In this document: in pieces, positions 1-57,462 of the stretch
How positions within the stretch are numbered: the stretch's first letter is position 1
Layout of the letters: each line of letters starts with the position of its first letter
The notes under the pieces: generated by a model
Databases searched by the model: none
What the model was told of the DNA's origin: nothing
Seen by the model: only the letters and a program-made list of their open reading frames with translations
Program-made: the position numbers and the translations under genes
Assembly (NCBI GenBank): GCA_022711655.1
Contig: JAKLEM010000009.1
Coordinates: 1-57,462, forward strand
Reading direction: 5' to 3'
DNA: 57,462 bases
Origin: Candidatus Auribacterota bacterium
GTDB taxonomy: Bacteria; Auribacterota; Ancaeobacteria; Ancaeobacterales; Ancaeobacteraceae

Positions 1-2235
1 ATCCTTCCGCAGATCCCCCTCGGCGTGAAGATCGACGTGATATCCCTGCAGTCCGACACGGCCAAAGAAGCGGTAAAGGGATTCCTCGTCAACCTGATCG
101 AGGCGGTGGTCATCGTCGTCCTCGTCCTCCTCTTGACGATGGGATTGCGGAGCGGCCTTATCATCGGCGCCGTCCTCTTTATGACGATCTGCGGGACGTT
201 CATATTCATGGACATGTGGGGGGTGACGCTCGAACGGATATCGCTCGGCGCCCTGATCATCTCGCTCGGGATGCTGGTCGACAACGCCATCGTCGTGACC
301 GACGGGATGAAGGTCCGGATGCTGCAGGGGAAGGATGCGCTCGACGCCGCAAAAGAGGTGGTCGGCCAGACCGCCGCGCCGCTCCTCGGGGCGACGACCG
401 TTGCCGTGATCGCGTTCGCCGCCATCGGTACCTCGCAGGATTCGACGGGCGAGTATTGCCGGACGCTGTTCCAGGTGATCCTGATCTCGCTGATGTTCAG
501 CTGGGTGACTGCCGTGACGTCGACGCCGCTTTTCTGCAAACTCTTCCTCCTGGGGAAGAAAGACCGCGAACGCGCGGCGGGCGGGGTTCGGTCCGACCCG
601 TACGCGGGCGGCTTCTACGGCGTGTACCGGAGATTTCTCTGTGCGGCGATCAAATACCGCCGGCTGACGGTGAGCGTCATGCTCGTACTCTTTGCCGTCT
701 CGGTATACGGTTTCGGTTCTGTGGACAAGAGCTTCTTCCCGCCGTCGAGCAGGCCGCAGTATTTCGTGAACTTCTGGATGCCGAAAGGGACGAGTATCGC
801 CGCGACGGAGGAAGCGGTCATAAAGGCGGAGAAGTATCTCATGTCACGTCCCGAGACGACCCATATCGCGACGCTGGTCGGCGGCGGAGAGGTGCGATTC
901 CTGCTGACCTACCCGACGGAACAGCCCGACCGCAGTTACGGCCAGATAATCGTGAGCGTGAAGGATTTCCGGGAGATCGACAAGGCGGCGCCGCAGGTCC
1001 AGAAGGAGCTGGACGAGCTCCTTCCCGGCGCGCTGATAGAGGTGAAGAAGTTCATGCTCGGGCCGGGCGATGGCGGCAAGATCCAGTTTCGCGTGAGCGG
1101 CCCCGACCAGGACACGGTGCGGCTGTTGGCGGCGAAGGCCAAAGAGGTCCTTGCGACTGACGGCGACGCGAAAAACATCAGGGAGAACTGGGGCAACAAG
1201 GCGAAGGTGATCAGGCCGCAGCTGGAGGAGGCGCAGGCGCGGCGTCTCGGGATCGCACGCCCGGACGTTGCCGAGGCGCTTCTCGAGTCGTATGACGGCA
1301 AGAAGATCGGCGTATACCGCGAGCATAACAGGCTGATCGACATCCTCGCCCGGGCGCCTCAGCACGAACGTGAGTCGGTCGACGCGTTGAACGCACTCAC
1401 CATCTGGTCGCCTGCCGAACGGACGGCCGTCCCGCTCCGCCAGGTCGTTTCAGGGTTCAAGACGGAGTTCGAGGACGAGATCATATGGCGGCGCGACAGG
1501 CGGCCGACGCTGACCCTCCATGCCGATCCGGTCTCCGGCCAACCGAGCGCGCTCTTCGCGCGGGTCAAACCGAAGATCGAGCGGGCGGTCGGCGCGGACT
1601 TCAGGGCGATCACCGGCCGCGATCTGGCGGACGGCGAGATCACCGCCGCGACGGTGCCGCTGTCGTACAAGAACATGTTTCCCATCAAGGGTATGCCGGG
1701 GTATACGTTCGGCTGGGATGGCGAGGCGGAGGATTCCGCCAAGGCCAACGCGAACCTGGCGAAGAGCATCCCGGTCTTTTTCGTGATCATGGTCGCGATC
1801 GTTATCTGCCTCTTCAACGCGGTGCGGGTGCCGCTGATTATCTGGCTGACGGTGCCGTTCTCGATCATCGGCGTCACTCTCGGATTGCTGGCGTTCCGCC
1901 AGCCCTTCAGCTTTATGGCGATCCTCGGGTTTCTAAGCTTGTCGGGGATGCTGATCAAGACGGCGATCGTCCTCGCTGACGAGATCAACGTTCAGCTCGC
2001 TGCGGGGAAAGATCCGCTCGCCGCGGTGATCGATTCGGGGGTGAGCCGCCTCAACCCCGTCTTCAACGCGGCGGCGACGACGATGCTGGGTATGATCCCG
2101 CTGTTCCAGGATATCTTCTTCGTCCCGATGGCGGTGACGATCGTTTTCGGCCTCGGCTTTGCGACGGTCCTCATCCTCGTCGCCGTCCCGGTTTTTTATA
2201 CGATGTTCTTCAGGATCCCGTCCAAGGAGGTGTAG
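1..2235 (+). CDS. RND family efflux permease (3' part; starts upstream of window)
   Basis: The reading frame is open from base 1, so this is the C-terminal 744 residues of a larger protein; RND permeases are usually 1,000-1,100 residues. It would be an inner-membrane proton-driven pump working with a periplasmic adaptor and a TolC-type channel. The first part contains the TM helices that follow the first periplasmic domain, with LGMLVDNAIVV (about residue 90) matching the TM4 motif carrying the proton-relay Asp. A second periplasmic domain follows (about 230-570). The last TM bundle contains GMLIKTAIVLADEI, the usual TM10 motif with its Lys. The next gene starts directly after its stop. The substrate cannot be told from sequence. 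Confidence 0.93.
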   Translation: MLPQIPLGVKIDVISLQSDTAKEAVKGFLVNLIEAVVIVVLVLLLTMGLRSGLIIGAVLFMTICGTFIFMDMWGVTLERISLGALIISLGMLVDNAIVVTDGMKVRMLQGKDALDAAKEVVGQTAAPLLGATTVAVIAFAAIGTSQDSTGEYCRTLFQVILISLMFSWVTAVTSTPLFCKLFLLGKKDRERAAGGVRSDPYAGGFYGVYRRFLCAAIKYRRLTVSVMLVLFAVSVYGFGSVDKSFFPPSSRPQYFVNFWMPKGTSIAATEEAVIKAEKYLMSRPETTHIATLVGGGEVRFLLTYPTEQPDRSYGQIIVSVKDFREIDKAAPQVQKELDELLPGALIEVKKFMLGPGDGGKIQFRVSGPDQDTVRLLAAKAKEVLATDGDAKNIRENWGNKAKVIRPQLEEAQARRLGIARPDVAEALLESYDGKKIGVYREHNRLIDILARAPQHERESVDALNALTIWSPAERTAVPLRQVVSGFKTEFEDEIIWRRDRRPTLTLHADPVSGQPSALFARVKPKIERAVGADFRAITGRDLADGEITAATVPLSYKNMFPIKGMPGYTFGWDGEAEDSAKANANLAKSIPVFFVIMVAIVICLFNAVRVPLIIWLTVPFSIIGVTLGLLAFRQPFSFMAILGFLSLSGMLIKTAIVLADEINVQLAAGKDPLAAVIDSGVSRLNPVFNAAATTMLGMIPLFQDIFFVPMAVTIVFGLGFATVLILVAVPVFYTMFFRIPSKEV

Positions 2236-2553
2236 ATGAGGTTATCGATATGCGTGTCTTTCTCGGTGGTTGTTTTGGTTGCCGCGTCAACGGCGCTGCT
2301 GTCGCTGGCCGCGGATGGTCCGGACGATAATAGAAGGAGCGTGAGGCTGGAGGACCTGAACAAAGGGCATTCCGACGTCTTCACGTCCTCTTCGCGGCTC
2401 AAGATCGACGATGACAAACGGTTGTTCAATAATACAGCGGGCGATACGAGAGGAAAAAAATCCGAAGATTTCAATAAAGAGAGCGCCGACAACCTCGAGA
2501 TGAAGTTCAATTCACGCCTCAGATCGACGCCCCCTCCGAAACATCATCGTTGA
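2236..2553 (+). CDS. small exported EDLxKG-motif protein
   Basis: A 105-residue protein whose ATG directly follows the TAG of the RND gene; the AAGGAGG ribosome site lies inside the end of that gene, so the two are probably translated together. Residues 1-26 look like a signal peptide (hydrophobic core, then LSLAA/D). The mature part is hydrophilic, charged and probably disordered. It contains EDLNKG (39-44) and a weaker EDFNKE (77-82). The same EDL(D/N)(K/R)G pattern occurs twice in the exported protein at 34627-35031, which lies three genes before another RND permease. I know no named family. A periplasmic role linked to the pump is inferred from location only. Confidence 0.7.
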   Translation: MRLSICVSFSVVVLVAASTALLSLAADGPDDNRRSVRLEDLNKGHSDVFTSSSRLKIDDDKRLFNNTAGDTRGKKSEDFNKESADNLEMKFNSRLRSTPPPKHHR

Positions 2554-2601
2554 CGGAGAGGGATCGCTTGGCGAATACGCCGTCCATGCGGGGATGTCGG
2601 G

Positions 2602-2823
2602 CCGCACAGCTGGGCCGACATCGGCGGCCACCGGACGGTCGCGGTGGGATATGATACCAGGGACAACGACTATCGGGACGGCTATTCGTTCGTGAACGCC
2701 GACCGTTTCTACTGGCTCTGGGACGAGGCCTTCTATTTCGACACGCTGACGTGGCGGACGTTGATAACGGCGGTCCTGAAACGTCAGCATTCCGGCGGTG
2801 CCGCGCAATTCCGGAAGAAGTAA
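2602..2823 (+). pseudogene. possible 3' remnant of a degraded gene
   Basis: The 356 bases between the EDLxKG gene and the next lipoprotein gene hold no complete gene. One frame from about 2602 to the TAA at 2821-2823 reads like true protein, with aromatic- and Asp-rich stretches such as VAVGYDTRDNDYRDGYSF and FYWLWDEAFYFDTLTW. It has no usable start: upstream of 2602 the frame turns into Arg/Pro/Gly-rich codons typical of a wrong frame, which fits a frameshift or 5' deletion. Family not recognised. The alternative is chance, since GC-rich DNA gives many open frames, but the residue mix argues mildly for a remnant. Confidence 0.35.
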
Positions 2824-2875
2824 AGATAGGATGCAAAACAAAGATCTTCTCCGTATCCCATCCGTTGAAAAGCGG

Positions 2876-2881
2876 TATAAT
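2876..2881 (+). promoter_or_regulatory. possible -10 box (TATAAT)
   Basis: A perfect TATAAT lies 28 bases before the lipoprotein ATG at 2910. No good -35 box is seen 16-18 bases upstream (GTATCC at 17), so only the -10 element is supported. Confidence 0.35.
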
Positions 2882-2909
2882 CAGGCTGCACGTCAATGAA
2901 GGAGGTTGT

Positions 2910-3980
2910 ATGAGGAATCCTGCGATCGGGTTGATCTCTATCGCTCTTGTCTGCGGGTGCTCTTCCCTCGGCCCCAGGACCGTGGTCAACGACCGGATCG
3001 ATTATATCCAGGAGATATCCGAGTCGTGGAAGAAACAGATGCTCTTCAACATCGTCAAGATGCGCTATCTTGACCCGCCGACGTTCCTGGACGTGACATC
3101 GCTCATTAGCCAGTACGGGATCGAGCAGCAGGTCGACGCCGCCGCCAATACCGGTTTTACGTGGCCGCAGTCAGCGACCTCTCCGTACGGGTTGGGAGGG
3201 ATGCTCGGCGGTCATCAGCGGTATGTCGACAAGCCGACGATCAGCTACGCGCCGCTTACCGGCCAGAAGTTCACCAAGAACCTGTTGACGCCGATCCCGC
3301 CTGCCGCCGTCATCAACATGATCCAGAGTGGCTGGCCGGTCGATGTGATATTCTCGTTCACTGTCAAGTCGGTGAACGGTGTGCGCAATACGTCGAGGAT
3401 TCGGAATACGCTCTACGAAGGAAAAGAATTCGACTCCTTGCTGAAGGCGATGCGCGCCATCCAGGCCGCCGGCGTGACCGATATCCGCGTCGAGAAGGAC
3501 GGCGCGGCCGATGCGGTTGTTTTCGTGATCGCCGATGAGTCCCGCAGGGATGAATTCCGGGAGCAGGCGGACACCGTCCGTAAGATCCTCCGGCTGAAAC
3601 AGGGCGTCCAGAAATATACGGTTGTTGCGGGCAAGCTCCCGGCCAGTGACGGGGAGATCGCGCTGGCGACGCGCTCGATGCTTGAGATCATGCTCGAGAT
3701 GGCCGCGGTGATCGACGTCCCGCAGCAGCACGTCACGGAAGGCAGGACGGCGCCGACGCCTGATGCATCTCCGTACGACAAGCTCTTCTCGGTGAAGATT
3801 CGTTCCGCCAGGGAGAAGCCTGCGGACGCGTATGCGGCGATCAAATACCGCGATCACTGGTTCTGGATAGACGATAAGGACATCGTCTCCAAGCGTAACT
3901 TCACCCTGATGATGATATTCCTTTCGCTCACGGAGACAGACCAGAAACTTGCCAGCCCGCTGTTCACCATAAGCGGCTGA
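2910..3980 (+). CDS. outer-membrane-type lipoprotein, unknown function
   Basis: A 356-residue protein. The start is set at ATG 2910, behind GGAGG at 2901-2905; the frame is open further upstream, but that part lacks a ribosome site and would bury the signal. The N-terminus MRNPAIGLISIALVCGCSS is a lipoprotein signal with a lipobox ending in Cys (VCGC). The body contains DRIDYIQEISESWKKQMLFNIVKMRY, a start I associate with uncharacterised lipoproteins of Gram-negative bacteria, and ends in a segment rich in W, F and D (HWFWIDDKDIVSKRNF) followed by MMIFLSLTE. No catalytic motif is visible. It stands between the RND locus and the DUF2252 gene and probably has its own promoter. Confidence 0.8.
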   Translation: MRNPAIGLISIALVCGCSSLGPRTVVNDRIDYIQEISESWKKQMLFNIVKMRYLDPPTFLDVTSLISQYGIEQQVDAAANTGFTWPQSATSPYGLGGMLGGHQRYVDKPTISYAPLTGQKFTKNLLTPIPPAAVINMIQSGWPVDVIFSFTVKSVNGVRNTSRIRNTLYEGKEFDSLLKAMRAIQAAGVTDIRVEKDGAADAVVFVIADESRRDEFREQADTVRKILRLKQGVQKYTVVAGKLPASDGEIALATRSMLEIMLEMAAVIDVPQQHVTEGRTAPTPDASPYDKLFSVKIRSAREKPADAYAAIKYRDHWFWIDDKDIVSKRNFTLMMIFLSLTETDQKLASPLFTISG

Positions 3981-4003
3981 ACCGATCGAGAAAGGAGATG
4001 CGT

Positions 4004-5434
4004 ATGAGAACCGCCATCCGCGTGAAAAGAAAAGCAGAGCTCCTGCCGTTGTCGCTGCCGTCCCAGAGCCACTGCCGCCCGGTCGAGGAGCGCAGGGCGG
4101 CGGGCAAGGCGCTGCGCGAACGCTGCGCGCGCGAACTCCACGCGAAATGGAAGGCGCCGAAGAGCCGCCGCGATCCGATCAAGATACTTATCGAGTCAAG
4201 CGCCGGCCGGGTGAAAGAGCTCCTGCCGATCCGCTACGGCAGGATGATGGCGTCGCCGTTCGCGTTCTACCGGGGCGCTGCCTCGATCATGGCGAGCGAC
4301 CTTGCCCCGACGCCGGCAAACGGCATCAACGTCCAGGCCTGCGGCGACTGCCACCTGGTCAATTTCGGCGGCTTCGCGACGCCCGAACGCAAGATCGTTT
4401 TCGACATCAATGATTTCGACGAGACGTCGGTTGCGCCCTGGGAATGGGACGTGAAGCGGCTTGCGGCGAGCTTTGTCGTTGCCGGCCGCGCCAACGGGTT
4501 CAAGGAGAGCGACTGCAGGAAGGCGGCGTGGACCGCCGCGCGCACCTACCGCGAGAAGATGGCGGCATACGCGGGGATGCCGCTCCTCCAGACGTGGTAC
4601 GAGCAGATCGACCTCGAAAAGCTGATCCTGTCTTCGGATGACGAGCAAATGAAGCGGTTCAACCTGGGGCTTGTCAGGAAAGCGGCCGAGGGGAGTTCGC
4701 ACGAGAAGGAGTTTGCCAAGCTCGCCTTCCAAAAGGGCGAGCAGCCGCGGATCAAGGACGAGCCGCCGCTCATCTATCATGTCCCGGAAACGAAGAGCAA
4801 GGAATTTTACAAGATAGCCGTTGCCACGTTCAGGCGGTATATCCAGACGCTGCCGCCGGAACGGCGGGTCCTGCTCGACCGTTTCCAGATTGCGGATATC
4901 GCCTACAAGGTGGTCGGTGTCGGGAGCGTCGGGACGTTGTGCGGGATCGTTCTCCTGATGGCCGGCAACGGCGACCCGCTTTTCCTGCAGTTCAAGGAGG
5001 CGCGTCAGTCGGTGTTGGAGCCGCATGCGGGCGGCTCGCCGTACAAGCACCGTGGCGAGCGGGTGGTCCGCGGCCAGCGGCTTATGCAGGCATCCAGCGA
5101 CATCTTCCTCGGTTGGGCGACAGGCGCGGGAGCACAGGCCCGGCATTTCTATTTCCGCCAGCTGCGCGATGCCAAGATAAAGCCGGTGGTCGAGGTGATG
5201 AAACCGAAGAACCTCAGGAATTACGCCGTGTGCTGCGGCTGGGCGCTTGCTCGCGCGCACGCGCGCTCGACCGACGCGGTGACGCTCGCAGCCTATCTCG
5301 GCAAGAGCGACGCCTTCGAAGACGCGCTCGCCGCGTTCGCATCCGCCTACGCAGACCAGAACGAGCGCGACCACGCCGCCCTGCGCGCGGCGGTCCGCGC
5401 CGGGCGGGTCGAGGCGGTGACTGAGCAGGCGTGA
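4004..5434 (+). CDS. DUF2252 family protein
   Basis: A 476-residue protein matching the DUF2252 family in pattern: a basic N-terminus, then MMASPFAFYRGAASIMASDLA, QACGDCHLVNFGGFATPER (Cys113 and Cys116 flank the conserved Asp) and DINDFDETSVAPWEWDVKRLAAS. From memory, the family has a kinase-like fold related to aminoglycoside/homoserine phosphotransferases, with unproven substrates; the conserved GD..H and NDFDET motifs fit that idea. Two ATGs lie at 3998 and 4004. The second is chosen because AAAGGAG (3991-3997) is then at proper spacing. No signal peptide, so cytoplasmic. The last 50 residues are Ala/Arg rich. Confidence 0.85.
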   Translation: MRTAIRVKRKAELLPLSLPSQSHCRPVEERRAAGKALRERCARELHAKWKAPKSRRDPIKILIESSAGRVKELLPIRYGRMMASPFAFYRGAASIMASDLAPTPANGINVQACGDCHLVNFGGFATPERKIVFDINDFDETSVAPWEWDVKRLAASFVVAGRANGFKESDCRKAAWTAARTYREKMAAYAGMPLLQTWYEQIDLEKLILSSDDEQMKRFNLGLVRKAAEGSSHEKEFAKLAFQKGEQPRIKDEPPLIYHVPETKSKEFYKIAVATFRRYIQTLPPERRVLLDRFQIADIAYKVVGVGSVGTLCGIVLLMAGNGDPLFLQFKEARQSVLEPHAGGSPYKHRGERVVRGQRLMQASSDIFLGWATGAGAQARHFYFRQLRDAKIKPVVEVMKPKNLRNYAVCCGWALARAHARSTDAVTLAAYLGKSDAFEDALAAFASAYADQNERDHAALRAAVRAGRVEAVTEQA

Positions 5435-5552
5435 TCGCGTGCCCGTGCACCTTGACTCATGAAAGAATTATCCGCAGATACCCTTCCTTCATGCGAGAAT
5501 AGTTCGTGAACCGCATGCGCGAAGTGAGCGGTTGAGCGTTCCTAGGTTTTGC

Positions 5553-5581
5553 TTGACTTCCGCGTATGGACTCCCTATAAT
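5553..5581 (+). promoter_or_regulatory. sigma70-type promoter for the DUF4239 gene
   Basis: TTGACT (5553-5558), 17-base spacer, TATAAT (5576-5581); about 64 bases before the ATG at 5645. This is one of the best matches to the housekeeping consensus in the window. The rest of the 210-base gap 5435-5644 shows nothing else I can name. Confidence 0.75.
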
Positions 5582-5644
5582 GAAAGCGGAAGCTGAAAAG
5601 AAAAGAGGAGATAGCGTTATAATGATCGGGAAAGGAGGACGCAT

Positions 5645-6433
5645 ATGAATCCGGGGCCGTTGGATCTCATTCCGTTGTGGGCGATCTTCGCAGGGACGGT
5701 GGCGATCATACTGGCCTCCGTCACGACGGGGCTCTATCTTGGCCGCTGGAAACGGAAACGCTCTGACGATGCGGCCGAGGCGCCGGTCGGCGCGGCCGTC
5801 GGTGCGACATGCGGCCTCCTCGCGTTCATCCTGGCGTTCACCTTCAGCATGTCGGCGTCGCGTTTCGATGCGCGGCGCGAGCTGCTGCTCAACGATATCA
5901 ATGCCATCGGCACGACCTACCTGCGCGCCGGGCTTCTTCCCGAACCTCATAAGGGGGAGGTCCGGGATCTCCTCAGGAAATATGTAGATCTCCGCGTTGA
6001 TCTGACCCGGCACCCTGAAAAGCTGCAACAGGTGATCAGGGAATCGGATGACATGCAGGACCGGATATGGCGCCACGCCGAGGCGATCGCTCAGGAGGAT
6101 CTCAAGAACCCCGATATCGTTTCCCAGTTCATCGATGCGCTCAACCAGATGATCGACATCCATACCTCGCGCGTGACGGCCTTGAGTTATCGCATACCTC
6201 CCGTCGTGTGGGCCGCCCTCTATATCCTGACGATATTCTCGATGATCGGCGTCGGCTACCAGTTCGGCCTGCACGGCAAAGGGAATATTGTGGTTGTTGT
6301 CGTGATGTCGGTCTCGTTCGCGAGCGTGATACTGATGAACGTTGATCTCGACAATCCGGCGGCGGGATGGCTCAAGATAAACCAGCGCCCGATGTTGGAA
6401 CTTCAGTCGAAACTAACCGATACGGCAAAATGA
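5645..6433 (+). CDS. DUF4239 (bestrophin-like) membrane protein
   Basis: A 262-residue inner-membrane protein. Two hydrophobic helices lie near the N-terminus (about 9-31 and 47-70), followed by a soluble, helical middle with the DARRELLLNDINAIGTTYLRAGLL signature, and two helices near the C-terminus (about 180-203 and 210-228). This arrangement and the (N/D)xIGTTYLRAxLLP motif match the DUF4239 family, which is distantly like bestrophin channels. Function is not known; anion conductance is speculation. GGAAAGGAGG ribosome site just before the ATG. Monocistronic from its own promoter. Confidence 0.8.
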   Translation: MNPGPLDLIPLWAIFAGTVAIILASVTTGLYLGRWKRKRSDDAAEAPVGAAVGATCGLLAFILAFTFSMSASRFDARRELLLNDINAIGTTYLRAGLLPEPHKGEVRDLLRKYVDLRVDLTRHPEKLQQVIRESDDMQDRIWRHAEAIAQEDLKNPDIVSQFIDALNQMIDIHTSRVTALSYRIPPVVWAALYILTIFSMIGVGYQFGLHGKGNIVVVVVMSVSFASVILMNVDLDNPAAGWLKINQRPMLELQSKLTDTAK

Positions 6434-6497
6434 CGATCTCCGATGATGCGCATGGTGAACCGCATCGCATCGGTTGAGGCGCGGAAAGGGGGGACCT

Positions 6498-9224
6498 ATG
6501 GCAGACCTGTCTGTAGAGCATAAACGCCTTGCCGAAGCGCGCGAGAAGAAAACACCCTGGCGCCTGTGGGGCCCCTATCTCTCCGAACGGCAATGGGGGA
6601 CGGTCCGCGAGGATTACAGCCGCGACGGCAACGCCTGGAACTATTTCCCGCACGACCATGCCCGGTCCCGCGCCTACAAATGGGGCGAGGACGGGATCGC
6701 CGGGATCAGCGACGAGAAACAGCGCCTCTGCTTCGCCCTTGCCTTCTGGAACGAGAAGGACCCGATCCTGAAAGAGCGGCTTTTCGGCCTCACCAACTCG
6801 GAGGGGAACCACGGCGAGGACGTGAAGGAGTACTACTTCTACCTCGACAGCACGCCGACCCACTCCTGGATGCAGATGCTCTACAAGTATCCCCAGGAGG
6901 CATATCCCTACGACCTGATCGTCAAGACAAACAGGTCGCGCGGCCCGAAGGAGTGGGAATACGAGCTCCTCGACACCAAGGTGTTCGACAAGGACCGCTA
7001 TTTCGACATCTTCGTCGAGTTCGCCAAGGCGGGGACGGAAGACCTGTATGTCCGGATCCGCGCCGTGAACCGCGGTAACGCCGAGGCGCCGCTCCATATC
7101 CTGCCGCACCTCTGGTTTCGCAATACCTGGTGGATGGACGAGAATATCAAAAAGCCGGTCATCGCAGCGGCGGGGAAGTGCGGCGTGACCGCAACGCATC
7201 CCGAGCTCGGCCTCTACTCCATGGCCGGCGACGAGCCGAAAGAGATCATCTTCACAGAGAACGAGACGAACACGGAGCGGCTCTTCCATAAGACCAACGC
7301 GACGCCGCACGTGAAGGACGCATTCCACCGGTACCTGATTAACGGTGAGACCGGCGCGGTGAATCCCGCGCGTAAGGGAACCAAGGCGGCGTTCCATTAT
7401 GTGAAGACGGTGCCTGCTGGCAAGGAGTGGTCCGTGACGCTGCGCCTATCCGCGACAGGAACGGCGCGTCGAGCGCCGGCGTTCAGCGGGAGCGCCGCGG
7501 AGAGGGTCCTCGACCTCCGCAAGCGCGAGGCGGACGCCTTCTACGACGCGATCATGCCGCGGGCTGTCACCGAAGACGACCGGCGAATACTCCGCCAGGG
7601 GTTCTCCGGGATGCTCTGGAGCAAGCAGACCTACATCTACGAGGTCGACCAATGGCTCAAGGACCACGGCCTCGATCCGCAGACGGACGCGCATAAGGGG
7701 ATGCGCAATTCCGAATGGTTCCACATGGCCAACTGCGATGTGATCTCGATGCCCGATAAGTGGGAATATCCCTGGTTCGCCGCGTGGGACCTCGCGTTCC
7801 ACACGATCGCGCTCAGCTTCGTCGATCCCGATTTCGCCAACCAGCAGCTCGACCTGATGCTCCGTGAGCGCTACCTCCATCCCAGCGGCCAGATCCCGGC
7901 CTACGAGTGGAACTTCGGCGACGTCAACCCGCCGGTGCACGCCTGGGCGACGATCTTCAATTACCGGTTCAACAACCTTCTCCTGATGAAGGAGCAGGCC
8001 GTGCCGATGCTGAAGCGCAATTTCCACAAGCTTCTCCTCAATTTCACCTGGTGGGTGAACCGGAAGGACCCTGACGGCAAGAACGTCTTCGAGGGCGGTT
8101 TCCTGGGGATGGACAACATCGGCGTCTTCGACCGGTCGAGCCCGCTGCCGACGGGCGGGCGGCTGGAGCAGGCGGACGGCACGGCGTGGATGTCGCTTTT
8201 CGCGCAGAACATGCTGGAGATATCGCTGCTCCTCGCCGAGCACGACCCGGTCTACGAGGACTTCGCGATCAAGTTCTACGACCATTTCGTCAGGATCGCT
8301 GCGTCGATGGACCGGCCGGGCGAGCGGATCGACGAGATGTGGGACGAGAAGGACGGCTTCTTCTACGACGTCCTGCGGCTGCCCGACGGGCGCGCCCACC
8401 GGCTGAAGATCCGCTCGATGGTCGGGCTCCTGCCGCTGTGCGCCGTGACGGTCTTCTCCGAAGAGGACCTCGAGAAGCTGCCGGCCTTCGCCGCGCGGAT
8501 CGACGAGATATCGCGGCGGTACCCGGAGATGGTCAAGAACATCTATTCGATGCGGCGGCGCGGCGTGAACGGCCACCGGATGCTCTCGGTGCTGGACGAG
8601 ACGAAACTGCGCCGCGTCCTCTCGCGGATGCTCGACCCCGACGAGTTTTTGAGCGACTACGGCATACGCTCTCTCTCGAAATATCACGAGAAGCATCCGT
8701 ACACGTTCACCGTCGACGGGCACGAGTACCGCGTCGGCTACCTTCCCGCGGAATCGGACAGCGGGATGTTCGGCGGCAACTCCAACTGGCGCGGGCCGAT
8801 CTGGATGCCGGTCAATATCCTCATCTTCCGGGCGCTCCTGTCGCTTTACGGGTTTTACGGCGACGCCTTCAAGGTTGAATGTCCCGTCGGCTCGGGGAGG
8901 ATGATGACGCTCTTCGAGGTCGCGCAGGACCTTGTCCGGCGGCTGGCCAACATCTTCCGGCGCGGCGCCGACGGGCGCCGCCCCGTCTACGGCGAGACGG
9001 AGAAGTTCCAGAAGGACCCGCACTGGCGCGACTACCTGCTCTTCTATGAGTATTTCCACGGCGACTGCGGCGCGGGGATCGGGGCCAGCCACCAGACCGG
9101 CTGGACCGGCCTGATCGCCGCGCTGATATCGTTCATGACCAGGCTCAAGCCCGAGCTGATCCGTGAACGGCAGGGACGGGCGACGGCAGAGGTGATCGCA
9201 TCGCTGGTCGGGAAGAGAAGGTAA
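6498..9224 (+). CDS. GH63-like glucosidase
   Basis: A 908-residue protein strongly like the bacterial group of glycoside hydrolase family 63 (mannosyl-oligosaccharide glucosidase-type, (alpha/alpha)6 barrel). Typical stretches are GPYLSERQWGTVREDYS near the start, GLTNSEGNHGEDVKEYYFY, YEWNFGDVNPPVHAW (about 468-482) and GGNSNWRGPIWMPVN (about 757-771); in GH63 the catalytic acids lie in the last two regions. ATG 6498 is chosen over 6474 because AAAGGGGGG precedes it and family members start this way. No signal peptide, so probably cytoplasmic action on alpha-glucosides such as glucosylglycerate or small alpha-glucans; the exact substrate is not shown. Confidence 0.88.
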   Translation: MADLSVEHKRLAEAREKKTPWRLWGPYLSERQWGTVREDYSRDGNAWNYFPHDHARSRAYKWGEDGIAGISDEKQRLCFALAFWNEKDPILKERLFGLTNSEGNHGEDVKEYYFYLDSTPTHSWMQMLYKYPQEAYPYDLIVKTNRSRGPKEWEYELLDTKVFDKDRYFDIFVEFAKAGTEDLYVRIRAVNRGNAEAPLHILPHLWFRNTWWMDENIKKPVIAAAGKCGVTATHPELGLYSMAGDEPKEIIFTENETNTERLFHKTNATPHVKDAFHRYLINGETGAVNPARKGTKAAFHYVKTVPAGKEWSVTLRLSATGTARRAPAFSGSAAERVLDLRKREADAFYDAIMPRAVTEDDRRILRQGFSGMLWSKQTYIYEVDQWLKDHGLDPQTDAHKGMRNSEWFHMANCDVISMPDKWEYPWFAAWDLAFHTIALSFVDPDFANQQLDLMLRERYLHPSGQIPAYEWNFGDVNPPVHAWATIFNYRFNNLLLMKEQAVPMLKRNFHKLLLNFTWWVNRKDPDGKNVFEGGFLGMDNIGVFDRSSPLPTGGRLEQADGTAWMSLFAQNMLEISLLLAEHDPVYEDFAIKFYDHFVRIAASMDRPGERIDEMWDEKDGFFYDVLRLPDGRAHRLKIRSMVGLLPLCAVTVFSEEDLEKLPAFAARIDEISRRYPEMVKNIYSMRRRGVNGHRMLSVLDETKLRRVLSRMLDPDEFLSDYGIRSLSKYHEKHPYTFTVDGHEYRVGYLPAESDSGMFGGNSNWRGPIWMPVNILIFRALLSLYGFYGDAFKVECPVGSGRMMTLFEVAQDLVRRLANIFRRGADGRRPVYGETEKFQKDPHWRDYLLFYEYFHGDCGAGIGASHQTGWTGLIAALISFMTRLKPELIRERQGRATAEVIASLVGKRR

Positions 9225-9265
9225 TGGCCTGCTTCAGGGCGGTGGTTAATTCCATGAGATGACGC

Positions 9266-10492
9266 ATGATCGCTCAGTCCCTTGAATCGCTGACCCATAT
9301 GTCGATCCTGGCGCGCTTCGCGCTCGCCATGGCGATTATCCTGCTGGTCCCGATCGTCTGCCGGAAGATACGGCTTCCTTCGGTCGTCGGGTTCCTTCTG
9401 GCCGGGATCGTCTTCGGGCCGAACGGCCTCCGCGTGGCCCAGGAGCACGCCCCGGTCGCCCATTTCCTGTCCGAGGTCGGCAAGCTGCTCCTGATGTTCT
9501 TTGCGGGGATGGAGATCGACCTGGACCGGTTCAGGCAGACCGGATCGCGCTCGGTGGTGTTCGGCTCGCTGACCTTCGCGATACCGTTCGTCGCCGGCGG
9601 CGCCGTCGCGCTGCTGTCGGGCTACGGCATGCTGTCGTCACTTCTCGTCGGGTCTCTGCTTGCGTCGCATACACTGATCGGCTTTCCGATCGTCATGGCG
9701 AAGAAGCTGGTCGACGACGAGGCGATCGCCGTCACGGCCGGCGCGACGATGTTCACCGACATCGCGGGGCTGCTGGTCCTGGCGGTCTGCATACCGATCC
9801 ATACGGCGGGATTCTCCCTCAACACATTCCTTCTGCAGCTGCTGGGGCTGGCGGTCTATGTGCCGGCGGTTCTCATCGGCCTGACGACGTTCGGCCAGTG
9901 GCTGCTCCGGCGGTGGGGCAGCTCGAAGGCAAGCCAGGTTGCGCTTATGTTCGTCATCATCGCGCTCGCCGGGTTCGGGGCGGAGATCATACGCCTCGAG
10001 GCGATCGTCGGCGCGTTCCTCGCCGGCCTCGCCGTCAACAAGGCGGTTCGCCACAGCCCGGCCAAGGAAGAGATCGAGTTCATGGGCGACACCCTGTTCG
10101 TCCCGATGTTCTTCATCACGATCGGTTTTCTCATCGACGTGCCTGTCTTCTGCAGAACCATCATGTCGCATATCTGGATGGTGGCGGGCATCGTCGGCGG
10201 GCTGATCGCGGCGAAGCTGATCGCCGCGCTGGCGACTCGGCGGATCTTCGGTTATTCCCGCGACGAGGGGTTCGCGATGTGGTCGCTGTCCCTCCCGCAG
10301 GTTGCCGCGACGCTCGCCGCAGCGATCGTCGCCTTCCAGGCGAAGAACGCCGCCGGCGCCGGACTCATCGACGAGCCGATGGTCAACACGGTGATCGTGA
10401 TGATGCTGATCACCTCGGTGCTCGGCCCGGTCCTCACCGAGCGCTACTGCGGCCGGATCGCGGGGCAGAACGGCGACCGCGTCTGCAGTTAG
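9266..10492 (+). CDS. CPA2-type cation:proton antiporter
   Basis: A 408-residue polytopic membrane protein with about 12 hydrophobic helices. Recognisable parts are RKIRLPSVVGFLLAGIVFGPNGL near the N-terminus, GKLLLMFFAGMEIDLDRFRQTG and IIRLEAIVGAFLAGLAVNKAV, all typical of the Na+(K+)/H+ exchanger family CPA2. It ends soon after the last helices, without the cytoplasmic TrkA-N domain that many KefB-like members have, so gating by nucleotide or glutathione is unlikely. The ATG at 9266 has only a weak ribosome site; an internal ATG at 9299 is possible. It lies 41 bases after the GH63 gene. Confidence 0.85.
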   Translation: MIAQSLESLTHMSILARFALAMAIILLVPIVCRKIRLPSVVGFLLAGIVFGPNGLRVAQEHAPVAHFLSEVGKLLLMFFAGMEIDLDRFRQTGSRSVVFGSLTFAIPFVAGGAVALLSGYGMLSSLLVGSLLASHTLIGFPIVMAKKLVDDEAIAVTAGATMFTDIAGLLVLAVCIPIHTAGFSLNTFLLQLLGLAVYVPAVLIGLTTFGQWLLRRWGSSKASQVALMFVIIALAGFGAEIIRLEAIVGAFLAGLAVNKAVRHSPAKEEIEFMGDTLFVPMFFITIGFLIDVPVFCRTIMSHIWMVAGIVGGLIAAKLIAALATRRIFGYSRDEGFAMWSLSLPQVAATLAAAIVAFQAKNAAGAGLIDEPMVNTVIVMMLITSVLGPVLTERYCGRIAGQNGDRVCS

Positions 10493-10494
10493 TA

Positions 10495-10523
10495 TGGACA
10501 CCGGGTAAGATCGAGGCTAAAAT
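10495..10523 (+). promoter_or_regulatory. sigma70-type promoter before the HEAT/caspase-like gene
   Basis: TGGACA (10495-10500), 17-base spacer, TAAAAT (10518-10523). It begins just after the antiporter stop (TAG ends at 10492) and ends about 31 bases before the ATG at 10555, so the large exported protein is probably transcribed alone. Confidence 0.55.
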
Positions 10524-10554
10524 CAGGTTATACCGGCAATATGCACAGGTTGAT

Positions 10555-13500
10555 ATGATGAAGAAAATATTCGGCATTATTACATCGATGCTCCTGCTCA
10601 GCGGCATATATGTGCATGCGCTGCCTCCAGAGAAATGCTCGCTTGCTCCAGAATCGATCTTCCGAAATGACGCAAATGAACAAACGGCAAATGAAAGCGG
10701 GCTGATCGGAAAAAAAACCCGTTTTGAAGGGATAGAGGGCAGGGAAATAATCGCAAAGGATGCAGATGGGACTGTGCGCCGTCTCCCCTATACCGAGATG
10801 GGGGCGATCGATCTTGACTGGGTCCTTCAAAAGTCGCTGACCGATCCGAAATACGGCGGTATAGTGATGACTCTCACGTCAGTGCTTAAGGATATCCCGC
10901 TTGAGGAGTCGCCCCGTTTTGTGCAATTTGCCGGTGAGTGCGGCGATATGTTCGGTTTCGCCTCTGTGAAGGACCAGCTTATCGGGATCCATCAGTCGAT
11001 CGCCGACGATCCTGCGGTGCCCCTGTTTCATGAGGTCGAGGAATATCTCATCGAAAAGGGACTAATAAAACTCGAATTGAACAGCCGGATGGTCTCGGCA
11101 GCCTTCAACAAGTTATTCAAAGTTCTCGGCGTGTATCGGTTTATGCCCTCTGCAGGGATTTTTGGCGGCGAGATCGTGATCATGAAGAGCGGTGCGAGAG
11201 GCGCGGGCTTTAGGGAGATGAGGCGCGTGCCGATCTCGGGAGACGCTTTTTCGATCGTGCGAAAGGGGCCGACCGATCCGCACTATCTCATACGCGCTTT
11301 ATCGCGCGAGATATATGGCGCATCGGATGTTGCGCTGACAGGCAAGATCAAACAGTTTCAGGGAAAAACTGTCGAGTCCTCATCAACAGCCGCCAGTGCA
11401 TCATCGGCAACCGCCGGTGAGGAATTGAGTCCGGAGAAGAGGGCGGAGATTCATAATAACATTGCATACTGGAGAGGAAATAACGTCATTCGCTCGTCGT
11501 CGGTAGAGCCGCTGCACACGATCATTGACCGTATGGCGCCGTATGTGAACCTCGATAAGGATGCTCTTGAGATGGTTAGCGAGATGCTCGGCCATCGCGA
11601 TCGGGGAGTATTTATGCATGCGCTGAAGGCCCTGGAGAAGTGCGAGCGCCAGGAACTGTATGCGTATCTGGCCGCTAACATGGACATCATGGAAGAAGAT
11701 CGAGCGCTCATCATCATCACGACCCTGAAAAACAGGAAAACTCCCCGGCTTGTTGATATCGTAATGCGCGCAGCGAAGAGCAGGAACCTGAAAGTGCGCA
11801 AGGTTGCGGTCATAACGCTTGTAGAATGGAAAGACCCTCGTACGCTTCCTGCGCTGCGCGAGGCGCTTGCCGATACAGATCCTTTTATCCGCGCTTACGC
11901 GATACGAGGTATTATCGCGCTGCGCGACACCTCCGCATATCTTACGGTGCTTCAGATGGCCGGCGATCTTGACGCGCATGTGAAAACGCTCGTGAAGCTG
12001 GCGATGCCGGAGATTCGGGACGCGCAGTACATATCTCCCCTGATAAAGATGCTGAACGACCCGAGGATAAGGATCGCTGATAGTGCGTGCGAACAGTTGG
12101 CGCGTTTTGCCGCGGAAGGCGTTGAGACCGATACGATCATTCCGCAGATAAAGGATCGGACACTCAACAAGTATGATCCCAGGCAGTCGCTGCGGTTCGG
12201 GGACAATCGGGTGACGGCCCGGCTTATCATAAATCTGATCTACCGGCAGAACGAGATCGATGCGAAGACACTCGATCCCCTGACCATCATGAAGATCTAC
12301 GCGAATAAGGCATTCGGTCAGCAGACGGAAACGATGAGTTACGCCAATCAATATTCGATCGCGAGGGGTATCGAACTCGCGTTGAAAAGGTTCTCGCTGC
12401 CGGCCGCCAACGAGAACATCGAGACACTGTTGCCGTATCTCTTGCGGGTGTGGAAAGAACATGCGGGAAGGGTCATCCTGGATAAAGACTCGACATTGAT
12501 CGTCGGCTGTAACGAAGGGGCAGCGGAAGATGCGCCTAATGCGTTGATGTTTGTGACAAAATTCAATCTCAGGCAAGACAACATATTGTTCTATACGGGA
12601 AGCAGAGATAAACAGCGCCTTCTCAAGGCGATCGGAGAATTGCATAAGAACGGGACGCTCTGGCTGCTGGGACATGGGGGAAAAACGCACTTCTGGCTTG
12701 AAGGCGGTGAAGAGAATAACACAGTGATCCCCGATCTGCATCCCAGGGAAGGTGTCAGCTATGTCGAGCTGGCTGATGCCCTGGTCCGGCGCGCAAAACA
12801 GTCGGATGGGAGCCTGTCGGATATCACTATTCTTATTGATTCGTGCCTCTCGGCAGATCTTGCGGCGCGGGTCTATAATCTGCTGCAAAAAGAAGCGGTC
12901 GTAAAAGGCCTTCCTGTCATGGTGACGCTGGTCAATCGCGGCGCTATCGGAACGCATAACTACATCGAAGGGGGGCTCATGGTGAGCAGCGCCCGCGCAT
13001 CCTTGAGCACGAACAGGGCTCTTATCATGGAGGATGTTCACAAGATCGAGGACGCCCATGCCGGCGATCAGGATCTGGCTTTCTTCTATCCCGTTGCTCA
13101 GGAGGTATTCAAGCAACTTAAGAGCGATCTGGGAGTGCGCGAAGACGCTTTGCTTTCGAGCGGCGGCTCAGCGAGCTTGGTCTACGGCGACAGTTCACTA
13201 GATTCCAGGTTGGCGGTCCTTGACGTGTTCGAGCCGCTTTATAAGACAGGCGGTACGCCGTCTGGCGAGCCGGTGATGTATACCGAAGCTGACGGGGCTC
13301 GCAAACAGCTGGTATTCCCCGCAGACGAACCGGCCGCTTCCGTCGCGATGAAGATCGAGCGTGCTCTGAAAGAAAGAGATGGAGATGCGCCGAAACACTT
13401 AGAGAAAACGATCGGTGTTTTACAGCGGTATTTCAGGGCAATACGTGCAGATTGGCCCGACACGATAGAGATCCGGGATAATGTTGCTCATTACGCGGCG

Positions 13501-13824
13501 CTTGACGGCCGGAGGGTTGTGCTTGACAGGTCGTTGCTTTCAATGGATGTTCCCGCTGTTGATCTTCTTCCGTTCTTATCTTTCATAATCAGCCATGAAT
13601 GCACGCATGCGTATGCAAAGGACGAAGCAGAGGCGCGCAGGCTGGATAGCATACGATTAGCAGCATATAGCAAACGACATCGGACCGGGGTCTATACTAT
13701 GTTGCTTCGATTGAAGGCAGATTCCGCATATCTTGCCGATCTTGCGTTGCCGATGCCGCCCGCGATGAAGCAAGATGCAGAAAGCGATGTCATGACATCG
13801 AAGATGCTTGAATCACGGGCGTAA
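10555..13824 (+). CDS. exported multidomain protein: HEAT-like repeats, caspase-like dyad, HExxH motif
   Basis: A 1089-residue protein. The frame is open far upstream, but that part overlaps the antiporter gene in another frame; ATG 10555 (or 10558) gives a clean signal peptide (KKIFGIITSMLLLSGIYVHA), so the protein is exported. Residues 25-275 form an unknown domain beginning CSLAPESIF. A Ser/Ala linker (about 277-288) follows. Residues 310-560 look like HEAT/ARM repeats (LVDIVMRAAKSRNLKVRKVAVITL, ALREALADTDPFIRAYAIRGI). At 703-709 WLLGHGG (His707) and at 760-764 LIDSC (Cys764) match the His and Cys boxes of clan CD caspase/CHAT-like peptidases. At 1014-1018 HECTH fits HExxH of zinc peptidases, with Glu-rich DEAEARRLD after it. 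Its bases are visibly less GC-rich than the flanking genes, which suggests transfer. Protease activity is inferred. Confidence 0.75.
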   Translation: MMKKIFGIITSMLLLSGIYVHALPPEKCSLAPESIFRNDANEQTANESGLIGKKTRFEGIEGREIIAKDADGTVRRLPYTEMGAIDLDWVLQKSLTDPKYGGIVMTLTSVLKDIPLEESPRFVQFAGECGDMFGFASVKDQLIGIHQSIADDPAVPLFHEVEEYLIEKGLIKLELNSRMVSAAFNKLFKVLGVYRFMPSAGIFGGEIVIMKSGARGAGFREMRRVPISGDAFSIVRKGPTDPHYLIRALSREIYGASDVALTGKIKQFQGKTVESSSTAASASSATAGEELSPEKRAEIHNNIAYWRGNNVIRSSSVEPLHTIIDRMAPYVNLDKDALEMVSEMLGHRDRGVFMHALKALEKCERQELYAYLAANMDIMEEDRALIIITTLKNRKTPRLVDIVMRAAKSRNLKVRKVAVITLVEWKDPRTLPALREALADTDPFIRAYAIRGIIALRDTSAYLTVLQMAGDLDAHVKTLVKLAMPEIRDAQYISPLIKMLNDPRIRIADSACEQLARFAAEGVETDTIIPQIKDRTLNKYDPRQSLRFGDNRVTARLIINLIYRQNEIDAKTLDPLTIMKIYANKAFGQQTETMSYANQYSIARGIELALKRFSLPAANENIETLLPYLLRVWKEHAGRVILDKDSTLIVGCNEGAAEDAPNALMFVTKFNLRQDNILFYTGSRDKQRLLKAIGELHKNGTLWLLGHGGKTHFWLEGGEENNTVIPDLHPREGVSYVELADALVRRAKQSDGSLSDITILIDSCLSADLAARVYNLLQKEAVVKGLPVMVTLVNRGAIGTHNYIEGGLMVSSARASLSTNRALIMEDVHKIEDAHAGDQDLAFFYPVAQEVFKQLKSDLGVREDALLSSGGSASLVYGDSSLDSRLAVLDVFEPLYKTGGTPSGEPVMYTEADGARKQLVFPADEPAASVAMKIERALKERDGDAPKHLEKTIGVLQRYFRAIRADWPDTIEIRDNVAHYAALDGRRVVLDRSLLSMDVPAVDLLPFLSFIISHECTHAYAKDEAEARRLDSIRLAAYSKRHRTGVYTMLLRLKADSAYLADLALPMPPAMKQDAESDVMTSKMLESRA

Positions 13825-13828
13825 TTCC

Positions 13829-13857
13829 TTGATTGTTTGGACGGTGTGCACTATAGT
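13829..13857 (+). promoter_or_regulatory. promoter for purU
   Basis: TTGATT (13829-13834), 17-base spacer, TATAGT (13852-13857), 66 bases before the purU ATG. The leader contains a short GC hairpin (GGGCGG 13884-13889 with CCGCCC 13898-13903). I saw no match to a riboswitch I know. Confidence 0.5.
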
Positions 13858-13923
13858 GCCGAAAGTGAACAGGGTGCGAAAAAGGGCGGGGAAGGATCCG
13901 CCCCTGCCGGCGGGAGACCTCTC

Positions 13924-14787
13924 ATGAGCGGGAACGTACGGAGCGCCACATTATTGCTGTCCTGCACGGACCAGCGGGGGCTGGTCTCGCGTATCGCCCA
14001 TTTCCTGTTCGAGCGGGGCGGCAACATCCTCGACCTTGACGAGCACGTCGATACTGACGACGGGCTCTTCTTTATCCGGGTCACCTGGGACACGCACCAG
14101 CTGACCATCCCGATCGCGTCGCTCGCGGAGGCCTTCACGCCCCTTGCGAAAGAGTTCGGCGCGCAGTGGACGATCCGTCTCAGCGATGCGCGCCACCGCG
14201 TCGCCCTTTTCGTCTCCAAATACGACCACTGCCTGCAGGAGATCCTCTGGCGCCACAGCATCGGCGAGTTTGACGCCGACATCGCGCTCGTCGTTTCGAA
14301 CCATCCGGACCTCCGCTATCTCGCCGAGCGCCACGGGATGCCGTTCCACGTCTTTCCGATCACGGCGCAGAACAAGGCCGAGCAGGAGGGCAAAGAGCTC
14401 GCATTGCTGAAAGAGCAGCGCATCGACACGGTGGTCCTGGCGAGATATATGCAGGTGCTTTCGAAAGGATTCATCGACGCTTACCCGAACCGGATCATCA
14501 ATATCCACCATTCGTTCCTGCCGGCGTTCTCCGGGAGCAACCCGTACAAGCAGGCGTGCGAGCGCGGCGTGAAAATGATCGGCGCGACCAGCCACTACGT
14601 GACGGAAGTGCTCGACGACGGGCCTATCATCGAGCAGGATATCGCCAGGATATCCCACCGGGACAGGTTGAACGACGTGATCCGGAAAGGGCGCGACCTC
14701 GAACGGCTTGTCCTGGCGCGCGCCGTGCGTTTCCACCTCGAGGACCGCGTGCTGGTCAGAGGGCGGAAAACGATCGTTTTCGATTAG
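13924..14787 (+). CDS. purU: formyltetrahydrofolate deformylase
   Basis: A 287-residue enzyme that hydrolyses 10-formyl-tetrahydrofolate to tetrahydrofolate and formate, feeding formate to purine synthesis and balancing one-carbon pools. The N-terminal ACT domain (about 5-90) starts ATLLLSCTDQRGLVSRIAHFLFERGGNI with the wording typical of PurU. The C-terminal formyltransferase domain has INIHHSFLPAFSGSNPYKQA and TSHYVTEVLDDGPIIEQD, which hold the catalytic Asn/His/Asp set. An upstream in-frame TTG at 13837 is rejected because family members begin at MSGNVRSATLLL and the putative promoter lies there. Its stop overlaps the stop of the convergent DUF2079 gene by four bases. Confidence 0.93.
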   Translation: MSGNVRSATLLLSCTDQRGLVSRIAHFLFERGGNILDLDEHVDTDDGLFFIRVTWDTHQLTIPIASLAEAFTPLAKEFGAQWTIRLSDARHRVALFVSKYDHCLQEILWRHSIGEFDADIALVVSNHPDLRYLAERHGMPFHVFPITAQNKAEQEGKELALLKEQRIDTVVLARYMQVLSKGFIDAYPNRIINIHHSFLPAFSGSNPYKQACERGVKMIGATSHYVTEVLDDGPIIEQDIARISHRDRLNDVIRKGRDLERLVLARAVRFHLEDRVLVRGRKTIVFD

Positions 14788-16358
14788 CGGCCGGTGTCCT
14801 CTCCGGCAGATGTCAGCGCTTGACCCGCAGTGAGCTTCCTAAAGAGAAGAAAATCATCCCGCTCGCAGATCAGTTCCCATGCCGCGCTTTTCCGCTTTTC
14901 ACCGACGAAGGCATCGTAATCGTTTTTCGACAGCGGCCATGTGTCTCCGCGCAGATCGAGGAACAGATACTCAGCCCTGCCCAGGTTGTTCGTGAACTGG
15001 ACCCGCTCCGGGTGGGGAGGCGCATACGCGAGGAGGTTGATCTGCGCCGAGACGGCGGCGCCACAGGGTATCGTCTGCGCGATCTCGACCGCAGTCCGGT
15101 AGCGGGGGTTCTCGCGCCAGTACGACGGGCGGCAGAACTTGAACAGCCTGCTGTCGGCGATATGTCCGCACAAGAGAAGCGCTGCGAGCGCGGTCAAGAC
15201 GATGTCTCGCCGCGACGGCCATTTCGCGGCGATCGATCGCATCCCGAGGATGCTCGCGTAGAAGAGGAACGGCGTGATGAGCAGGCCGTAATACATCGAG
15301 AGGTTGAACAGCGAATCGATGTTCGACGAGAAGAGGATAAAGAAGTTCGGCCCGACGAGAAAGGCGAGACCGCGCAGCGTGGCGAAGGGAAGGAATGCAA
15401 AGCTCAGGAAGAGGGTCAGCATGCTGAGCGTCTTTTGCGGGGTGAAAAAGATCTCGGCCTGGCGCAGCGGGTTGACGAAGTTCATGGCCATTTCGCCGGG
15501 GCTCGAGCCGTAGCCGCCCCAGTAGCCCGCGAACTTATATGCGCCGCCCGCGGACGAGAGGCGGAAGAACGGCATGGCGCAATACAGCACGGCGATCATC
15601 CCCGCGGCGGCCAAAGCGGCCGTTGCCAGGCCGTGGAGGCGGTCTCCCCGGTCTTTCGAGAAGAGGAGGAAGAGCCCGAGCCCGCCGATGGCGACGAAGG
15701 CGTCTTCCTTCACCGATGCGCACAGAACCAGGACCAGGTAGTAGATGGGCCACTTTTTCCTGACGCCGGCGAGGAACGCGCAGAAAAAGAAGAGCGGATA
15801 GAAGATCTCGTGGTGGAAATCGTACAGCAGCCCTTTGGTGACGGTCCGCGAAAAGAGGTAGGCGAGGCAGACCAGGACGGGCGGCCAGCGCCGTCCGGTA
15901 TATGCTTTCACGAGGAAATAGAGCGGTATCAGCGCCAGCGCGCAGACAACGCCGTGCGCGGCGAGGAGCGCGAGCGGCGTCCGGAAACAGGCGTAGAGCG
16001 GGACGAGTAGAAAGAGGACCGGCGAGAAATGCTCGCTCAGGAACGACAGGGAAGTTTCCCGCATCTGCAGCGGCCTGTCATGAAGGGTGTTCCAGAGAAC
16101 GGTCTCGTAGTCGGCGATCTCGCCTTTCAGGTCCAGCGTGTGGTACTGGTGCGTCTTGATCGCGACGAAAAAGATAAGCGCCGCCGCGACAAGGATCCAG
16201 ATATCGTATCTGCCCCCATTCGGGGACCGCTCCGCGAATCTTCGATCCGTATGCGGGGACTGGTCCGCGAATCTTCGATCCGCCGGCTTGCCCCATGCGG
16301 GGGCTGGTCCGCAAATCTTACGATTTGCCGGCTTGCCGGCAGCCTTTCCTGTCCTCAC
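14784..16358 (-). CDS. DUF2079 polytopic membrane protein
   Basis: A 524-residue protein with about ten hydrophobic helices. The pattern LSEHFSPVLFLLVPLYACF, LLYDFHHEIFYPLFFF and LVLCASVKEDAFVAIGGLGLF is that of DUF2079, a family related to GT-C membrane glycosyltransferases; real activity is unknown. The only usable start in frame is GTG 16358-16356, whose GTGA overlaps the TGA of the ligase gene, a sign of coupled translation. As a result the first 45 residues are encoded by an imperfect repeat array and are Arg/Pro rich (DRRFADQSP, DRRFAERSP), before the first helix IWILVAAALIFFVAI. The family normally starts near that helix. Confidence 0.82.
   Translation of the reverse strand: MRTGKAAGKPANRKICGPAPAWGKPADRRFADQSPHTDRRFAERSPNGGRYDIWILVAAALIFFVAIKTHQYHTLDLKGEIADYETVLWNTLHDRPLQMRETSLSFLSEHFSPVLFLLVPLYACFRTPLALLAAHGVVCALALIPLYFLVKAYTGRRWPPVLVCLAYLFSRTVTKGLLYDFHHEIFYPLFFFCAFLAGVRKKWPIYYLVLVLCASVKEDAFVAIGGLGLFLLFSKDRGDRLHGLATAALAAAGMIAVLYCAMPFFRLSSAGGAYKFAGYWGGYGSSPGEMAMNFVNPLRQAEIFFTPQKTLSMLTLFLSFAFLPFATLRGLAFLVGPNFFILFSSNIDSLFNLSMYYGLLITPFLFYASILGMRSIAAKWPSRRDIVLTALAALLLCGHIADSRLFKFCRPSYWRENPRYRTAVEIAQTIPCGAAVSAQINLLAYAPPHPERVQFTNNLGRAEYLFLDLRGDTWPLSKNDYDAFVGEKRKSAAWELICERDDFLLFRKLTAGQALTSAGEDTGR
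16213..16340. repeat. three imperfect direct repeats at the start of the DUF2079 gene
   Basis: On the plus strand the core GCGAATCTTCGATCCG begins at 16234 and 16267, and a diverged copy GCAAATCTTACGATTTG begins at 16311, each preceded by CGGGG(A/G)C(T/C)G(G/C)TCC. The second and third copies are followed by CCGGCTTGCC. The periods of 33 and 44 bases are not both multiples of three, so the repeat is kept at DNA level, not as a protein repeat. Confidence 0.7.
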
Positions 16359-17887
16359 AGCGCGCCTGCCAGGAAGCGCTCTTTCAGCTCCCGCTTGAGG
16401 ATCTTGCCGGTGGAGTTGCGCGGGAAATCGGTGACGACCTTGACCTTGTGAGGGATCTTGTAGGGAGCCAGCTTGTCTTTGCAGAAGCGGACCAGCTCCG
16501 CTGACGCGGCGGCAGAGCCTTCCTTCAGCGAAACGCACGCGACCGGCGCCTCGCCGCGATGCTGGTCGGCGACGCCGATGACGGCGGCGTCCTTGACCGC
16601 CGGATGCGCGTAGAGGACCTGCTCGATCTCGCGGGGGTAGACGTTCATCCCGTGGCACTTGAGCATCTCTTTTTTGCGGTCGAGGATCGACAGGTAGCCG
16701 TCCTCGTCGACCCTGCCGATATCGCCGGTGAGCAGCCAGCCGTCCCTGAGGACGTTCGCCGTTTCCTCGGGCTTCTCGAAATACCCTTTCATGACGCTGG
16801 GGCCCCCGATGCAGACCTCGCCCGGCTCTCCGCAGGGGACGTCGCCGCCGGACGCGTCGACGATCCTGACCTTCACGCGAGGGAGCGGCGGCCCGACGGT
16901 GCCGACCTTCCGCTTTCCGTAGAGCGGGTTCACGGAGACGACGGGGGAGGCCTCGGTCAGGCCGTACCCTTCCATCAGGACCAGGCCGGTGTTCTTCTGA
17001 AAGCTCCTGAGGACCTCTTCGGAAAGCGGGGCGGAGCCGGAGATGCAGAAGCGCACCCTGAGGAGGAGGCGGAGCCACAGCGGGAACTTTTTTTCCGACA
17101 GCAGATGGAATATCTGCGGTATCGCGACGAAGGCGGTGATGCGCTTGAAGACGAGCGTCTTCATCACGCTGGCGAACGGCTTAACGGATTTCAGGATATA
17201 CAGGGAGCCGCCTCCCGCAAGCGGGGTCAGCATGCAGACGGTCATGGTGAACGAGTGGAAAAGCGGCAAAAAGACGATGAAGCGGTCGCGCGACGTCACC
17301 CGGAGGGTCCAGACGCAGTCGGTCACGTTCGCGACGAGGTTCCGGTGCGAGAGCATCGCGCCTTTGGGGATCCCCGTCGTGCCCGACGTGTAGCCCAGGA
17401 CGGCGGTGTCGCCGGCGTCGACATCCTGCGCGCAGAAGCGGCTATTCCCGACGAGCGACGGCAGTGGCACCGCGCCGCCGGCCTCGCCGTCGACGGCGAT
17501 GACATCCGGCTTCACGGATGTCTTTTTCAGCGCCTCTGTCAGGTGCGGCATCAGGTCTCCTCCGGCGATGACTGCCCTGGGGCGGGCGTCGTCGATAATG
17601 AATGCGATCTCGGACGGGGAGAGGAAGGTGTTGACGGGTATGACGGCGGCGCCTGACTTCAGGATGCCGAAGAAGCAGGGGAGATACTCGAGCGCGTTCG
17701 TCATGAGTATGCAGACGAAATCGCCCCTGCCGATCCCGAATCTGTCCTTGAGGCCGGCGGCAAGCCGTTCGGCCTGCGCCTGGAGCTCGGCGTACGTGAG
17801 CCGCGAAGAATTGAATACCGCCGCGGTCTTTTTGGGAAACTGTTGCGCGCTGACGTCGAGCAGCGAGATCAGGGTCTTCCGTTGCAT
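16355..17887 (-). CDS. AMP-dependent acyl-CoA synthetase/ligase
   Basis: A 510-residue member of the adenylate-forming enzyme superfamily, most like long-chain fatty acid-CoA ligases. It activates a carboxylic acid with ATP to an acyl-adenylate, then transfers it to CoA. Visible motifs are the P-loop YTSGTTGIPKG (166-176), GYGLTEASP (308-315), DGWLLTGDI (382-390), the hinge DRKKEMLK (403-410) and the C-terminal STGKILKREL with the catalytic Lys. No signal peptide. It overlaps the downstream DUF2079 gene by four bases, so the pair is an operon. The ATG at 17887 has no clear ribosome site and lies only about two bases from the predicted transcription start, so the message may be nearly leaderless. 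Confidence 0.92.
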   Translation of the reverse strand: MQRKTLISLLDVSAQQFPKKTAAVFNSSRLTYAELQAQAERLAAGLKDRFGIGRGDFVCILMTNALEYLPCFFGILKSGAAVIPVNTFLSPSEIAFIIDDARPRAVIAGGDLMPHLTEALKKTSVKPDVIAVDGEAGGAVPLPSLVGNSRFCAQDVDAGDTAVLGYTSGTTGIPKGAMLSHRNLVANVTDCVWTLRVTSRDRFIVFLPLFHSFTMTVCMLTPLAGGGSLYILKSVKPFASVMKTLVFKRITAFVAIPQIFHLLSEKKFPLWLRLLLRVRFCISGSAPLSEEVLRSFQKNTGLVLMEGYGLTEASPVVSVNPLYGKRKVGTVGPPLPRVKVRIVDASGGDVPCGEPGEVCIGGPSVMKGYFEKPEETANVLRDGWLLTGDIGRVDEDGYLSILDRKKEMLKCHGMNVYPREIEQVLYAHPAVKDAAVIGVADQHRGEAPVACVSLKEGSAAASAELVRFCKDKLAPYKIPHKVKVVTDFPRNSTGKILKRELKERFLAGAL

Positions 17888-17895
17888 GCATCATT

Positions 17896-17923
17896 AGTAT
17901 CACAAAACTTCCGGCAGTGACAA
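17896..17923 (-). promoter_or_regulatory. possible promoter for the ligase-DUF2079 operon
   Basis: On the minus strand TTGTCA (17923-17918), 16-base spacer, GATACT (17901-17896). Transcription would begin near 17889, almost at the ATG (17887). Confidence 0.35.
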
Positions 17924-17966
17924 TCAAAACATGGGGAGAGCGCCATGCCGGGGGCCGAAGAAACAG

Positions 17967-17995
17967 TTGGCGATGAGAATAGTTCATGCTATCCT
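17967..17995 (+). promoter_or_regulatory. possible promoter for the PAS histidine kinase gene
   Basis: TTGGCG (17967-17972), 17-base spacer, TATCCT (17990-17995), 30 bases before the ATG at 18025, in the divergent gap with the ligase gene. Confidence 0.4.
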
Positions 17996-18024
17996 ATAAA
18001 AACCGATTAAAGGAAGGACAGCGT

Positions 18025-19182
18025 ATGGCGGAAAGGCAGGAAAAATCGTTTTTCGCTCCCGGCGAGCGGAGCACGCCGAAACAGATCGAGAAGCGGGTGA
18101 AGACCGTCGCCCGCTATCTCAGCGACAACCGGCTGCTCTCAAGTATTTTCGAGGCGATGAACGAGATCGTCATGATCCTCGACGAGAACCGTCAGGCGGT
18201 CTATGTGAACAGGGCGTTGGCGACGTTCCTCTCCTGCGAGAAGATCGACGACCTCTACGGGAAACGTCCCGGCGAGATATTCCAGTGCGTCTACGCGGCA
18301 GAATGCGAGCTGGGGTGCGGGACCTCGAGCTTTTGCGTGAACTGCAAGGGCGTCCAAGCGATCCTGGCGGCGATCGGCGGGAAACGGGGTATCGAGGAAT
18401 GCACCATCCATCGCCGGAAAGGCGGCAGCACGTTGAACCTCTCGGTCGTCGCGGTGCCGATGACCGTGGAAGACGAGAAGTTCATCCTGTTCGTCGTGCG
18501 CGACATCAGCGCCCAGAAACGGTTCCGCGAGCTCGAGCGGATCTTTTTCCACGACGTCCTGAACCTCTCGACGGTCATCTGGGGGATGTCGGACATCCTC
18601 CGGGAAGGGCATATCGAGAAGAGCAAGGAGTACGGCGAGAAGATATACCGGGCGGTACGGCGGCTGGTCGACGAGATACAGATCCAGAAAGAACTGCTCC
18701 AGGCGGAGAGCAACGAGCTGACGGTCAGCCCGGAGGCGGTGGGGTCGATGGACATCATCAGGCAGATCATCCTTTTCTACGAGAACCACGATGTCGCCAG
18801 GGGGAAGCAGATCGCCATAGACACCAAGACGCAGAACATCGTTTTCCAGAGCGACGCGACGCTGCTGCAGCGCGTGATCGGCAACATGCTCAAGAACGCG
18901 CTCGAAGCGACGCAGCACGGCGGGACGGTCGTCATCGGCGGCTGTAAGACCGACGGCATGGTGGAGTTCTGGGTGCACAACGACACCTTCATGACGGAAG
19001 AGGTGCGCCAGCAGGTCTTCAAGCGCTCTTTTTCGACGAAGGAGAAGGGGCGCGGGCTCGGGACGTACAGCATGAAACTATTGACCGAAGGGTATCTGAA
19101 CGGGGTTATCTCGTTCGAGTCGACGCCGGCAAAGGGCACGACGTTCTACGTGCGCCTGCCGATGTCCATGGACATGGCGTGA
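18025..19182 (+). CDS. soluble PAS sensor histidine kinase
   Basis: A 385-residue cytoplasmic kinase with no membrane segment. A PAS domain (about 32-150, SIFEAMNEIVMILDENRQAVYVN) contains a Cys-rich loop (CELGCGTSSFCVNC) of a kind I have seen in PAS kinases of anaerobes. The dimerisation box FFHDVLNLSTVIWGM has the phospho-His at 176. The ATPase domain shows an N box (NMLKNALEAT) and a G box (GRGLGTYSMKLL, about 341-352). ATG 18025 is chosen behind AAGGAAGG; an earlier in-frame ATG at 17986 lies within the promoter. No response regulator gene adjoins it, so it is an orphan here. Redox or ligand sensing by the cysteines is inference. Confidence 0.88.
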   Translation: MAERQEKSFFAPGERSTPKQIEKRVKTVARYLSDNRLLSSIFEAMNEIVMILDENRQAVYVNRALATFLSCEKIDDLYGKRPGEIFQCVYAAECELGCGTSSFCVNCKGVQAILAAIGGKRGIEECTIHRRKGGSTLNLSVVAVPMTVEDEKFILFVVRDISAQKRFRELERIFFHDVLNLSTVIWGMSDILREGHIEKSKEYGEKIYRAVRRLVDEIQIQKELLQAESNELTVSPEAVGSMDIIRQIILFYENHDVARGKQIAIDTKTQNIVFQSDATLLQRVIGNMLKNALEATQHGGTVVIGGCKTDGMVEFWVHNDTFMTEEVRQQVFKRSFSTKEKGRGLGTYSMKLLTEGYLNGVISFESTPAKGTTFYVRLPMSMDMA

Positions 19183-19207
19183 ACGACGGGCGGCGGTGGC
19201 GGGGATA

Positions 19208-19699
19208 ATGAGCAGGATGCAGGGGCAAAGCCCCCACGAGAAGTATATGCGCCGGGCGATCGCGAAAGCGCGCGCGGGGATAGCGGGAGGCCAGACCCCC
19301 TTCGGCGCATGCGTTGTCAGGGACGGCGCGGTGATCAGCGCCGCGCATAATACGGTCTGGCGCGATTGCGACATCACGTCGCACGCCGAGGTCGCGGCTA
19401 TCAGGAAGGCGTGCCGGAAGCTCGGGACCGTCGATCTGAGCGGGTGCACGGTCTATACGACGTGCGAGCCGTGCCCGATGTGCTTCAGCGCCTGCCACTG
19501 GGCGCGGGTATCGGCCGTCGTGTACGGGGCCGATATCGCGGACGCGCAGGCGGCGGGATTTAACGAACTGACGATACCGGCGCTCACGATGAAGCTGATC
19601 GGCGGCAGCGGCGTCGCCGTGACCGGCGGGGTGCTTCGAAACGAGAACCGGGAGCTGTTTCGCGAGTGGCGCAAGGCAAAGAAAAGCAAGACCTATTAA
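19208..19699 (+). CDS. nucleoside/guanine deaminase (CDA superfamily)
   Basis: A 163-residue zinc deaminase. It has the two zinc motifs of the family, SHAEV (His plus catalytic Glu) and CEPCPMCFSACHW (PCxxC). The wording TPFGACVVRDGAVIS and CTVYTTCEPCPMC is close to guanine deaminases and CMP/dCMP-type deaminases; TadA (tRNA adenosine deaminase) is the main alternative. The start is ATG 19208; a GTG at 19196 is in frame but less likely. It follows the kinase gene by 25 bases. Confidence 0.85.
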   Translation: MSRMQGQSPHEKYMRRAIAKARAGIAGGQTPFGACVVRDGAVISAAHNTVWRDCDITSHAEVAAIRKACRKLGTVDLSGCTVYTTCEPCPMCFSACHWARVSAVVYGADIADAQAAGFNELTIPALTMKLIGGSGVAVTGGVLRNENRELFREWRKAKKSKTY

Positions 19700-19727
19700 C
19701 CCGGGGCGGCGCAAAGGAGGTGCGGGG

Positions 19728-19922
19728 ATGAATCAGTTCGATAAAGTGGTGTTGGTCGGCCTTCCGTGGCTGTTCGGCCTGGTCCTGACGCTCTGCGGCG
19801 TTGTGGTGTCGCATGTCCAGCCGGCGCAGCTGCACGGCGTGATCCTGACCATCGGCGGGATAATCTGCTTCGCGATCTTTTGCATATGCAGCCTGCTGGT
19901 GAAGATCCTTTTGAAGAAATAG
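19728..19922 (+). CDS. small two-helix membrane protein
   Basis: A 64-residue protein behind a strong AAAGGAGG site. It has two hydrophobic segments (about 8-28 and 37-60) joined by a short loop and ends in a basic tail (KILLKK), so it should be a hairpin in the inner membrane. Not recognised. It lies between the deaminase and the next hypothetical gene and is probably co-transcribed with them. Confidence 0.65.
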   Translation: MNQFDKVVLVGLPWLFGLVLTLCGVVVSHVQPAQLHGVILTIGGIICFAIFCICSLLVKILLKK

Positions 19923-19933
19923 GCAGCGGTCGC

Positions 19934-20413
19934 ATGAGCGGATTGCCATTTCCCGGCATCGGGATCGTTTTTGACATCGACGCCCTGGGCGGCAGCTATT
20001 ACGGCTACCAGGCGTGGCGCATATTCATGAAGCGGATGCCCCAGGCGCGTATCCGCAACACCGTCCTCAAAGAGGGCGATACGCGCGAGACGCTCGCGGG
20101 AGCGGCGAACGAGTTTTGCATCGCGGTCTACGGGCCGCTGCTGAACCCCGAGCATGTGCGACAGGCGTTCGAGTCGCTGGCCGACAAGGGGCTCGCGCCC
20201 GTCGAACGCCGTTTTATCATGAAGCCGCCGCTCGACGGCGAACCGCTCCCCGTCAGGGGGCGTATCGACATACACGGCCATTTCGTCACCGACGAATGGA
20301 TGCGCGTCGACCACGACCTGTGCAAGGAGGCGCATTGGAAATACCGTCCGGCAAAGGTACCGGCCGAGCTCCCGGAACATTTGCAGAGCGAACTGAAGAA
20401 AATGATGGAGTAA
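19934..20413 (+). CDS. hypothetical protein, soluble
   Basis: A 159-residue protein beginning MSGLPFPGIGIVFDIDALGG at ATG 19934; the longer frame from 19766 overlaps the membrane-protein gene and is a shadow. It is soluble with no signal. A compact block, RGRIDIHGHFVTDEWMRVDH, has several His/Asp residues that could bind a metal, but I recognise no family. It ends 19 bases before tRNA-Ser. Confidence 0.6.
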   Translation: MSGLPFPGIGIVFDIDALGGSYYGYQAWRIFMKRMPQARIRNTVLKEGDTRETLAGAANEFCIAVYGPLLNPEHVRQAFESLADKGLAPVERRFIMKPPLDGEPLPVRGRIDIHGHFVTDEWMRVDHDLCKEAHWKYRPAKVPAELPEHLQSELKKMME

Positions 20414-20432
20414 AGCGAAGAAGATTATACAC

Positions 20433-20521
<89 letters not shown>

Positions 20522-20589
20522 ATTTTTTTGGAGATGACGGGTAGAATGGCTGCATGAGAATCGTGTTTGGAGCACAGGTGGAGGGAGGG

Positions 20590-20663
20590 ATTCGAACCCT
20601 CGAGGGAACGCGATTAGAATTAGAAGCCGCTTTGTAAACGGAGTCGTTCTGACGGCTTCGTTC
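20590..20663. repeat. 74-base dispersed repeat, copy 1 (T-arm derived)
   Basis: Begins ATTCGAACCCTCGAGGGA and ends GACGGCTTCGTTC. A second copy in the same orientation is at 23969-24041, with about ten differences and one length change. Read on the minus strand it contains a T-arm (GAGGG-TTCGAAT-CCCTC) and a weak anticodon-like hairpin, so it may come from a degenerate tRNA. Confidence 0.75.
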
Positions 20664-20690
20664 ACGCCCGGAGGCTCAGCCGGAGGGCAG

Positions 20691-20719
20691 GATAGATTTC
20701 GCGGAGCGAAATCTTTATC
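20691..20719. repeat. intergenic hairpin, copy 1
   Basis: Arms GATAGATTTCGC and GCGAAATCTTTATC around GGA, with a two-base bulge. A related, longer hairpin is at 23858-23905. The remainder of the 284-base gap 20521-20804 is made of the tRNA-like repeats and the ribosome site of the next gene. Confidence 0.6.
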
Positions 20720-20804
20720 CCTCCCTCTCCGCCAGTTTTTTTTGAGCGAGCGGGCGGCATTGTGTAAAGCGAATCGTTGAGGCTGTGCTGAGGAGGAAAC
20801 AATT

Positions 20805-21080
20805 ATGAAGAAGATCGTTGCGCGTCTTTTTATCAAAGATAGTTCCATCGCCGCATTCAAGAGTCTCATCCCCGAGCTTATCGAGAAGACCCGCGCGGAG
20901 AAGGGTTGCCTTTGCTATAGTCTTTTTGAAGATGTAACGTGCCCCGGGGCGTTTTTGTTTTATGAGGAATATCGGGATCAGGCAGCGGTGAACCTGCATA
21001 TGAGTTCGGCGTATCTCCAATCGTTCTTAAGAGATTCGGCAGAGATGCAATCAAGAAAACCGATAATCGACATCATCTGA
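20805..21080 (+). CDS. antibiotic biosynthesis monooxygenase (ABM) domain protein
   Basis: A 91-residue single-domain protein. The pattern VARLFIKDSSIAAFKSLIPELIEKTRAEKGCLCYSLFED, then FLFYEEYRDQAAVNLHMSS, is that of the ABM/YgiN fold, a dimeric ferredoxin-like barrel. Members oxidise quinols or polyketides without cofactor, but many have unknown substrates. A GAGGAGG site precedes the ATG. It is the first gene downstream of the tRNA-derived repeats and reads less GC-rich than most neighbours. Confidence 0.85.
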   Translation: MKKIVARLFIKDSSIAAFKSLIPELIEKTRAEKGCLCYSLFEDVTCPGAFLFYEEYRDQAAVNLHMSSAYLQSFLRDSAEMQSRKPIIDII

Positions 21081-21114
21081 GAAGTCACCGTGGTGTCAAC
21101 ACGGGGAGCTTTCG

Positions 21115-21531
21115 ATGAAGATAGGCATACTATTGATCGCAGGGGCTGCGGTAACCGTCTTTAATATGATCGCCGGGATGGTCACGTGCGGCGGGGTGTT
21201 CAATTGGGTATATACGCTGGAACCGACCGCTATCTGGAAACCGATGAGCGGTCATGGGCCCGGCGCCGGATTCATGATCGGCTGCTTTGTGCTGAACGTC
21301 ATCCTGTCGATCGTGTATGCGTTACTCAAGAACGGTGTCCCCGGAAAGAATAAATATTTTAAAGGGCTGGTTTTCGGGCTCTGTGTGTGGGCGGTGGGGA
21401 TGCTGCCGGGGATGCACGTAACGTACGCCTTCATGACGGTCTCAACGACGGTGGTCGTCTATTGGACGATCCTTGGATTCGTGCAAACCCCGCTCGAAGG
21501 GTTGATCATCGCCGCCATCTATGGCGAATAA
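21115..21531 (+). CDS. four-helix membrane protein, unknown function
   Basis: A 138-residue integral membrane protein with four hydrophobic segments (about 3-25, 50-71, 82-102, 106-130). Glycines are frequent inside the helices. It resembles many uncharacterised ~140-residue membrane proteins but I cannot name a family. It lies 34 bases after the ABM gene. Confidence 0.7.
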   Translation: MKIGILLIAGAAVTVFNMIAGMVTCGGVFNWVYTLEPTAIWKPMSGHGPGAGFMIGCFVLNVILSIVYALLKNGVPGKNKYFKGLVFGLCVWAVGMLPGMHVTYAFMTVSTTVVVYWTILGFVQTPLEGLIIAAIYGE

Positions 21532-21645
21532 TGGCGTAGCCGGCCGAACCGGGGAATCCCTCTTATTGCCTGCCTTCCCGCCGGTGTCTCCTGCGATTGG
21601 CGTCCGGCGCGGTTGAATGCCGTTGTGGTCAAGGGGGTATGACGT

Positions 21646-22347
21646 ATGGATAGCGATAGCCGGCGATTTGCGGCGGTGAAAGAACATTTTGGTGCGGAGG
21701 CAGCCGGTTTCGACGCCATCATCACGGACCGGATCCCGTTGTATGCCGTCCTGATGCAGGCGCTCGTCAATGTGTTGCCGTTCGACCGCGGACAGGTCAT
21801 CAGGATCGCCGATCTCGGGTGCGGTACGGGGACGGTAGCGCTCTTGATCAAAGAACGGTTCCCGCAGGCGGAGATCGCGTGCGTCGACTTCTCTTCCGAG
21901 ATGCTGGCGGCCGCGAGGAAGAAACACGGCGGGCGCCCGGGGTTCACGTATCACGAAAGCGATGTGCGGGCGTTCGATCTCACCGGGTATGATGCGGCCG
22001 CCGCCTCGCTGTGCCTGCACCATATCGACGGCGAACAGGAGAAGAGGGCGTTCTACAAGAAGGTCTGCGCGGGGCTCAGGCCCGGCGGCGTCTTCTATAT
22101 ATACGATGTCATCCTTGCGTCTGACCCTGCGGTGCAGGAGGTCTATCTCGCGGAATGGAAGCGGTACATGCAGACGCGTCTGGCCCCTGCGGCGATAGAG
22201 GACACGATGGAGAAGTACCGGGCCGAAGACCGGCCGTTCCCGCTCATGAAGGAACTCTCGTTCCTGCAGGACGCCGGCTTTGAGGGGGTCGATGTCATAT
22301 GCAAGTATTACAATGGCGCCGTCTACGGAGGTATTCGGCGAAGATGA
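21646..22347 (+). CDS. class I SAM-dependent methyltransferase
   Basis: A 233-residue methyltransferase. Motif I, IADLGCGTGTVALL (about 54-67), the acidic end of strand 2 (CVDFSSEML) and the motif IV region (DAAAASLCLHHI) are clear. GLRPGGVFYIYD corresponds to post-motif IV. The substrate is not indicated. The start is ATG 21646 behind AAGGGGG. The 114-base gap before it shows nothing notable. Confidence 0.88.
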   Translation: MDSDSRRFAAVKEHFGAEAAGFDAIITDRIPLYAVLMQALVNVLPFDRGQVIRIADLGCGTGTVALLIKERFPQAEIACVDFSSEMLAAARKKHGGRPGFTYHESDVRAFDLTGYDAAAASLCLHHIDGEQEKRAFYKKVCAGLRPGGVFYIYDVILASDPAVQEVYLAEWKRYMQTRLAPAAIEDTMEKYRAEDRPFPLMKELSFLQDAGFEGVDVICKYYNGAVYGGIRRR

Positions 22348-22417
22348 AGAACGGTGCAGGCGCGGGACGATAAGAGAATGTCACATGCATAAACGAATAC
22401 GGTAAAGGACAGACGAT

Positions 22418-23365
22418 ATGATGAGACTTGTGTGTGCGTTGGTTGTGGTGTTGGCGGTTGCCCGTCCGTTGTGTGCGCAGGAGACGCCGCGGACGCTCCA
22501 GAAGATATCGGCACATGTGTATGCCTATGTCGGGGTCACGAACGCATCGCCCGGCGGGAATAGCTTCGGCGCGAACTGCGGCGTGATCGTCGGGGATGAC
22601 GCTGTCATGGTCGTCGATACCCTCGTCTCCGCGAAGGAGGCCGCCCGGCTGGACGCGGATATCAGGAAGGTGACCGATAAGCCGGTCAAGTATGTCGTGA
22701 ACACCCACTATCATCTTGACCATGCGTGGGGCAACTCGTATTTCGCCAACAAAGGGGCGGTGATCATCGCCCACGCCAACGCGCGGACCGCCGCGCCGCG
22801 GAGCGAATACGCGTTCGCGCATATCGCCGAGTTCGGCATGACGCAGGCGGACTTGGAAGGGACGGTTTTCACATTACCGCCGGTCACGTTCGATGACCGG
22901 CTGCGCGTTGATCTGGGCGGGGATGTCGCGGTAGAGCTCACGAACCCGGGCCCGTCCCATACGGACGGGAGCATCACCGTCTTTGTCCCCGGTGACAAGG
23001 TCCTGTTTGCCGGGGATATCCTTTTTACGAGATATCATCCGAACGTGGTGGAAGGAGACATCCCGCATTGGATCGCGGTCCTTGCGGAGTTGGAAAAGAC
23101 GCCGGCCACGATCATCGTCCCCGGGCATGGTCCGCTATCGACCGTTGCCGACATCAGGGATATGGAGACATACCTGAAGGAGTTCGATGCGCGGGCGCAA
23201 GAGCTGTGCCGGGATAAGAAGCAGGAAGACGCGCCGGCCATCGCGCGAACGATCATGTCACGGCTCCCGGATCAGGGCCGGACAGAGCTGCCCTATATGG
23301 TAGAGTCGAACCTGCGCCGGCGGTATCTTCCGCCCGCGGAACCTGTCTCCGGCGGGAAGAAATAA
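22418..23365 (+). CDS. exported MBL-fold metallohydrolase
   Basis: A 315-residue zinc hydrolase with a signal peptide (residues 1-20, cleavage after LCA). The zinc motif THYHLDHAWGN (96-106) gives the HxHxDH set, and later GPSHTDGS and VPGHGPLS supply further zinc-binding His residues. This layout matches periplasmic MBL proteins near the B3 beta-lactamase and quinoprotein-relay types. A beta-lactamase role is possible but not shown. AAAGGA precedes the ATG. Confidence 0.85.
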   Translation: MMRLVCALVVVLAVARPLCAQETPRTLQKISAHVYAYVGVTNASPGGNSFGANCGVIVGDDAVMVVDTLVSAKEAARLDADIRKVTDKPVKYVVNTHYHLDHAWGNSYFANKGAVIIAHANARTAAPRSEYAFAHIAEFGMTQADLEGTVFTLPPVTFDDRLRVDLGGDVAVELTNPGPSHTDGSITVFVPGDKVLFAGDILFTRYHPNVVEGDIPHWIAVLAELEKTPATIIVPGHGPLSTVADIRDMETYLKEFDARAQELCRDKKQEDAPAIARTIMSRLPDQGRTELPYMVESNLRRRYLPPAEPVSGGKK

Positions 23366-23428
23366 GCGCCGATCCGCCGAACGGTGTGACAGTGCCTTCG
23401 TAACCCTTCAGTCAGGGGTGGCTGGCAG

Positions 23429-23840
23429 GAAATGTCCCCGTCAGCATCGCGGGATGTGCCCCGGTAAGTGTCATGTCTGCGACGTAGCTTTGTATTTGCT
23501 GGGGCTATTTTGCCCCAGCTTCGAGGCGCGAGGAGTGACGCGTACCCACAGCGGTACGCGAACGACGAGCAACGAAGAAGATGGGGTGAAAGAGCCCCAG
23601 CCCTACGGGAAGGCCCATCTATAGCCAGCTTCTGCGTCACTCCTCCTCGGCGTGCCACAGAGGGCACGCTGTCGTCATCGTTCCTTGAATCTGGCACATA
23701 TCTGGGCCTTCAAATGCAAAGCTACGTCGCAGACATGACACTGGGCACATCCCGCTCAGCGCCACCCCTCGCTCGTCCCTCGCTTTTGCTCGGGACCCCG
23801 TGCCCGCTCGCATTGGCAATGTGCTGACAGGGACATTTCC
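23429..23840. mobile_element. MITE-like palindromic element
   Basis: Long inverted ends: GGAAATGTCCC(C)GTCAGC at 23429 pairs with its complement ending at 23840. 23449-23498 pairs with 23711-23755 almost perfectly apart from a five-base insertion (core GTGTCATGTCTGCGACGTAG). Inside are a small hairpin (CTGGGGC/GCCCCAG, 23498-23518) and further partly inverted segments around GAGGAGTGACGC. It encodes no transposase, so if it is mobile it would be non-autonomous. Confidence 0.6.
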
Positions 23841-23857
23841 CACCCGCGCAGGGTCTC

Positions 23858-23905
23858 AGGGGAGGGATATAGATCTCGCGGTGCGAGATCTATATCCCTC
23901 CCTGA
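23858..23905. repeat. long near-perfect hairpin, copy 2
   Basis: Arms AGGGATATAGATCTCGC and GCGAGATCTATATCCCT around GGT, extended outward with small mismatches (TCAGGGG / CCCTGA). About 22 paired bases. Related to the hairpin at 20691-20719. Confidence 0.75.
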
Positions 23906-23968
23906 CCCCCCCACTAAATCGGAGCGAAAGTTTTCGGATAGAACGCGAAAAAGAAGTGATGTGCACCT

Positions 23969-24041
23969 ATTCGAACCCTCGAGGGAGCGCGATGAGAATG
24001 GAAACCGCTTTGCAGACGGAGTCGTCCTGACGGCTTCGTTC
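23969..24041. repeat. 73-base dispersed repeat, copy 2
   Basis: Same orientation as copy 1 at 20590-20663. The anticodon-like loop reads CTGCAAA on the minus strand, but the stem is imperfect and no acceptor arm is seen. Confidence 0.75.
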
Positions 24042-24197
24042 CCCACCGCCGGTTTTGTGCCGGTCTTCTGGAATACCGGGAAGATGCCCGTGACGCGTCA
24101 AATCGTTTTCCGTAATGCCACGCTGCCGCCGCCCGTAAGCGATCCGTTTTGTCTCGTCTTTCTCCCGAGTGCTGTGATCGCGACGCTATTCTGATCA

Positions 24198-24226
24198 TTG
24201 ACGGATCGCGCTTCTTGTTGTAATAT
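24198..24226 (+). promoter_or_regulatory. promoter of the SulP-Ehr operon
   Basis: TTGACG (24198-24203), 17-base spacer, TAATAT (24221-24226). Transcription would start near 24233, leaving a leader of about 110 bases before the GTG at 24345. Confidence 0.65.
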
Positions 24227-24236
24227 GCATAAATGG

Positions 24237-24254
24237 TCATATAAGAATATATGA
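24237..24254. promoter_or_regulatory. probable ArsR-family operator
   Basis: TCATATAAGAATATATGA, an 18-base palindrome matching at seven positions in each half. It is AT-rich in a GC-rich region and sits just after the predicted start site. ArsR/SmtB proteins bind such ATA..TAT palindromes, and an ArsR gene is second in this operon. Repression by blocking initiation is inferred. Confidence 0.55.
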
Positions 24255-24344
24255 AAATAGCCAGACGCCTCAGAGCCAAGAGCCCGGGGCGCATGAGCTG
24301 TTGCCCGGACCGTTTTTAAACCCTAATCACATGAGGAGTGCTTT

Positions 24345-26009
24345 GTGTTTTCGCCGAAACTGGTGACGTGCCTTAAGGATTACTCGAAGGAGAAGTTCGT
24401 TAAAGATTGTATCGCGGGATTCATTGTCGGGGTGGTCGCGATCCCACTGGCTATCGCATTTGCGATTGCATCAGGAGTTTCCCCTGACAAAGGCCTTTTT
24501 ACGGCGATCATCGCCGGTCTCCTTATATCCGTGCTTGGCGGGAGCCGGGTGCAGGTCGGCGGGCCGACAGGCGCTTTCGTGGTCATTGTCTATGGGGTGG
24601 TGCAGAAACACGGGGTCGACGGGCTAATTATCGCCACATTGATGGCAGGCATCCTCCTGGTGGTCATGGGGGCCGCTAAGCTCGGCACCGCTATCAAGTT
24701 CATTCCGCACTCGGTGATCGTCGGGTTCACCAGCGGGATCGCGGTGATCATCTTTTCATCCCAGGTGAAGGATTTTCTGGGTTTGAGTATCGACAAGGTG
24801 CCTGCGGAGTTCGTGGGGAAATGGCACGTTTTCTTTCAGCATCTCGGCACGGTTAATTATGCCGCATTGATCCTGGGCCTTGTCACAGTCTGTATTATTG
24901 CCATGACCCCCAGGTTCTCAAAGCGTGTGCCGGGCGCTCTTGTTGCCCTTGTTTCCGTCACAGCGCTTGCGGCATTCTTTCATCTGCCTGTCGAGACGAT
25001 CGGCAGCCGTTTTGGGGCATTGCCTCACGGCCTGCCTGTGCCGCATTTCCCTGTGTTAAGTTTTTCAAGGATACGGGAACTCTTTCAGCCTGCTGTGACG
25101 ATCGCGCTCTTAGGCGCCATTGAGTCGCTGCTGTCCGCCGTTGTCGCGGACGGCATGATCGGCGCCCGGCATCGTCCCAATACCGAGCTTATCGGTCAGG
25201 GGATAGCGAATATCGGCTCGGCGCTTTTTGGCGGCATGCCCGCAACGGGGGCCATCGCCAGGACTGTCACCAATATCAAGAATGGGGGCAGAACGCCTAT
25301 CGCCGGCATCGTTCATGCGGTCACGGTCCTCCTTATCATGCTCTTTTTCGGGGCCTGGATCAAATTCGTGCCTTTGGCCTGTCTGGCGGGCATCCTGGTC
25401 GTGGTTGCATACTATATGAGCGAATGGCGGTCTTTCCGGGAGCTGCTCAAGGGGTCTTCCGGCGGAAAGATCGTCCTGGTCATGACGTTCCTTCTGACGG
25501 TTTTTGTCGACCTGAACGTCGCGATCGAGGTCGGAGTTATTCTTGCGACCTTTATCTTTATGAAACGTATGTCCGATGTGACAGAAGTCAAGGTTTTTGC
25601 CAGAGAATACGCAGAAGACGAGAAAATGGAGAAAGGGGAAGATCGCCCGTTAGCGGCATTTGCGCTCCCCCCTAGGGTCGAGGTGTACGAAGTCAACGGC
25701 CCCCTGTTTTTCGGGGCCGCCAACAGTTTTGATGAGGCTGAGCGGCAGGCGCATGAGAAGCCAAAAGTGCGGATCCTGCGGTTCCAGGATGTGCCCTTGA
25801 TCGACTCGACTGGCATGCACGCGCTCAAAAGTTTTTATACGAAGAACAAGCGCGAGGGCATTCACCTTGTCATGACCGGCCTGCATGTCCAGCCGCTCAA
25901 CGAAATGGTCAAATCGAAACTATACGAACTGGTCGGCGAGGAGAATGTCTTCGGCAGCATGAAAGAGTCGATCGCCCGGGCGGAAACATTATTGAAAGAA
26001 ATGAAATGA
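24345..26009 (+). CDS. SulP family anion transporter with STAS domain
   Basis: A 554-residue SLC26/SulP transporter. About 14 membrane segments in the first 410 residues carry the N-terminal signature AGFIVGVVAIPLAIAFAIASGV, followed by GGSRVQVGGPTGAF. A cytoplasmic STAS domain (about 440-554) contains PLIDSTGMHALKSF around residue 486. Members move sulfate, bicarbonate or other anions, often with H+ or Na+. The GTG start has AGGAG at 24331. It is the first gene of an operon encoding a proton-pumping-type complex, so bicarbonate or another anion coupled to that complex is plausible; the substrate is not decided by sequence. Confidence 0.9.
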   Translation: MFSPKLVTCLKDYSKEKFVKDCIAGFIVGVVAIPLAIAFAIASGVSPDKGLFTAIIAGLLISVLGGSRVQVGGPTGAFVVIVYGVVQKHGVDGLIIATLMAGILLVVMGAAKLGTAIKFIPHSVIVGFTSGIAVIIFSSQVKDFLGLSIDKVPAEFVGKWHVFFQHLGTVNYAALILGLVTVCIIAMTPRFSKRVPGALVALVSVTALAAFFHLPVETIGSRFGALPHGLPVPHFPVLSFSRIRELFQPAVTIALLGAIESLLSAVVADGMIGARHRPNTELIGQGIANIGSALFGGMPATGAIARTVTNIKNGGRTPIAGIVHAVTVLLIMLFFGAWIKFVPLACLAGILVVVAYYMSEWRSFRELLKGSSGGKIVLVMTFLLTVFVDLNVAIEVGVILATFIFMKRMSDVTEVKVFAREYAEDEKMEKGEDRPLAAFALPPRVEVYEVNGPLFFGAANSFDEAERQAHEKPKVRILRFQDVPLIDSTGMHALKSFYTKNKREGIHLVMTGLHVQPLNEMVKSKLYELVGEENVFGSMKESIARAETLLKEMK

Positions 26010-26040
26010 TCCCAGCGGGATCTCTGCGCGGAAAGGCCGT

Positions 26041-26376
26041 ATGGAAAAGATAGACGACATGGTGTTCAAGATCAAAGCGGATTTCCTGAAAGCCCTGGCG
26101 CATCCTGCCCGTCTTCAGGTGATTGAGTACCTCAAGGACGGAGAAGCCAGCGTGGGAGCGCTTGTGCAGGCGCTCGGGATCGAGCAGTCAAGTCTGTCGC
26201 GGCATTTGGCCACCCTGCGGAATCTCGGGGTCCTGTCGGCGCGACAGGAAAAGACGAACGTGTATTACAACTTGCAGGACCATGATATCTTCAAAGTGCT
26301 GCGGCCGATCGCGGAGCTGCTCCGGAAAAAATTACGGAGAAGCGAGAAGATCCTTGAGCGCCTCGGCGAAGATTAA
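26041..26376 (+). CDS. ArsR family transcriptional regulator
   Basis: A 111-residue winged-helix protein. ADFLKALAHPARLQVIEYLKDG and the recognition region VGALVQALGIEQSSLSRHLATLRNLGVL are typical ArsR; the wing is SARQEKTNVYYNL. It contains no cysteine at all, so the classical As/Cd thiol site is absent and it should sense something else, or act through the neighbouring EIIA-type protein. Probably binds the palindrome at 24237-24254. Lies 31 bases after SulP. Confidence 0.9.
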   Translation: MEKIDDMVFKIKADFLKALAHPARLQVIEYLKDGEASVGALVQALGIEQSSLSRHLATLRNLGVLSARQEKTNVYYNLQDHDIFKVLRPIAELLRKKLRRSEKILERLGED

Positions 26377-26396
26377 GACACGGGGCAGGAGCTGAT

Positions 26397-27083
26397 ATGC
26401 AGCTGACTTTTCGCGAAATAGAGAAGGCCTTTGAGATCGGAGAGAAAACGCTCTACCAGTGGCTCAATGACCGGGGAATGCCGGCGGTCAAGGCCAACGG
26501 ACAGTATTATTTTAATTCCGTTGAGGTCCTGGAGTGGGCCCTTAAGTTAAAGATCCCCCTGACGCTCGGGGCCTTGAAGCTCTGCGAAAAGAACCGCTCG
26601 GGCCGGGACATCCTGACCCCGGCGCTGATCCGCGGCGGGGTCCATTTCGGGATCAAAGGGAAGCGCCGCGAGGAGATATTCGGGGAAGTCCTGGGCCTGT
26701 TGCCGATCCCGGGCCATATCGACCGGTCTTCTCTAAAAGAGATGCTTATTTCCCGCGAGCAGTCCGGCACGACCGGCATCGGAGACGGGATCGCCATCCC
26801 GCATGTCAAAAGCCCCGTGATATTCGCCGGCCTCGAACCCGTGGCAGGGCTTTTCTTCCTGGAAGCGCCGGCCGATTTTTCCGCCCCTGACGGGGAACCG
26901 GTCCATACGCTGTTCGTGATATTGTCCGGCTCCTTCAAGGGACATTTGTCGCTCCTTTCGCGGCTGGCCTATGGCCTTCAGGACGAAAGCGTCAAATCGG
27001 CCCTGGGCCGCCGCGCGAGCGCCGAAGAGATCCTCGCGACTTTCCAGGTCGTGGAAGCGAAGACCGTGCGGGCCGCTGAGTAA
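26397..27083 (+). CDS. helix-turn-helix protein fused to PTS EIIA (PtsN-like) domain
   Basis: A 228-residue protein. Residues 1-65 look like an excisionase/MerR-type HTH (FREIEKAFEIGEKTLYQWLNDRGMPAVKANGQYYFNS). Residues 75-220 match the fructose/nitrogen-type EIIA domain, with TGIGDGIAIPHVKS carrying the phospho-His at 136 and a downstream VHTLFVILSGSFKGHLSLLSRLAY. No EIIB or EIIC gene is nearby, so it would be a regulatory phosphoacceptor, not a sugar importer part. It may report phosphotransferase state to this operon. Starts 21 bases after arsR. Confidence 0.85.
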   Translation: MQLTFREIEKAFEIGEKTLYQWLNDRGMPAVKANGQYYFNSVEVLEWALKLKIPLTLGALKLCEKNRSGRDILTPALIRGGVHFGIKGKRREEIFGEVLGLLPIPGHIDRSSLKEMLISREQSGTTGIGDGIAIPHVKSPVIFAGLEPVAGLFFLEAPADFSAPDGEPVHTLFVILSGSFKGHLSLLSRLAYGLQDESVKSALGRRASAEEILATFQVVEAKTVRAAE

Positions 27084-27099
27084 ATGGAGAGCGGTATAG

Positions 27100-28962
27100 A
27101 TGGATAAGATACTCTTTGGATCCTGGCCGGTCCCGTTCGGCGAGTTCTCGCTTAAGCTCGACCCCCTGAGCCTCGTCTTCCTTATCGCGGTCACGATCCT
27201 CGCGGTATGCGCCGGGGCCTACGGCTTCGGTTACATGCGCCCCTATCAAGGGAAAAAACCGCTGGGGGTTCATGCCTTCTTCTATCTTCTCCTTGCCCTC
27301 GTCCTTGTCCTGATCGTCACCGCCAATAACGTGATCCTTTTCCTGAGCGCATGGGAGCTTATGACCATCTCCACGTTCTTCCTGATCATTTTCAATGATG
27401 AACAGCCTCCGGTGCGTAAAGCCGGGTTTATTTACTTGATCGCGTCTCACTGCGCGACATTCTTTCTTTTTCTGATGTTCTTCCTGATGTCTCGCGCCGC
27501 CGGTTCGATGGCCTTTGATGTGATGGCCCGCACCACGTTCCCGCCGCTGCTCGCGGGGACGATCTTTCTCCTGTCTCTCGCCGGTTTCGGGGTCAAGGCG
27601 GGTTTTTTTCCGGTGCATGTCTGGCTGCCCCACGCCCACCCGGCCTCGCCCTCGCACATCTCGGCTCTCTTGTCGGGGATCGCGATCAAGATGGGGGTCT
27701 ACGGGATCTGCCGCGTGTTGTGTATCATGAAGGTTTTACCTGTCTGGTGCGGGTACGTCCTTTTGATGATCGGCGTTGTCTCCGGCATTATGGGCGTTCT
27801 CTACGCCCTCGGGCAGCACGAGCTGAAAAAGTTATTGGCCTATCACAGCATTGAAAATATCGGCATCATCACCCTCGGGCTTGGCGCGGGGCTCCTGGGG
27901 ATGAGCTATCAGGCCCCCTTTCTCGCGGTCCTCGGGTTCGGCGGAGGGCTCCTACATGTCCTAAACCACTCGCTGTTCAAAAGCCTCCTTTTCCTGGGAG
28001 CGGGTTCTGTCATTCAGGAGACGCATACCGGCGAGATGGATCATATGGGAGGCCTGGCGAAGGCCCTGCCGCTCACCGGCGTTCTTTTTCTGGTCGGGGC
28101 GCTCTCGATCTGCGGCCTGCCGCTTTTTAACGGGTTCATCAGCGAATTTATCATCTATTTCGGGCTCTTTCAGGGGCTTCTCGGGCTCCCGGTGCACGGG
28201 GTGATCATCTGTGCGCTTGGGATCCTGTCGCTGGGATTGATGGGCGCCCTTGCATCGGCCTGTTTCTGCAAAGTCTACGGGACAGTTTTTTTGGGCAAGC
28301 CTCGCGCCGGATCCTCGCACTCGCCTGAGGGGATGCCCGAAAGGCCGACCGCGCAGGAAGGGGTGTGCCGCGAGGGGACATCAAAATGGATGCTCGTTCC
28401 CATGGCGGCCCTGGCGGCGGCCTGCGTCTTGATCGGGCTTGTCCCCCGCACCGTGACCGGCCTGACTTTTCTTGGCGCGGCCTGCATGGCGCACGTTGAC
28501 CTCGCAACGATACAGACCGAGCAGGTCCTCGTGCCCTTGACGATGGTGATCAGGGTGGCATTTCTGTTCCTCGCGCTCATCTGCGTATTGATCACGGTCC
28601 GCCGGCTTCTTTTGGGAAGAGCGTCTGTGCCGATCCGGGAAACATGGGGCTGCGGTTTTGCGGGGGTTTCTTCGAGGTTCCAATACACATCCTCCTCTTT
28701 TGCCCGGCTGATCGTCGAATTGATGAAAACGGTGCTGTTGTTCCGGCGCCATGGGGGGCAGGTCACCGGCGCCTTCCCGGAGAAGACACGCATGGATTCT
28801 TCAGTCCACGACGCCTCGGAAGAGATGGCGTACCGGCCCGGCCTTGACTTCTTGAACGATGTTTCAAAAAAACTCGGCCATGGCCGTATCCGTCACACCC
28901 AGGTCTATTTAATGTATATTCTCCTGTTCCTGATATTTCTGCTGGTTTGGAAAATGAAGTAG
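27100..28962 (+). CDS. HyfB/NuoL-like proton-translocating subunit
   Basis: A 620-residue antiporter-like membrane subunit (Proton_antipo_M family). Signature stretches are VILFLSAWELMTISTFFLIIF, the conserved Lys region GFGVKAGFFPVHVWLPHAHPASPSHISALLSG and KKLLAYHSIENIGIITLGLG. These Lys/Glu residues form the proton path in complex I and hydrogenase-4. Length and order match HyfB-type proteins. A soluble loop with several Pro/Glu residues (about 400-425) interrupts the late helices. First structural gene of the complex. Confidence 0.9.
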   Translation: MDKILFGSWPVPFGEFSLKLDPLSLVFLIAVTILAVCAGAYGFGYMRPYQGKKPLGVHAFFYLLLALVLVLIVTANNVILFLSAWELMTISTFFLIIFNDEQPPVRKAGFIYLIASHCATFFLFLMFFLMSRAAGSMAFDVMARTTFPPLLAGTIFLLSLAGFGVKAGFFPVHVWLPHAHPASPSHISALLSGIAIKMGVYGICRVLCIMKVLPVWCGYVLLMIGVVSGIMGVLYALGQHELKKLLAYHSIENIGIITLGLGAGLLGMSYQAPFLAVLGFGGGLLHVLNHSLFKSLLFLGAGSVIQETHTGEMDHMGGLAKALPLTGVLFLVGALSICGLPLFNGFISEFIIYFGLFQGLLGLPVHGVIICALGILSLGLMGALASACFCKVYGTVFLGKPRAGSSHSPEGMPERPTAQEGVCREGTSKWMLVPMAALAAACVLIGLVPRTVTGLTFLGAACMAHVDLATIQTEQVLVPLTMVIRVAFLFLALICVLITVRRLLLGRASVPIRETWGCGFAGVSSRFQYTSSSFARLIVELMKTVLLFRRHGGQVTGAFPEKTRMDSSVHDASEEMAYRPGLDFLNDVSKKLGHGRIRHTQVYLMYILLFLIFLLVWKMK

Positions 28963-28980
28963 CGCGAAAAGAGGCGGCCC

Positions 28981-29916
28981 GTGAGTTCTTTGCTCAACGT
29001 GACATTTCCCGTTTTGGCCCATTGGATGATCGTTTGTCTGCTTTCGCCGTTCTTTCTCGGCGTGATCGCCAGGGTCAAAGCGTTCTTTTCCGGAAAAGCG
29101 GGGCCGCCGGTTTTGCAACCGTATTTCGACCTGGCGAGGCTTTTCCGCAAGAAGTGCGTCTACAGTTCTACCGCGACATGGGTATTCCGCGCGGCCCCGG
29201 TGATCATCCTTGCCGCCATGATGGCCTTGTCCCTGCTGGTCCCGTTCGGTATATGCAAGGCGCCGGTGCAATTCTCGGGCGATATCCTGCTGGCGGTCTA
29301 TCTCCTGGCCCTGGGCAGGTTCTTCATGATCCTGGCCGCCCTGGATACGGGGTCCAGTTTCGAAGGAATGGGTGCCAGCCGCGAAGCGTTCTTCTCGTGT
29401 TTGTCGGAACTGGCGCTGTTCATGAATTTCATCACGCTCGCGCTGCTTACCAGGAGCATTTCGCTCGCCCGGATGATCGGGGCGGATGTTCCGATAGTCT
29501 GGGGCGGCATGGAGCCGACGCTGCTTCTGGCCGTGGCGAGCCTCTTCATCGTGCTTCTGGCTGAGAACCGCCGGATCCCGGTGGATGATCCGGAGACACA
29601 CCTGGAGCTGACCATGATCCATGAGGTGATGATCCTCGACCATAGCGGCGTCGACCTGGCCTATTTACTGTATGCATCGGCTCTGAAATTATTTATATTT
29701 TTCGGCATACTGGTTTCCATCATCGTTCCGGTGCGGACCGGATATCCGGTGACGGATACGGCGATCTTTCTCGGCGGGATGCTGGGGCTGGCGGCCCTTG
29801 TCGGGATCGTGGAGTCCTCGATGGCGCGCCTTCGCCTTAATCGCGTCAGGCTCTTGTTGTTGATCTCGTTCGCATTGGCTTTTTTCGGCCTTATCGTAAC
29901 GTTGTGGAGGGCCTAG
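28981..29916 (+). CDS. HyfC/NuoH-like membrane subunit
   Basis: A 311-residue membrane protein of the complex I ND1/HycD family, which anchors the peripheral arm and forms part of the quinone-like cavity. GPPVLQPYFDLARLFRKK near the start and ENRRIPVDDPETHLELTMIHEVMILDHSG are diagnostic. Starts with GTG 18 bases after the HyfB-like gene. About eight helices. Confidence 0.9.
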   Translation: MSSLLNVTFPVLAHWMIVCLLSPFFLGVIARVKAFFSGKAGPPVLQPYFDLARLFRKKCVYSSTATWVFRAAPVIILAAMMALSLLVPFGICKAPVQFSGDILLAVYLLALGRFFMILAALDTGSSFEGMGASREAFFSCLSELALFMNFITLALLTRSISLARMIGADVPIVWGGMEPTLLLAVASLFIVLLAENRRIPVDDPETHLELTMIHEVMILDHSGVDLAYLLYASALKLFIFFGILVSIIVPVRTGYPVTDTAIFLGGMLGLAALVGIVESSMARLRLNRVRLLLLISFALAFFGLIVTLWRA

Positions 29917-29920
29917 GCAC

Positions 29921-30574
29921 ATGACGCTCTGGATCGATGTTAGCTGCATACTGGTCGTGTTCCTGGCGCTGTCCGTCCTGGCAACCAACCGTATTGTCGG
30001 GATGATCAAGATCTTTGCGGTGCAGTCTTTTATATTGAGCTTTGTGCCGTTATTCCTGCATGCGGACGCCGTTTCAGGCCGCGACATCACGCTTTCCCTT
30101 GTCACGATGGTGCTCAAGGCGATACTGGTCCCCGCGATACTGTTTTGGCAGATCAGGCACATCTCCATGCGCTCCGAGATCAAGCCCCTTATCGGGCTCG
30201 GGACCTCGATACTTTTCGGGGCGGTGTTGATCGCCGTCGCCTTCTGGGTTTCCCTTTCGTTGAGATTGCCGGGGAAACTGCTTTCGAGCCTGGTCCTGCC
30301 GTGCTCGCTGGCGACGATGCTTCTGGGTTTCATGACCATGGTGACCCGCACGCGCGCCATAACTCAGGTTCTGGGATATATGGTGATCGAGAACGGGATC
30401 TTTCTTTTCGCCCTGTCTCTGTTTGACGCGATGCCGGTGCTCATCGAAATGGGCATCCTTCTGGATATATTTGTCGCGGTCCTTATCATGGCCATCGTGC
30501 TCAATCACATCAATGAAGAATTTGAACGGACCGGTGGCTCCGCGGGCCGGTCTAAAACGGGGGAGACTGTTTGA
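29921..30574 (+). CDS. HyfE-like membrane subunit
   Basis: A 217-residue membrane protein with about six helices, resembling HyfE (a NuoK-related subunit with an N-terminal extension). VLGYMVIENGIFLFALSLFDAMPVLIEMGILLDIFVAVLIM is the diagnostic region, with the conserved Glu residues in the membrane (ENG, IEMG). Its stop overlaps the next start as ATGA. Confidence 0.88.
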   Translation: MTLWIDVSCILVVFLALSVLATNRIVGMIKIFAVQSFILSFVPLFLHADAVSGRDITLSLVTMVLKAILVPAILFWQIRHISMRSEIKPLIGLGTSILFGAVLIAVAFWVSLSLRLPGKLLSSLVLPCSLATMLLGFMTMVTRTRAITQVLGYMVIENGIFLFALSLFDAMPVLIEMGILLDIFVAVLIMAIVLNHINEEFERTGGSAGRSKTGETV

Positions 30575-31983
30575 TGCTGTCATTGTTGATCCTCATCCCG
30601 CTGTTAGGGGCCCTTGCCATGTTGTTGCCGGTAAGGGCCATGTTCAGGGTGTGGTTCTTGTGCGCCGTGTCTTTCACCTATGCCCTGATCGTGGCGTCGT
30701 TTTGGCGGCAATTGCCCGCCGCGGAATGGAACGGCTATCTGGCGCTCGATCCCCTGGGGCTTATCCTGCTTTCGGTGAACGGCCTTCTTTTTCTTCCCGT
30801 GGCTGTTTTTATGATCGGTTATTTTCAGCATGAACGCAGGAATAACCGGATATTTACCGCGTGCTTATTGTTCCTCATGTCCATGATGACGCTGGTCTCG
30901 GCAAGCTACCATATGGGCCTTTTGTGGGTGGCGATCGAGACGACGACGCTCTTCAGCGCGCCTTTGATCAGTTTTCATCATAACCGGGGAACGTTGGAGG
31001 CTACCTGGAGGTATTTGCTGGTCTGCTCCGTGGGGATCGCTCTGGCGCTCATGGGGACGTTCTTCCTTGCGATCGCAGCGCGGGACGTGCATACGCTTCT
31101 TCTGCCGGCGATACTGAACGGGGCGTCTTCGCTCTCCGTCAACTGGTTGAAATTGAGCGTCATCTTCCTGTTCGTGGGTTACGGCTGCAAGATGGGGCTT
31201 GCCCCGATGCACAGCTGGAAGCCGGAAGCCTATGGCCAGGCGACCGGCATGGTGGTGGTCCTCATGGCCGGGGGGTTGACGCAGTGCTCTTTTCTGGCGC
31301 TGATGCGGGTGAGCCAGATCTGTTACAAAACAGGCTTAAGCGGCTTTTACGCTTCCATTCTCCTTGTCACCGGCGTCCTGTCGCTCGTGGTCCCGGCGGT
31401 GCTTCTCCTGGGCGAGAAAAGCATTAAAAGGTCTTTCGCGTATTCTTCCATCGAACATATGGGGATATTGGTGCTGGGGCTTGGCCTGGGCGGGATAGGG
31501 ATCTTCGGCGCCCTGTTCCATATGATCAATAACTCCTTGGCAAAAGTGGTGATGTTCCTCACGGCCGGGTCAGTGGCTCAGAAATACGGGGCTTCTCACG
31601 CCAGCCTTGTCCGCGGGGTCATCCACACCTATCCGGTAACGGGGGTCTTTTTGCTTGTGTCATTATTTGCCGGGACCGGGATGTTCCCTTTCGCAACGTT
31701 CCATAGCGAGCTGCTGATCATCAATGCGGCGATCATTTCAAAGCAGTACGTTTTGTCGGGGCTCGCCATCCTGTGTCTGGCCGTCATTTTTATTGGGATT
31801 GCCAAGGTGGTCCTGGAGTTTGCCTACGGCCAGCCGACGGACCCGGTCCTGGCAAAGAAAGAAAATCTCTTCATGAATATTACTATTGCACTAGCTGCGA
31901 TGGCGCTCCTGTGCCTCGGTGTATGGATGCCGGCGCCCTTGCATAGGGTTCTTCACGATGCGGTGACCCTGATCGGGGCGTAA
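30571..31983 (+). CDS. HyfF/NuoN-like proton-translocating subunit
   Basis: A 470-residue second antiporter-like subunit. LLWVAIETTTLFSAPLISFH, GYGCKMGLAPMHSWKPEAYGQATG and KRSFAYSSIEHMGILVLGLG hold the family Glu, Lys and His positions. Four-base ATGA overlap with the HyfE-like gene indicates coupled synthesis. With the HyfB-like subunit, the complex would have two antiporter-like channels. Confidence 0.9.
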   Translation: MMLSLLILIPLLGALAMLLPVRAMFRVWFLCAVSFTYALIVASFWRQLPAAEWNGYLALDPLGLILLSVNGLLFLPVAVFMIGYFQHERRNNRIFTACLLFLMSMMTLVSASYHMGLLWVAIETTTLFSAPLISFHHNRGTLEATWRYLLVCSVGIALALMGTFFLAIAARDVHTLLLPAILNGASSLSVNWLKLSVIFLFVGYGCKMGLAPMHSWKPEAYGQATGMVVVLMAGGLTQCSFLALMRVSQICYKTGLSGFYASILLVTGVLSLVVPAVLLLGEKSIKRSFAYSSIEHMGILVLGLGLGGIGIFGALFHMINNSLAKVVMFLTAGSVAQKYGASHASLVRGVIHTYPVTGVFLLVSLFAGTGMFPFATFHSELLIINAAIISKQYVLSGLAILCLAVIFIGIAKVVLEFAYGQPTDPVLAKKENLFMNITIALAAMALLCLGVWMPAPLHRVLHDAVTLIGA

Positions 31984-32026
31984 AGAGGGCCGGGCCGGGA
32001 ACCCGGCGCGGAACGGATGAGGGCCT

Positions 32027-33538
32027 ATGGAATTGTTCAATGGCGGCAGTATTGCCTTAAAAGATATTCCGCTCCTGGAGAAAAAAGAATTTCGAGGGGA
32101 AGTGCTGCTCCGCTGCCGCGACGGCGCGCGGCTCGCGAACCTTTTTGGAAGCCCGGACGGCGGCGGAGGCGTCCGCCTGATCGCGATCCTCGGGCAGGAT
32201 GAAGATCCCGAGCTGCAGATACTCGCGACGACGATTTCGGCGGGATCTGCGCGCTATGAGTCTTTGACCGCGGAACTCCTTCAGGCCCATCTTTTCGAAC
32301 GCGAGATCGCGGAGCAGTGGGCGATCGTCCCCGAAGGGCACCCGTGGCTCAAGCCGGTACGGTACCACGCGAATTATCGCGGCGTTCCGGATATATGGAA
32401 AGATATCGGGGAGCAGACGATCCCGGGATCGTATCCTTTCTACGCCGTTGGCGGCGAGGAAGTCCATGAAGTGGGCGTGGGCCCGGTGCATGCCGGGATT
32501 ATCGAGCCAGGGCATTTCCGGTTCCAGTGCCATGGCGAAGAGGTGCTGCACCTGGAGATCCAGTTAGGATACCAGCATCGCGGCATCGAGCCGATGATGT
32601 GCGGGAGCGGCATGAAACGGCAGGCGCTCTTGAGCGAGTCGGTTGCCGGGGATACCTCCGTCGGCCATTCCACGGCGTTCTGTGAAGCGGTGGAATCCCT
32701 TGCGGGCTGCACTGTCCCGATCAAGGCGCAGGCCATCCGCGCGGTAGCGCTGGAGCTGGAGCGGCTGGCGAACCATGTGGGCGACCTGGGCGCCCTGGGG
32801 ATGGACGCCGGCTTCCTGACGACAAGCGCTTATTTCGGCCGTATGCGGGGGGATTACTTGAATCTGTTATTGGAGCTGACGGGAAACCGTTTTGGCAAGG
32901 GCCTGTGCCGGCCGGGGGGCGTCCTTTTTGATATCGAGGACTCGATGGCCGAGGACCTCTGCCGCCGGCTCACGCGTTATAAGAAGGAATTCGAAGAGGT
33001 AAGCGACCTGCTTTTCACCAGCCCGTCGGTCCTTGCCCGTTTTGAAGGGATCGGGACGGTCTCCCTGGAGGCCGCGAAAAGCCTGGGGATGGTGGGTCCT
33101 GCCGCGCGGGCGAGCCAGCTGGAATATGACGTGCGCAGCGATTACAGTTCCGGGATGTGGCAATTTTATCACGTCCCTATTTCTTTGGCCGCATCGGGGG
33201 ATGTCTACGCGCGGGCTTTGGTGCGTCGCCAGGAAGTGATGCGCTCGCTGGAATTGTTGCTGAAGCTTTTACCGTCCCTTCCCAAAGGGGAGATCTGCGC
33301 CTCGCCCGGCCCGCTGAAGCCGGAAACGCTGGCGGTGTCTCTGGTGGAGGGGTGGCGCGGCGAGATCATGCATGCCTGTATCACAGACAGCCATGGCGCG
33401 TTGGCCCGGTACAAGATCAAAGACCCCTCGTTCAACAACTGGTTCGCTCTGACGCTGGCGATGCGCAACCAGGAGATCTCTGATTTTCCCCTGTGCAATA
33501 AGAGTTTTAATCTGTCATATTGCGGGCATGACCTATGA
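32027..33538 (+). CDS. Ehr-type large subunit (HyfG/NuoCD-like), NiFe cysteines lost
   Basis: A 503-residue fusion of a NuoC-like N-terminal part (about 1-130) and a 49-kDa/NiFe large-subunit-like part. True group 4 hydrogenases hold nickel with RxCGxC near the first third and DPCxxC at the C-terminus. Here the first site reads SVAGDTSVGH (205-214, both Cys replaced by Ala and Thr) and the end reads SFNLSYCGHDL (493-503, no CxxC). It therefore cannot bind the NiFe centre in the usual way. This is the mark of energy-converting hydrogenase-related (Ehr) complexes, as named by Marreiros and co-workers. No C-terminal maturation peptide is visible and no maturation gene lies in the window. Confidence 0.85.
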   Translation: MELFNGGSIALKDIPLLEKKEFRGEVLLRCRDGARLANLFGSPDGGGGVRLIAILGQDEDPELQILATTISAGSARYESLTAELLQAHLFEREIAEQWAIVPEGHPWLKPVRYHANYRGVPDIWKDIGEQTIPGSYPFYAVGGEEVHEVGVGPVHAGIIEPGHFRFQCHGEEVLHLEIQLGYQHRGIEPMMCGSGMKRQALLSESVAGDTSVGHSTAFCEAVESLAGCTVPIKAQAIRAVALELERLANHVGDLGALGMDAGFLTTSAYFGRMRGDYLNLLLELTGNRFGKGLCRPGGVLFDIEDSMAEDLCRRLTRYKKEFEEVSDLLFTSPSVLARFEGIGTVSLEAAKSLGMVGPAARASQLEYDVRSDYSSGMWQFYHVPISLAASGDVYARALVRRQEVMRSLELLLKLLPSLPKGEICASPGPLKPETLAVSLVEGWRGEIMHACITDSHGALARYKIKDPSFNNWFALTLAMRNQEISDFPLCNKSFNLSYCGHDL

Positions 33539-33575
33539 AATTTTCCCGTAACCATCAATGGACAGGGATGATGCG

Positions 33576-33597
33576 GCAGGCGCAGGCTTTCGCCTGC
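33576..33597. repeat. hairpin within the Ehr operon
   Basis: GCAGGCG (33576-33582) and CGCCTGC (33591-33597). It lies in the only long gap (142 bases) of an otherwise tightly packed operon and may be a REP-like insertion or an RNA processing/stability site. Confidence 0.45.
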
Positions 33598-33680
33598 GAG
33601 TCAGGACGCGGACTGAAGCTTGCGGCTACCCCTGCTCACCGAATAGTTGCGGGTCCCAGACGTAGGAGCGGGGTGACCGT

Positions 33681-34358
33681 ATGCTGAAGATCTTAATGAC
33701 GCGTTTCAGGCAAGGGTGCCGCACCATGCCGTTCCCCAAGGGCAAACCGCCGGTCCTGCCGGCGCGCTATCGAGGCCGGCCCATCGCCGCCGCACAGGGA
33801 GACAGCGTGGATCTCGGGAGCATAACCTTTGTTCCCGACAGCGGCATCCGGCATTCGGGTGATTTCCGGATGGCGGTATCCGGGCGCGAAGATCTTATCC
33901 TCGCGGGTGACGTGTACGCCCTGGCGCACACGGTGAAGAAAGAGATCCTGAAGATGTTCGGCCGGTCTCTGAAACTTCGACAGGTCTCGGCGGGCGGGTG
34001 CAATGCCTGCGAGGCGGACATCAACGTCCTTAACACGCCCGTATTCGACCTCAGCCGTTTCGGCATCCAGTTCGTTGCCTCTCCGCGCCATGCCGACGGG
34101 ATCGTTGTCACCGGCCCTGTCCCGCGCAATATGAAAGACGCGCTTCTCAGGACCTACGAGGCAGTGCCGGACCCCAAGGTCGTTATTGCGGTCGGCGCCT
34201 GCGCGATCTCCGGAGGGATTTTTGACGCCGGCCCCGAAGATTCCAGAGGGCTGGATACCCTTATCCCCGTGGACCTTTACATCCCCGGCTGTCCGCCTCA
34301 TCCTTTGACCATCCTCGACGGGCTCTTGAGACTGACGGGAAGGATCAAGGTCGTTTGA
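33681..34358 (+). CDS. HyfI/NuoB-like iron-sulfur subunit
   Basis: A 225-residue NuoB-like subunit that would bind one [4Fe-4S] cluster (N2-type) next to the large subunit. The four Cys lie in GGCNACEAD (Cys107, Cys110), VGACAISGG (about Cys173) and PGCPPHP (about Cys202). A N-terminal extension of about 75 residues precedes the conserved core. It is the last gene of the operon; no HyfH/NuoI-type ferredoxin subunit follows. Confidence 0.9.
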   Translation: MLKILMTRFRQGCRTMPFPKGKPPVLPARYRGRPIAAAQGDSVDLGSITFVPDSGIRHSGDFRMAVSGREDLILAGDVYALAHTVKKEILKMFGRSLKLRQVSAGGCNACEADINVLNTPVFDLSRFGIQFVASPRHADGIVVTGPVPRNMKDALLRTYEAVPDPKVVIAVGACAISGGIFDAGPEDSRGLDTLIPVDLYIPGCPPHPLTILDGLLRLTGRIKVV

Positions 34359-34554
34359 TCCCCATGTCAAGATCGGGAGAAGTATGCGCCTCCGGTAAGC
34401 ATTAAAGGGTGGCGGGCGCAGGCCGTCGCCTCCGTGAGAGAACGCAAGCTCAAGATGCGGCTGCCCTGTTCATTGAAGGGGCGGATACTCACCGGCTGGC
34501 TTTTTCAAAATGCTCCTGTCGAGCGAAGGGTCCCCGCTTCCGCGAAAAAGACGT

Positions 34555-34582
34555 TTGCGATTGGCGGGGCACGCGATACAAT
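34555..34582 (+). promoter_or_regulatory. promoter for the envelope locus
   Basis: TTGCGA (34555-34560), 16-base spacer, TACAAT (34577-34582), 45 bases before the ATG at 34627. The rest of the 268-base gap 34359-34626 shows no gene I can support. Confidence 0.45.
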
Positions 34583-34626
34583 AACGGTGGAAGAGACCCG
34601 GGTCCCGGAACGTAAAAGGAGGATGC

Positions 34627-35031
34627 ATGAAAACGCCGATCAATGATGCTGCGCGCCTGTGCGCGGTCGCCGCAGTTGTTTCCCTCGTTCTCGCCGTTTC
34701 GTGCCACGCCCAGGAGAATCTTGGCGGCAAGGACCGTAACCTGACGGCGGAGGACCTCGATAGGGGATATGGCGACGGTTTCAAGACCGGTATCAACCGC
34801 CCCTCCGTGGTTGATCGTGAAGATGATCGCGCTCAGGGGCGGGGCGAGACGGTAGAGGATCTCGACAAAGGATTCGGCGGCGGGTTCAAGGTCGACCTGA
34901 AAGGGGGGAGCGTCACGGACAAGATGGACCCCCGCAAGGATCTTGATCTCGACAAAAAGGGCGGGCTCGGCAACGAGAAGTACCTGCATTCCGACGACGA
35001 GATGTCCGACCAGAAGAACTATACGGAATAG
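34627..35031 (+). CDS. exported EDLxKG-repeat protein (paralog of 2236-2553)
   Basis: A 134-residue protein with a signal peptide (about 1-28, SCHA/QE) behind AAAAGGAGG. The mature part is hydrophilic and holds two clear repeats: EDLDRGYGDGFK (42-53) and EDLDKGFGGGFK (77-88), each followed by a short stretch ending SVVD/SVTD. The C-terminus is charged (KDLDLDKKGG). No family recognised. The same motif in the protein beside the RND gene at the left end suggests a small family tied to RND loci; the Asp/Gly pattern could bind Ca2+, but that is a guess. Confidence 0.75.
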   Translation: MKTPINDAARLCAVAAVVSLVLAVSCHAQENLGGKDRNLTAEDLDRGYGDGFKTGINRPSVVDREDDRAQGRGETVEDLDKGFGGGFKVDLKGGSVTDKMDPRKDLDLDKKGGLGNEKYLHSDDEMSDQKNYTE

Positions 35032-35082
35032 CGCGGCAGCCGTTCTCGCGTGCCTGCGCGTTCAGAGGTAAAACCCGGTCGC

Positions 35083-36006
35083 ATGAAGAAAGCGCTGCAA
35101 TATATCGCCTACCTTTGTGTCTCCGCCTGCGCCCGCGCGATCTCCCTGCTTCCGCGCAGGGCTGTGCTCGTTTTTGCGGAGGGGCTGGGCGCGCTCATCT
35201 ACCATCTTGACGCCCGTCACCGCCGTATCGCGCTGATCAACCTCAAGATCGCGTTCCCCGATATCTCTCCGCAGCGGGCCGCGGAGATCGCGAAGCGGTC
35301 GATCCAGAACCTGTGCCGCGTCGTCGTCGAGCTGATCTACATGCCGAAGATCATCTCTCAAGGGAGGATCTCCGAGGTGCTCCGGCTCGAGAACGACGAG
35401 AACCACCACATCGCCGCGCGTAAAAATAAAGCGGGCATCTACATCACGGCCCATTTCGGCCTCTGGGAGTACCTTTTCCACGGCAACTGGCTCCTGAAAC
35501 AGAAGTTCGTGCCGCTTCACGTTGTCGTCAGGGCGAGCGGCAATCCCTATATAGATGAAATGGTCAACAGGACGCGCCGCATGCTGGGCAGCGTCACCGT
35601 CCCGAAGAAACAGTCGATCAAGCATTTGCTGGGGGCGCTGAAGAAGGGCGAATACCTGGGGATCCTCATCGACCAGAACGTCTGCCGCGAAGAGGGGGTC
35701 TTCGTCGATTTCTTCGGCAAGAAAGCGGCGACCACCTTCGGAGCGACGCTGCTCGCCCTGCGGACCGACGCGCCGGTCGTGCCGGTCTTCGTTTTTCGGG
35801 ATACGGGCAGGGACACCTACAAGATCAGGTTCCTGCCGGATATCCCGCTGGTGAGGACGGGCGACCACGAGGAGGACGTCCGCGTCAACACGCAGAACTT
35901 CACCGCGTGCGTCGAGCGGATGGTCCGCGAGTGTCCCGAGAACTGGCTCTGGATACACAAGCGGTGGAAGACGCGGCCCGCCGGAGAAGAAGAAAAGATC
36001 TATTAG
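35083..36006 (+). CDS. LpxL/HtrB-type lysophospholipid acyltransferase
   Basis: A 307-residue membrane-anchored acyltransferase. A hydrophobic N-terminus (about 5-25) is followed by HRRIALINLKIAFPD, typical of the lipid A late-acyltransferase family. The catalytic HxxxxE is HFGLWE (His124, Glu129), and LIDQNVCREEGVFVDFFGKKAATTFG is the next family block. The C-terminus has ENWLWIHKRWKTRP. It would add a secondary acyl chain to lipid A or a related lipid. ATG 35083 is chosen over GTG 35050 on homology. Followed closely by a tolC-like gene. Confidence 0.9.
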   Translation: MKKALQYIAYLCVSACARAISLLPRRAVLVFAEGLGALIYHLDARHRRIALINLKIAFPDISPQRAAEIAKRSIQNLCRVVVELIYMPKIISQGRISEVLRLENDENHHIAARKNKAGIYITAHFGLWEYLFHGNWLLKQKFVPLHVVVRASGNPYIDEMVNRTRRMLGSVTVPKKQSIKHLLGALKKGEYLGILIDQNVCREEGVFVDFFGKKAATTFGATLLALRTDAPVVPVFVFRDTGRDTYKIRFLPDIPLVRTGDHEEDVRVNTQNFTACVERMVRECPENWLWIHKRWKTRPAGEEEKIY

Positions 36007-36015
36007 GGAGCTGTG

Positions 36016-37341
36016 ATGAAATCGTTCGTGCGTATCGTATCCATGCTGGTACTGCTCCCCGCGGCGAGTTGGGGAGCGCCGCAGGCCGCGACGGATGCCC
36101 CTGCCGCCGCGCCGGATACCTCGCAGAGGAAGGTTATCGCTCCGGCGGGCACGGAGACTGTCCGCGCGCTGACGCTGAAAGAGTGTTACCGCCTCGCCCT
36201 GAAGCAGAGCGAGCTGATCGCCATCCGCGGCGAGCTTATAAAGGAAGCGGAGGCGCATTTCCTGCAGGCGTTCGGGACGGTCATGCCGCAGGCCTCGTTC
36301 GTGCGCGCCGAAAGGCGGCAGCATTCGGACATCACCCCGTCGGCGAACAAGGGGTTCGATCAGCAGTTCGTCTTTACGCAGCTCCTCTTCAGCGGTTTCA
36401 AGGAGATCGCCCGGATGTCGGCGAGCAAGTTCGAGAAGAAGTCCCGCACCGACGAGAAGACGCGCGCCGAACAGCTGCTCTTCACCGACGTGTCGGACGC
36501 CTTCTACCTCCTGCTCGAGCTCCGGGACGACCTCGAGACGCTCGATGTCATCAAGAAGGCGCTGATGGAGCGCGTCGCCGAGCTCAAGGAGCGCGAGGCG
36601 ATCGGCAAGTCGCGCGCCAGCGAGGTGGTGATGACGCAGGTGCAGCTCTACACGCTCGAGGCGGAGGTCGAGCTGGTGCGGGCGCAGGAGCGCGTCGCCC
36701 GGGAGCTGCTCGAGTTCCTGATCGGCGGCCCCGCGGACGAGATCGTCGACCCGGATGCGTCCATCGCCGTCAAGCCGGAGTGCGACTACGTCGCCGAGGC
36801 GCCGTCGCGAAAAGACGTGACCGCGGCCTATGAGGCGTGGCAGGCGGCCCTCAAGCGGATCACCGTCGCGCGGAGCGGCTATTTCCCGACGGTGAACATC
36901 GAGGGGGACGTCTACACGCACCGGTTCTCGAGCCCCCAGGACGCGCACTGGGCCGCCTACTTCACCGTCGACGTGCCGGTCTTTACCGGGACGATCGTAT
37001 ACGGCGACGTCATGCAGGCGACGGCGATCGCGCGCGAGAACGAGCTGCTCTACCAGCGGGCGAAGCGGGTCGCCGTCCGCGAGATACATGACGCCTACAC
37101 GATCGTCGAGGCGGCGCTGAGGCGCTCCAGGATCCTCGAGAACGCCCAGAAGGCGGCCGAGGAGAACTACCGCCTGCAGACCGAGGACTACAAGCTGAAC
37201 TGCGTGAACAACCTCGATGTGCTCAGCTCGATACAAACGCTCAACAACACGCGCCGCGAGCATATACACGCCGAATACCAGGCGAAACGGTATTTCTGGC
37301 AGCTGCTGACCGCGGCCGGCGAGATCGATACGGATCAGTAA
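36016..37341 (+). CDS. TolC family outer-membrane channel protein
   Basis: A 441-residue protein with a signal peptide (residues 1-21, SWG/A). Long amphipathic helices with Ala/Gln/Glu-rich heptads fill both halves, and two short beta-type segments (QASFVRAERRQHSD, FPTVNIEGDVYTHRFSS) match the membrane strands of TolC trimers. LTLKECYRLALKQSE is the typical start of the mature part. It ends 19 bases before an RND permease gene, so the two work together. Confidence 0.9.
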   Translation: MKSFVRIVSMLVLLPAASWGAPQAATDAPAAAPDTSQRKVIAPAGTETVRALTLKECYRLALKQSELIAIRGELIKEAEAHFLQAFGTVMPQASFVRAERRQHSDITPSANKGFDQQFVFTQLLFSGFKEIARMSASKFEKKSRTDEKTRAEQLLFTDVSDAFYLLLELRDDLETLDVIKKALMERVAELKEREAIGKSRASEVVMTQVQLYTLEAEVELVRAQERVARELLEFLIGGPADEIVDPDASIAVKPECDYVAEAPSRKDVTAAYEAWQAALKRITVARSGYFPTVNIEGDVYTHRFSSPQDAHWAAYFTVDVPVFTGTIVYGDVMQATAIARENELLYQRAKRVAVREIHDAYTIVEAALRRSRILENAQKAAEENYRLQTEDYKLNCVNNLDVLSSIQTLNNTRREHIHAEYQAKRYFWQLLTAAGEIDTDQ

Positions 37342-37360
37342 TGCCCGACTCGGTGAGAAT

Positions 37361-40300
37361 ATGACATTATCCGATTTCTCGATCAAGAACCCCGTCTTCG
37401 CCTGGATGCTGATGATCGGCATCATCGTCTTCGGCTGGATCGGCTTCGACCGGCTGGGGGTGAGCCAGCTGCCCGACGTCGATTTCCCCGTCGTGTCGGT
37501 GGCCGTCACTTGGGAGGGGGCCGCCCCCGAGGTGATGGAGACGGAAGTGACCGACGTCATCGAGGACGCGGTGATGAGCGTCGAGGGGATCAAAGAGGTG
37601 ATCTCGCAGTCGCAGCAGGGGTACGCGCAGATCACCATCGAGTTCGACCTCGACCGCGACATCGACGCCGCGCTCCAGGAGGTCCAGACAAAGATCGCCC
37701 AGGCCCAGCGGACACTTCCCCGCGACATCGACCCGCCGATCGTGACCAAGACCAACCCCGAGGACCAGCCGATCATGTGGATCGCCCTCTCCGGCGACGT
37801 GCCGCTCAAAGAGCTGACGCACTACGTCAACGAGTTCCTCAAAGACCAGTTCACCACGGTCAAGGGGGTCGGCAACATCTTCATGGGCGGCTACATCCCG
37901 CCGAACCTCCGCGTCTGGCTCGACGCGAAGAAGATGCAGGAGAAGGAGTTCACCGTCGAGGACATCCTCAACACGATCAGCTTCCAGCACGCCGAGCTGC
38001 CGGCAGGCTACATCAGCGCCGGGCCCAAGGAGATCAACGTCCGCGTCTACGGCGAGGCGGCCACCCCCAAGCAGTTCGAGGACATCACCATCCACCAGCG
38101 GGTGCGCGGCGGGCCGATGTGGAAGCAGTTCCGGATCGGCGACGTCGGCACCGTCGAAGACGGGCTGGCCGATATCCGGCGCATCTCGCGCAGCTGGGGG
38201 CAGACGGCGATCGGCATGGGGCTGGTCAAGCAGCGTGGGACCAACGCGGTGACGGTGGCGAAGGCCGTGAAACAGCGGATCGCCGAGATCGAGAAGATCC
38301 TGCCGCCCACGATGCGCCTCCGGATCGTTTTCGACGCGACGCAGTTCATCAAGGAGTCCGTCCACGAGCTCGAGTTCAACCTGATACTCTCGGTGATCCT
38401 CACGTCGCTGGTCTGCTGGTTTTTCCTCGGGTCGCTGAGCGCCACGATCAACGTCCTCCTGTCGATCCCGACGTCGCTCATGGGCGCCTTCTTCGTTATG
38501 TATTTTTCCGGCTTCACGATCAATACCTTTACGATGCTGGGGCTGTCGCTGGTGATCGGCATCGTCGTCGACGACTCGATCATGGTGCTGGAGAATATCT
38601 CAAGGTACCAGGAGCAGGGGATGACGCGCCGCGAGGCGGCGCTGGTTGGCGCCCGCGAGATCACCTTTGCCGCCCTTGCGGCGTCGGTGGCGATCCTGGC
38701 GATCTTCGTCCCGGTGATCTTCATGGAGGGGATCATCGGCAGGTTCTTCTTCCAGTTCGGCGTTACCATCTCGGTCGCGGTGATGTTCTCGCTGGTCGAA
38801 GCGCTCACGATCACGCCGATGCGGTGCGCGCGGTTCCTGAAGGTCGGCCACACGACGCGTTTCGGCAGGCTCGTCGACTCCCTGATGCACGCCTCGGCGC
38901 GCGGCTACCGGTGGCTGCTGACGGGTTTCCTGAAGGCGCGCTTTGTCGTGCTGATCCTCGCGGCGGCGGTCTTCCTCGGATCGGTCTACCTGCTGCCCAA
39001 GATCAAGAAGGAGTTCGTCCCGGCGCAGGACCAGGGGCGCTTCCGCGTCAAGATCATGATGCCGCTCGGCTCGTCGATCGAGAACACCGACGCCGCCTTC
39101 AGGGCCGCGGAGGATATCCTGATGAAGCGGCCCGAGGTTGAGCACGTCTTCTGCGCGGTGGGCAGCACCACCGGCGGGCAGGTCAACCAGGGGTTCATGA
39201 TGATCACGATGAAGCCGCGCGAAGAGCGGCCGCCGTCGCCGTCCGTACCGCCGGGGCCGCCGCGCGGCCTGCGTCCGGCGGTCTTCAAGGCGGTCACGCG
39301 GCTCTACCCGGCGGCCGTCAATTGGGGATCGTTCAAAGGATGGGGCAGGCCGAAACCGGTCAGCCAGCAGGAGTTCATGGTGACGGTGCGCAAGGAGCTC
39401 TCCGCGATCCCCGGCGTCGACCGCGTCGTGGTCCAGGACCTGTCGCTCACCGGGTTTACCGCCAAGCGCGGCTTTCCGGTCGAGTTTACCGTGCAGGGGC
39501 CGGACTGGGACAAGCTCGGCGCTCTCTCCACCGGGATCATGCAGCGGATGAAGGACTCCGGGATGATGAGCGACATCGATACCGACTACCAGCTCGGGAT
39601 GCCCGAGCTGCAGGTCTATCCCGACCGGTTCAAGGCGGCCAAGCACGGCGTGAGCGTCCTCTCCGTCGCCGACACGATCAACGCGATGATCGGCGGCATC
39701 CGCATGGGGAAGTTCACCAGCCGCGGCAAGCGCTACGATATCCGCATCCGTCTCGCCGAGGCCGACCGGACGAGCCCCAAGGACGTCCAGAAGATGTGGG
39801 TGCGCAACCAGTTCGGCGAGGTCGTCGCGCTCGGCGACGTCGTGACCACAGAGGTCAAGCCGACGCTCTTCTCGATCACGCGCAAGAACCGGGAGCGCGC
39901 CGTTACCGTCTACGCGAACCCGTCGCCGGGCCACTCCCAGCAGGAGGCGCTCTCCGCGGTGGAGAAGATAGCGAAGGAGACGCTGCCGGACGGCTACCAT
40001 ATCGTCTTCAGCGGCGGCGCACAGGCGTTCCAGGAGTCGTTCAGGAGCCTGATCTTCGTGCTGGTCCTCGGGATATTCGTCGCCTACATGATCCTGGGGA
40101 CGCAGTTCAACAGTTTCGTCCACCCGGTCACGGTCCTGCTGGCCCTGCCGTTCAGTGCGACGGGGGCGTTCGCCGCACTGTATTACACGCAGACGTCGCT
40201 GAACCTCTACAGCATGATCGGCCTGATCCTCCTGATGGGGATCGTGAAGAAGAACTCGATCATGCTGGTCGATTTCACCAACGTTCGACGGGAGAAGGGT

Positions 40301-40576
40301 ATGGGGGTTCGCGAGGCGCTTTTGGACGCTTGCCCGACGCGCCTGCGGCCGATCCTGATGACCTCGATCACCGTCATCGCCGCTGCCGTCCCCCCGGCGC
40401 TTGCCGTCGGCCCCGGCGCGGAGACGATGGTCCCGATGGCGCTGACCGTCATCGGCGGCGTTACCTTTTCGACGGTGCTGACGCTGTTCGTCGTGCCATG
40501 TGCGTACGAGGTTTTCTCGAAATTCGAACGGCACGATCGCGAGAGCGAGGATACGCGCGGCGCCGCCGCAACGTAA
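37361..40576 (+). CDS. RND family efflux permease (HAE1-like)
   Basis: A complete 1071-residue proton-driven pump. It begins SDFSIKNPVFAWMLMIGIIVFG and has the usual order: TM1, first periplasmic domain, TM2-6 with GLSLVIGIVVDDSIMVLENI (the TM4 Asp pair), second periplasmic domain, TM8-12. The second domain contains a Pro-rich insert (SPSVPPGPPRGLRP) near residue 632. No membrane-fusion (adaptor) gene is seen before tolC or after this gene, unlike usual operons. The substrate is unknown; the adjacent LpxL-like gene suggests lipid or envelope-related export, which is inference. Confidence 0.93.
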   Translation: MTLSDFSIKNPVFAWMLMIGIIVFGWIGFDRLGVSQLPDVDFPVVSVAVTWEGAAPEVMETEVTDVIEDAVMSVEGIKEVISQSQQGYAQITIEFDLDRDIDAALQEVQTKIAQAQRTLPRDIDPPIVTKTNPEDQPIMWIALSGDVPLKELTHYVNEFLKDQFTTVKGVGNIFMGGYIPPNLRVWLDAKKMQEKEFTVEDILNTISFQHAELPAGYISAGPKEINVRVYGEAATPKQFEDITIHQRVRGGPMWKQFRIGDVGTVEDGLADIRRISRSWGQTAIGMGLVKQRGTNAVTVAKAVKQRIAEIEKILPPTMRLRIVFDATQFIKESVHELEFNLILSVILTSLVCWFFLGSLSATINVLLSIPTSLMGAFFVMYFSGFTINTFTMLGLSLVIGIVVDDSIMVLENISRYQEQGMTRREAALVGAREITFAALAASVAILAIFVPVIFMEGIIGRFFFQFGVTISVAVMFSLVEALTITPMRCARFLKVGHTTRFGRLVDSLMHASARGYRWLLTGFLKARFVVLILAAAVFLGSVYLLPKIKKEFVPAQDQGRFRVKIMMPLGSSIENTDAAFRAAEDILMKRPEVEHVFCAVGSTTGGQVNQGFMMITMKPREERPPSPSVPPGPPRGLRPAVFKAVTRLYPAAVNWGSFKGWGRPKPVSQQEFMVTVRKELSAIPGVDRVVVQDLSLTGFTAKRGFPVEFTVQGPDWDKLGALSTGIMQRMKDSGMMSDIDTDYQLGMPELQVYPDRFKAAKHGVSVLSVADTINAMIGGIRMGKFTSRGKRYDIRIRLAEADRTSPKDVQKMWVRNQFGEVVALGDVVTTEVKPTLFSITRKNRERAVTVYANPSPGHSQQEALSAVEKIAKETLPDGYHIVFSGGAQAFQESFRSLIFVLVLGIFVAYMILGTQFNSFVHPVTVLLALPFSATGAFAALYYTQTSLNLYSMIGLILLMGIVKKNSIMLVDFTNVRREKGMGVREALLDACPTRLRPILMTSITVIAAAVPPALAVGPGAETMVPMALTVIGGVTFSTVLTLFVVPCAYEVFSKFERHDRESEDTRGAAAT

Positions 40577-40591
40577 AGGAAAGGATGTCAT

Positions 40592-41758
40592 ATGCTGTAC
40601 AGGGACCTGGGAAGAACAGGCGCGAAAGTGTCGGCGCTCGGGTTCGGCTGCATGCGGCTGCCGATCGTCGGGGGAAAGACGGCGTCGGACGTTTTCAACC
40701 CGAACAACCCGATCGAAGAGAAAGAAGCGATGCGGATGGTGTCGTACGCGATCGATAACGGGGTCAACTATTTCGACACCGCCTATCCCTACCACGGCGG
40801 GCAGAGCGAGCCGTTCATCGGCAGGGCGCTGAAGCCGCACCGCGGGAAGGTGATGATCGCGACCAAGCTTCCCGCCTGGCTGGTCGAGGGCAAAGGGGAC
40901 CTCGACCGGTTCCTGAACGAACAGCTTCAAAAGCTCCAGACCGACCATTTCGACGTCTATCTCCTTCACAGCCTCGGACGCGCCACCTGGAAGAAGATGC
41001 AGGAAGTGGACGCGTTTTCCTTCATGTCTCGCGCCAAGAAAGAGGGGAAGGTGCGGTTCGTTGGCTTCTCGTTCCACGACGACTTCGCCTGCTTTCAGGA
41101 GATCGCCGACGCGCATCCGTGGGACGTCTGCCAGATACAGTACAATTATTACGACGAGCATTTCCAGGCGGGGAAGAAGGGTCTCGAGCACGCAGCGGCG
41201 AAAGGGATCGGTGTCATCGTGATGGAGCCGGTCCGCGGCGGGAAGCTGGCCGGGCATATTCCCAAAGAGATACAGGCGGTTTGGGACACGGCGCCGGTGA
41301 AGCGGACGCCGGCGGAGTGGGCGCTCCGCTGGGTGTGGAACCATGAACATGTCTCGACGGTCCTGACCGGGGCGAGCTCGCTGGCGCAGCTGCAGGAGAA
41401 CGTACGCGCGGCGGCGTCCGCGTGGCCGGGGTCCCTTTCTGCGGAGGAGCTCGCGCGCGTCAGGAAGGTTACGGAGTTGTATCGCACGATGCTGAAAGTG
41501 CCCTGCACCTCCTGCGCCTACTGCATGCCGTGCCCGAACGGCGTCGATATCCCGATGAACTTCTCGCTCTACAACGATTCCTTTATGTTCCCGCATGACG
41601 ATATGGCCGTGATGATGTATAACAATTTTCTGGGGCCGGAGCAGAAGGCGTCGAGCTGCAAGTCGTGCGAGGCGTGCGCGGCTCACTGCCCGCAGAAGCT
41701 CGATATCGTCAAAGAGCTGCAGCATGTTCACCAGCGGCTGATGCTGATGCCTAAATGA
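40592..41758 (+). CDS. aldo/keto reductase with C-terminal ferredoxin-like cysteines
   Basis: A 388-residue oxidoreductase. The AKR barrel shows the catalytic tetrad Asp62, Tyr67, Lys92 and His126. The C-terminal part adds CTSCAYCMPCPNGVDIP and CKSCEACAAHCP, enough Cys for two [4Fe-4S] clusters, so it belongs to the iron-sulfur AKR group common in anaerobes. Such proteins probably couple NAD(P)H or ferredoxin to reduction of aldehydes or ketones. Starts 15 bases after the RND gene, with AAAGGAAAGGA before it. Confidence 0.92.
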   Translation: MLYRDLGRTGAKVSALGFGCMRLPIVGGKTASDVFNPNNPIEEKEAMRMVSYAIDNGVNYFDTAYPYHGGQSEPFIGRALKPHRGKVMIATKLPAWLVEGKGDLDRFLNEQLQKLQTDHFDVYLLHSLGRATWKKMQEVDAFSFMSRAKKEGKVRFVGFSFHDDFACFQEIADAHPWDVCQIQYNYYDEHFQAGKKGLEHAAAKGIGVIVMEPVRGGKLAGHIPKEIQAVWDTAPVKRTPAEWALRWVWNHEHVSTVLTGASSLAQLQENVRAAASAWPGSLSAEELARVRKVTELYRTMLKVPCTSCAYCMPCPNGVDIPMNFSLYNDSFMFPHDDMAVMMYNNFLGPEQKASSCKSCEACAAHCPQKLDIVKELQHVHQRLMLMPK

Positions 41759-41777
41759 GCTGAACGCGGGCGCGAGA

Positions 41778-41984
41778 ATGGGTATGGGACATTGTCTCCG
41801 AAGAATTCCGGCAGGTTTGTGCGGTATCTGCGTTTCGGCGGTACTGCTGTCGCTTTCCGGTTGCGCCGCCGTACCTTTGGAAGAGAAAAAAGATAACAGG
41901 CCGCTTTCCCAGCAGATGAAGAGCGGCTATAACGCGACGCTCAAGATCACGCCCGACGGCGCGCGCGTCAAACGGGTGTTCTGA
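41778..41984 (+). CDS. small lipoprotein
   Basis: A 68-residue protein with a lipoprotein signal (AVLLSLSGCAA, lipid-modified Cys about residue 29). The mature chain is only about 40 residues, charged, and ends KITPDGARVKRVF. Not recognised. The start could be ATG 41778 or 41784. Confidence 0.6.
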   Translation: MGMGHCLRRIPAGLCGICVSAVLLSLSGCAAVPLEEKKDNRPLSQQMKSGYNATLKITPDGARVKRVF

Positions 41985-41997
41985 AAAGGGGGACCGC

Positions 41998-42948
41998 ATG
42001 GACGGGAAGATAAGGGTGGGCATCAGCACCTGTCTTTTGGGAGAGAACGTCCGCTACGACGGCGGGCACAAGCTCGACCGGTTCCTGCGCGACACGCTCG
42101 GGCAGTACGTCGAGTGGGTGCCGGTCTGCCCGGAGGTGGAGTGCGGCCTTCCGATACCGCGCGAGGCGATGCACCTGGAAGGGGATCCGGATAACCCGAG
42201 GCTGGTGACGCTCCGTACCAAGGTTGACCATACCGGGCGCATGAAGGAATGGGCGGCGAAGCGGCTGAAGGGGCTTGCCGGTGAGGGGCTGGTGGGGTTC
42301 GTCTTCAAGAGCGATTCGCCGAGCTCGGGGTGGAAGGCCGTCAAGGTCTACAACGAGAACGGCCTGAACCCCCGCAAGGCGGGCGTGGGGATATTCGCGC
42401 GGGAGTTCACGAGGGCGTTCCCGCTGCTGCCGGTCGAGGAAGAGGGGCGCCTGCACGACCCGGGGCTCCGCGAGAACTTCATCGAGCGGCTGTTCGTTTT
42501 CAAGCGCTGGCAGGACCTCATGAAGAAGCCGACGCGCGGCGGGCTCGTCGATTTCCATACCGACCATAAGCTGCTGCTGATGGCGCATGGCCCCAAGCTC
42601 CTGACCGAGCTCGGACGTATCGTCGCGGCGGCGAAGGGGACGCCGCCGGGAACGCTGTACGAGGCCTATCTCGCCCGCTTGATGAGCGGCCTGGAGCAGC
42701 TGGCGACGGTCAAGAAGAACACCAATGCCCTCGAGCACATCGCCGGCTATTTCAAGAAGACGCTGTCGGCGGACGAGAGAGCCGAGATCAAGGAGGTGAT
42801 CGGGGAGTACCACCGCGGTTATGTGCCGCTGGTCGTCCCGGTCACGCTGCTGAAACACTATGTCCGCAAATACGACGAGCCGTACCTGAGGCGGCAGTAT
42901 TATCTCAACCCGCATCCGGCGGAGCTGATGCTGCGCAATCATGTGTGA
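41998..42948 (+). CDS. DUF523-DUF1722 protein (YbgA-like)
   Basis: A 316-residue fusion. DUF523 (about 5-150) begins VGISTCLLGENVRYDGGHK and has WVPVCPEVECGLPIPREAMHL; its conserved Cys residues hint at metal or Fe-S binding. DUF1722 (about 190-310) contains FHTDHKLLLMAHGPK and YHRGYVPLVVPVTLLKHYVRKYD. The fused form is widespread; its role is unproven, with a link to tRNA 2-thiolation/desulfidase activity or to photolyase loci suggested for parts of it. AAAAGGGGG ribosome site. Confidence 0.9.
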   Translation: MDGKIRVGISTCLLGENVRYDGGHKLDRFLRDTLGQYVEWVPVCPEVECGLPIPREAMHLEGDPDNPRLVTLRTKVDHTGRMKEWAAKRLKGLAGEGLVGFVFKSDSPSSGWKAVKVYNENGLNPRKAGVGIFAREFTRAFPLLPVEEEGRLHDPGLRENFIERLFVFKRWQDLMKKPTRGGLVDFHTDHKLLLMAHGPKLLTELGRIVAAAKGTPPGTLYEAYLARLMSGLEQLATVKKNTNALEHIAGYFKKTLSADERAEIKEVIGEYHRGYVPLVVPVTLLKHYVRKYDEPYLRRQYYLNPHPAELMLRNHV

Positions 42949-43033
42949 TGAGGGCGGTTGCGTTCGTGCCGGAGACGGCGGGGCGTATACTAGCGTTTGA
43001 GCGACGGGAACAAAACCCAACAGGGAGGTCTGT

Positions 43034-44419
43034 ATGGAAGGGTGCTGCGGGGGCGTGAAGAAGAACAGCATGTTCATCTATCTCATCTCGGTGATCGCGG
43101 CGCTGGCCGGCCTGCTGTTCGGGTACGACACCGGCGTCATCTCAGGGGCGATACTGTTCGTCAAAGAGTACTTTCACCTCTCGTCGGTCGGCGTGGAAAT
43201 GGTGGTCAGCGTGGTCCTGCTCGGCGCGGTGGCGGGGGCCGCGACCAGCGGCGCCGTCGCCGACGGCATCGGCAGGCGCAAGACGATCATCATCACCGCC
43301 ATACTCTTTTCGGTCGGCGCGCTCGGCTCTTCGGTGTCTGACTCGGTCGGCGTCCTGGTCGCCTGCAGGCTGCTGATCGGCCTGGCGATCGGCGTGGCGT
43401 CGTATACCGCGCCGCTCTATCTCTCGGAAGTCGCGCCGCCGCACCTGCGCGGCGGGCTGGTGTCGCTCAACCAGCTGATGATCACGATCGGGATCTTTGC
43501 GTCGTATATGGTCGATTACGCACTTTCGGGGAACAATGAATGGCGATGGATGTTCGGGCTCGGGGTGATACCAGCGGTGATCCTCGTCCTGGGGATGATC
43601 TTTCTCCCCGAGACGCCCCGCTGGCTGATCAGCAAACGGAAGAAAGAGGCGGCGTTGAAGATACTGGCGCGCGTCAATCCCGGCCGGGACGTGACCGTCG
43701 ACTTGAGCGAGATCGAGACGACGCTCTCGCAGAAAGAAGGGTCGTGGAAAGAGGTGTTCCAGCCGTGGCTGCGGCCGGCGCTGATCGTCGGCATCATGCT
43801 GGCTTTCTTCCAGCAGGTGACGGGCATCAACACGGTCATTTATTACGCGCCGACGATCTTCCAGTTCGCCGGCTTCGAATCGGCCAAGGTGTCTATCCTC
43901 GCCACGGCGGGGATCGGCCTGGTGAACGTATTGATGACGGTCGTCGCGGTGTGGCTGCTCGACCGGCTGGGGCGAAAGCCTTTGCTGTATATCGGCCTTG
44001 TCGGCATGGCGGCGAGCCTCGGGTTCCTCGGGTACGCGTTCCAGTCGGCGGCGCTTTCGGGCGCGGTGAAGTGGATCACCGTCGCGAGCCTGGTCGTCTA
44101 CATCGCGTCGTTCGCGATCAGCCTCGGGCCGATCTTCTGGCTGATCATCGCGGAGATATATCCCCTGCATGTGCGCGGGCGCGCCATGAGCATGGCGACG
44201 GTCGCCAACTGGCTGTTCAACATGCTCGTCGCGGCGACGTTCCTGACGCTGATCGAGAAGCTCGGCAAGGCGGGGACGTTCTGGTTTTTCGGGATCATGT
44301 CGGTCATCTGCATCGCCTTCTCGTGGCGGTATGTCCCCGAGACGAAGGGGCGGACGCTCGAAGAGATCGAGGCGCACCTGAAGAAGAACACCGGGATGAG
44401 AGGCTTCGGTTCGCTGTAG
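43034..44419 (+). CDS. MFS sugar porter
   Basis: A 461-residue 12-helix transporter of the sugar porter family (XylE/GalP/GLUT). Signatures: LLFGYDTGVISGAILF, DGIGRRKTIIITA, PLYLSEVAPPHLRGGLVSLNQL, LPETPRWLI, FFQQVTGINTVIYYAPTIF, DRLGRKPLLY and YVPETKGRTLEEIE. These hold the sugar-binding Gln-Gln and the salt-bridge Arg/Glu residues. It imports a hexose or pentose with H+. GGGAGG ribosome site. A possible -10 (TATACT, 42986-42991) lies upstream without a clear -35. Confidence 0.93.
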   Translation: MEGCCGGVKKNSMFIYLISVIAALAGLLFGYDTGVISGAILFVKEYFHLSSVGVEMVVSVVLLGAVAGAATSGAVADGIGRRKTIIITAILFSVGALGSSVSDSVGVLVACRLLIGLAIGVASYTAPLYLSEVAPPHLRGGLVSLNQLMITIGIFASYMVDYALSGNNEWRWMFGLGVIPAVILVLGMIFLPETPRWLISKRKKEAALKILARVNPGRDVTVDLSEIETTLSQKEGSWKEVFQPWLRPALIVGIMLAFFQQVTGINTVIYYAPTIFQFAGFESAKVSILATAGIGLVNVLMTVVAVWLLDRLGRKPLLYIGLVGMAASLGFLGYAFQSAALSGAVKWITVASLVVYIASFAISLGPIFWLIIAEIYPLHVRGRAMSMATVANWLFNMLVAATFLTLIEKLGKAGTFWFFGIMSVICIAFSWRYVPETKGRTLEEIEAHLKKNTGMRGFGSL

Positions 44420-44439
44420 CATCGCGCCGCGATTTGTTT

Positions 44440-44468
44440 TTGTTTGCAAACTGAAAAAGAGGTATAGT
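44440..44468 (+). promoter_or_regulatory. promoter for the small Cys-rich protein gene
   Basis: TTGTTT (44440-44445), 17-base spacer, TATAGT (44463-44468), followed by a strong AAAAAGGAGGG ribosome site. Confidence 0.45.
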
Positions 44469-44491
44469 AACTGACCAAAAAGGAGGGTGCC

Positions 44492-44683
44492 ATGAGCAAG
44501 CATGCGGATCAGGGACACGGGTGTTCGCACAAGGATCATGAGGAAAACCATATCTGCAGGATCATCATCAGGAAGGACCTGGACCGGGTCAGGAAGCTGG
44601 TCGCCAACGCGCAGTTCTACTGCAAGAACTGCGGCCGCGCCGCGGCGTCGGGCGAGAACCTCTGCAACCCGTCGAAGATCTGA
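44492..44683 (+). CDS. small Cys/His-rich protein, possible zinc ribbon
   Basis: A 63-residue protein. The N-terminus is His-rich (KHADQGHGCSHKDHEENH). The C-terminal half, FYCKNCGRAAASGENLCNPSKI, has CxxC plus a third Cys, like half of a zinc ribbon. With Cys22 or His residues it could complete a metal site. Not in a family I can name. It has its own promoter and a good ribosome site, so I take it as real. Confidence 0.65.
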   Translation: MSKHADQGHGCSHKDHEENHICRIIIRKDLDRVRKLVANAQFYCKNCGRAAASGENLCNPSKI

Positions 44684-44702
44684 AGCCGCTTGAGATTCGA
44701 AA

Positions 44703-45608
44703 ATGAAGAATAAGAAGAGCGCCATTGTCCGTATCGGCCTGATCCAGACCTCCTGCGAGGGATCCGCCCCCGCCAACTTCGAAAAGACGGCGCGGCTGAT
44801 CCGCCGGGCGGCGAGGAAGGGGGCGCAGATCGTCTGCACGCAGGAGCTCTTTACCTCGCCCTATTTCTGCCAGACCGAGGATATCGCCAATTTCGCGCTC
44901 GCGGAGCGTGTCGACGAGACGGGCCCGACGGTGCAGGCGCTGTCTGCGCTTGCGCGGGAGCTGAAGGTCGTGATCGTGGCGAGCCTGTTCGAGAAGCGCG
45001 CGCGCGGCGTCTACCACAACACGGCTGCGGTCATCGACGCCGACGGGAAATATCTGGGCAAATACCGTAAGATGCATATCCCCGACGATCCCCATTATTA
45101 CGAGAAGTTCTATTTCTCTGAAGGGGACCTCGGCTACAAGGTGTTCAGGACGCGATACGCGGATATCGGCGTGCTGATCTGCTGGGACCAGTGGTACCCG
45201 GAGGCGGCGCGCCTCACGGCGCTCAAGGGGGCGCAGATCATCTTCTATCCGACAGCGATCGGGTGGCTGCCGCGGGACAAGAAGGAATACGGCGGATCGC
45301 AGCACGGCGCGTGGGAGACGGTCCAGCGCTCGCACGCGATCGCAAACGGCTGTTACGTCGCCAGCGTCAACCGGGTCGGCTTCGAAAAGTCTTCCGACGG
45401 CGAGGGCGGGATCGAGTTCTGGGGGCAGAGTTTTGTGGCCGACACCTACGGCCGGGTCGTCAAAAAGGGCTCCGTGTCTCGGGAAGAGATACTGGTCGTG
45501 CCCGTCGACCTTGCGAAGATAGACGAGACGCGCGCCTACTGGCCGTTCTTCAGGGACCGGCGGATCGCGACGTACGGCGACATCCAGAAGCGGTGTATCG
45601 ACGAATAG
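44703..45608 (+). CDS. aguB: N-carbamoylputrescine amidase
   Basis: A 301-residue nitrilase-superfamily amidase that hydrolyses N-carbamoylputrescine to putrescine, CO2 and ammonia. The catalytic triad is Glu48 (TQELF), Lys123 ([10 protein letters not shown]) and Cys160 ([10 protein letters not shown]). The wording is close to known AguB enzymes. The partner agmatine deiminase gene lies at 47333, two genes away, which supports the assignment. Confidence 0.92.
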
Positions 45609-45624
45609 CGGAGATGATATTTCC

Positions 45625-46743
45625 ATGAAACAGGTCGGCATATTGACGAGCGGCGGCGACTGCCCGGGACTGAACGCGGCGATACGCGGGGTCTGCCGCG
45701 CCGGTCAGGAAAACTACGGCATGAGCTTTATCGGGTTCCGCGACGGTTTCCGCGGCCTGGTGCAGGACCAGACGATGGAGCTCGAGAGCAAGGCGCTTTC
45801 CGGCATCCTCACGCTCGGCGGGACGATCCTCGGGACGAGCCGCGACAAGCCTCACCGGATGCTGGTCAGCGGAAAGATGTGCGATATGACCGAGGCCGCC
45901 GTGGAGACCTATCACCGCCACCATCTCGACGCGCTGGTCTGCATTGGCGGCGGCGGCACCCAGAAGAACGCGCTGCACCTCAAAAAGGCGGGGCTGAAGG
46001 TCATCACACTCCCCAAGACGATCGACAACGATGTGCCGTACACCGACGTCAGTTTCGGGTTCGATACGGCGCTGGCGATCGCGGCCGATGCGGTCGACCG
46101 TCTTCATTCGACGGCGATGAGCCATCACCGGGTGATCGTCGTCGAGGTGATGGGCCACCGTGCGGGCTGGCTGGCGCTGGGCGCCGGCATCGCGGGCGGG
46201 GCGGACGTTATCCTGATCCCGGAGATCCCCTACAAGGTTGACGCGGTCGCCGAGGCGGTGCTGCGCCGCACCCGCGCGGGCAAGAAATTCAGCATCATCG
46301 CGGTCGCCGAAGGCGCGATGTCCCGCGAGCAGGCAAAGGCGGTCGCCAAGCTGGCCGCCGCGAAAGAGAAGGCGCGGACAAAGGCGAAAAAGCGCGAAGC
46401 CTCCGACAAGCTCCAGAAATTCCACCAGGAACACCTTGACCATACCGTCGGGCTCACGCAGGAGCTCCAGGATATCACCGGTATGGAGACGCGCCTGACG
46501 ATCCTGGGCCATCTCCAGCGGGGCGGCACGCCGTCCGCGGCAGACCGCGTCCTCGCGACGCGGCTGGGGACGTCGTGCGCGGCGCTGCTCAGCGAGGGGA
46601 CGCATGGCGTGATGGTGGCGGCGCGCGGCGACGGGACGGAGGCGGTACCGCTCGAGAAGGTGGTCGGCGGCAAGAAATTCGTTCCCCCCGGCCATCCGTG
46701 GATCGAGGCTGCGAAACGTGTCGGGACGTGCCTGGGCGTGTAG
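45625..46743 (+). CDS. 6-phosphofructokinase, group III-like
   Basis: A 372-residue PFK that phosphorylates fructose 6-phosphate. Motifs: [47 protein letters not shown] and [10 protein letters not shown]. Donor specificity is unclear. The site usually reading GGDGS (ATP) or GGDDS (PPi) is GGGGT (108-112), and the following PKTIDND has the Lys seen in PPi and group III enzymes where classic ATP enzymes have Gly. A Lys/Ala/Glu-rich helical insert (about 235-270) precedes the LDHTVGLTQ segment. Lies 17 bases after aguB. Confidence 0.88.
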
Positions 46744-46786
46744 CGCCCGATGCCGTTGATTTCTAAAAAGAAAAGGATGTTCGATC

Positions 46787-47275
46787 ATGAGATTTGTCGG
46801 GACCGATCCGGGAATGGGAGCTCCGCTGCCGTCAAACGCTCTCAAGGAGCGCGCGCTGACCGTCATCGCGGCGGCGCTGACCGCAGACTCTCTGCTCTAT
46901 GCGGCGGCGATCGCGATGCTCTCGTATAAGCGGCTGGTCGCGCCTTCCGTGCCTTTTTCCTCGAACTTTTATTTTCTGCTGGCGCCGCTCTGCGCTCTGG
47001 CCGTTTTCGCGCGCCCGATCAGGGATATGGTCTGGCGGCTGCGCCGGAAGTCGGTGACGGACGCAGCATCGTTCTTCCAGGTCTATACGGCGACGATCGT
47101 CATGGGGTATGCGCTGCTCGATGTGATCGGTATTGCCGGCGTCATCGTTTTTATTCTCACCGGCGAGATGCGTTTCGCGCTTATCCTCGTCGGGATCTCG
47201 TTCGCCGCGAAGGTCGCGCATTTCCCTCGTCGCGGCGAGTTGATCGACAAGAAGCACGAGTGCGATATCCCGTGA
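46787..47275 (+). CDS. membrane protein, unknown function
   Basis: A 162-residue protein with about four hydrophobic segments (28-48, 58-78, 100-122, 126-146). The N-terminus is Pro/Gly rich. No family recognised. AAAAGGA precedes the ATG. It sits between the phosphofructokinase and agmatine deiminase genes and may belong to the same transcript. Confidence 0.65.
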   Translation: MRFVGTDPGMGAPLPSNALKERALTVIAAALTADSLLYAAAIAMLSYKRLVAPSVPFSSNFYFLLAPLCALAVFARPIRDMVWRLRRKSVTDAASFFQVYTATIVMGYALLDVIGIAGVIVFILTGEMRFALILVGISFAAKVAHFPRRGELIDKKHECDIP

Positions 47276-47332
47276 CGAGGCGCTGCGGCAGGGCGCAGCG
47301 GACAATACAACGTTTACAGGAAAGGGACTGAC

Positions 47333-48382
47333 ATGTCGAAAAGCCTCAAGATGAAGAAGACTCCCCGCCAGCTCGGCTTCGCGATGCCGCCTGAGTGGGC
47401 GCCGCACGCGGGGACCTGGCTGTCGTACCCGCACAACCCCACGACGTTCTACGCGAAGATGGACAGCGCGCGCAACTCGTACGTCGAGATGATCGGTGCG
47501 GTGGCGGCGGGCGAGACGGTCCACGTGAACGTGAACGACGACGACACGCAGGACGAGCTCGAGGCGCGCCTCAAGAAAAAGGGGATCAGGAAGAACGTCG
47601 TGATCCACCAGTTCCCGACGAACGACGCCTGGTGCCGCGACCACGGGGCTATCTTCGTGAAGCAGAAGCGGACCGGCGAGGTTGCGGCGACCTGCTGGGT
47701 GTTCACGTCGTGGGGCGGGAAATACCCGCATATCCTCGACCAGCAGATACCCTACAAGATGGCCGGGTATCTCAAGAAGAAATATTTCGCGACCGGTCTC
47801 GCGTTCGAAGGGGGATCGATCGACGTCAACGGGGCCGGCGTCCTCCTGACGACCGAACAGTGCCTGCTCAACCCGAACCGCAACCCGCATCTCGACAAGA
47901 AAGAGATCGAGGGGGCGGTGAAGGACTATCTCGGCGTCGATAAGATCGTCTGGCTGGGCGAAGGGGTCGCCGGCGACGATACCGACGGCCACGTCGACGA
48001 CATCGCCCGGTTCGTTAACAGGGAGACGATCCTCGCCGTCTACGAGAACAATAAAAAAGACGAGAATTACGAGCCGCTCAAGGAGAACTATGAGAAGCTC
48101 CTCAAGGCGACCGACTGCAAAGGGAAGCGTTTCGCGGTGGTGAAGCTCCCGATGCCCGACCCGGTCTATTTCGAAGAGGGCCGCCTGCCGGCGAGCTACG
48201 CGAACTTCTACATCTCCAACGCCGCGGTCGTCGTGCCGACGTTCGACTGCGACCAGGACCTCGCGGCGCTCGAGACCATCAGGAACTATTTCCCCGACCG
48301 CCGCGTCGTGGGGATCCCCGCCTCCGACGTCGTCGTCGGGCTCGGCACGTTCCATTGCCTGTCGCAGCAGATACCCTCATAG
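47333..48382 (+). CDS. aguA: agmatine deiminase
   Basis: A 349-residue guanidino-modifying enzyme converting agmatine to N-carbamoylputrescine. Diagnostic parts: FAMPPEWAPHAGTWLSYPHNP, NDAWCRDHGAIFV, FEGGSIDVNG, DTDGHVDDIARFV (catalytic His/Asp) and the C-terminal nucleophile in GLGTFHCLSQQ. With AguB it makes putrescine from arginine-derived agmatine. Its stop shares one base with the next start (TAGTG). Confidence 0.94.
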   Translation: MSKSLKMKKTPRQLGFAMPPEWAPHAGTWLSYPHNPTTFYAKMDSARNSYVEMIGAVAAGETVHVNVNDDDTQDELEARLKKKGIRKNVVIHQFPTNDAWCRDHGAIFVKQKRTGEVAATCWVFTSWGGKYPHILDQQIPYKMAGYLKKKYFATGLAFEGGSIDVNGAGVLLTTEQCLLNPNRNPHLDKKEIEGAVKDYLGVDKIVWLGEGVAGDDTDGHVDDIARFVNRETILAVYENNKKDENYEPLKENYEKLLKATDCKGKRFAVVKLPMPDPVYFEEGRLPASYANFYISNAAVVVPTFDCDQDLAALETIRNYFPDRRVVGIPASDVVVGLGTFHCLSQQIPS

Positions 48383-48900
48383 TGAAAGCCGGCCAGCTGA
48401 TCGACAAGCTGAAATCACTCGCCGCCCCCCGCAACGTCGAGGGGATGGCGCGGTTCGGGATCAATACGCGTAACACGCTCGGGGTGCGGATACCGGTCTT
48501 GCGGAAGATGGCGAAAGAGATCGGGAAAGACCACGCGCTCGCCCTGGCGCTCTGGGAGTCGGATATTCACGAGGCCCGTATCCTTGCCGCGCTGATCGAC
48601 GATCCCGCCGAAGTGACCGACGCGCAGATGGAATCGTGGGCTGCCCGGTTCGATTCCTGGGATATCTGCGACGGCGTGGTCTGCAACCTCTTCGACAAGA
48701 CGCCGCGTGCGCGCGCGAAGGCGGCTGCGTGGGCGAAGCGGGACGAAGAGTACGTCAAGCGCAACGGCGCGCTGCGGCGCAAGGCGATCGCCCTTGCCGA
48801 AGAGATCCTCGCGATCGATGCGCCCGCCGCCCGCTGGATCGCGCGCGACGCCATCAGGGAGCTTGCGCGGGCGGCCGGTACACGGCGAAAGGAGGCGTGA
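48382..48900 (+). CDS. AlkD-like DNA alkylation repair protein, internally shortened
   Basis: A 172-residue protein from GTG 48382. The front (RFGINTRNTLGVRIPVLRKMAKEIG, FDSWDICDGVVCNLFDKTP) and the end (APAARWIARDAIREL) match the HEAT-like DNA alkylation repair family, whose members are usually 220-240 residues. The chain passes from EEYVKR straight to NGALRRKAIALAEEI, so a middle block of roughly 55 residues, normally holding two HEAT helices and an NFVKKAVNWALR-type stretch, is missing in frame. That block carries DNA-binding residues in AlkD, so activity is doubtful. TTG 48355 is an alternative start. Confidence 0.8.
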   Translation: MKAGQLIDKLKSLAAPRNVEGMARFGINTRNTLGVRIPVLRKMAKEIGKDHALALALWESDIHEARILAALIDDPAEVTDAQMESWAARFDSWDICDGVVCNLFDKTPRARAKAAAWAKRDEEYVKRNGALRRKAIALAEEILAIDAPAARWIARDAIRELARAAGTRRKEA

Positions 48901-48904
48901 CGCC

Positions 48905-50065
48905 ATGCGATACAAACGTCTTATGCGGTACCTGAAGCGATGGCAGGGGCTGGGCCTTATCACCGGCGAGCAGGTCGCCGCGATTGGCGGCCATATGCGC
49001 GCCGAATCGCACCGGCAGTTCCTCAAGCTGATCAAAGCGCTGTTTATCATCGGCGCTTTCTGGCTTGTCGTCAGCTTCGTCGCGTTGCTGGAGATCCTGG
49101 GCTTCGGGTTTCTCGAAGTGGCCGGGCGCCTGATCCTGCGGCTTGCCGGGCCGCTGGTCGCGATCGCGAAGCGGTTCTCGCCGGAACGCTATAGGGAGCT
49201 GCTGGCCGGCGCCGGCTGCTTTCTTGGGTTCGGCCTGATGTTCTGGGCCGCCGTACGCGTCAGGAACCGGGCGAAGATCGCGACGATGCAGTTGGGATGT
49301 TTCCAGGAGAGGGAGCTGTCTCCCGCGACCTGGCTGTTCACGATCGCATATATCCTCGCCGCCGCGGCGTGGCAGCTCTTCAATTATGCGGCGTATCCCG
49401 CGCAGCCGCATCTGTACCACGGCCAGGAGATATTTTTCCCGTACGTCTCTTGCGCGGCGGTTGTCTTCTTCTTCGCGATCGCCTACGCGATGCGGGACCA
49501 GCTGGCGCTCCTTTTCGGTATCGGGTTTGTCGCGCACGCCGTCGGTTTCTTCGCGTCGTACTTCTTTGCCTGTTACGTGATCGGCGTCCAAATGCCGGTC
49601 ACCCAGGTGTTTGTGGGGATGCTGCTCCTGTCCGCCGGGCTGTGGCACGTCGGGAAAGCCCGTGGCCGCGAGGACCGCTTCGGATATCTTTTTGGCCGGA
49701 CATACGAATGGACGGGGCTCCTGTTCGTTTATTGCTCTTTGTGGATAATGTCGATATGGGGTATCTCGTTCCAGAAAGATTTCTGGGCCCCGCCCGCGGC
49801 CGGCGAGCTGTGGATCGCGAATGGCGCGTTCATCGCCGCAACGCTGCTCGCGCTCTTCTATGGCGCGCTCAAGGAGGACCGCCTCTTCTTCAATTTCGGC
49901 CTGACGTTCTTCATTATAGAGAGCTATACGCTTTTTTTCAGCCATGTCTGGGAAACGCTGGGCGCCGCGATCGGTTCTTTCCTGTTCGGCGCGATGATGA
50001 TCGCGACCGGATACGTTCTGCGCGCCCTCTGGCTGAAGGCGAAGATCTTTAAAAAGGGACCGTGA
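48905..50065 (+). CDS. DUF2157-like polytopic membrane protein
   Basis: A 386-residue protein. A short soluble N-terminus (YLKRWQGLGLITGEQVAAIGGHM) is followed by about nine hydrophobic helices. The start resembles DUF2157-type proteins, in which a small helical segment precedes repeated helices, but I am not sure of the family. The ATG follows AAAGGAGG inside the end of the alkylation-repair gene, so the two are co-translated. Confidence 0.65.
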   Translation: MRYKRLMRYLKRWQGLGLITGEQVAAIGGHMRAESHRQFLKLIKALFIIGAFWLVVSFVALLEILGFGFLEVAGRLILRLAGPLVAIAKRFSPERYRELLAGAGCFLGFGLMFWAAVRVRNRAKIATMQLGCFQERELSPATWLFTIAYILAAAAWQLFNYAAYPAQPHLYHGQEIFFPYVSCAAVVFFFAIAYAMRDQLALLFGIGFVAHAVGFFASYFFACYVIGVQMPVTQVFVGMLLLSAGLWHVGKARGREDRFGYLFGRTYEWTGLLFVYCSLWIMSIWGISFQKDFWAPPAAGELWIANGAFIAATLLALFYGALKEDRLFFNFGLTFFIIESYTLFFSHVWETLGAAIGSFLFGAMMIATGYVLRALWLKAKIFKKGP

Positions 50066-50082
50066 AACGCCGGCGAGTTTTA

Positions 50083-50111
50083 ATGACAGGTTATGCGGCA
50101 TGACGTATAAT
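50083..50111 (+). promoter_or_regulatory. sigma70-type promoter for the DUF5666-like gene
   Basis: ATGACA (50083-50088), 17-base spacer, TATAAT (50106-50111), 42 bases before the ATG. Confidence 0.65.
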
Positions 50112-50152
50112 GGCTGCAAAAAAACACAGCTTTAGCTAATAGAAAGGAGCCG

Positions 50153-50656
50153 ATGATGAAAAAGATAGTCATGGTTGTTGCGGGCCTGGCGCTGGCGGCG
50201 GGCCTGGCGCATGCGGAGGTCAAGATCAAGGGCGCGGCGACAAAGGTCGACGGCGCGAACGGCACGCTGACGGTCGCGGGGCTCGCGGTCGACGCGAAGA
50301 ACGCGTCCGTGACGAATCCGCTGCTGCAGAAGATCAAGCTGTCGGAGATCCCGGCGGGCCAGCGGGTCTACGTCAGGGGCGAATTCGGCGATGACGGCGG
50401 GTTCGTCGCGCGACATGTCTCGACCGATTTCGGCAAGGATGACGAGCTCGAGGCGGGCATCGACGCGGTCGACGCTGCGAGCAAGACCTACACGGTCGGC
50501 AGCATCGCCGTCGTTGCGGCGCCGGGGGCCGAGATCGAGGTGAAGGACGACGCCTTCGGCGCATACGACCAGATGGCGATCGGCCGGAAGATCGAGGCCG
50601 AGGGCCGCTGGAGCGCCGACCGCAGGTTGAGCGCGTCGAAGATCAAGATCGAGTAG
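50153..50656 (+). CDS. exported DUF5666-like protein
   Basis: A 167-residue protein with a signal peptide (AGLALAAGLAHA/E). The mature part has two similar beta-rich units of about 65 residues (KIKGAATKVDGANGTLTVAGLAVDA; LEAGIDAVDAASKTYTVGSIAVVA), each with a G-x-Y/I-x-V/A-x-G/E-x-F pattern as in DUF5666/OB-like domains. Probably periplasmic; function unknown. AGAAAGGAG ribosome site; ATG at 50153 or 50156. Confidence 0.75.
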   Translation: MMKKIVMVVAGLALAAGLAHAEVKIKGAATKVDGANGTLTVAGLAVDAKNASVTNPLLQKIKLSEIPAGQRVYVRGEFGDDGGFVARHVSTDFGKDDELEAGIDAVDAASKTYTVGSIAVVAAPGAEIEVKDDAFGAYDQMAIGRKIEAEGRWSADRRLSASKIKIE

Positions 50657-50680
50657 CGGACGGGAATGCGGACGGCGGAT

Positions 50681-51262
<582 letters not shown>

Positions 51263-51290
51263 CGGCCGGCGAGAGGTCCCGGGAGAGATA

Positions 51291-51950
51291 ATGGTTTTTT
51301 TCAGAGAAGCGATCGGTAGTAAGGTGTCGGTGATGATGTGCGCGCTTATCGCCGTGTCGGCCGTTGTCGTGCGGGCCGATACGCTGCAGCCGCGGGTCAG
51401 CGCCGATCACTGGAAGGAAGGCATGCAGAACGCGCCCGACAGCGGGGCGAAAGAGAAACCGTCGATCTACGCGATACGCGCCTACGACATCGACGGCAAC
51501 TCGACGCCCCTGTCCGTCTTCAAGGGGAAGGTTCTCCTGATAGTGAATGTGGCGAGCAAGTGCGGCTTTACGCCGCAGTACGCCGCGCTGCAGAAGCTCT
51601 ACGAGACGTACAAGGGCCGCGGGTTCGTCGTGCTCGGCTTCCCCTGCAACGACTTCATGTGGCAGGAGCCGGGGCTCGAATCGCAGATCAAACAGTTCTG
51701 CACGGTGAACTACGGGGTGACCTTTCCGCTGTTCTCCAAGATACACGTGAAAGGCGAAGATACGCACGACCTGTACAAGTTCCTGACCGCCGCGGCGACC
51801 GACCCCGCGTACGCCGGCGAGATCACCTGGAACTTCAACAAATTTCTGATAGACCGCAGCGGGAATATCGTCGGCCGGTTCGGCTCGAAAACGACGCCCG
51901 ATGACCCCGCCGTGATCGAGGCGGTCGAAAAGGCACTGGGAGGAGAGTAA
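51291..51950 (+). CDS. exported glutathione peroxidase family protein
   Basis: A 219-residue thiol peroxidase. A N-terminal signal (about 1-29) precedes the GPx fold. The active site is VASKCGFTPQY with Cys91, not selenocysteine. FPCNDFMWQEPG replaces the usual FPCNQFGGQEPG but keeps the catalytic Gln, and ITWNFNKFLIDRSG supplies the Trp/Asn. It likely reduces hydroperoxides in the periplasm using a thioredoxin-like donor. Starts 28 bases after the cyclophilin gene. Confidence 0.9.
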   Translation: MVFFREAIGSKVSVMMCALIAVSAVVVRADTLQPRVSADHWKEGMQNAPDSGAKEKPSIYAIRAYDIDGNSTPLSVFKGKVLLIVNVASKCGFTPQYAALQKLYETYKGRGFVVLGFPCNDFMWQEPGLESQIKQFCTVNYGVTFPLFSKIHVKGEDTHDLYKFLTAAATDPAYAGEITWNFNKFLIDRSGNIVGRFGSKTTPDDPAVIEAVEKALGGE

Positions 51951-51955
51951 CGTAC

Positions 51956-53698
51956 ATGGAAGATCAGTCGAAACAGCAGCACGCGAGCTTTTACCATCTC
52001 GGCATCGCGCCGAAGATACTGGAGGCGATCGAGCGGATGAAGTTCACCGTGCCGACGCCGATCCAGCACAAGTCGATCCCGCCCGGGATCGAGGGGAAGG
52101 ACATTATCGGCGTCGCACAGACGGGGACCGGCAAGACGCTCGCCTTCGGCGTGCCGATCATCCAGCGGCTGGCGCAGGGCCGGGAGCGCGCGCTGATACT
52201 CGTCCCGACGCGCGAGCTCGCGCTCCAGATCGATGAGACGTTCCAGAAGCTGGTACCCGCGTTCGGCATGCGGACGGCGGTGATCATCGGCGGCGCGTCG
52301 ATGCCGGACCAGACGAGGGCGCTCAGGAACATCCCCCGCATCATCATCGCCACGCCGGGGCGTTTGATCGACCACATCCAGCAGCGCAACATCATGCTCT
52401 TCGACGTACGCATCGTCGTCCTCGACGAGGCCGACCGGATGCTCGACATGGGCTTCAAGCCGCAGATCGACCAGATCCTGCAGGCGCTCCCGAAAGAGCG
52501 GCAGACGCTGCTCTTTTCCGCGACGATCCCCGAGGACATTATCCAGATCGCCAGGGCGCATATGAAGATGCCGGTGCAGGTCGAGATCGCGCCGTCGGGA
52601 ACCACGGCGGAGAAGGTCACCCAGGAGCTCTTTATCGTCCGTCACGACGATAAGATGAAGGTCCTCGGGAAACTGCTCGCCCAGTACACGGGGACGGTGC
52701 TCCTGTTCGCGCGCACCAAGCGTGGGGCGTACAAGCTCAACCGCGCGGTCAGGGCGATGGGGCACAGCGCGGCGGAGATCCACTCCGACCGGTCGCAGGC
52801 CCAGCGCATCGAGGCGCTCGAGGGGTTCAAGTCGGGCAAGTACCGGATACTCGTCGCGACCGATATCGCCGCGCGCGGCATCGACGTGACCAACATCGAG
52901 CTGGTGATCAACTACGATATCCCGGACGATCCCGAGAACTATGTCCACCGGATCGGCAGGACGGCGCGCGCGGGCGTCGAGGGGCGCGCCATATCGCTGG
53001 CGACCTCCGACCAGCGCGCCGAGGTACAGGAGATAGAGAAGATCATCAGGACCGCGATACCGATCGCGTCGCATCCCGAGATCATGTCGGTCCCGTTCGA
53101 AGCGCCCGGCCGTTCAGACGACGGGCGCCGCGACGGGCGCCGGCGCGGGGGGCGCGGACGTCCGCAGGGGCAGGGACAACCGTCCCAGGCGCCTCACGGT
53201 CAACAGCAGTCTCAGGCGCGTCCGCACGCACACGGCGAACAGCCGCAGGGGCAGCATCCTCATCAGCAGCCGTCGCATCCGCGGCCGCATGCGCCTCAGC
53301 ACCCGCCCCGTCAGCAGGGCCAGGGGCGTCCGGACAGACAGCATGGAGAGCAGGTGCGCGGGGAGCGGCCTCACGGCCAGCAGTCTCAGACGCGGCCGCA
53401 CGGACAGCAGCATCCTGCGCGAGCGCAGGGGCAGCATCAGCAGACGAGGGGCGATCGCCCGCAGGGCGGTGGCTCGCAGCAGCGCCACGACGGCAGGGGC
53501 CAGGGCCGTCAGGGGCAGCAACGCCAGGGCCAGGGACATCGGCCGGAGGAGCGGAGGGACGGCAGGCAGGGCCACCGGCCGGAGCACAGGCAAGAGCACA
53601 AGCCCGCGCACAAGGCCGAGCATAAACCGGCCGCGCCGGAAAAAAAGGAAGGCGTTATCAAGCGCCTGTTCAACCGTCTCCGCAATCCGTACGGGTGA
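51956..53698 (+). CDS. DEAD-box RNA helicase with long Q/H/P/G/R-rich tail
   Basis: A 580-residue RhlE-like ATP-dependent RNA helicase. Motifs: Q motif (TPIQHKSIP), AQTGTGKT (54-61), PTRELALQ, TPGRL, DEAD (157-160), SAT (188-190), ARGIDV and HRIGRTAR. Residues from about 381 to 555 are a low-complexity tail of Gln, His, Pro, Gly and Arg with loose repeats such as RPHGQQ and GQGRPD, then a Lys-rich end (HKPAHKAEHKPA) and KRLFNRLRNPYG. Such tails bind RNA and can drive condensates. It follows the peroxidase gene by five bases. Confidence 0.93.
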   Translation: MEDQSKQQHASFYHLGIAPKILEAIERMKFTVPTPIQHKSIPPGIEGKDIIGVAQTGTGKTLAFGVPIIQRLAQGRERALILVPTRELALQIDETFQKLVPAFGMRTAVIIGGASMPDQTRALRNIPRIIIATPGRLIDHIQQRNIMLFDVRIVVLDEADRMLDMGFKPQIDQILQALPKERQTLLFSATIPEDIIQIARAHMKMPVQVEIAPSGTTAEKVTQELFIVRHDDKMKVLGKLLAQYTGTVLLFARTKRGAYKLNRAVRAMGHSAAEIHSDRSQAQRIEALEGFKSGKYRILVATDIAARGIDVTNIELVINYDIPDDPENYVHRIGRTARAGVEGRAISLATSDQRAEVQEIEKIIRTAIPIASHPEIMSVPFEAPGRSDDGRRDGRRRGGRGRPQGQGQPSQAPHGQQQSQARPHAHGEQPQGQHPHQQPSHPRPHAPQHPPRQQGQGRPDRQHGEQVRGERPHGQQSQTRPHGQQHPARAQGQHQQTRGDRPQGGGSQQRHDGRGQGRQGQQRQGQGHRPEERRDGRQGHRPEHRQEHKPAHKAEHKPAAPEKKEGVIKRLFNRLRNPYG

Positions 53699-53719
53699 AC
53701 GCGCTTCCGGTCGGATAGC

Positions 53720-53749
53720 GTTGGCGTACGGCCGGCGATAGCGCTTTAA
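53720..53749 (+). promoter_or_regulatory. possible promoter for the VanX-like gene
   Basis: TTGGCG (53720-53725), 18-base spacer, TTTAAT (53744-53749), 49 bases before the ATG. Confidence 0.3.
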
Positions 53750-53798
53750 TACATAGAGCGAGAATCACCCGCGTCTCTGCGCGGGCGATGATTGATAC

Positions 53799-54452
53799 AT
53801 GTCTTCAGTCCGCATTAACAGAATCGTTCTCTTCGCAGCCGTCCTGTTCCTGTCGGTCTGCCGGCTGCCTGCGCAAGCCCAGGACCAGCCCCGGAACGCC
53901 GAGATCATCGAGGTGATAACGGTCATACCCGACATCGTCGTCGACATACGGTACGCCACGCCGCTGAACTTCATGCACCGGACGCTGTATGACTCCAAGC
54001 GCTGCTGGCTGCGCCGGGGTACGGCGAACAGGCTCTCGCATGTGCAGCAGGAACTCAAGAAAGAGGGGCTCGGCCTTAAGATAATGGACGGCTACCGGCC
54101 GCTCTCGGTCCAGAAGAAGATGTGGAAGGTCAAGCCGAACCCGAACTACGTCGCCGACCCGAAGGTGGGATCGATGCACAACCGCGGCGCTGCCGTCGAC
54201 GTGACGCTGGTCGACGCGAAAGGGAACGAGCTGCCGATGGGGACCGGCTACGACGATTTCACCAAAAAGGCGCATATCGACAACCGCAACTTCCCGCCCG
54301 ACATCCTTCGCAACCGGGACCTGCTCAAGAAAGCGATGCTCGACAGCGGCTTTATCGCCTTTCGGACCGAGTGGTGGCATTTTGCCGACGTCAGCTGGGA
54401 GAAATACCCGGTCGAAGACATCGATTTCAGGGAACTGGAGAAGGGGAAATGA
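53799..54452 (+). CDS. exported VanX-like D-Ala-D-Ala dipeptidase (M15D)
   Basis: A 217-residue zinc peptidase with a signal peptide (about 1-27, AQA/Q). Zinc ligands are His127 and Asp134 (GSMHNRGAAVDVTL) and His194, with the catalytic Glu191 in EWWHF; IMDGYRP carries the conserved Arg. The family cleaves D-Ala-D-Ala. As an exported enzyme in a Gram-negative without vanH/vanA nearby, a role in peptidoglycan turnover or recycling is more likely than vancomycin resistance. Confidence 0.92.
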   Translation: MSSVRINRIVLFAAVLFLSVCRLPAQAQDQPRNAEIIEVITVIPDIVVDIRYATPLNFMHRTLYDSKRCWLRRGTANRLSHVQQELKKEGLGLKIMDGYRPLSVQKKMWKVKPNPNYVADPKVGSMHNRGAAVDVTLVDAKGNELPMGTGYDDFTKKAHIDNRNFPPDILRNRDLLKKAMLDSGFIAFRTEWWHFADVSWEKYPVEDIDFRELEKGK

Positions 54453-54453
54453 G

Positions 54454-54478
54454 CGCCGCGAGCGGCGGGGGCATTTTT
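54454..54478 (+). terminator. weak intrinsic terminator after the VanX-like gene
   Basis: CGCCG / CGGCG stem (54454-54458 with 54463-54467), tetraloop, then GGGGCA and five T (54474-54478). The T-run is separated from the stem, so termination may be partial. Confidence 0.35.
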
Positions 54479-54557
54479 CTTGCCGCCGGTGTGCAAAAGT
54501 GAGAGAGTGTCAGTATCCGTTAAGCTACGCCACACTGCCGTGGCGGCAAGTCCACGG
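54479..54557 (+). ncRNA. candidate structured leader of the purF-like gene
   Basis: CTTGCCGCC (54479-54487) pairs exactly with GGCGGCAAG (54542-54550), and GTGTG (54489-54493) with CACAC (54531-54535). A second hairpin, CCGTGG (54538-54543) with CCACGG (54552-54557), uses part of the same bases, so the two folds exclude each other. The ribosome site AAGGAGG of the gene follows at 54573-54579. No known riboswitch is recognised. Confidence 0.35.
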
Positions 54558-54584
54558 AATGAGGGATAGTACAAGGAGGTGCGT

Positions 54585-56057
54585 ATGAGCGGTATCTTCG
54601 GAGTGGTGTCAAAAGGCGATTGTTCCGAGACCCTTTTTTACGGCGTCGATTATCATTCGCATCTCGGCACCGAATTCGGCGGGATGGCTATCCTGGGCGA
54701 GACGTTCCAGCGCCATATCCACAACATCAGCCACAGCCAGTTCAAGTCCAAGTTCTTCGAGGACCGCAGGGCGATGACCGGCAAGAAGGGGATCGGCGTC
54801 GTCAGCGACAACAACGAGCAGCCGATCTACATCAATTCCAGGCACGGCCAGTTCTGCCTGGTGACCAGCGGCCTGGTCGAGAACATCGATGAACTTGTGC
54901 GCGAGCAGATGGCGCAGGGGTATTCGTTCAGCGAGGTGACCAAGGGCGGCATCAACGTGACCGAGCTGATCGCCAAGCTGATCATCCAGGGCAAAGACCT
55001 GGTCGACGGGATCGAGCGGATGTTCGACCGGATACACGGGTCGTGCTCGCTGCTCCTTTTGCACCGGGACGGCATTTACGCGGCGCGCGACCGCCTGGGG
55101 TACACCCCACTGATCATCGGGACGCGCGACGACGCGTGCGCCGTCACATCGGAAACGAGCGCTTTCCCTAATAACCGGTTCAAGATATCCAAATACCTCC
55201 AGCCGGGCGAGATCGTCCTTATGACGGAAGACGGGCTGGTCCAGAAGCGCCCCGGCGGAGGGTGTAACCAGATCTGCACGTTCCTGTGGATCTACACCGG
55301 CTTTCCGGCGTCCGATTACGAAGGGATCAATACCGAGATCGTCCGCGAGCGCTGCGGCAGGGCGATGGCGCGCAAGGACAAGGATATCCAGATCGACGTC
55401 GTGTCCGGCATACCCGATTCGGGGCTCGCTCATGCGCTCGGCTATGCGATGGAATCGGGCAAGCCGTTTCGCCGGCCGCTGGTGAAATATACCCCCGGCT
55501 ACGGCAGAAGCTACACCCCGCCGACGCAGGAGATGCGCGACCTCATCGCGACGATGAAGCTGATCCCGATCAAGGAGATCATCGAGGGCAACCGGATCGT
55601 CGTCTGCGAAGACTCGATCGTCCGCGGGACGCAGCTGAAGAATTTCACGGTGAACAAGCTGTGGGAGTGCGGCGTCCGTGAGATCCACGTGCGGCCGGCG
55701 TGTCCGGCGCTGATGTATCCGTGCAGGTTCTGCCTCTCGACGAGGAGTATCCACGAGCTGGCGTCGCGAAAGGCGATACGCGCGATCGAAGGGCACGACC
55801 TCGAGGATGTCTCCGAATATATCGACGAGACGACGGAGAAGCACAGCAGGATGATCGAGTGGATCAGGAAAGACCTGAATGTGACTACGCTGCGCTACCA
55901 GACGCTCAAAGACATGATCGCCGCAGTCGGCCTGCCGGCGGATAGGCTCTGCCTTTATTGCTGGACCGGGATTACCCCGCAAGTGTGGGCTCGCGAAAGC
56001 CATGAGGGAAAGAAGGCGGCGGTGACGGTCAAAGGGAAGGTGAAGACAGGGGTCTGA
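54585..56057 (+). CDS. PurF-like amidophosphoribosyltransferase with Ser in place of the catalytic Cys
   Basis: A 490-residue protein with both PurF domains. The Ntn glutaminase domain (1-220) begins MSGIFGVVSKGD, where active PurF begins with Cys after Met removal; here Ser2 would be the N-terminal residue. The phosphoribosyltransferase domain has VSGIPDSGLAHALGYA and the PRPP loop CEDSIVRGT (341-349). Cys231, CRFC and CLYC (456-459) fit the [4Fe-4S] type of PurF. GTG 54579 would add only two residues and does not change the point. It may use Ser as nucleophile, use free ammonia, or be a paralog with another job; a true purF may lie elsewhere. Confidence 0.85.
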   Translation: MSGIFGVVSKGDCSETLFYGVDYHSHLGTEFGGMAILGETFQRHIHNISHSQFKSKFFEDRRAMTGKKGIGVVSDNNEQPIYINSRHGQFCLVTSGLVENIDELVREQMAQGYSFSEVTKGGINVTELIAKLIIQGKDLVDGIERMFDRIHGSCSLLLLHRDGIYAARDRLGYTPLIIGTRDDACAVTSETSAFPNNRFKISKYLQPGEIVLMTEDGLVQKRPGGGCNQICTFLWIYTGFPASDYEGINTEIVRERCGRAMARKDKDIQIDVVSGIPDSGLAHALGYAMESGKPFRRPLVKYTPGYGRSYTPPTQEMRDLIATMKLIPIKEIIEGNRIVVCEDSIVRGTQLKNFTVNKLWECGVREIHVRPACPALMYPCRFCLSTRSIHELASRKAIRAIEGHDLEDVSEYIDETTEKHSRMIEWIRKDLNVTTLRYQTLKDMIAAVGLPADRLCLYCWTGITPQVWARESHEGKKAAVTVKGKVKTGV

Positions 56058-56065
56058 TCATAGTA

Positions 56066-56087
56066 GGGTCCAGGCATGCCTGGACCC
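56066..56087. repeat. perfect 22-base palindrome
   Basis: GGGTCCAGGCATGCCTGGACCC, between the purF-like gene (stop at 56057) and the next ATG (56105). As RNA it would form a nine-base-pair hairpin with a small loop. No T-run follows, so it is not a standard terminator. Confidence 0.7.
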
Positions 56088-56104
56088 TGCCGACAAGGTT
56101 CGGT

Positions 56105-56302
56105 ATGCACGAGTTCATCAGGGTCAGGAAAGAGATCCTCGGCGCCGCGCTCGTCGAATGGATCAAGAAGCTCGGCTGGGTGGAGGAATTCGACCACCAC
56201 GGCAGGACGGAGCTGCACCTGACCTACAAGGGGCTGGTCGAGATGAACGACAAGGGGGTCGACCTGGAGAGGGTGATCGAGCGCTCGCAGGAAGGGCAGT
56301 GA
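56105..56302 (+). CDS. small hypothetical protein
   Basis: A 65-residue soluble protein, rich in charged residues, reading as a helix-strand-helix (FIRVRKEILGAALVEWIKKLGWVEEF, then HGRTELHLTYKGLVEMNDKGVDLERVIER). The pattern could be a small winged-helix-like fold (TELHLTYKGL), but I do not recognise it. Upstream of dnaX. Confidence 0.55.
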   Translation: MHEFIRVRKEILGAALVEWIKKLGWVEEFDHHGRTELHLTYKGLVEMNDKGVDLERVIERSQEGQ

Positions 56303-56320
56303 AACGCCGACGCTTTTCTT

Positions 56321-56348
56321 TTGACTTTCGCCGCTCGTTGTCTAAAAA
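56321..56348 (+). promoter_or_regulatory. promoter for dnaX
   Basis: TTGACT (56321-56326), 16-base spacer, TAAAAA (56343-56348), 42 bases before the ATG at 56390. Confidence 0.5.
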
Positions 56349-56389
56349 TACAGACCGTTACGGTTGTGCTGAACGCAGAGGGGTTTCAT

Positions 56390-57462
56390 ATGGAATACCA
56401 GGTCGTCGCGCGGCGGTTTCGTCCGCAGCGGTTTGAAGATATCGTCGGGCAGGATGCGATCGTCCAGACGCTCAAGAACGCGATCGCGATGAACCGGATC
56501 GCCCACGCCTACCTTTTCTCGGGCCCGCGGGGGATCGGCAAGACAACGATCGCGCGCATCTACGCCAAGGCGCTCAACTGCAAAGAGGGTCCCACCGACA
56601 AGCCGTGCGGCGTGTGCCCCAACTGCACCGAGATCGCCGCGAGCTCGTCTTTGGACGTCATCGAGATCGACGGGGCGTCAAACCGCGGCATCGACCATAT
56701 CCGCGACCTGCGGGAGAACGTCAAGTATTCGCCCGCCGCCAGCCGGTACAAGATCTATATCATCGACGAAGTCCATATGCTTTCCAACGAGGCGTTCAAC
56801 GCCCTGCTGAAGACGCTCGAAGAGCCGCCCCCGCACGTGAAGTTCTTTTTCGCGACGACCGAGCAGAATAAGATACTGCCGACGATCCTCTCGCGCTGCC
56901 AGAAGTTCGAGCTGCGCCGGATCACCGCGAAGGACGTCGTCGGGCGCCTGGCGATGATCGCGAAAAACGACAAGATCCAGATCGACGACGAGTCGCTCGC
57001 GGCGGTCGCCCGGGCTGGGCTGGGGAGCATGCGCGACGCCGAATCGATCCTTGAGCAGATGATCTCCTACTGCGGGAAAAAGATCACCTACGAGAAGATC
57101 GCCGAAGTGCTCGGCATCGTTCAGGACGATACGAATTTCGAGGTGGCCGCCGCCGTGCGGGCGGAAGACGTCGGCGCGCTCCTGAAGATCGTTGACCGGA
57201 TCGCCGGGGAAGGCAAGGATTTCGCCCGGTTCCTCAACGGGCTCACCGGCCATTTTCGCTCGCTCCTCGTCCTCAAGATCGCGAAAGACGACGGCTCTCT
57301 GCTCGATATCCCGAAAGACACCTTCAAGAAATACCAGCAGCAGGAGAAGGAGTTCGGCGAGGAGGAGCTCTGCGCGCTGACCGACCTGTGCTCGCGCGCC
57401 GAGCTGGACATCAGGCAGGCGGTCTCGGTGCGCGTCACCGTCGAAATGGCGCTTATCAAGAT
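56390..57462 (+). CDS. dnaX: DNA polymerase III gamma/tau subunit (5' part; runs off window)
   Basis: The first 357 residues of the clamp-loader ATPase. It begins MEYQVVARRFRPQRFEDIVG, then QDAIVQTLKNAI. Walker A is GPRGIGKT (45-52), the zinc Cys are 64, 73, 76 and 79 (CGVCPNC), Walker B with sensor is DEVHML (126-131), then LLKTLEEPPPHVKF and TILSRCQKFELRRI (Arg-finger region). The lid (domain II) and the collar (domain III) start follow. The frame stays open to the window edge, so whether a tau-length C-terminus exists is not known. A transcript of dnaX normally continues into an ybaB/recR unit, outside this window. Confidence 0.95.
   Translation, partial: MEYQVVARRFRPQRFEDIVGQDAIVQTLKNAIAMNRIAHAYLFSGPRGIGKTTIARIYAKALNCKEGPTDKPCGVCPNCTEIAASSSLDVIEIDGASNRGIDHIRDLRENVKYSPAASRYKIYIIDEVHMLSNEAFNALLKTLEEPPPHVKFFFATTEQNKILPTILSRCQKFELRRITAKDVVGRLAMIAKNDKIQIDDESLAAVARAGLGSMRDAESILEQMISYCGKKITYEKIAEVLGIVQDDTNFEVAAAVRAEDVGALLKIVDRIAGEGKDFARFLNGLTGHFRSLLVLKIAKDDGSLLDIPKDTFKKYQQQEKEFGEEELCALTDLCSRAELDIRQAVSVRVTVEMALIK

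What the first reader, a model, noticed from the sequence alone, without database searches (positions are those of the whole stretch)
10555..13824. Exported protein joining HEAT-like repeats, a caspase-like His/Cys dyad and a HExxH motif
In one 1089-residue exported chain I see a signal peptide, an unknown N-domain, HEAT/ARM-like repeats, LLGHGG (His707) followed 55 residues later by DSC (Cys764) as in clan CD peptidases, and HECTH (1014-1018) as in zinc peptidases. Caspase-like domains paired with repeat scaffolds are known in bacterial defence and surveillance, but I know of none with this order and an export signal. It could be an envelope protease with two catalytic modes, or a substrate-activated toxin. 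Lower GC than neighbours suggests transfer.
Basis: partly seen in the sequence, partly recalled or inferred. Interest (0 to 1): 0.82.

Follow-up and report, generated by a model that had tools for sequence, protein, structure and literature searches.

The report
Exported double protease on HEAT scaffold
A little-known uncultured bacterium, related to the Omnitrophota, makes an exported protein that combines a caspase-type protease and a probable zinc protease on a helical scaffold; the same parts recur inside that group's unexplained giant proteins, so they may show how those giants are cut up or act.

Summary
Window 10555-13824 encodes an intact 1089-residue protein with a signal peptide, HEAT repeats, a His707/Cys764 pair and HECTH (1014-1018). 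The dyad is a caspase-fold active site: Cys is kept in 26 of 26 aligned members and His in 25 of 26; AlphaFold gives pLDDT 87 / pTM 0.87; Foldseek returns caspases, MALT1 and legumain-type enzymes (E down to 1.3e-5); the profile also meets the GPI8 transamidase active site. HExxH plus a following Glu and Asp are invariant in 11 of 11 members. A relative passes Pfam's M48 cut-off, but the fold search is not significant, so a gluzincin is likely rather than proven. The N-domain recurs in Omnitrophota-type giant proteins and carries HExxE, possibly a third zincin-like module. The whole HEAT-caspase-zinc order was found in one other genome of the same family, twice inside a 3843-residue protein; elsewhere the modules occur separately, mostly in giant ORFs. 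Neighbouring genes are housekeeping, so neither a defence locus nor a toxin-immunity pair is seen. Best reading: an exported protease in which the caspase module cleaves its own chain or a scaffold-bound partner. Activity and target are untested.

The parts
10555..13824 (+). gene for the 1089-residue exported protein (P0001)
10555..10620 (+). Sec signal peptide, residues 1-22 (cleavage after VHA is a guess from the usual rule)
   Evidence: hydropathy; inspection
10642..10656 (+). LAPES, residues 30-34: the LAPxS tag shared by many giant exported proteins of this lineage
10699..11373 (+). N-domain (residues 49-273), shared with Omnitrophota-type giant proteins; H159-E160-x-x-E163-Y164 and H243-Y244 conserved
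11563..12174 (+). HEAT repeats (about residues 337-540)
12187..13158 (+). helical lead-in plus caspase-like (clan CD) domain, residues 545-868
12673..12675 (+). His707 of the catalytic dyad (GHGG)
12844..12846 (+). Cys764 of the catalytic dyad (DSC)
13156..13224 (+). low-confidence linker between the two protease domains (residues 868-890), candidate self-cleavage region
   Evidence: pLDDT under 50 (end of the modelled piece, so partly an edge effect)
13225..13743 (+). gluzincin-like zinc-peptidase domain, residues 891-1063
13594..13608 (+). HECTH, residues 1014-1018
13624..13626 (+). Glu1024, invariant, candidate third zinc ligand; Asp1031 (13645-13647) also invariant

Best explanation
It is an exported protease built from the module kit of Omnitrophota-type giant proteins: N-domain, HEAT scaffold, clan-CD (caspase-fold) cysteine peptidase, C-terminal gluzincin-like peptidase. 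Shown here by computation: the caspase fold and conserved dyad; the conserved HExxH+E site; the shared modules and their placement between a repeat scaffold and a variable downstream domain. Inferred: the signal peptide takes the protein to the periplasm or cell surface; the HEAT solenoid and N-domain bind a partner; the caspase domain then cleaves, most likely its own chain at the linker before the C-terminal domain and/or sibling giant proteins, so that the metallopeptidase is freed or switched on. Cleavage specificity, trigger and target are unknown.
For: Dyad: Cys 26/26, His 25/26 in the alignment, relatives at 16-36% identity to the window protein; both kept in 4 of 5 held-out members read. 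Model pLDDT 86.8, pTM 0.87; Foldseek probability 1.00 to caspase-11/-4/-7/-3/-8, MALT1 and legumain-type enzymes, E 1.3e-5 to 1e-3. Profile against PDB sequences: GPI8 transamidase E 0.0036-0.01, His and Cys in register. Zinc domain: H, E, H, E, D invariant in 11/11, HExxH+E in 4/4 held-out; HExxH on a helix; relative at 20.8 bits against the M48 cut-off of 20.3. Architecture: two HEAT-caspase-zinc units plus a further LRV-zinc unit in one 3843-aa protein; in Omnitrophota, caspase modules lie in ORFs of median 2139 aa, often behind HEAT or other helical repeats and ahead of varied domains (histidine-kinase ATPase, methyltransferase, N-domain), and in G011 one is followed by a weak intein/Hint-like match. 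Caspase-like processing peptidases just upstream of a C-terminal effector, sometimes in arrays, are described for polymorphic toxins (PMC3482391).
Against: No activity, cleavage site or localisation data. The zinc-domain fold search is not significant. No known effector other than the zinc domain follows the caspase domain in this chain, so self-release is an analogy. One G001 caspase copy has lost the HGG loop, one held-out member has lost the Cys (L156) and one aligned member has lost the His (L083), so some modules may be inactive.
Confidence: 0.5

Rival explanations
1. It is a secreted attack or nutrient protease: both catalytic domains cut proteins of neighbouring or prey cells, the HEAT and N-domains give adhesion, and no self-processing is involved.
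For: Exported, two conserved protease sites; giant ORFs of Omnitrophota are proposed to serve attachment or predation (PMC10066038).
Against: No adhesin or carbohydrate-binding domain was found in this chain; related modules are mostly buried in the middle of very long chains, which suits self-processing better.
Confidence: 0.25
2. It is an envelope quality-control or regulatory protease (like the M48 protease BepA, or site-specific regulatory clan-CD enzymes): HEAT repeats bind envelope clients, which are then cut.
For: M48-like zinc domain (BepA and ZMPSTE24 among the non-significant fold hits); housekeeping neighbourhood.
Against: Present in only 2 of 44 genomes of the phylum, too patchy for housekeeping; no outer-membrane assembly genes were recognised beside it.
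Confidence: 0.15
3. Defence or surveillance effector (caspase-like protease on a repeat sensor), as with NACHT-HEAT-metacaspase or CHAT proteins.
For: HEAT repeats beside a caspase domain; a NACHT-HEAT-metacaspase is described in Trichodesmium (PMC3501461); a PADLOC HEAT-ARM model matches the repeats (E 2.4e-7).
Against: Signal peptide; no NACHT, nuclease or other defence gene among the neighbours scanned; the PADLOC match covers only the generic HEAT region.
Confidence: 0.05
4. The modules are mostly structural remnants in fast-evolving giant proteins, with catalytic residues kept by recent common descent only.
For: Some copies have lost a catalytic residue or loop.
Against: Dyad and HExxH+E are among the most conserved positions while overall identity is about 20% for the caspase module.
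Confidence: 0.05

Closest known systems
3843-residue protein G001:C37 (same family as the window; locus L034:4315-15843:-)
   Same: Signal peptide, HEAT, caspase-like and HExxH domains in the same order (34-36% identity over the aligned region); LAPxS tag
   Different: Two full units plus a third zinc domain behind LRV repeats; predicted membrane helices between units; the N-domain profile finds nothing in this protein
Giant ORFs of Omnitrophota (PMC10066038)
   Same: Long multi-domain chains with few annotated domains; contain the caspase module (25 of 384 genomes), zinc module (9) or N-domain (41)
   Different: Usually far longer; none of the 384 genomes holds both the caspase and the zinc module
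Clan CD peptidases: caspases (C14), legumain and GPI8 (C13)
   Same: Fold, GHG and (D)xC dyad in register
   Different: No Pfam peptidase family reaches its cut-off on this protein; the pairing with HEAT and a C-terminal zincin and the export context differ
Caspase-like processing peptidases of polymorphic toxins and related exported toxins (PMC3482391)
   Same: Exported long chains; caspase-like domain just before the C-terminal domain; arrays of caspase domains occur
   Different: No adjacent immunity gene, no RHS or filamentous repeats, no recognised toxin domain
M48 gluzincins (ZMPSTE24, BepA) and minigluzincin abylysin
   Same: HExxH with a downstream Glu; a relative passes the Pfam M48 cut-off; these proteins recur among fold hits
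   Different: Fold hits not significant; Glu only 5 residues after HExxH in the window protein; Asp 7 residues further on
NACHT-HEAT_PBS-metacaspase of Trichodesmium (PMC3501461)
   Same: HEAT repeats directly before a caspase-type domain
   Different: That protein has NACHT and no zinc domain is described; no export signal is described for it in the passage read

Membership tests
Clan CD (caspase-hemoglobinase fold) cysteine peptidases | caspase-hemoglobinase fold | tested here: met
   model pLDDT 86.8, pTM 0.87; Foldseek E 1.3e-5, probability 1.00
Clan CD (caspase-hemoglobinase fold) cysteine peptidases | His-Gly ... Cys dyad at the ends of core strands | tested here: met
   His707 25/26, Cys764 26/26; each just after a predicted strand (156-161 and 214-218 of the model)
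Clan CD (caspase-hemoglobinase fold) cysteine peptidases | peptidase activity | not testable with these tools
   needs protein
Named Pfam families (Peptidase_C13, C14, CHAT) | reaches the curated cut-off | tested here: not met
   no hit for P0001; best in the family is C13 at E 0.15
Gluzincins / M48 | HExxH plus a downstream Glu ligand | tested here: met
   residues invariant 11/11, held-out 4/4; metal binding itself not tested
Gluzincins / M48 | curated profile score | tested here: inconclusive
   G001 relative 20.8 against 20.3 bits; window protein itself no hit
Gluzincins / M48 | fold | tested here: inconclusive
   HExxH on a helix; best zincin hits E 0.42-1.2, abylysin probability 0.54
Polymorphic toxin systems | adjacent immunity gene and variable C-terminal toxin | tested here: not met
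   a formyltransferase-domain gene follows, no small gene between
Omnitrophota-type giant proteins | shared export tag and modules | tested here: met
   LAPxS tag and N-domain shared
Omnitrophota-type giant proteins | ORF over 20 kb | tested here: not met
   3.27 kb
Bacterial defence systems with caspase-like effectors | cytoplasmic, with defence partners nearby | tested here: not met
   signal peptide; housekeeping neighbours

The most novel reading that the evidence does not exclude
The giant exported proteins of Omnitrophota and their neighbours are self-processing polyproteins: built-in caspase-type modules cut the chain, in places releasing metallopeptidases, and the window protein is a compact single-unit version.
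Probability: 0.25. Interest if true: 0.8.

Novelty: new variant of a known kind. Interest (0 to 1): 0.55.

Why it matters
What the giant ORFs of Omnitrophota do is openly described as poorly understood, with few annotated domains (PMC10066038), and whether huge proteins are cleaved after synthesis is an open question (PMC11573180). A caspase-type family below Pfam's thresholds, with an intact active site, recurring inside such chains, makes the cleavage idea testable; this 1089-residue protein is small enough to express. It also adds an exported caspase-plus-metalloprotease architecture to the known range of bacterial caspase homologues.

Tried and rejected
Scan of 85k GTDB genomes with the caspase-zinc alignment A1 found nothing, but it used two short patterns and missed relatives later found by profile, so it is no evidence of absence. 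Sequence search of the PDB with the whole protein gave essentially only HEAT-repeat proteins, mostly designed. Zinc-domain and N-domain profiles against PDB sequences gave nothing convincing. N-domain against zinc-domain profile: HE motifs align, but E 0.052 and probability 1%, suggestive only. Trees of the caspase and zinc domains are mostly unresolved and could neither show nor exclude transfer. Defence context sought and rejected. Literature: no open paper holds both Omnitrophota and caspase. The window's phylum was not named by any tool; it is a small group of 44 held genomes, and it appears distinct from the phylum of the Omnitrophota MAG L045/G044 (384 genomes drawn under separate handles).

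Full report
Observation. The ORF at 10555-13824 is intact and translates as described: 1089 residues beginning MMKKIFGIITSMLLLSGIYVHALPPEKCSLAPES. It has a single N-terminal hydrophobic signal; the other hydrophobic stretch (994-1012) lies in the predicted zinc domain. HEAT repeats are certain (HEAT_2 E 9.5e-15; designed HEAT proteins in the PDB). His707, Cys764 and HECTH 1014-1018 are in place; the His-Cys distance is 57.

Relatives. In the window's own phylum (44 held genomes) the caspase-plus-zinc region matches one other genome in full, G001 of the same family, where a 3843-residue exported protein carries two HEAT-caspase-zinc units and a further zinc domain behind LRV repeats. The three zinc domains of G001 are 77-88% identical, whereas its two caspase domains are 39.5% identical, so the zinc module was probably duplicated or homogenised independently of the caspase module. 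A third genome, G011, has the caspase module in a 6021-residue ORF, followed by a weak intein/Hint-like match. The N-domain led to Omnitrophota MAGs. Among 384 genomes of that phylum, 25 hold the caspase module, 9 the zinc module and 41 the N-domain; no genome has both caspase and zinc modules, while caspase and N-domain co-occur somewhat more than expected (7 against 2.7, Fisher P 0.011; three of the N-domain genomes were chosen for having it). They share an ORF in several cases (L072, L077, L083, L097).

Caspase-like domain. Across 26 aligned members (relatives at 16-36% identity to the window) Cys764 is invariant and His707 is missing once. Of five further members not in that alignment and readable in the output, four keep both residues and one has lost the Cys. 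AlphaFold2 on the alignment gives pLDDT 86.8 and pTM 0.87 with alternating strands and helices, His just after one strand and Cys just after another. Foldseek's best matches are caspases, MALT1 and legumain/asparaginyl endopeptidases, 48 with E at most 0.001. TM-scores are modest (about 0.4 by query, which includes a helical lead-in; up to 0.61 by target), so this is a distant family. The sequence profile independently meets GPI8 at its active site. No Pfam peptidase family recognises it.

Zinc domain. In 11 members H1014, E1015, H1018, E1024 and D1031 are invariant; four held-out members keep HExxH and the Glu. The model (pLDDT 83.3, pTM 0.75) puts HExxH at the end of a long helix and the Glu at the start of the next. 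Foldseek gives nothing significant; zincins (ZMPSTE24, abylysin, BepA, BlaR1) recur in the list at E 0.4-3.9. The G001 relative passes the Pfam M48 cut-off narrowly (20.8 against 20.3 bits). I conclude a gluzincin-like peptidase, probable but not proven.

N-domain. Residues 49-273 belong to a domain family with HExxEY and a later HY. One member has HExxH (L097). Its HE motif aligns with that of the zinc domain in a profile comparison, without significance. It may be a third zincin-like module.

Context. Neighbours are a glycosidase-type gene, a Na+/H+ antiporter, a formyltransferase-domain gene, a DUF2079 membrane protein, an AMP-binding (acyl-CoA ligase-type) enzyme and a PAS histidine kinase. 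GC is 53.2% against 60.5%; three N-domain or LAPxS proteins of the same genome are at 60-62%. This fits a distinct history but does not establish transfer.

Mechanism. Shown by computation: caspase fold, conserved dyads, shared modules, and the order repeat scaffold - caspase - downstream domain. Inferred: export, partner binding by HEAT, cleavage by the caspase domain, release or activation of the C-terminal metallopeptidase. The inference leans on polymorphic toxins, where caspase-like processing domains sit just before the C-terminal effector and may occur in arrays (PMC3482391). It is not a polymorphic toxin by membership: no immunity gene and no recognised toxin domain.

Novelty. Caspase-type domains on repeats, and HEAT with metacaspase, are known (PMC3501461). 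The exported HEAT-caspase-gluzincin combination and its ties to Omnitrophota-type giant proteins were not found in the open literature searched; that library lacks preprints and most subscription papers. I rate it a new variant of a known kind.

Noticed in passing
window 10642-10656; L034, L035, L036, L037, L053, L118, L121, L122, L125, L126: A LAPxS tag follows the signal peptide within about 5-25 residues in many exported proteins of this lineage; a profile finds 11 matches in G000 and 27 in G001 (weak ones included), nearly all in ORFs of about 550-9500 aa. Possibly a sorting or processing signal.
   Followed up: partly
L040 / L043 (G011:C24): Caspase module in a 6021-aa ORF, followed by a hydrophobic stretch and a weak intein/Hint-like match (Pfam Intein_splicing E 0.00095, below cut-off).
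   Followed up: partly
L034 (G001:C37): Three zinc domains 77-88% identical next to caspase domains only 39.5% identical: recent duplication or homogenisation of one module within a giant gene.
   Followed up: partly
L035:793-1308:- and L035:5819-6328:-: Another HExxH domain (FHEICHE / FHELCHE with a downstream Glu) in two proteins of the window's genome, one of them giant.
   Followed up: no
L069, L071, L079: Caspase modules of Omnitrophota giant ORFs followed by a histidine-kinase-type ATPase domain or a methyltransferase domain, odd if these proteins are exported.
   Followed up: no
window 37361-40576 and 25-2235: Two RND-type (AcrB family) efflux genes in one 57-kb contig.
   Followed up: no

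Follow-up and report, generated by a model that had tools for sequence, protein, structure and literature searches.

The element at 23418-23850 of the window, by which we mean the whole analysed stretch of 57,462 nucleotides from a Candidatus Auribacterota bacterium, is a copy of a dispersed repeat, here called family A, which is apparently an undescribed repeat family in several little-known bacterial phyla. On balance, family A is probably a non-autonomous dispersed repeat of mobile origin in which the folded shape of one strand is maintained. Covarying stems together with wobbles confined to one strand suggest selection for the folded form of the strand GAGCGGGCAYGG...GGGACGAGCGAG, and the maintained feature appears to be the fold of one strand, either as RNA or as single-stranded DNA.

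The interrupted copy in the window

On the plus strand, a 315-aa frame ends at 23365 and a 554-aa frame begins at 24345; the element is housed in the 980 nt that separate them. The inverted-repeat search in the window gave outer arms at 23421-23446/23822-23847 (26 nt, 85% complementary), next arms at 23449-23461/23743-23755 (13 nt, 100%), and inner arms at 23467-23584/23625-23742 (118 nt, 71%, with the outermost ~26 nt perfect). Folded as single-stranded DNA, the region 23400-23870 reached -142.2 kcal/mol compared with -83.2 kcal/mol (sd 4.5) in shuffled sequences (z -13.0; 0/100 as good). The inverted repeats at 23400-23880 are genuine, lie well above chance, and make up two nested elements. 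The first-pass annotation had described a single MITE-like element of 412 nt with long inverted ends at 23429-23840; the inverted ends were borne out, with coordinates right within about 10 nt, while the single element turned out to be a repeat of ~150 nt interrupted by an element of 276 nt. In copies of the same genome on contigs C13 (query 25-65 followed by 345-436) and C27 (35-65 followed by 345-435), both ~150 nt long, the left end directly abuts the right end, indicating that the 276 nt at 23467-23742 are an insertion in the window copy.

The whole family A copy (433 nt with the insert) was placed at 23418-23850 on the minus strand from the arms and the model match, which was partial (23727-23834, 46.5 bits). 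The closing stem P1 pairs 23421-23446 with 23822-23847, the stem P2 pairs 23449-23460 with 23744-23755, and the hairpin P3 covers 23761-23817, with a lower stem (23761-23768/23810-23817) containing three consecutive mismatches. By core comparison, the conserved core of P3 consists of a 5' half (CTCGCTCGTCCC, 23768-23779, plus strand) and a 3' half (GGGACCCCGTGCCCGCTC, 23792-23809, plus strand). The model pairing of P3 halts after one pair in the window copy. P3 is partly decayed here, and with its decayed stem and its insert, the window copy is probably inactive.

The nested 276-nt inverted-repeat element (family B, 23467-23742), delimited from its inverted repeats and fold, lies in the P2 loop, with six loop bases (23461-23466) left on one side and one (23743) on the other. 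It has perfect 26-nt terminal arms (23467-23492/23717-23742) and two inner hairpin domains, and folds alone at about -161 kcal/mol. Once the insert is removed, the minus strand of the window copy reaches -100.8 kcal/mol and retains P1 and P2, and the insertion of family B into the P2 loop would have left both stem halves intact. No second full copy of family B was found in the own genome by sequence search; its middle resembles repeats in G001 (6 matches), which is the only other genome of the window's taxonomic family compared. These G001 repeats (L031, L033-L037), which are related to the insert, measure ~200-300 nt and comprise two hairpin domains closed by long arms that differ from copy to copy. 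Another family A copy of the own genome (L008, C11:26328-26442) carries in its P2 loop a short remnant that resembles a family B end by eye, and given this remnant the P2 loop may be a preferred target of insertion.

The first-pass annotation had also reported no open frame for the element. Although mechanical ORFs of 68-134 aa run across the region, a gene at the element is unlikely, since the family is intergenic and structure-conserved.

Several features were observed in the neighbourhood. An inverted repeat with perfect 20-nt arms around a 3-nt loop (23860-23902) directly adjoins the element, and related letters are found at 20692-20726. Two 73-nt stretches (23969-24041 and 20590-20663) are 89% identical, the latter near a tRNA-Ser gene (20433-20520); both were judged by eye to resemble the 3' portion of a tRNA, and no tRNA was called there. 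A tRNA-derived origin of the repeat at 23969-24041 was dropped, as Rfam and ARAGORN called only the tRNA-Ser at 20433; a search of the window with Rfam 15 at gathering score gave only a tRNA. An HDV-like ribozyme, suggested by a likeness in a few letters, was likewise dropped, as Rfam gave it no support.

Copies, distribution and covariation of family A

A search of the own genome (56 contigs with 1,624,547 bases in total, at 74.8% completeness) with the window query showed many matches to its right part (350-448), and the family model showed 25 further full-length family A matches above 129 bits in addition to the interrupted copy in the window. The repeat that was annotated from one locus is not a single copy: family A is dispersed and intergenic, with units of ~150 nt, and its copies are single and scattered. 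Because the structure is symmetric, model R1 also gave weaker matches on the reverse strand of strong copies, and these were excluded from the copy count; with model R2, no reverse-strand matches of that kind were found. The own alignment comprised 21 of the 25 copies, with L006, L008, L025, and L099 omitted as damaged or found later; the mean identity of the 21 copies was 83%, and own copies were at most ~93% alike.

Outside the own genome, an exact core pattern was found at 40 loci among 84,980 named species genomes, all titled Omnitrophota, Patescibacteria, or just 'bacterium', the Patescibacteria loci bearing Portnoy-, Uhr-, Magasanik-, Wolfe-, Jorgensen-, and other Parcubacteria-type names. 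All 40 loci share the layout by eye. In the 30 named genomes, 1 to 20 matches were found in each; since these genomes were chosen by the pattern, 30/30 are positive by construction. The second model, derived from 86 external copies and applied under stricter filters with matches taken at E up to 1e-5, matched 8/44 genomes of the window's phylum and 1/101 other sampled bacterial or archaeal genomes. The only copy outside the phylum among those 101 is L290 (G145:C72:13370-13542). The core pattern had 0 matches in viral contigs, and a distant blastn search of a plasmid collection gave no match. Rfam 15, run on 10 loci at a permissive E up to 5, returned only tRNAs and sub-threshold matches, none of them over the element, and searches of the open-licence PMC literature turned up no account of a repeat of this kind for Omnitrophota, Patescibacteria, or Parcubacteria.

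The shared shape is a three-way junction of P1 (26 pairs), P2 (12 pairs), and P3. The P2 loop is a conserved heptaloop of type CCRGCGW, and P3 consists of a variable lower stem, an asymmetric internal loop, and a tip, with the core CTCGCTCGTCCC - tip - GGGACNCCRTGCCCGCTC. In the 21 own copies, 28/50 pairs were changed on both sides (115 cells), and the covariation was 0.325 compared with 0.119 in shuffled alignments (0/500) and at most 0.084 for slid structures. Both-side changes were observed at 20/26 P1 pairs in the own genome, and the P1 ends are not a conserved sequence. In the 86 external copies, 50/50 pairs showed both-side changes (1616 cells) with a covariation of 0.767 compared with 0.180, in an alignment that was fitted to the model and hence leans towards the structure. 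The ends vary between copies while the centre stays conserved, and the letters of the P2 heptaloop and of the P3 internal loop and core are kept while the stems change by matched substitutions.

Variants of the shape were also observed in the own genome. L103 and L106 (C4:15950 and C34:23742) form a sub-family with the same P1 junction letters, a different and longer P3, and another core, and L104 (C37:2121-2211) consists of P1 and P2 only, as a near-perfect hairpin that has lost P3.

One-strand mismatches, gene context, and inversion

Read on the plus strand of the core, the stem mismatches comprised 135 A.C and 24 G.T (46:4 in own and 89:20 in external copies), in a count whose script scored G.T and A.C alike and skipped stems with less than 75% Watson-Crick pairs. 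Eleven of the 101 parsed entries, in which the stem was not reliably found, were dropped from this count, namely the window copy (L001) and L006, L008, L040, L055, L057, L062, L073, L139, L141, and L253. By genome, 20/29 lean to A.C, 3 lean to G.T, and the other 6 are ties (p 0.0005 by sign test). Within the alignment of own copies, A.C mismatches arose by G>A in 12 columns and by T>C in 6, and G.T mismatches by C>T in 3 and by A>G in 0, while unpaired columns showed no bias (G>A 15 cells, C>T 16 cells). The A.C mismatches of the plus strand are G.U or G.T wobbles when read on the opposite strand, an asymmetry that fits RNA and single-stranded DNA alike. When folded as RNA, the wobble-tolerant minus strand was more stable, with a lower MFE, in 5/5 copies, and from this G.U-type tolerance the minus strand of 23418-23850 is presumed to be the functional strand.

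A mechanism consistent with a mobile origin can be proposed. The folded single strand, either single-stranded DNA from replication or transfer or a transcript, would show its conserved unpaired letters to a trans-acting enzyme or binding protein supplied by the host or by another element, and only copies that still fold would be copied on, which would explain why compensatory changes preserve the stems. P1, the long closing stem, would additionally permit flipping in place. Upkeep of each copy by compensation suits a function in the cell and one at the level of the element equally well.

The gene context bears on this cellular alternative. By mechanical frames, own copies lie 8 ++, 5 --, 5 divergent, 3 convergent, and 3 undetermined relative to genes, and external copies 10 ++, 10 --, 4 divergent, 9 convergent, and 5 undetermined; the orientation of family A relative to genes is random. 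No promoter, T-run, or direct repeat was conserved in the 60-nt flanks. As for replication-strand bias, the GC skew of short flanks gave none for the own 25 copies (p 0.41), and for 76 external copies a mean of +0.04 (p 0.0005), where copies within a genome are not independent.

At orthologous sites within one genus of the own phylum, the element was inverted between conserved flanks in 3/4 pairs (L108/L270, L277/L279, and L278/L282), alone or together with a neighbouring repeat, and was in the same orientation in both members of the fourth (L110/L114). In G010, of a related genus, the first gene pair is present without the element, with 89 nt between the flank matches. Inversion between the P1 arms is the simplest cause of the flipped sites; separate insertions in opposite orientation are possible, and misassembly is unlikely because the arms are far shorter than usual reads. 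A third repeat of ~110 nt often adjoins family A in one genus (L108 1660-1800; matches to query 972-1079), and the two together form a composite that recurs, and is inverted, as a single unit.

A dispersed RNA with a host function, whose minus-strand transcript would have a cellular role such as binding a protein or stabilising or processing mRNA, in the manner reported for ERIC and NEMIS transcripts, is a conceivable but rather doubtful explanation. The covariation and wobble pattern is what a structured RNA would give, as is the lower MFE of the minus strand in all five folded copies. The lack of a preferred orientation to genes, the flips at orthologous sites, and the absence of a conserved promoter or T-run in the 60-nt flanks argue against it, as do the very uneven copy number, the patchy distribution, and the absence of an Rfam family.

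Movement, candidate enzymes, and known repeats

Direct traces of movement were found in the related family f4 (G004 and G011), whose copies are 95-97% alike over ~193 nt between unrelated flanks (L285/L292, 97.4% over 193 nt). In f4 the structure lies within units of ~191 nt with conserved outer inverted ends, (R)TAAYAGTTTAGC, and 9-bp direct repeats were observed at L285 (8/9), L286 (8/9), L292 (9/9), and L302 (9/9), that is, at 4/6 copies with both ends located, compared with at most 6/9 in 30 cross-copy controls. The exceptions are L113 (5/9) and L107 (2/9, with a displaced direct repeat of 10-11 nt), and three further copies have no recognisable end. The outer inverted ends together with the 9-bp target duplications indicate that the f4 unit has moved; another element may have carried the structure along as a passenger. 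The same test in the own genome gave target duplications at 0/21 copies, and in external copies 6/46 compared with 11.7% of controls, no excess over chance. With no such excess elsewhere and a top identity of ~93% among own copies, f4 is the only family in which recent movement is shown.

Candidate enzymes were searched for in the own and in other copy-bearing genomes. Y1_Tnp, DDE_Tnp_1, and RVT_1 were all absent from the 74.8% complete assembly of the own genome. DDE_Tnp_1 genes were present in G004 and G011 and absent from G000, G003, and G026, all three of which carry copies, and the exact f4 end pattern was found around no transposase gene at 13 examined loci of G004 and G011. RVT_1 was present in 1/8 element-bearing genomes of the own phylum (G004). 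A Y1_Tnp gene was present in 18/30 named genomes; of the 33 Y1 matches, 30 were examined, and at gathering-like scores (E <0.2) 0/30 loci had a copy less than ~1.5 kb away, the best match being 14 bits (E 0.27, L156). An all-against-all blastp comparison of stop-to-stop frames, a weak test, gave no recognisable transposase-like cluster among recurrent neighbour proteins, the clusters being mostly antisense or repeat-derived frames. A release-factor-like cluster was dropped, as its adjacency to copies was not consistent.

On these data, an ordinary terminal-inverted-repeat MITE, in which a DDE transposase reads double-stranded inverted ends and the internal fold is incidental, is unlikely for family A and disfavoured for the window copy. 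The ends and duplications of f4 and the DDE_Tnp_1 genes in G004 and G011 are what it would predict. The first-pass annotation had read the inverted ends as those of a MITE-like element; in the own genome the outer stem covaries rather than being conserved, and because its mismatches respect one strand only, a double-stranded end read by a transposase is disfavoured. The missing target duplications at own copies, the three copy-bearing genomes without DDE_Tnp_1, and the absence of the exact f4 ends around transposase genes at the 13 examined loci also speak against it. Those features that would be decisive for a MITE are found only in f4 and are missing from the window's own family. A transposase with matching ends was located neither in the own genome nor at the 13 loci mentioned above. 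What stands of the proposed non-autonomous transposable element is a multi-copy (25 others), intergenic, and non-coding repeat with target duplications in f4, whose size of ~150 nt, or 433 nt with the insert, and lack of a transposase gene agree with a MITE (<~500 bp). The annotation's alternative of a structured repeat fits better than a MITE.

Movement by a RAYT (Y1 HUH) transposase, as for REP sequences and REPINs, is highly improbable: the like life style (short, dispersed, intergenic, hairpin-forming, with compensatory changes) and the Y1_Tnp genes of 18 named genomes are set against the lack of Y1_Tnp in the own genome, the lack of copies at all 30 examined Y1 loci, and conserved letters that lie in the loops and core of family A and at the ends of REPINs. 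The least probable explanation, that template-switch correction at replication keeps the palindrome arms alike without selection, finds support in the many transversion pairs (such as GC>TA and GC>CG) among the 115 double changes, one-sided transversions being few, as expected if one arm is copied to the other. However, neither a ratio of 135 A.C to 24 G.T tied to the core orientation nor loop and core letters conserved across phyla would result from a symmetric DNA process. Such correction may act in addition.

For family A as a repeat of mobile origin, a more specific version is a tentative one: a mobile repeat shared across the window's phylum, Omnitrophota, and Patescibacteria, copied as one folded strand (single-stranded DNA or RNA), recognised through its loop letters and not its end sequences by an enzyme other than a Y1 transposase or a reverse transcriptase, with the closing stem as a device for in-place inversion. 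A folded DNA strand with strand specificity, variable stems, and conserved unpaired features is found in the attC sites of integrons. Family A would be like attC in its strand-specific fold; no cassette arrays were seen for family A, and its conserved letters are presumably unlike the attC end boxes.

Among described repeats, REPINs are nearest in kind to family A, both being miniature, intergenic, dispersed, and hairpin-forming as far as REP sequences and REPINs are characterised in PMC3116915. According to that account, REPINs have highly conserved ends, a variable spacer, and adjacent RAYT genes, show compensatory changes on both sides of the hairpin, and have been proposed to pass through a single-stranded intermediate. 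In family A, by contrast, the outer stem varies and the loops and core are conserved. ERIC, Correia/NEMIS, and other bacterial MITEs, as outlined in PMC2229807 and PMC10969869, are like family A in being 100-200 nt long, intergenic, and non-coding, with a stable stem-loop, and f4 shares inverted ends and target duplications with repeats of the ERIC/NEMIS type. Most bacterial repeats treated in PMC2229807 fold as one long stem-loop through end pairing, whereas family A forms a three-way junction, with two conserved-loop hairpins and strand-specific wobble, in several phyla. CIR of Caulobacter and Brucella, as presented there, also has two hairpin arms and a conserved motif exposed in a loop, but its arms are joined by a linker and it lacks the long covarying closing stem of family A (PMC2229807). 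In-place flipping by recombination between terminal inverted repeats is described for IS elements of Wolbachia in PMC3004938, whereas the unit flipped in family A is a non-coding block of 140-550 nt. Family A is probably a structured miniature mobile repeat of the REPIN/ERIC-like kind, and the term 'MITE-like' was partly right.

If this reading is right, family A would be a large, strongly covarying structural family, absent from Rfam, in phyla known almost solely from metagenomes, and a clean case for the spread of short repeats in which a single strand, not duplex ends, is recognised. Gene exchange between Omnitrophota and Patescibacteria was inferred earlier from genes, as reported in PMC12455944, and the presence of family A in both phyla would be a marker of DNA exchange between them.

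What the first reader, a model, noticed from the sequence alone, without database searches (positions are those of the whole stretch)
32642..33538. Large subunit has lost both NiFe cysteine motifs
RxCGxC is SVAGDTSVGH (205-214) and DPCxxC is replaced in SFNLSYCGHDL at the C-terminus. The change at both ends, with the rest of the fold kept, points to a selected non-hydrogenase function. AGDTSVGH is also close to the NuoD-type sequence, which fits an intermediate between hydrogenase and complex I. The remaining Cys499 is unusual and could be functional.
Basis: partly seen in the sequence, partly recalled or inferred. Interest (0 to 1): 0.6.

Follow-up and report, generated by a model that had tools for sequence, protein, structure and literature searches.

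The report
Ehr complex subunit without nickel site
This gene encodes the large subunit of a membrane complex related to hydrogenases and respiratory complex I; its nickel-binding site has been replaced by a different, strictly conserved, metal-free pocket, which makes it an 'Ehr' protein of a published but uncharacterised kind, and in this lineage the neighbouring subunit has also lost the iron-sulfur clusters that would normally feed it electrons.

Summary
The 503-aa protein (32027-33538) aligns end to end with E. coli HycE, and all four [NiFe] ligand cysteines are gone: the HycE CxxC pairs correspond to A207/T210 and S497/G500. This is not a private mutation. 100 relatives from many phyla share the replacement motifs and all end at the same residue, where hydrogenases are cut after nickel insertion. 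That is the published Ehr family (energy-converting hydrogenase-related), so the core finding is known in kind. The L1 loop is closer to hydrogenases than to NuoD. No complex-I quinone residues are present. Cys499 is dispensable (C/A/S in relatives).

New here: the small subunit (33681-34358) carries a ferredoxin domain that has lost every cluster cysteine, a loss shared by an Omnitrophota clade. Only one [4Fe-4S] site remains on the predicted wire. In three other lineages that last cluster is gone too. The ion-pump residues of the membrane arm stay conserved and all genes are under purifying selection. An HTH-EIIA (PTS) gene sits directly upstream in 42 of 58 Ehr operons. I conclude a non-hydrogenase, ion-translocating Ehr complex; whether electrons flow through the window's version is open.

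The parts
32027..33538 (+). EhrL / HycE-HyfG-like large subunit, 503 aa, NuoC-like N-terminal part fused to NuoD/hydrogenase-like part
32480..32524 (+). beta1-beta2 loop GPVHAGIIEPGHFRF (residues 152-166), near-invariant Ehr hallmark; E160 aligns with the HycE E193 proton donor
   Evidence: role of E193 from PMC9474812
32639..32668 (+). former RxCGxC loop, now SVAGDTSVGH (205-214): Cys positions are A207 and T210; G208 and D209 each in 99 of 100
33503..33535 (+). former DPCxxC tail, now SFNLSYCGHDL (493-503): Cys positions are S497 and G500; the gene ends where hydrogenases are processed, no C-terminal extension
33681..34358 (+). EhrS / HyfI-HycG-like small subunit, 225 aa; proximal [4Fe-4S] ligands C107, C110, C174, C204 kept
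33681..33965 (+). N-terminal ferredoxin-like (NuoI/HyfH-type) domain of EhrS that has lost all cluster cysteines
27100..28962 (+). HyfB/NuoL-like antiporter subunit; E86, K166, K243, H290, K294 conserved in all 68 homologues
28981..29916 (+). HyfC/NuoH-like subunit; acid-rich loop ENRRIPVDDPETHLELTMIHE conserved
29921..30574 (+). HyfE-like (NuoK-like) subunit; E157 and D182 conserved in all 66
30571..31983 (+). HyfF/NuoN-like antiporter subunit; K207 and K325 conserved in all 79
26397..27083 (+). HTH_17 + PTS EIIA(Ntr)-like protein with the GIAIPH motif, directly upstream of HyfB in 42 of 58 Ehr operon copies; probable regulator
26041..26376 (+). ArsR/SmtB-type regulator gene
24345..26009 (+). 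SulP-family anion transporter with STAS domain; also upstream of Ehr in the three nearest relatives and in three distant Bacteroidota/Ignavibacteria loci

Best explanation
The protein is the large subunit (EhrL) of an energy-converting-hydrogenase-related (Ehr) complex encoded by 27100-34358. Shown from sequence: all four [NiFe] ligands are replaced, the gene ends without the peptide that is cleaved in nickel maturation, the replacement motifs are family-wide and under purifying selection, and the ion-translocating residues of the four membrane subunits are kept. Inferred: the former active-site pocket is now a metal-free site built from the GPVHAGIIEPGHFRF loop, D209, R444 and the NKSFxLSYxGxDL tail. 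It keeps the hydrogenase-type proton-relay residues (E160, R444, N/D495), and events in it are coupled through the HyfC loop to ion movement in the HyfB/E/F arm. In the window's clade the ferredoxin-like entry domain of the small subunit is a cluster-free relic, so at most one [4Fe-4S] cluster remains. Electrons therefore either enter directly at that cluster from an unidentified partner (about 40%), or do not pass at all and the complex works as a ligand-gated or regulated ion antiporter (about 35%). The remaining 25% is for mechanisms not considered. Hydrogenase activity is very unlikely. The confidence given is for the Ehr identity and the non-hydrogenase, ion-translocating reading, not for either electron model.
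For: Cys loss and alignment. Fold kept. Family motifs invariant in 56 and 100 sequences. Purifying selection, dN/dS 0.13-0.16 in all six complex genes. All 100 relatives end at the same residue, with no C-terminal extension. HypD not found in 15 of 25 Ehr-bearing genomes. Operon order B-C-E-F-G-I conserved. Membrane-arm Lys/Glu conserved. Ferredoxin relic: relatives with Cys score Fer4 models, the window and L026 do not. The loss is one change on the tree once the NuoD outgroup row is set aside. Ehr in other phyla is described as lacking the ligands and as unlikely to be a hydrogenase (PMC10284858, PMC6349859, PMC12342949, PMC7304191).
Against: I found no biochemistry for any Ehr complex in the papers read. 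The electron donor, acceptor and transported ion are unknown. In Geobacter sulfurreducens, Ehr proteins rise on formate and the authors suggested a link to formate dehydrogenase and hydrogen production (PMC7894505). The window genome does hold HypD and other [NiFe] large subunits, so absence of maturation cannot be argued for this genome itself. Proximal-cluster Cys are kept in the window and in the relatives of its clade where they could be read, which argues for some redox or structural use.
Confidence: 0.85

Rival explanations
1. Redox-free Ehr: the peripheral arm is no longer an electron-transfer unit but a ligand-binding or regulatory cap on a Mrp-like ion antiporter, controlled by the EIIA protein and perhaps serving the neighbouring SulP anion transporter. 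(This is one of the two sub-models left open in the best explanation.)
For: Ferredoxin clusters lost in the window clade. The last (proximal) cluster Cys are also lost in the small subunits of two congeneric genomes G058/G115, of Allomeiothermus silvanus and of Mycobacterium branderi. Membrane-arm charges stay conserved. Linked EIIA gene in 42 of 58 operons and SulP in two distant clades.
Against: The proximal Cys set is intact in the window and in the relatives of its clade where it could be read. Most Ehr keep some or all ferredoxin Cys. Neighbouring genes may be only co-regulated.
Confidence: 0.35
2. A complex-I-like quinone reductase or an evolutionary intermediate between hydrogenase and complex I.
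For: Pfam and NCBIfam name it Complex1_49kDa / NuoD-like. Ehr as a whole was published as a missing link (Marreiros 2013, cited in PMC10284858).
Against: The quinone Tyr position of Nqo4 is Gly208 and the loop His is Ile159 (roles from own knowledge). L1 identity is higher to hydrogenases than to NuoD. The full-length best match is HycE, not NuoD. The genome has its own NuoD.
Confidence: 0.1
3. A decaying, non-functional hydrogenase operon.
For: Loss of cofactor ligands in two subunits.
Against: Open frames throughout, dN/dS about 0.13, no non-synonymous change in residues 484-503, and the same motifs in relatives at 40-80% identity from many phyla.
Confidence: 0.01
4. Nickel is still bound through shifted cysteines (C168, C490, C499 and others).
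For: C168 and C490 occur in 93 and 92 of 100 relatives.
Against: No CxxC pair remains. C499 is A or S in 43 of 100. C490 is I or V in 8 and C168 is absent in 7. L1 carries a Cys in 14 relatives only, one each. HypD was not found in many Ehr genomes.
Confidence: 0.02

Closest known systems
[quoted passage not shown] Marreiros et al. 2013; reported in Geobacter, comammox Nitrospira, Margulisbacteria/Melainabacteria, CPR)
   Same: Group-4 hydrogenase-like operon with NuoL/H/N-like membrane subunits and large and small subunits, no [NiFe] ligand Cys
   Different: The window clade also lacks all ferredoxin cluster Cys in the small subunit and sits behind SulP-ArsR-EIIA genes; I saw no mention of these features in the passages of the Ehr papers read
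E. coli formate hydrogenlyase / Hyd-4 (HycE, HyfG; 7z0s)
   Same: Same fold over the whole length (TM 0.88), fused NuoC-like domain, hyf-like subunit set B-C-E-F-G-I
   Different: No NiFe ligands, no C-terminal processing peptide, no linked formate dehydrogenase gene found, ferredoxin part reduced to a cluster-free domain fused to the small subunit
Respiratory complex I (NuoD/Nqo4, NuoB)
   Same: Fold, membrane-arm subunits, metal-free pocket at the same place
   Different: No quinone Tyr/His, hydrogenase-type spacing of small-subunit Cys (CxxC), no N-module genes found nearby
P. furiosus Mbh / MBS (6cfw, 6u8y)
   Same: Homologous large subunit (E 1.4e-39 and 7.3e-21) with Mrp-like membrane parts
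   Different: Archaeal subunit set; Mbh keeps its L1 Cys pair (alignment); MBS ligand status not tested here

Membership tests
Ehr complexes | Homology to group-4 [NiFe] hydrogenase large subunit | tested here: met
Ehr complexes | Absence of the [NiFe] ligand Cys (CxxC motifs) | tested here: met
   definition as in PMC10284858, PMC6349859
Ehr complexes | Mrp/complex-I-like membrane subunits in one operon with large and small subunits | tested here: met
Ehr complexes | Clusters with named Ehr reference sequences (Geobacter, Nitrospira) in a tree | not tested
   named reference sequences not fetched; relatives from Spirochaetes, Lentisphaerae and Melainabacteria, groups that PMC6349859 lists together in its Ehr tree, are in the tree
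[NiFe] hydrogenase, group 4 | Two CxxC motifs ligating Ni-Fe | tested here: not met
[NiFe] hydrogenase, group 4 | Hyp maturation and C-terminal cleavage | tested here: inconclusive
   no C-terminal extension; HypD present in this genome but not found in 15 of 25 Ehr genomes
Complex I (NuoD) | Quinone-site Tyr and loop His | tested here: not met
   alignment to Nqo4: Gly208 and Ile159
Complex I (NuoD) | NADH module (NuoE/F/G) in the operon | tested here: not met
   the genes scanned between 21115 and 37341 include none
MBS (sulfane sulfur reductase) | MBS-type ligand set and sulfur reduction | not testable with these tools
   needs biochemistry

The most novel reading that the evidence does not exclude
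Ehr complexes of this clade, and more clearly those whose small subunit has lost even the last cluster, are redox-free members of the complex I superfamily: the old catalytic pocket binds a non-redox ligand and gates ion transport, under control of a PTS EIIA-type protein.
Probability: 0.25. Interest if true: 0.8.

Novelty: new variant of a known kind. Interest (0 to 1): 0.45.

Why it matters
Ehr complexes are widespread and none has a known function in the papers found. Lineages that lose the NiFe site, then the ferredoxin clusters, and elsewhere the last cluster, while keeping the pump residues, are natural experiments on whether the superfamily's membrane arm can be driven or gated without electron transfer. 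They make the question of how the pocket is coupled to the membrane arm in complex I testable in a simpler relative.

Tried and rejected
Shifted Cys ligands: rejected by conservation counts. NuoD-like L1: rejected by direct comparison. Functional Cys499: rejected, C/A/S in relatives. Pseudogene: rejected by dN/dS. A linked formate dehydrogenase, proposed for Margulisbacteria (PMC6349859): among gene clusters recurring around the Ehr operons none but the Ehr genes, EIIA, SulP and ArsR was identified, but not every recurrent cluster was annotated, so this is weak. A literature search for an EIIA-Ehr link drowned in unrelated uses of 'EHR' and 'PTS', so the absence of reports is not shown. A Pfam scan of an unselected window stretch failed because of stop codons. 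The first attempt to find the G058/G115 small subunit by motif printed nothing and was repeated with another motif.

Full report
What was checked. The ORF 32027-33538 (+) encodes 503 aa. It is the fifth gene of a six-gene run with a hyf-like order: HyfB 27100-28962, HyfC 28981-29916, HyfE 29921-30574, HyfF 30571-31983, HyfG 32027-33538, HyfI 33681-34358. phmmer aligns the large subunit with HycE of E. coli formate hydrogenlyase (residues 69-498, E 2e-48), and less well with MbhL and Nqo4. At L1, DRVCGICGFAHS of HycE stands over ESVAGDTSVGHS. At the C-terminus SLDPCY stands over SFNLSY, and continued without gaps SLDPCYSCTDR over SFNLSYCGHDL. All four ligand positions are therefore changed, to A207, T210, S497 and G500.

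How general it is. A scan of 84,980 species genomes found 248 encoding stretches and kept the best 80. The best hits are Omnitrophota (82, 72, 67% identity), so the window probably comes from an Omnitrophota bacterium. Others are Elusimicrobia, Spirochaetes, Bacteroidota/Ignavibacteria, Lentisphaerae, Verrucomicrobia and Melainabacteria (Gastranaerophilales). Annotated plasmids add Variovorax, Allomeiothermus, Methylocalor and Cupriavidus. In a 100-sequence alignment G208 and D209 are each present in 99; I159, E160, R444, N491, K492, S493, S497, Y498, G500, D502 and L503 in all 100; and every sequence ends at L503. The replacement is a family signature, not decay. Between the window and its nearest relative dN/dS is 0.13 for the large subunit, and residues 484-503 have no non-synonymous difference.

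What it is. This matches Ehr as described in the literature: related to group-4 hydrogenases, lacking the metal-binding motifs, unlikely to be hydrogenases, function unknown (PMC10284858; PMC6349859; PMC12342949; PMC7304191; PMC10432482). The idea of a missing link between hydrogenase and complex I is in Marreiros et al. 2013 (cited in PMC10284858). Named Geobacter and Nitrospira references were not put in my tree, so membership rests on the defining features and the shared taxa.

L1 is not NuoD-like. Over 15 residues the window shares 6 with HycE and 2-3 with NuoD proteins, and the Tyr of the complex I quinone site is Gly208 (role from own knowledge). Cys499 is C in 57, A in 26 and S in 17 relatives, so it cannot be required. 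No set of conserved Cys could replace the ligands.

The pocket. AlphaFold2 keeps the fold (pLDDT 89.5; TM 0.88 to HycE). The two least certain stretches, 153-161 and 499-503, are among the most conserved, which fits sites that need a partner or ligand (inference). From PMC9474812, HycE uses E193 on the beta1-beta2 loop and canopy residues R478 and D529. By the alignment these correspond to E160 (invariant), R444 (invariant) and N495 (N in 77, D in 22). So the proton-relay residues of a hydrogenase are kept while the metal ligands are gone.

Maturation. HypD was found in 10 of 25 Ehr-bearing genomes and not found in 15, including four at 92-98% completeness. The window's own genome has HypD and other [NiFe] large subunits, so this argument holds for the family and not for this genome.

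The small subunit. The proximal cluster Cys C107, C110, C174 and C204 are present. In front of them lies a domain that in many relatives is a ferredoxin with 4-9 Cys and scores Fer4 models. In the window it aligns through RGRP, VDLGxITF and MAVSxREDLIL but has no Cys in the cluster region. The Omnitrophota relatives in a 16-row group (SH-aLRT 92) share this where their small subunit could be read, some with one to three leftover Cys. The parsimony count gave 2 changes, one of which I attribute to the NuoD outgroup row, which has no such domain and was labelled 'lost'. The relic domain is still under purifying selection (dN 0.174, dS 1.13). Partial losses occur elsewhere (Bacteroidota, Gastranaerophilales).

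Loss of the last cluster. Two congeneric genomes (G058, G115; large subunits 90% identical) have small subunits without any of the four proximal Cys, although they keep ferredoxin Cys. Allomeiothermus silvanus and Mycobacterium branderi also lack them. The M. branderi large subunit is a more distant type with a different C-terminal tail. These cases make a redox-free function possible for some members.

Membrane arm and neighbours. The key Lys, Glu and His residues of HyfB, HyfC, HyfE and HyfF are conserved over 66-79 sequences, many of them in all. An HTH-EIIA gene with the GIAIPH motif lies directly upstream of HyfB in 42 of 58 operon copies; it is missing in Elusimicrobia, in Gastranaerophilales and related Melainabacteria, and in second tandem copies. 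SulP lies upstream in the window, L024-L026 and the distant L084, L093 and L099. I cannot claim that the EIIA link is unreported.

Verdict. The window adds a variant with a cluster-free entry domain. Mechanism beyond 'not a hydrogenase, ion-translocating membrane arm kept' is inference, with redox and redox-free models left at about 40% and 35%.

Noticed in passing
L112/L113 small subunits (G058, G115); L105:8260-9132; L114:7848-8642: Ehr-type small subunits without any of the four proximal [4Fe-4S] Cys, in a small candidate phylum, Deinococcota and Actinomycetota.
   Followed up: partly
26397-27083 and 43 related loci: HTH_17 + PTS EIIA gene fixed upstream of Ehr operons across several phyla, with the conserved PH motif.
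   Followed up: partly
L032:12116-17103; L034:12119-17110: A second membrane arm (B-C-E-F) follows the Ehr operon; in L034 it is followed by Ppx/GppA and polyphosphate kinase genes, with no second large or small subunit seen.
   Followed up: partly
L031:1-11874: Two Ehr operons in tandem, one with ferredoxin Cys (5) and one whose small subunit (cut by the locus end) has only two Cys there.
   Followed up: no
26041-26376; L105:461-799: ArsR-type regulator genes upstream of Ehr in the window and in A. silvanus; the M. tuberculosis hyc-like operon rv0082-rv0087 is reported to be regulated by rv0081 (PMC6901956).
   Followed up: no
14 loci, mostly Gastranaerophilales (e.g. L078, L080, L103): The first L1 cysteine survives (ESVCGDS) in some Ehr large subunits.
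   Followed up: no
27100-28962: Window HyfB matches the hydrogenase 4 subunit B model only from position 67, so it appears to lack an N-terminal stretch of about 60 residues.
   Followed up: no
L114:12060-13139; L115:552-920: DUF190 genes near the more distant Ehr-type operons of Mycobacterium branderi and Burkholderia multivorans.
   Followed up: no
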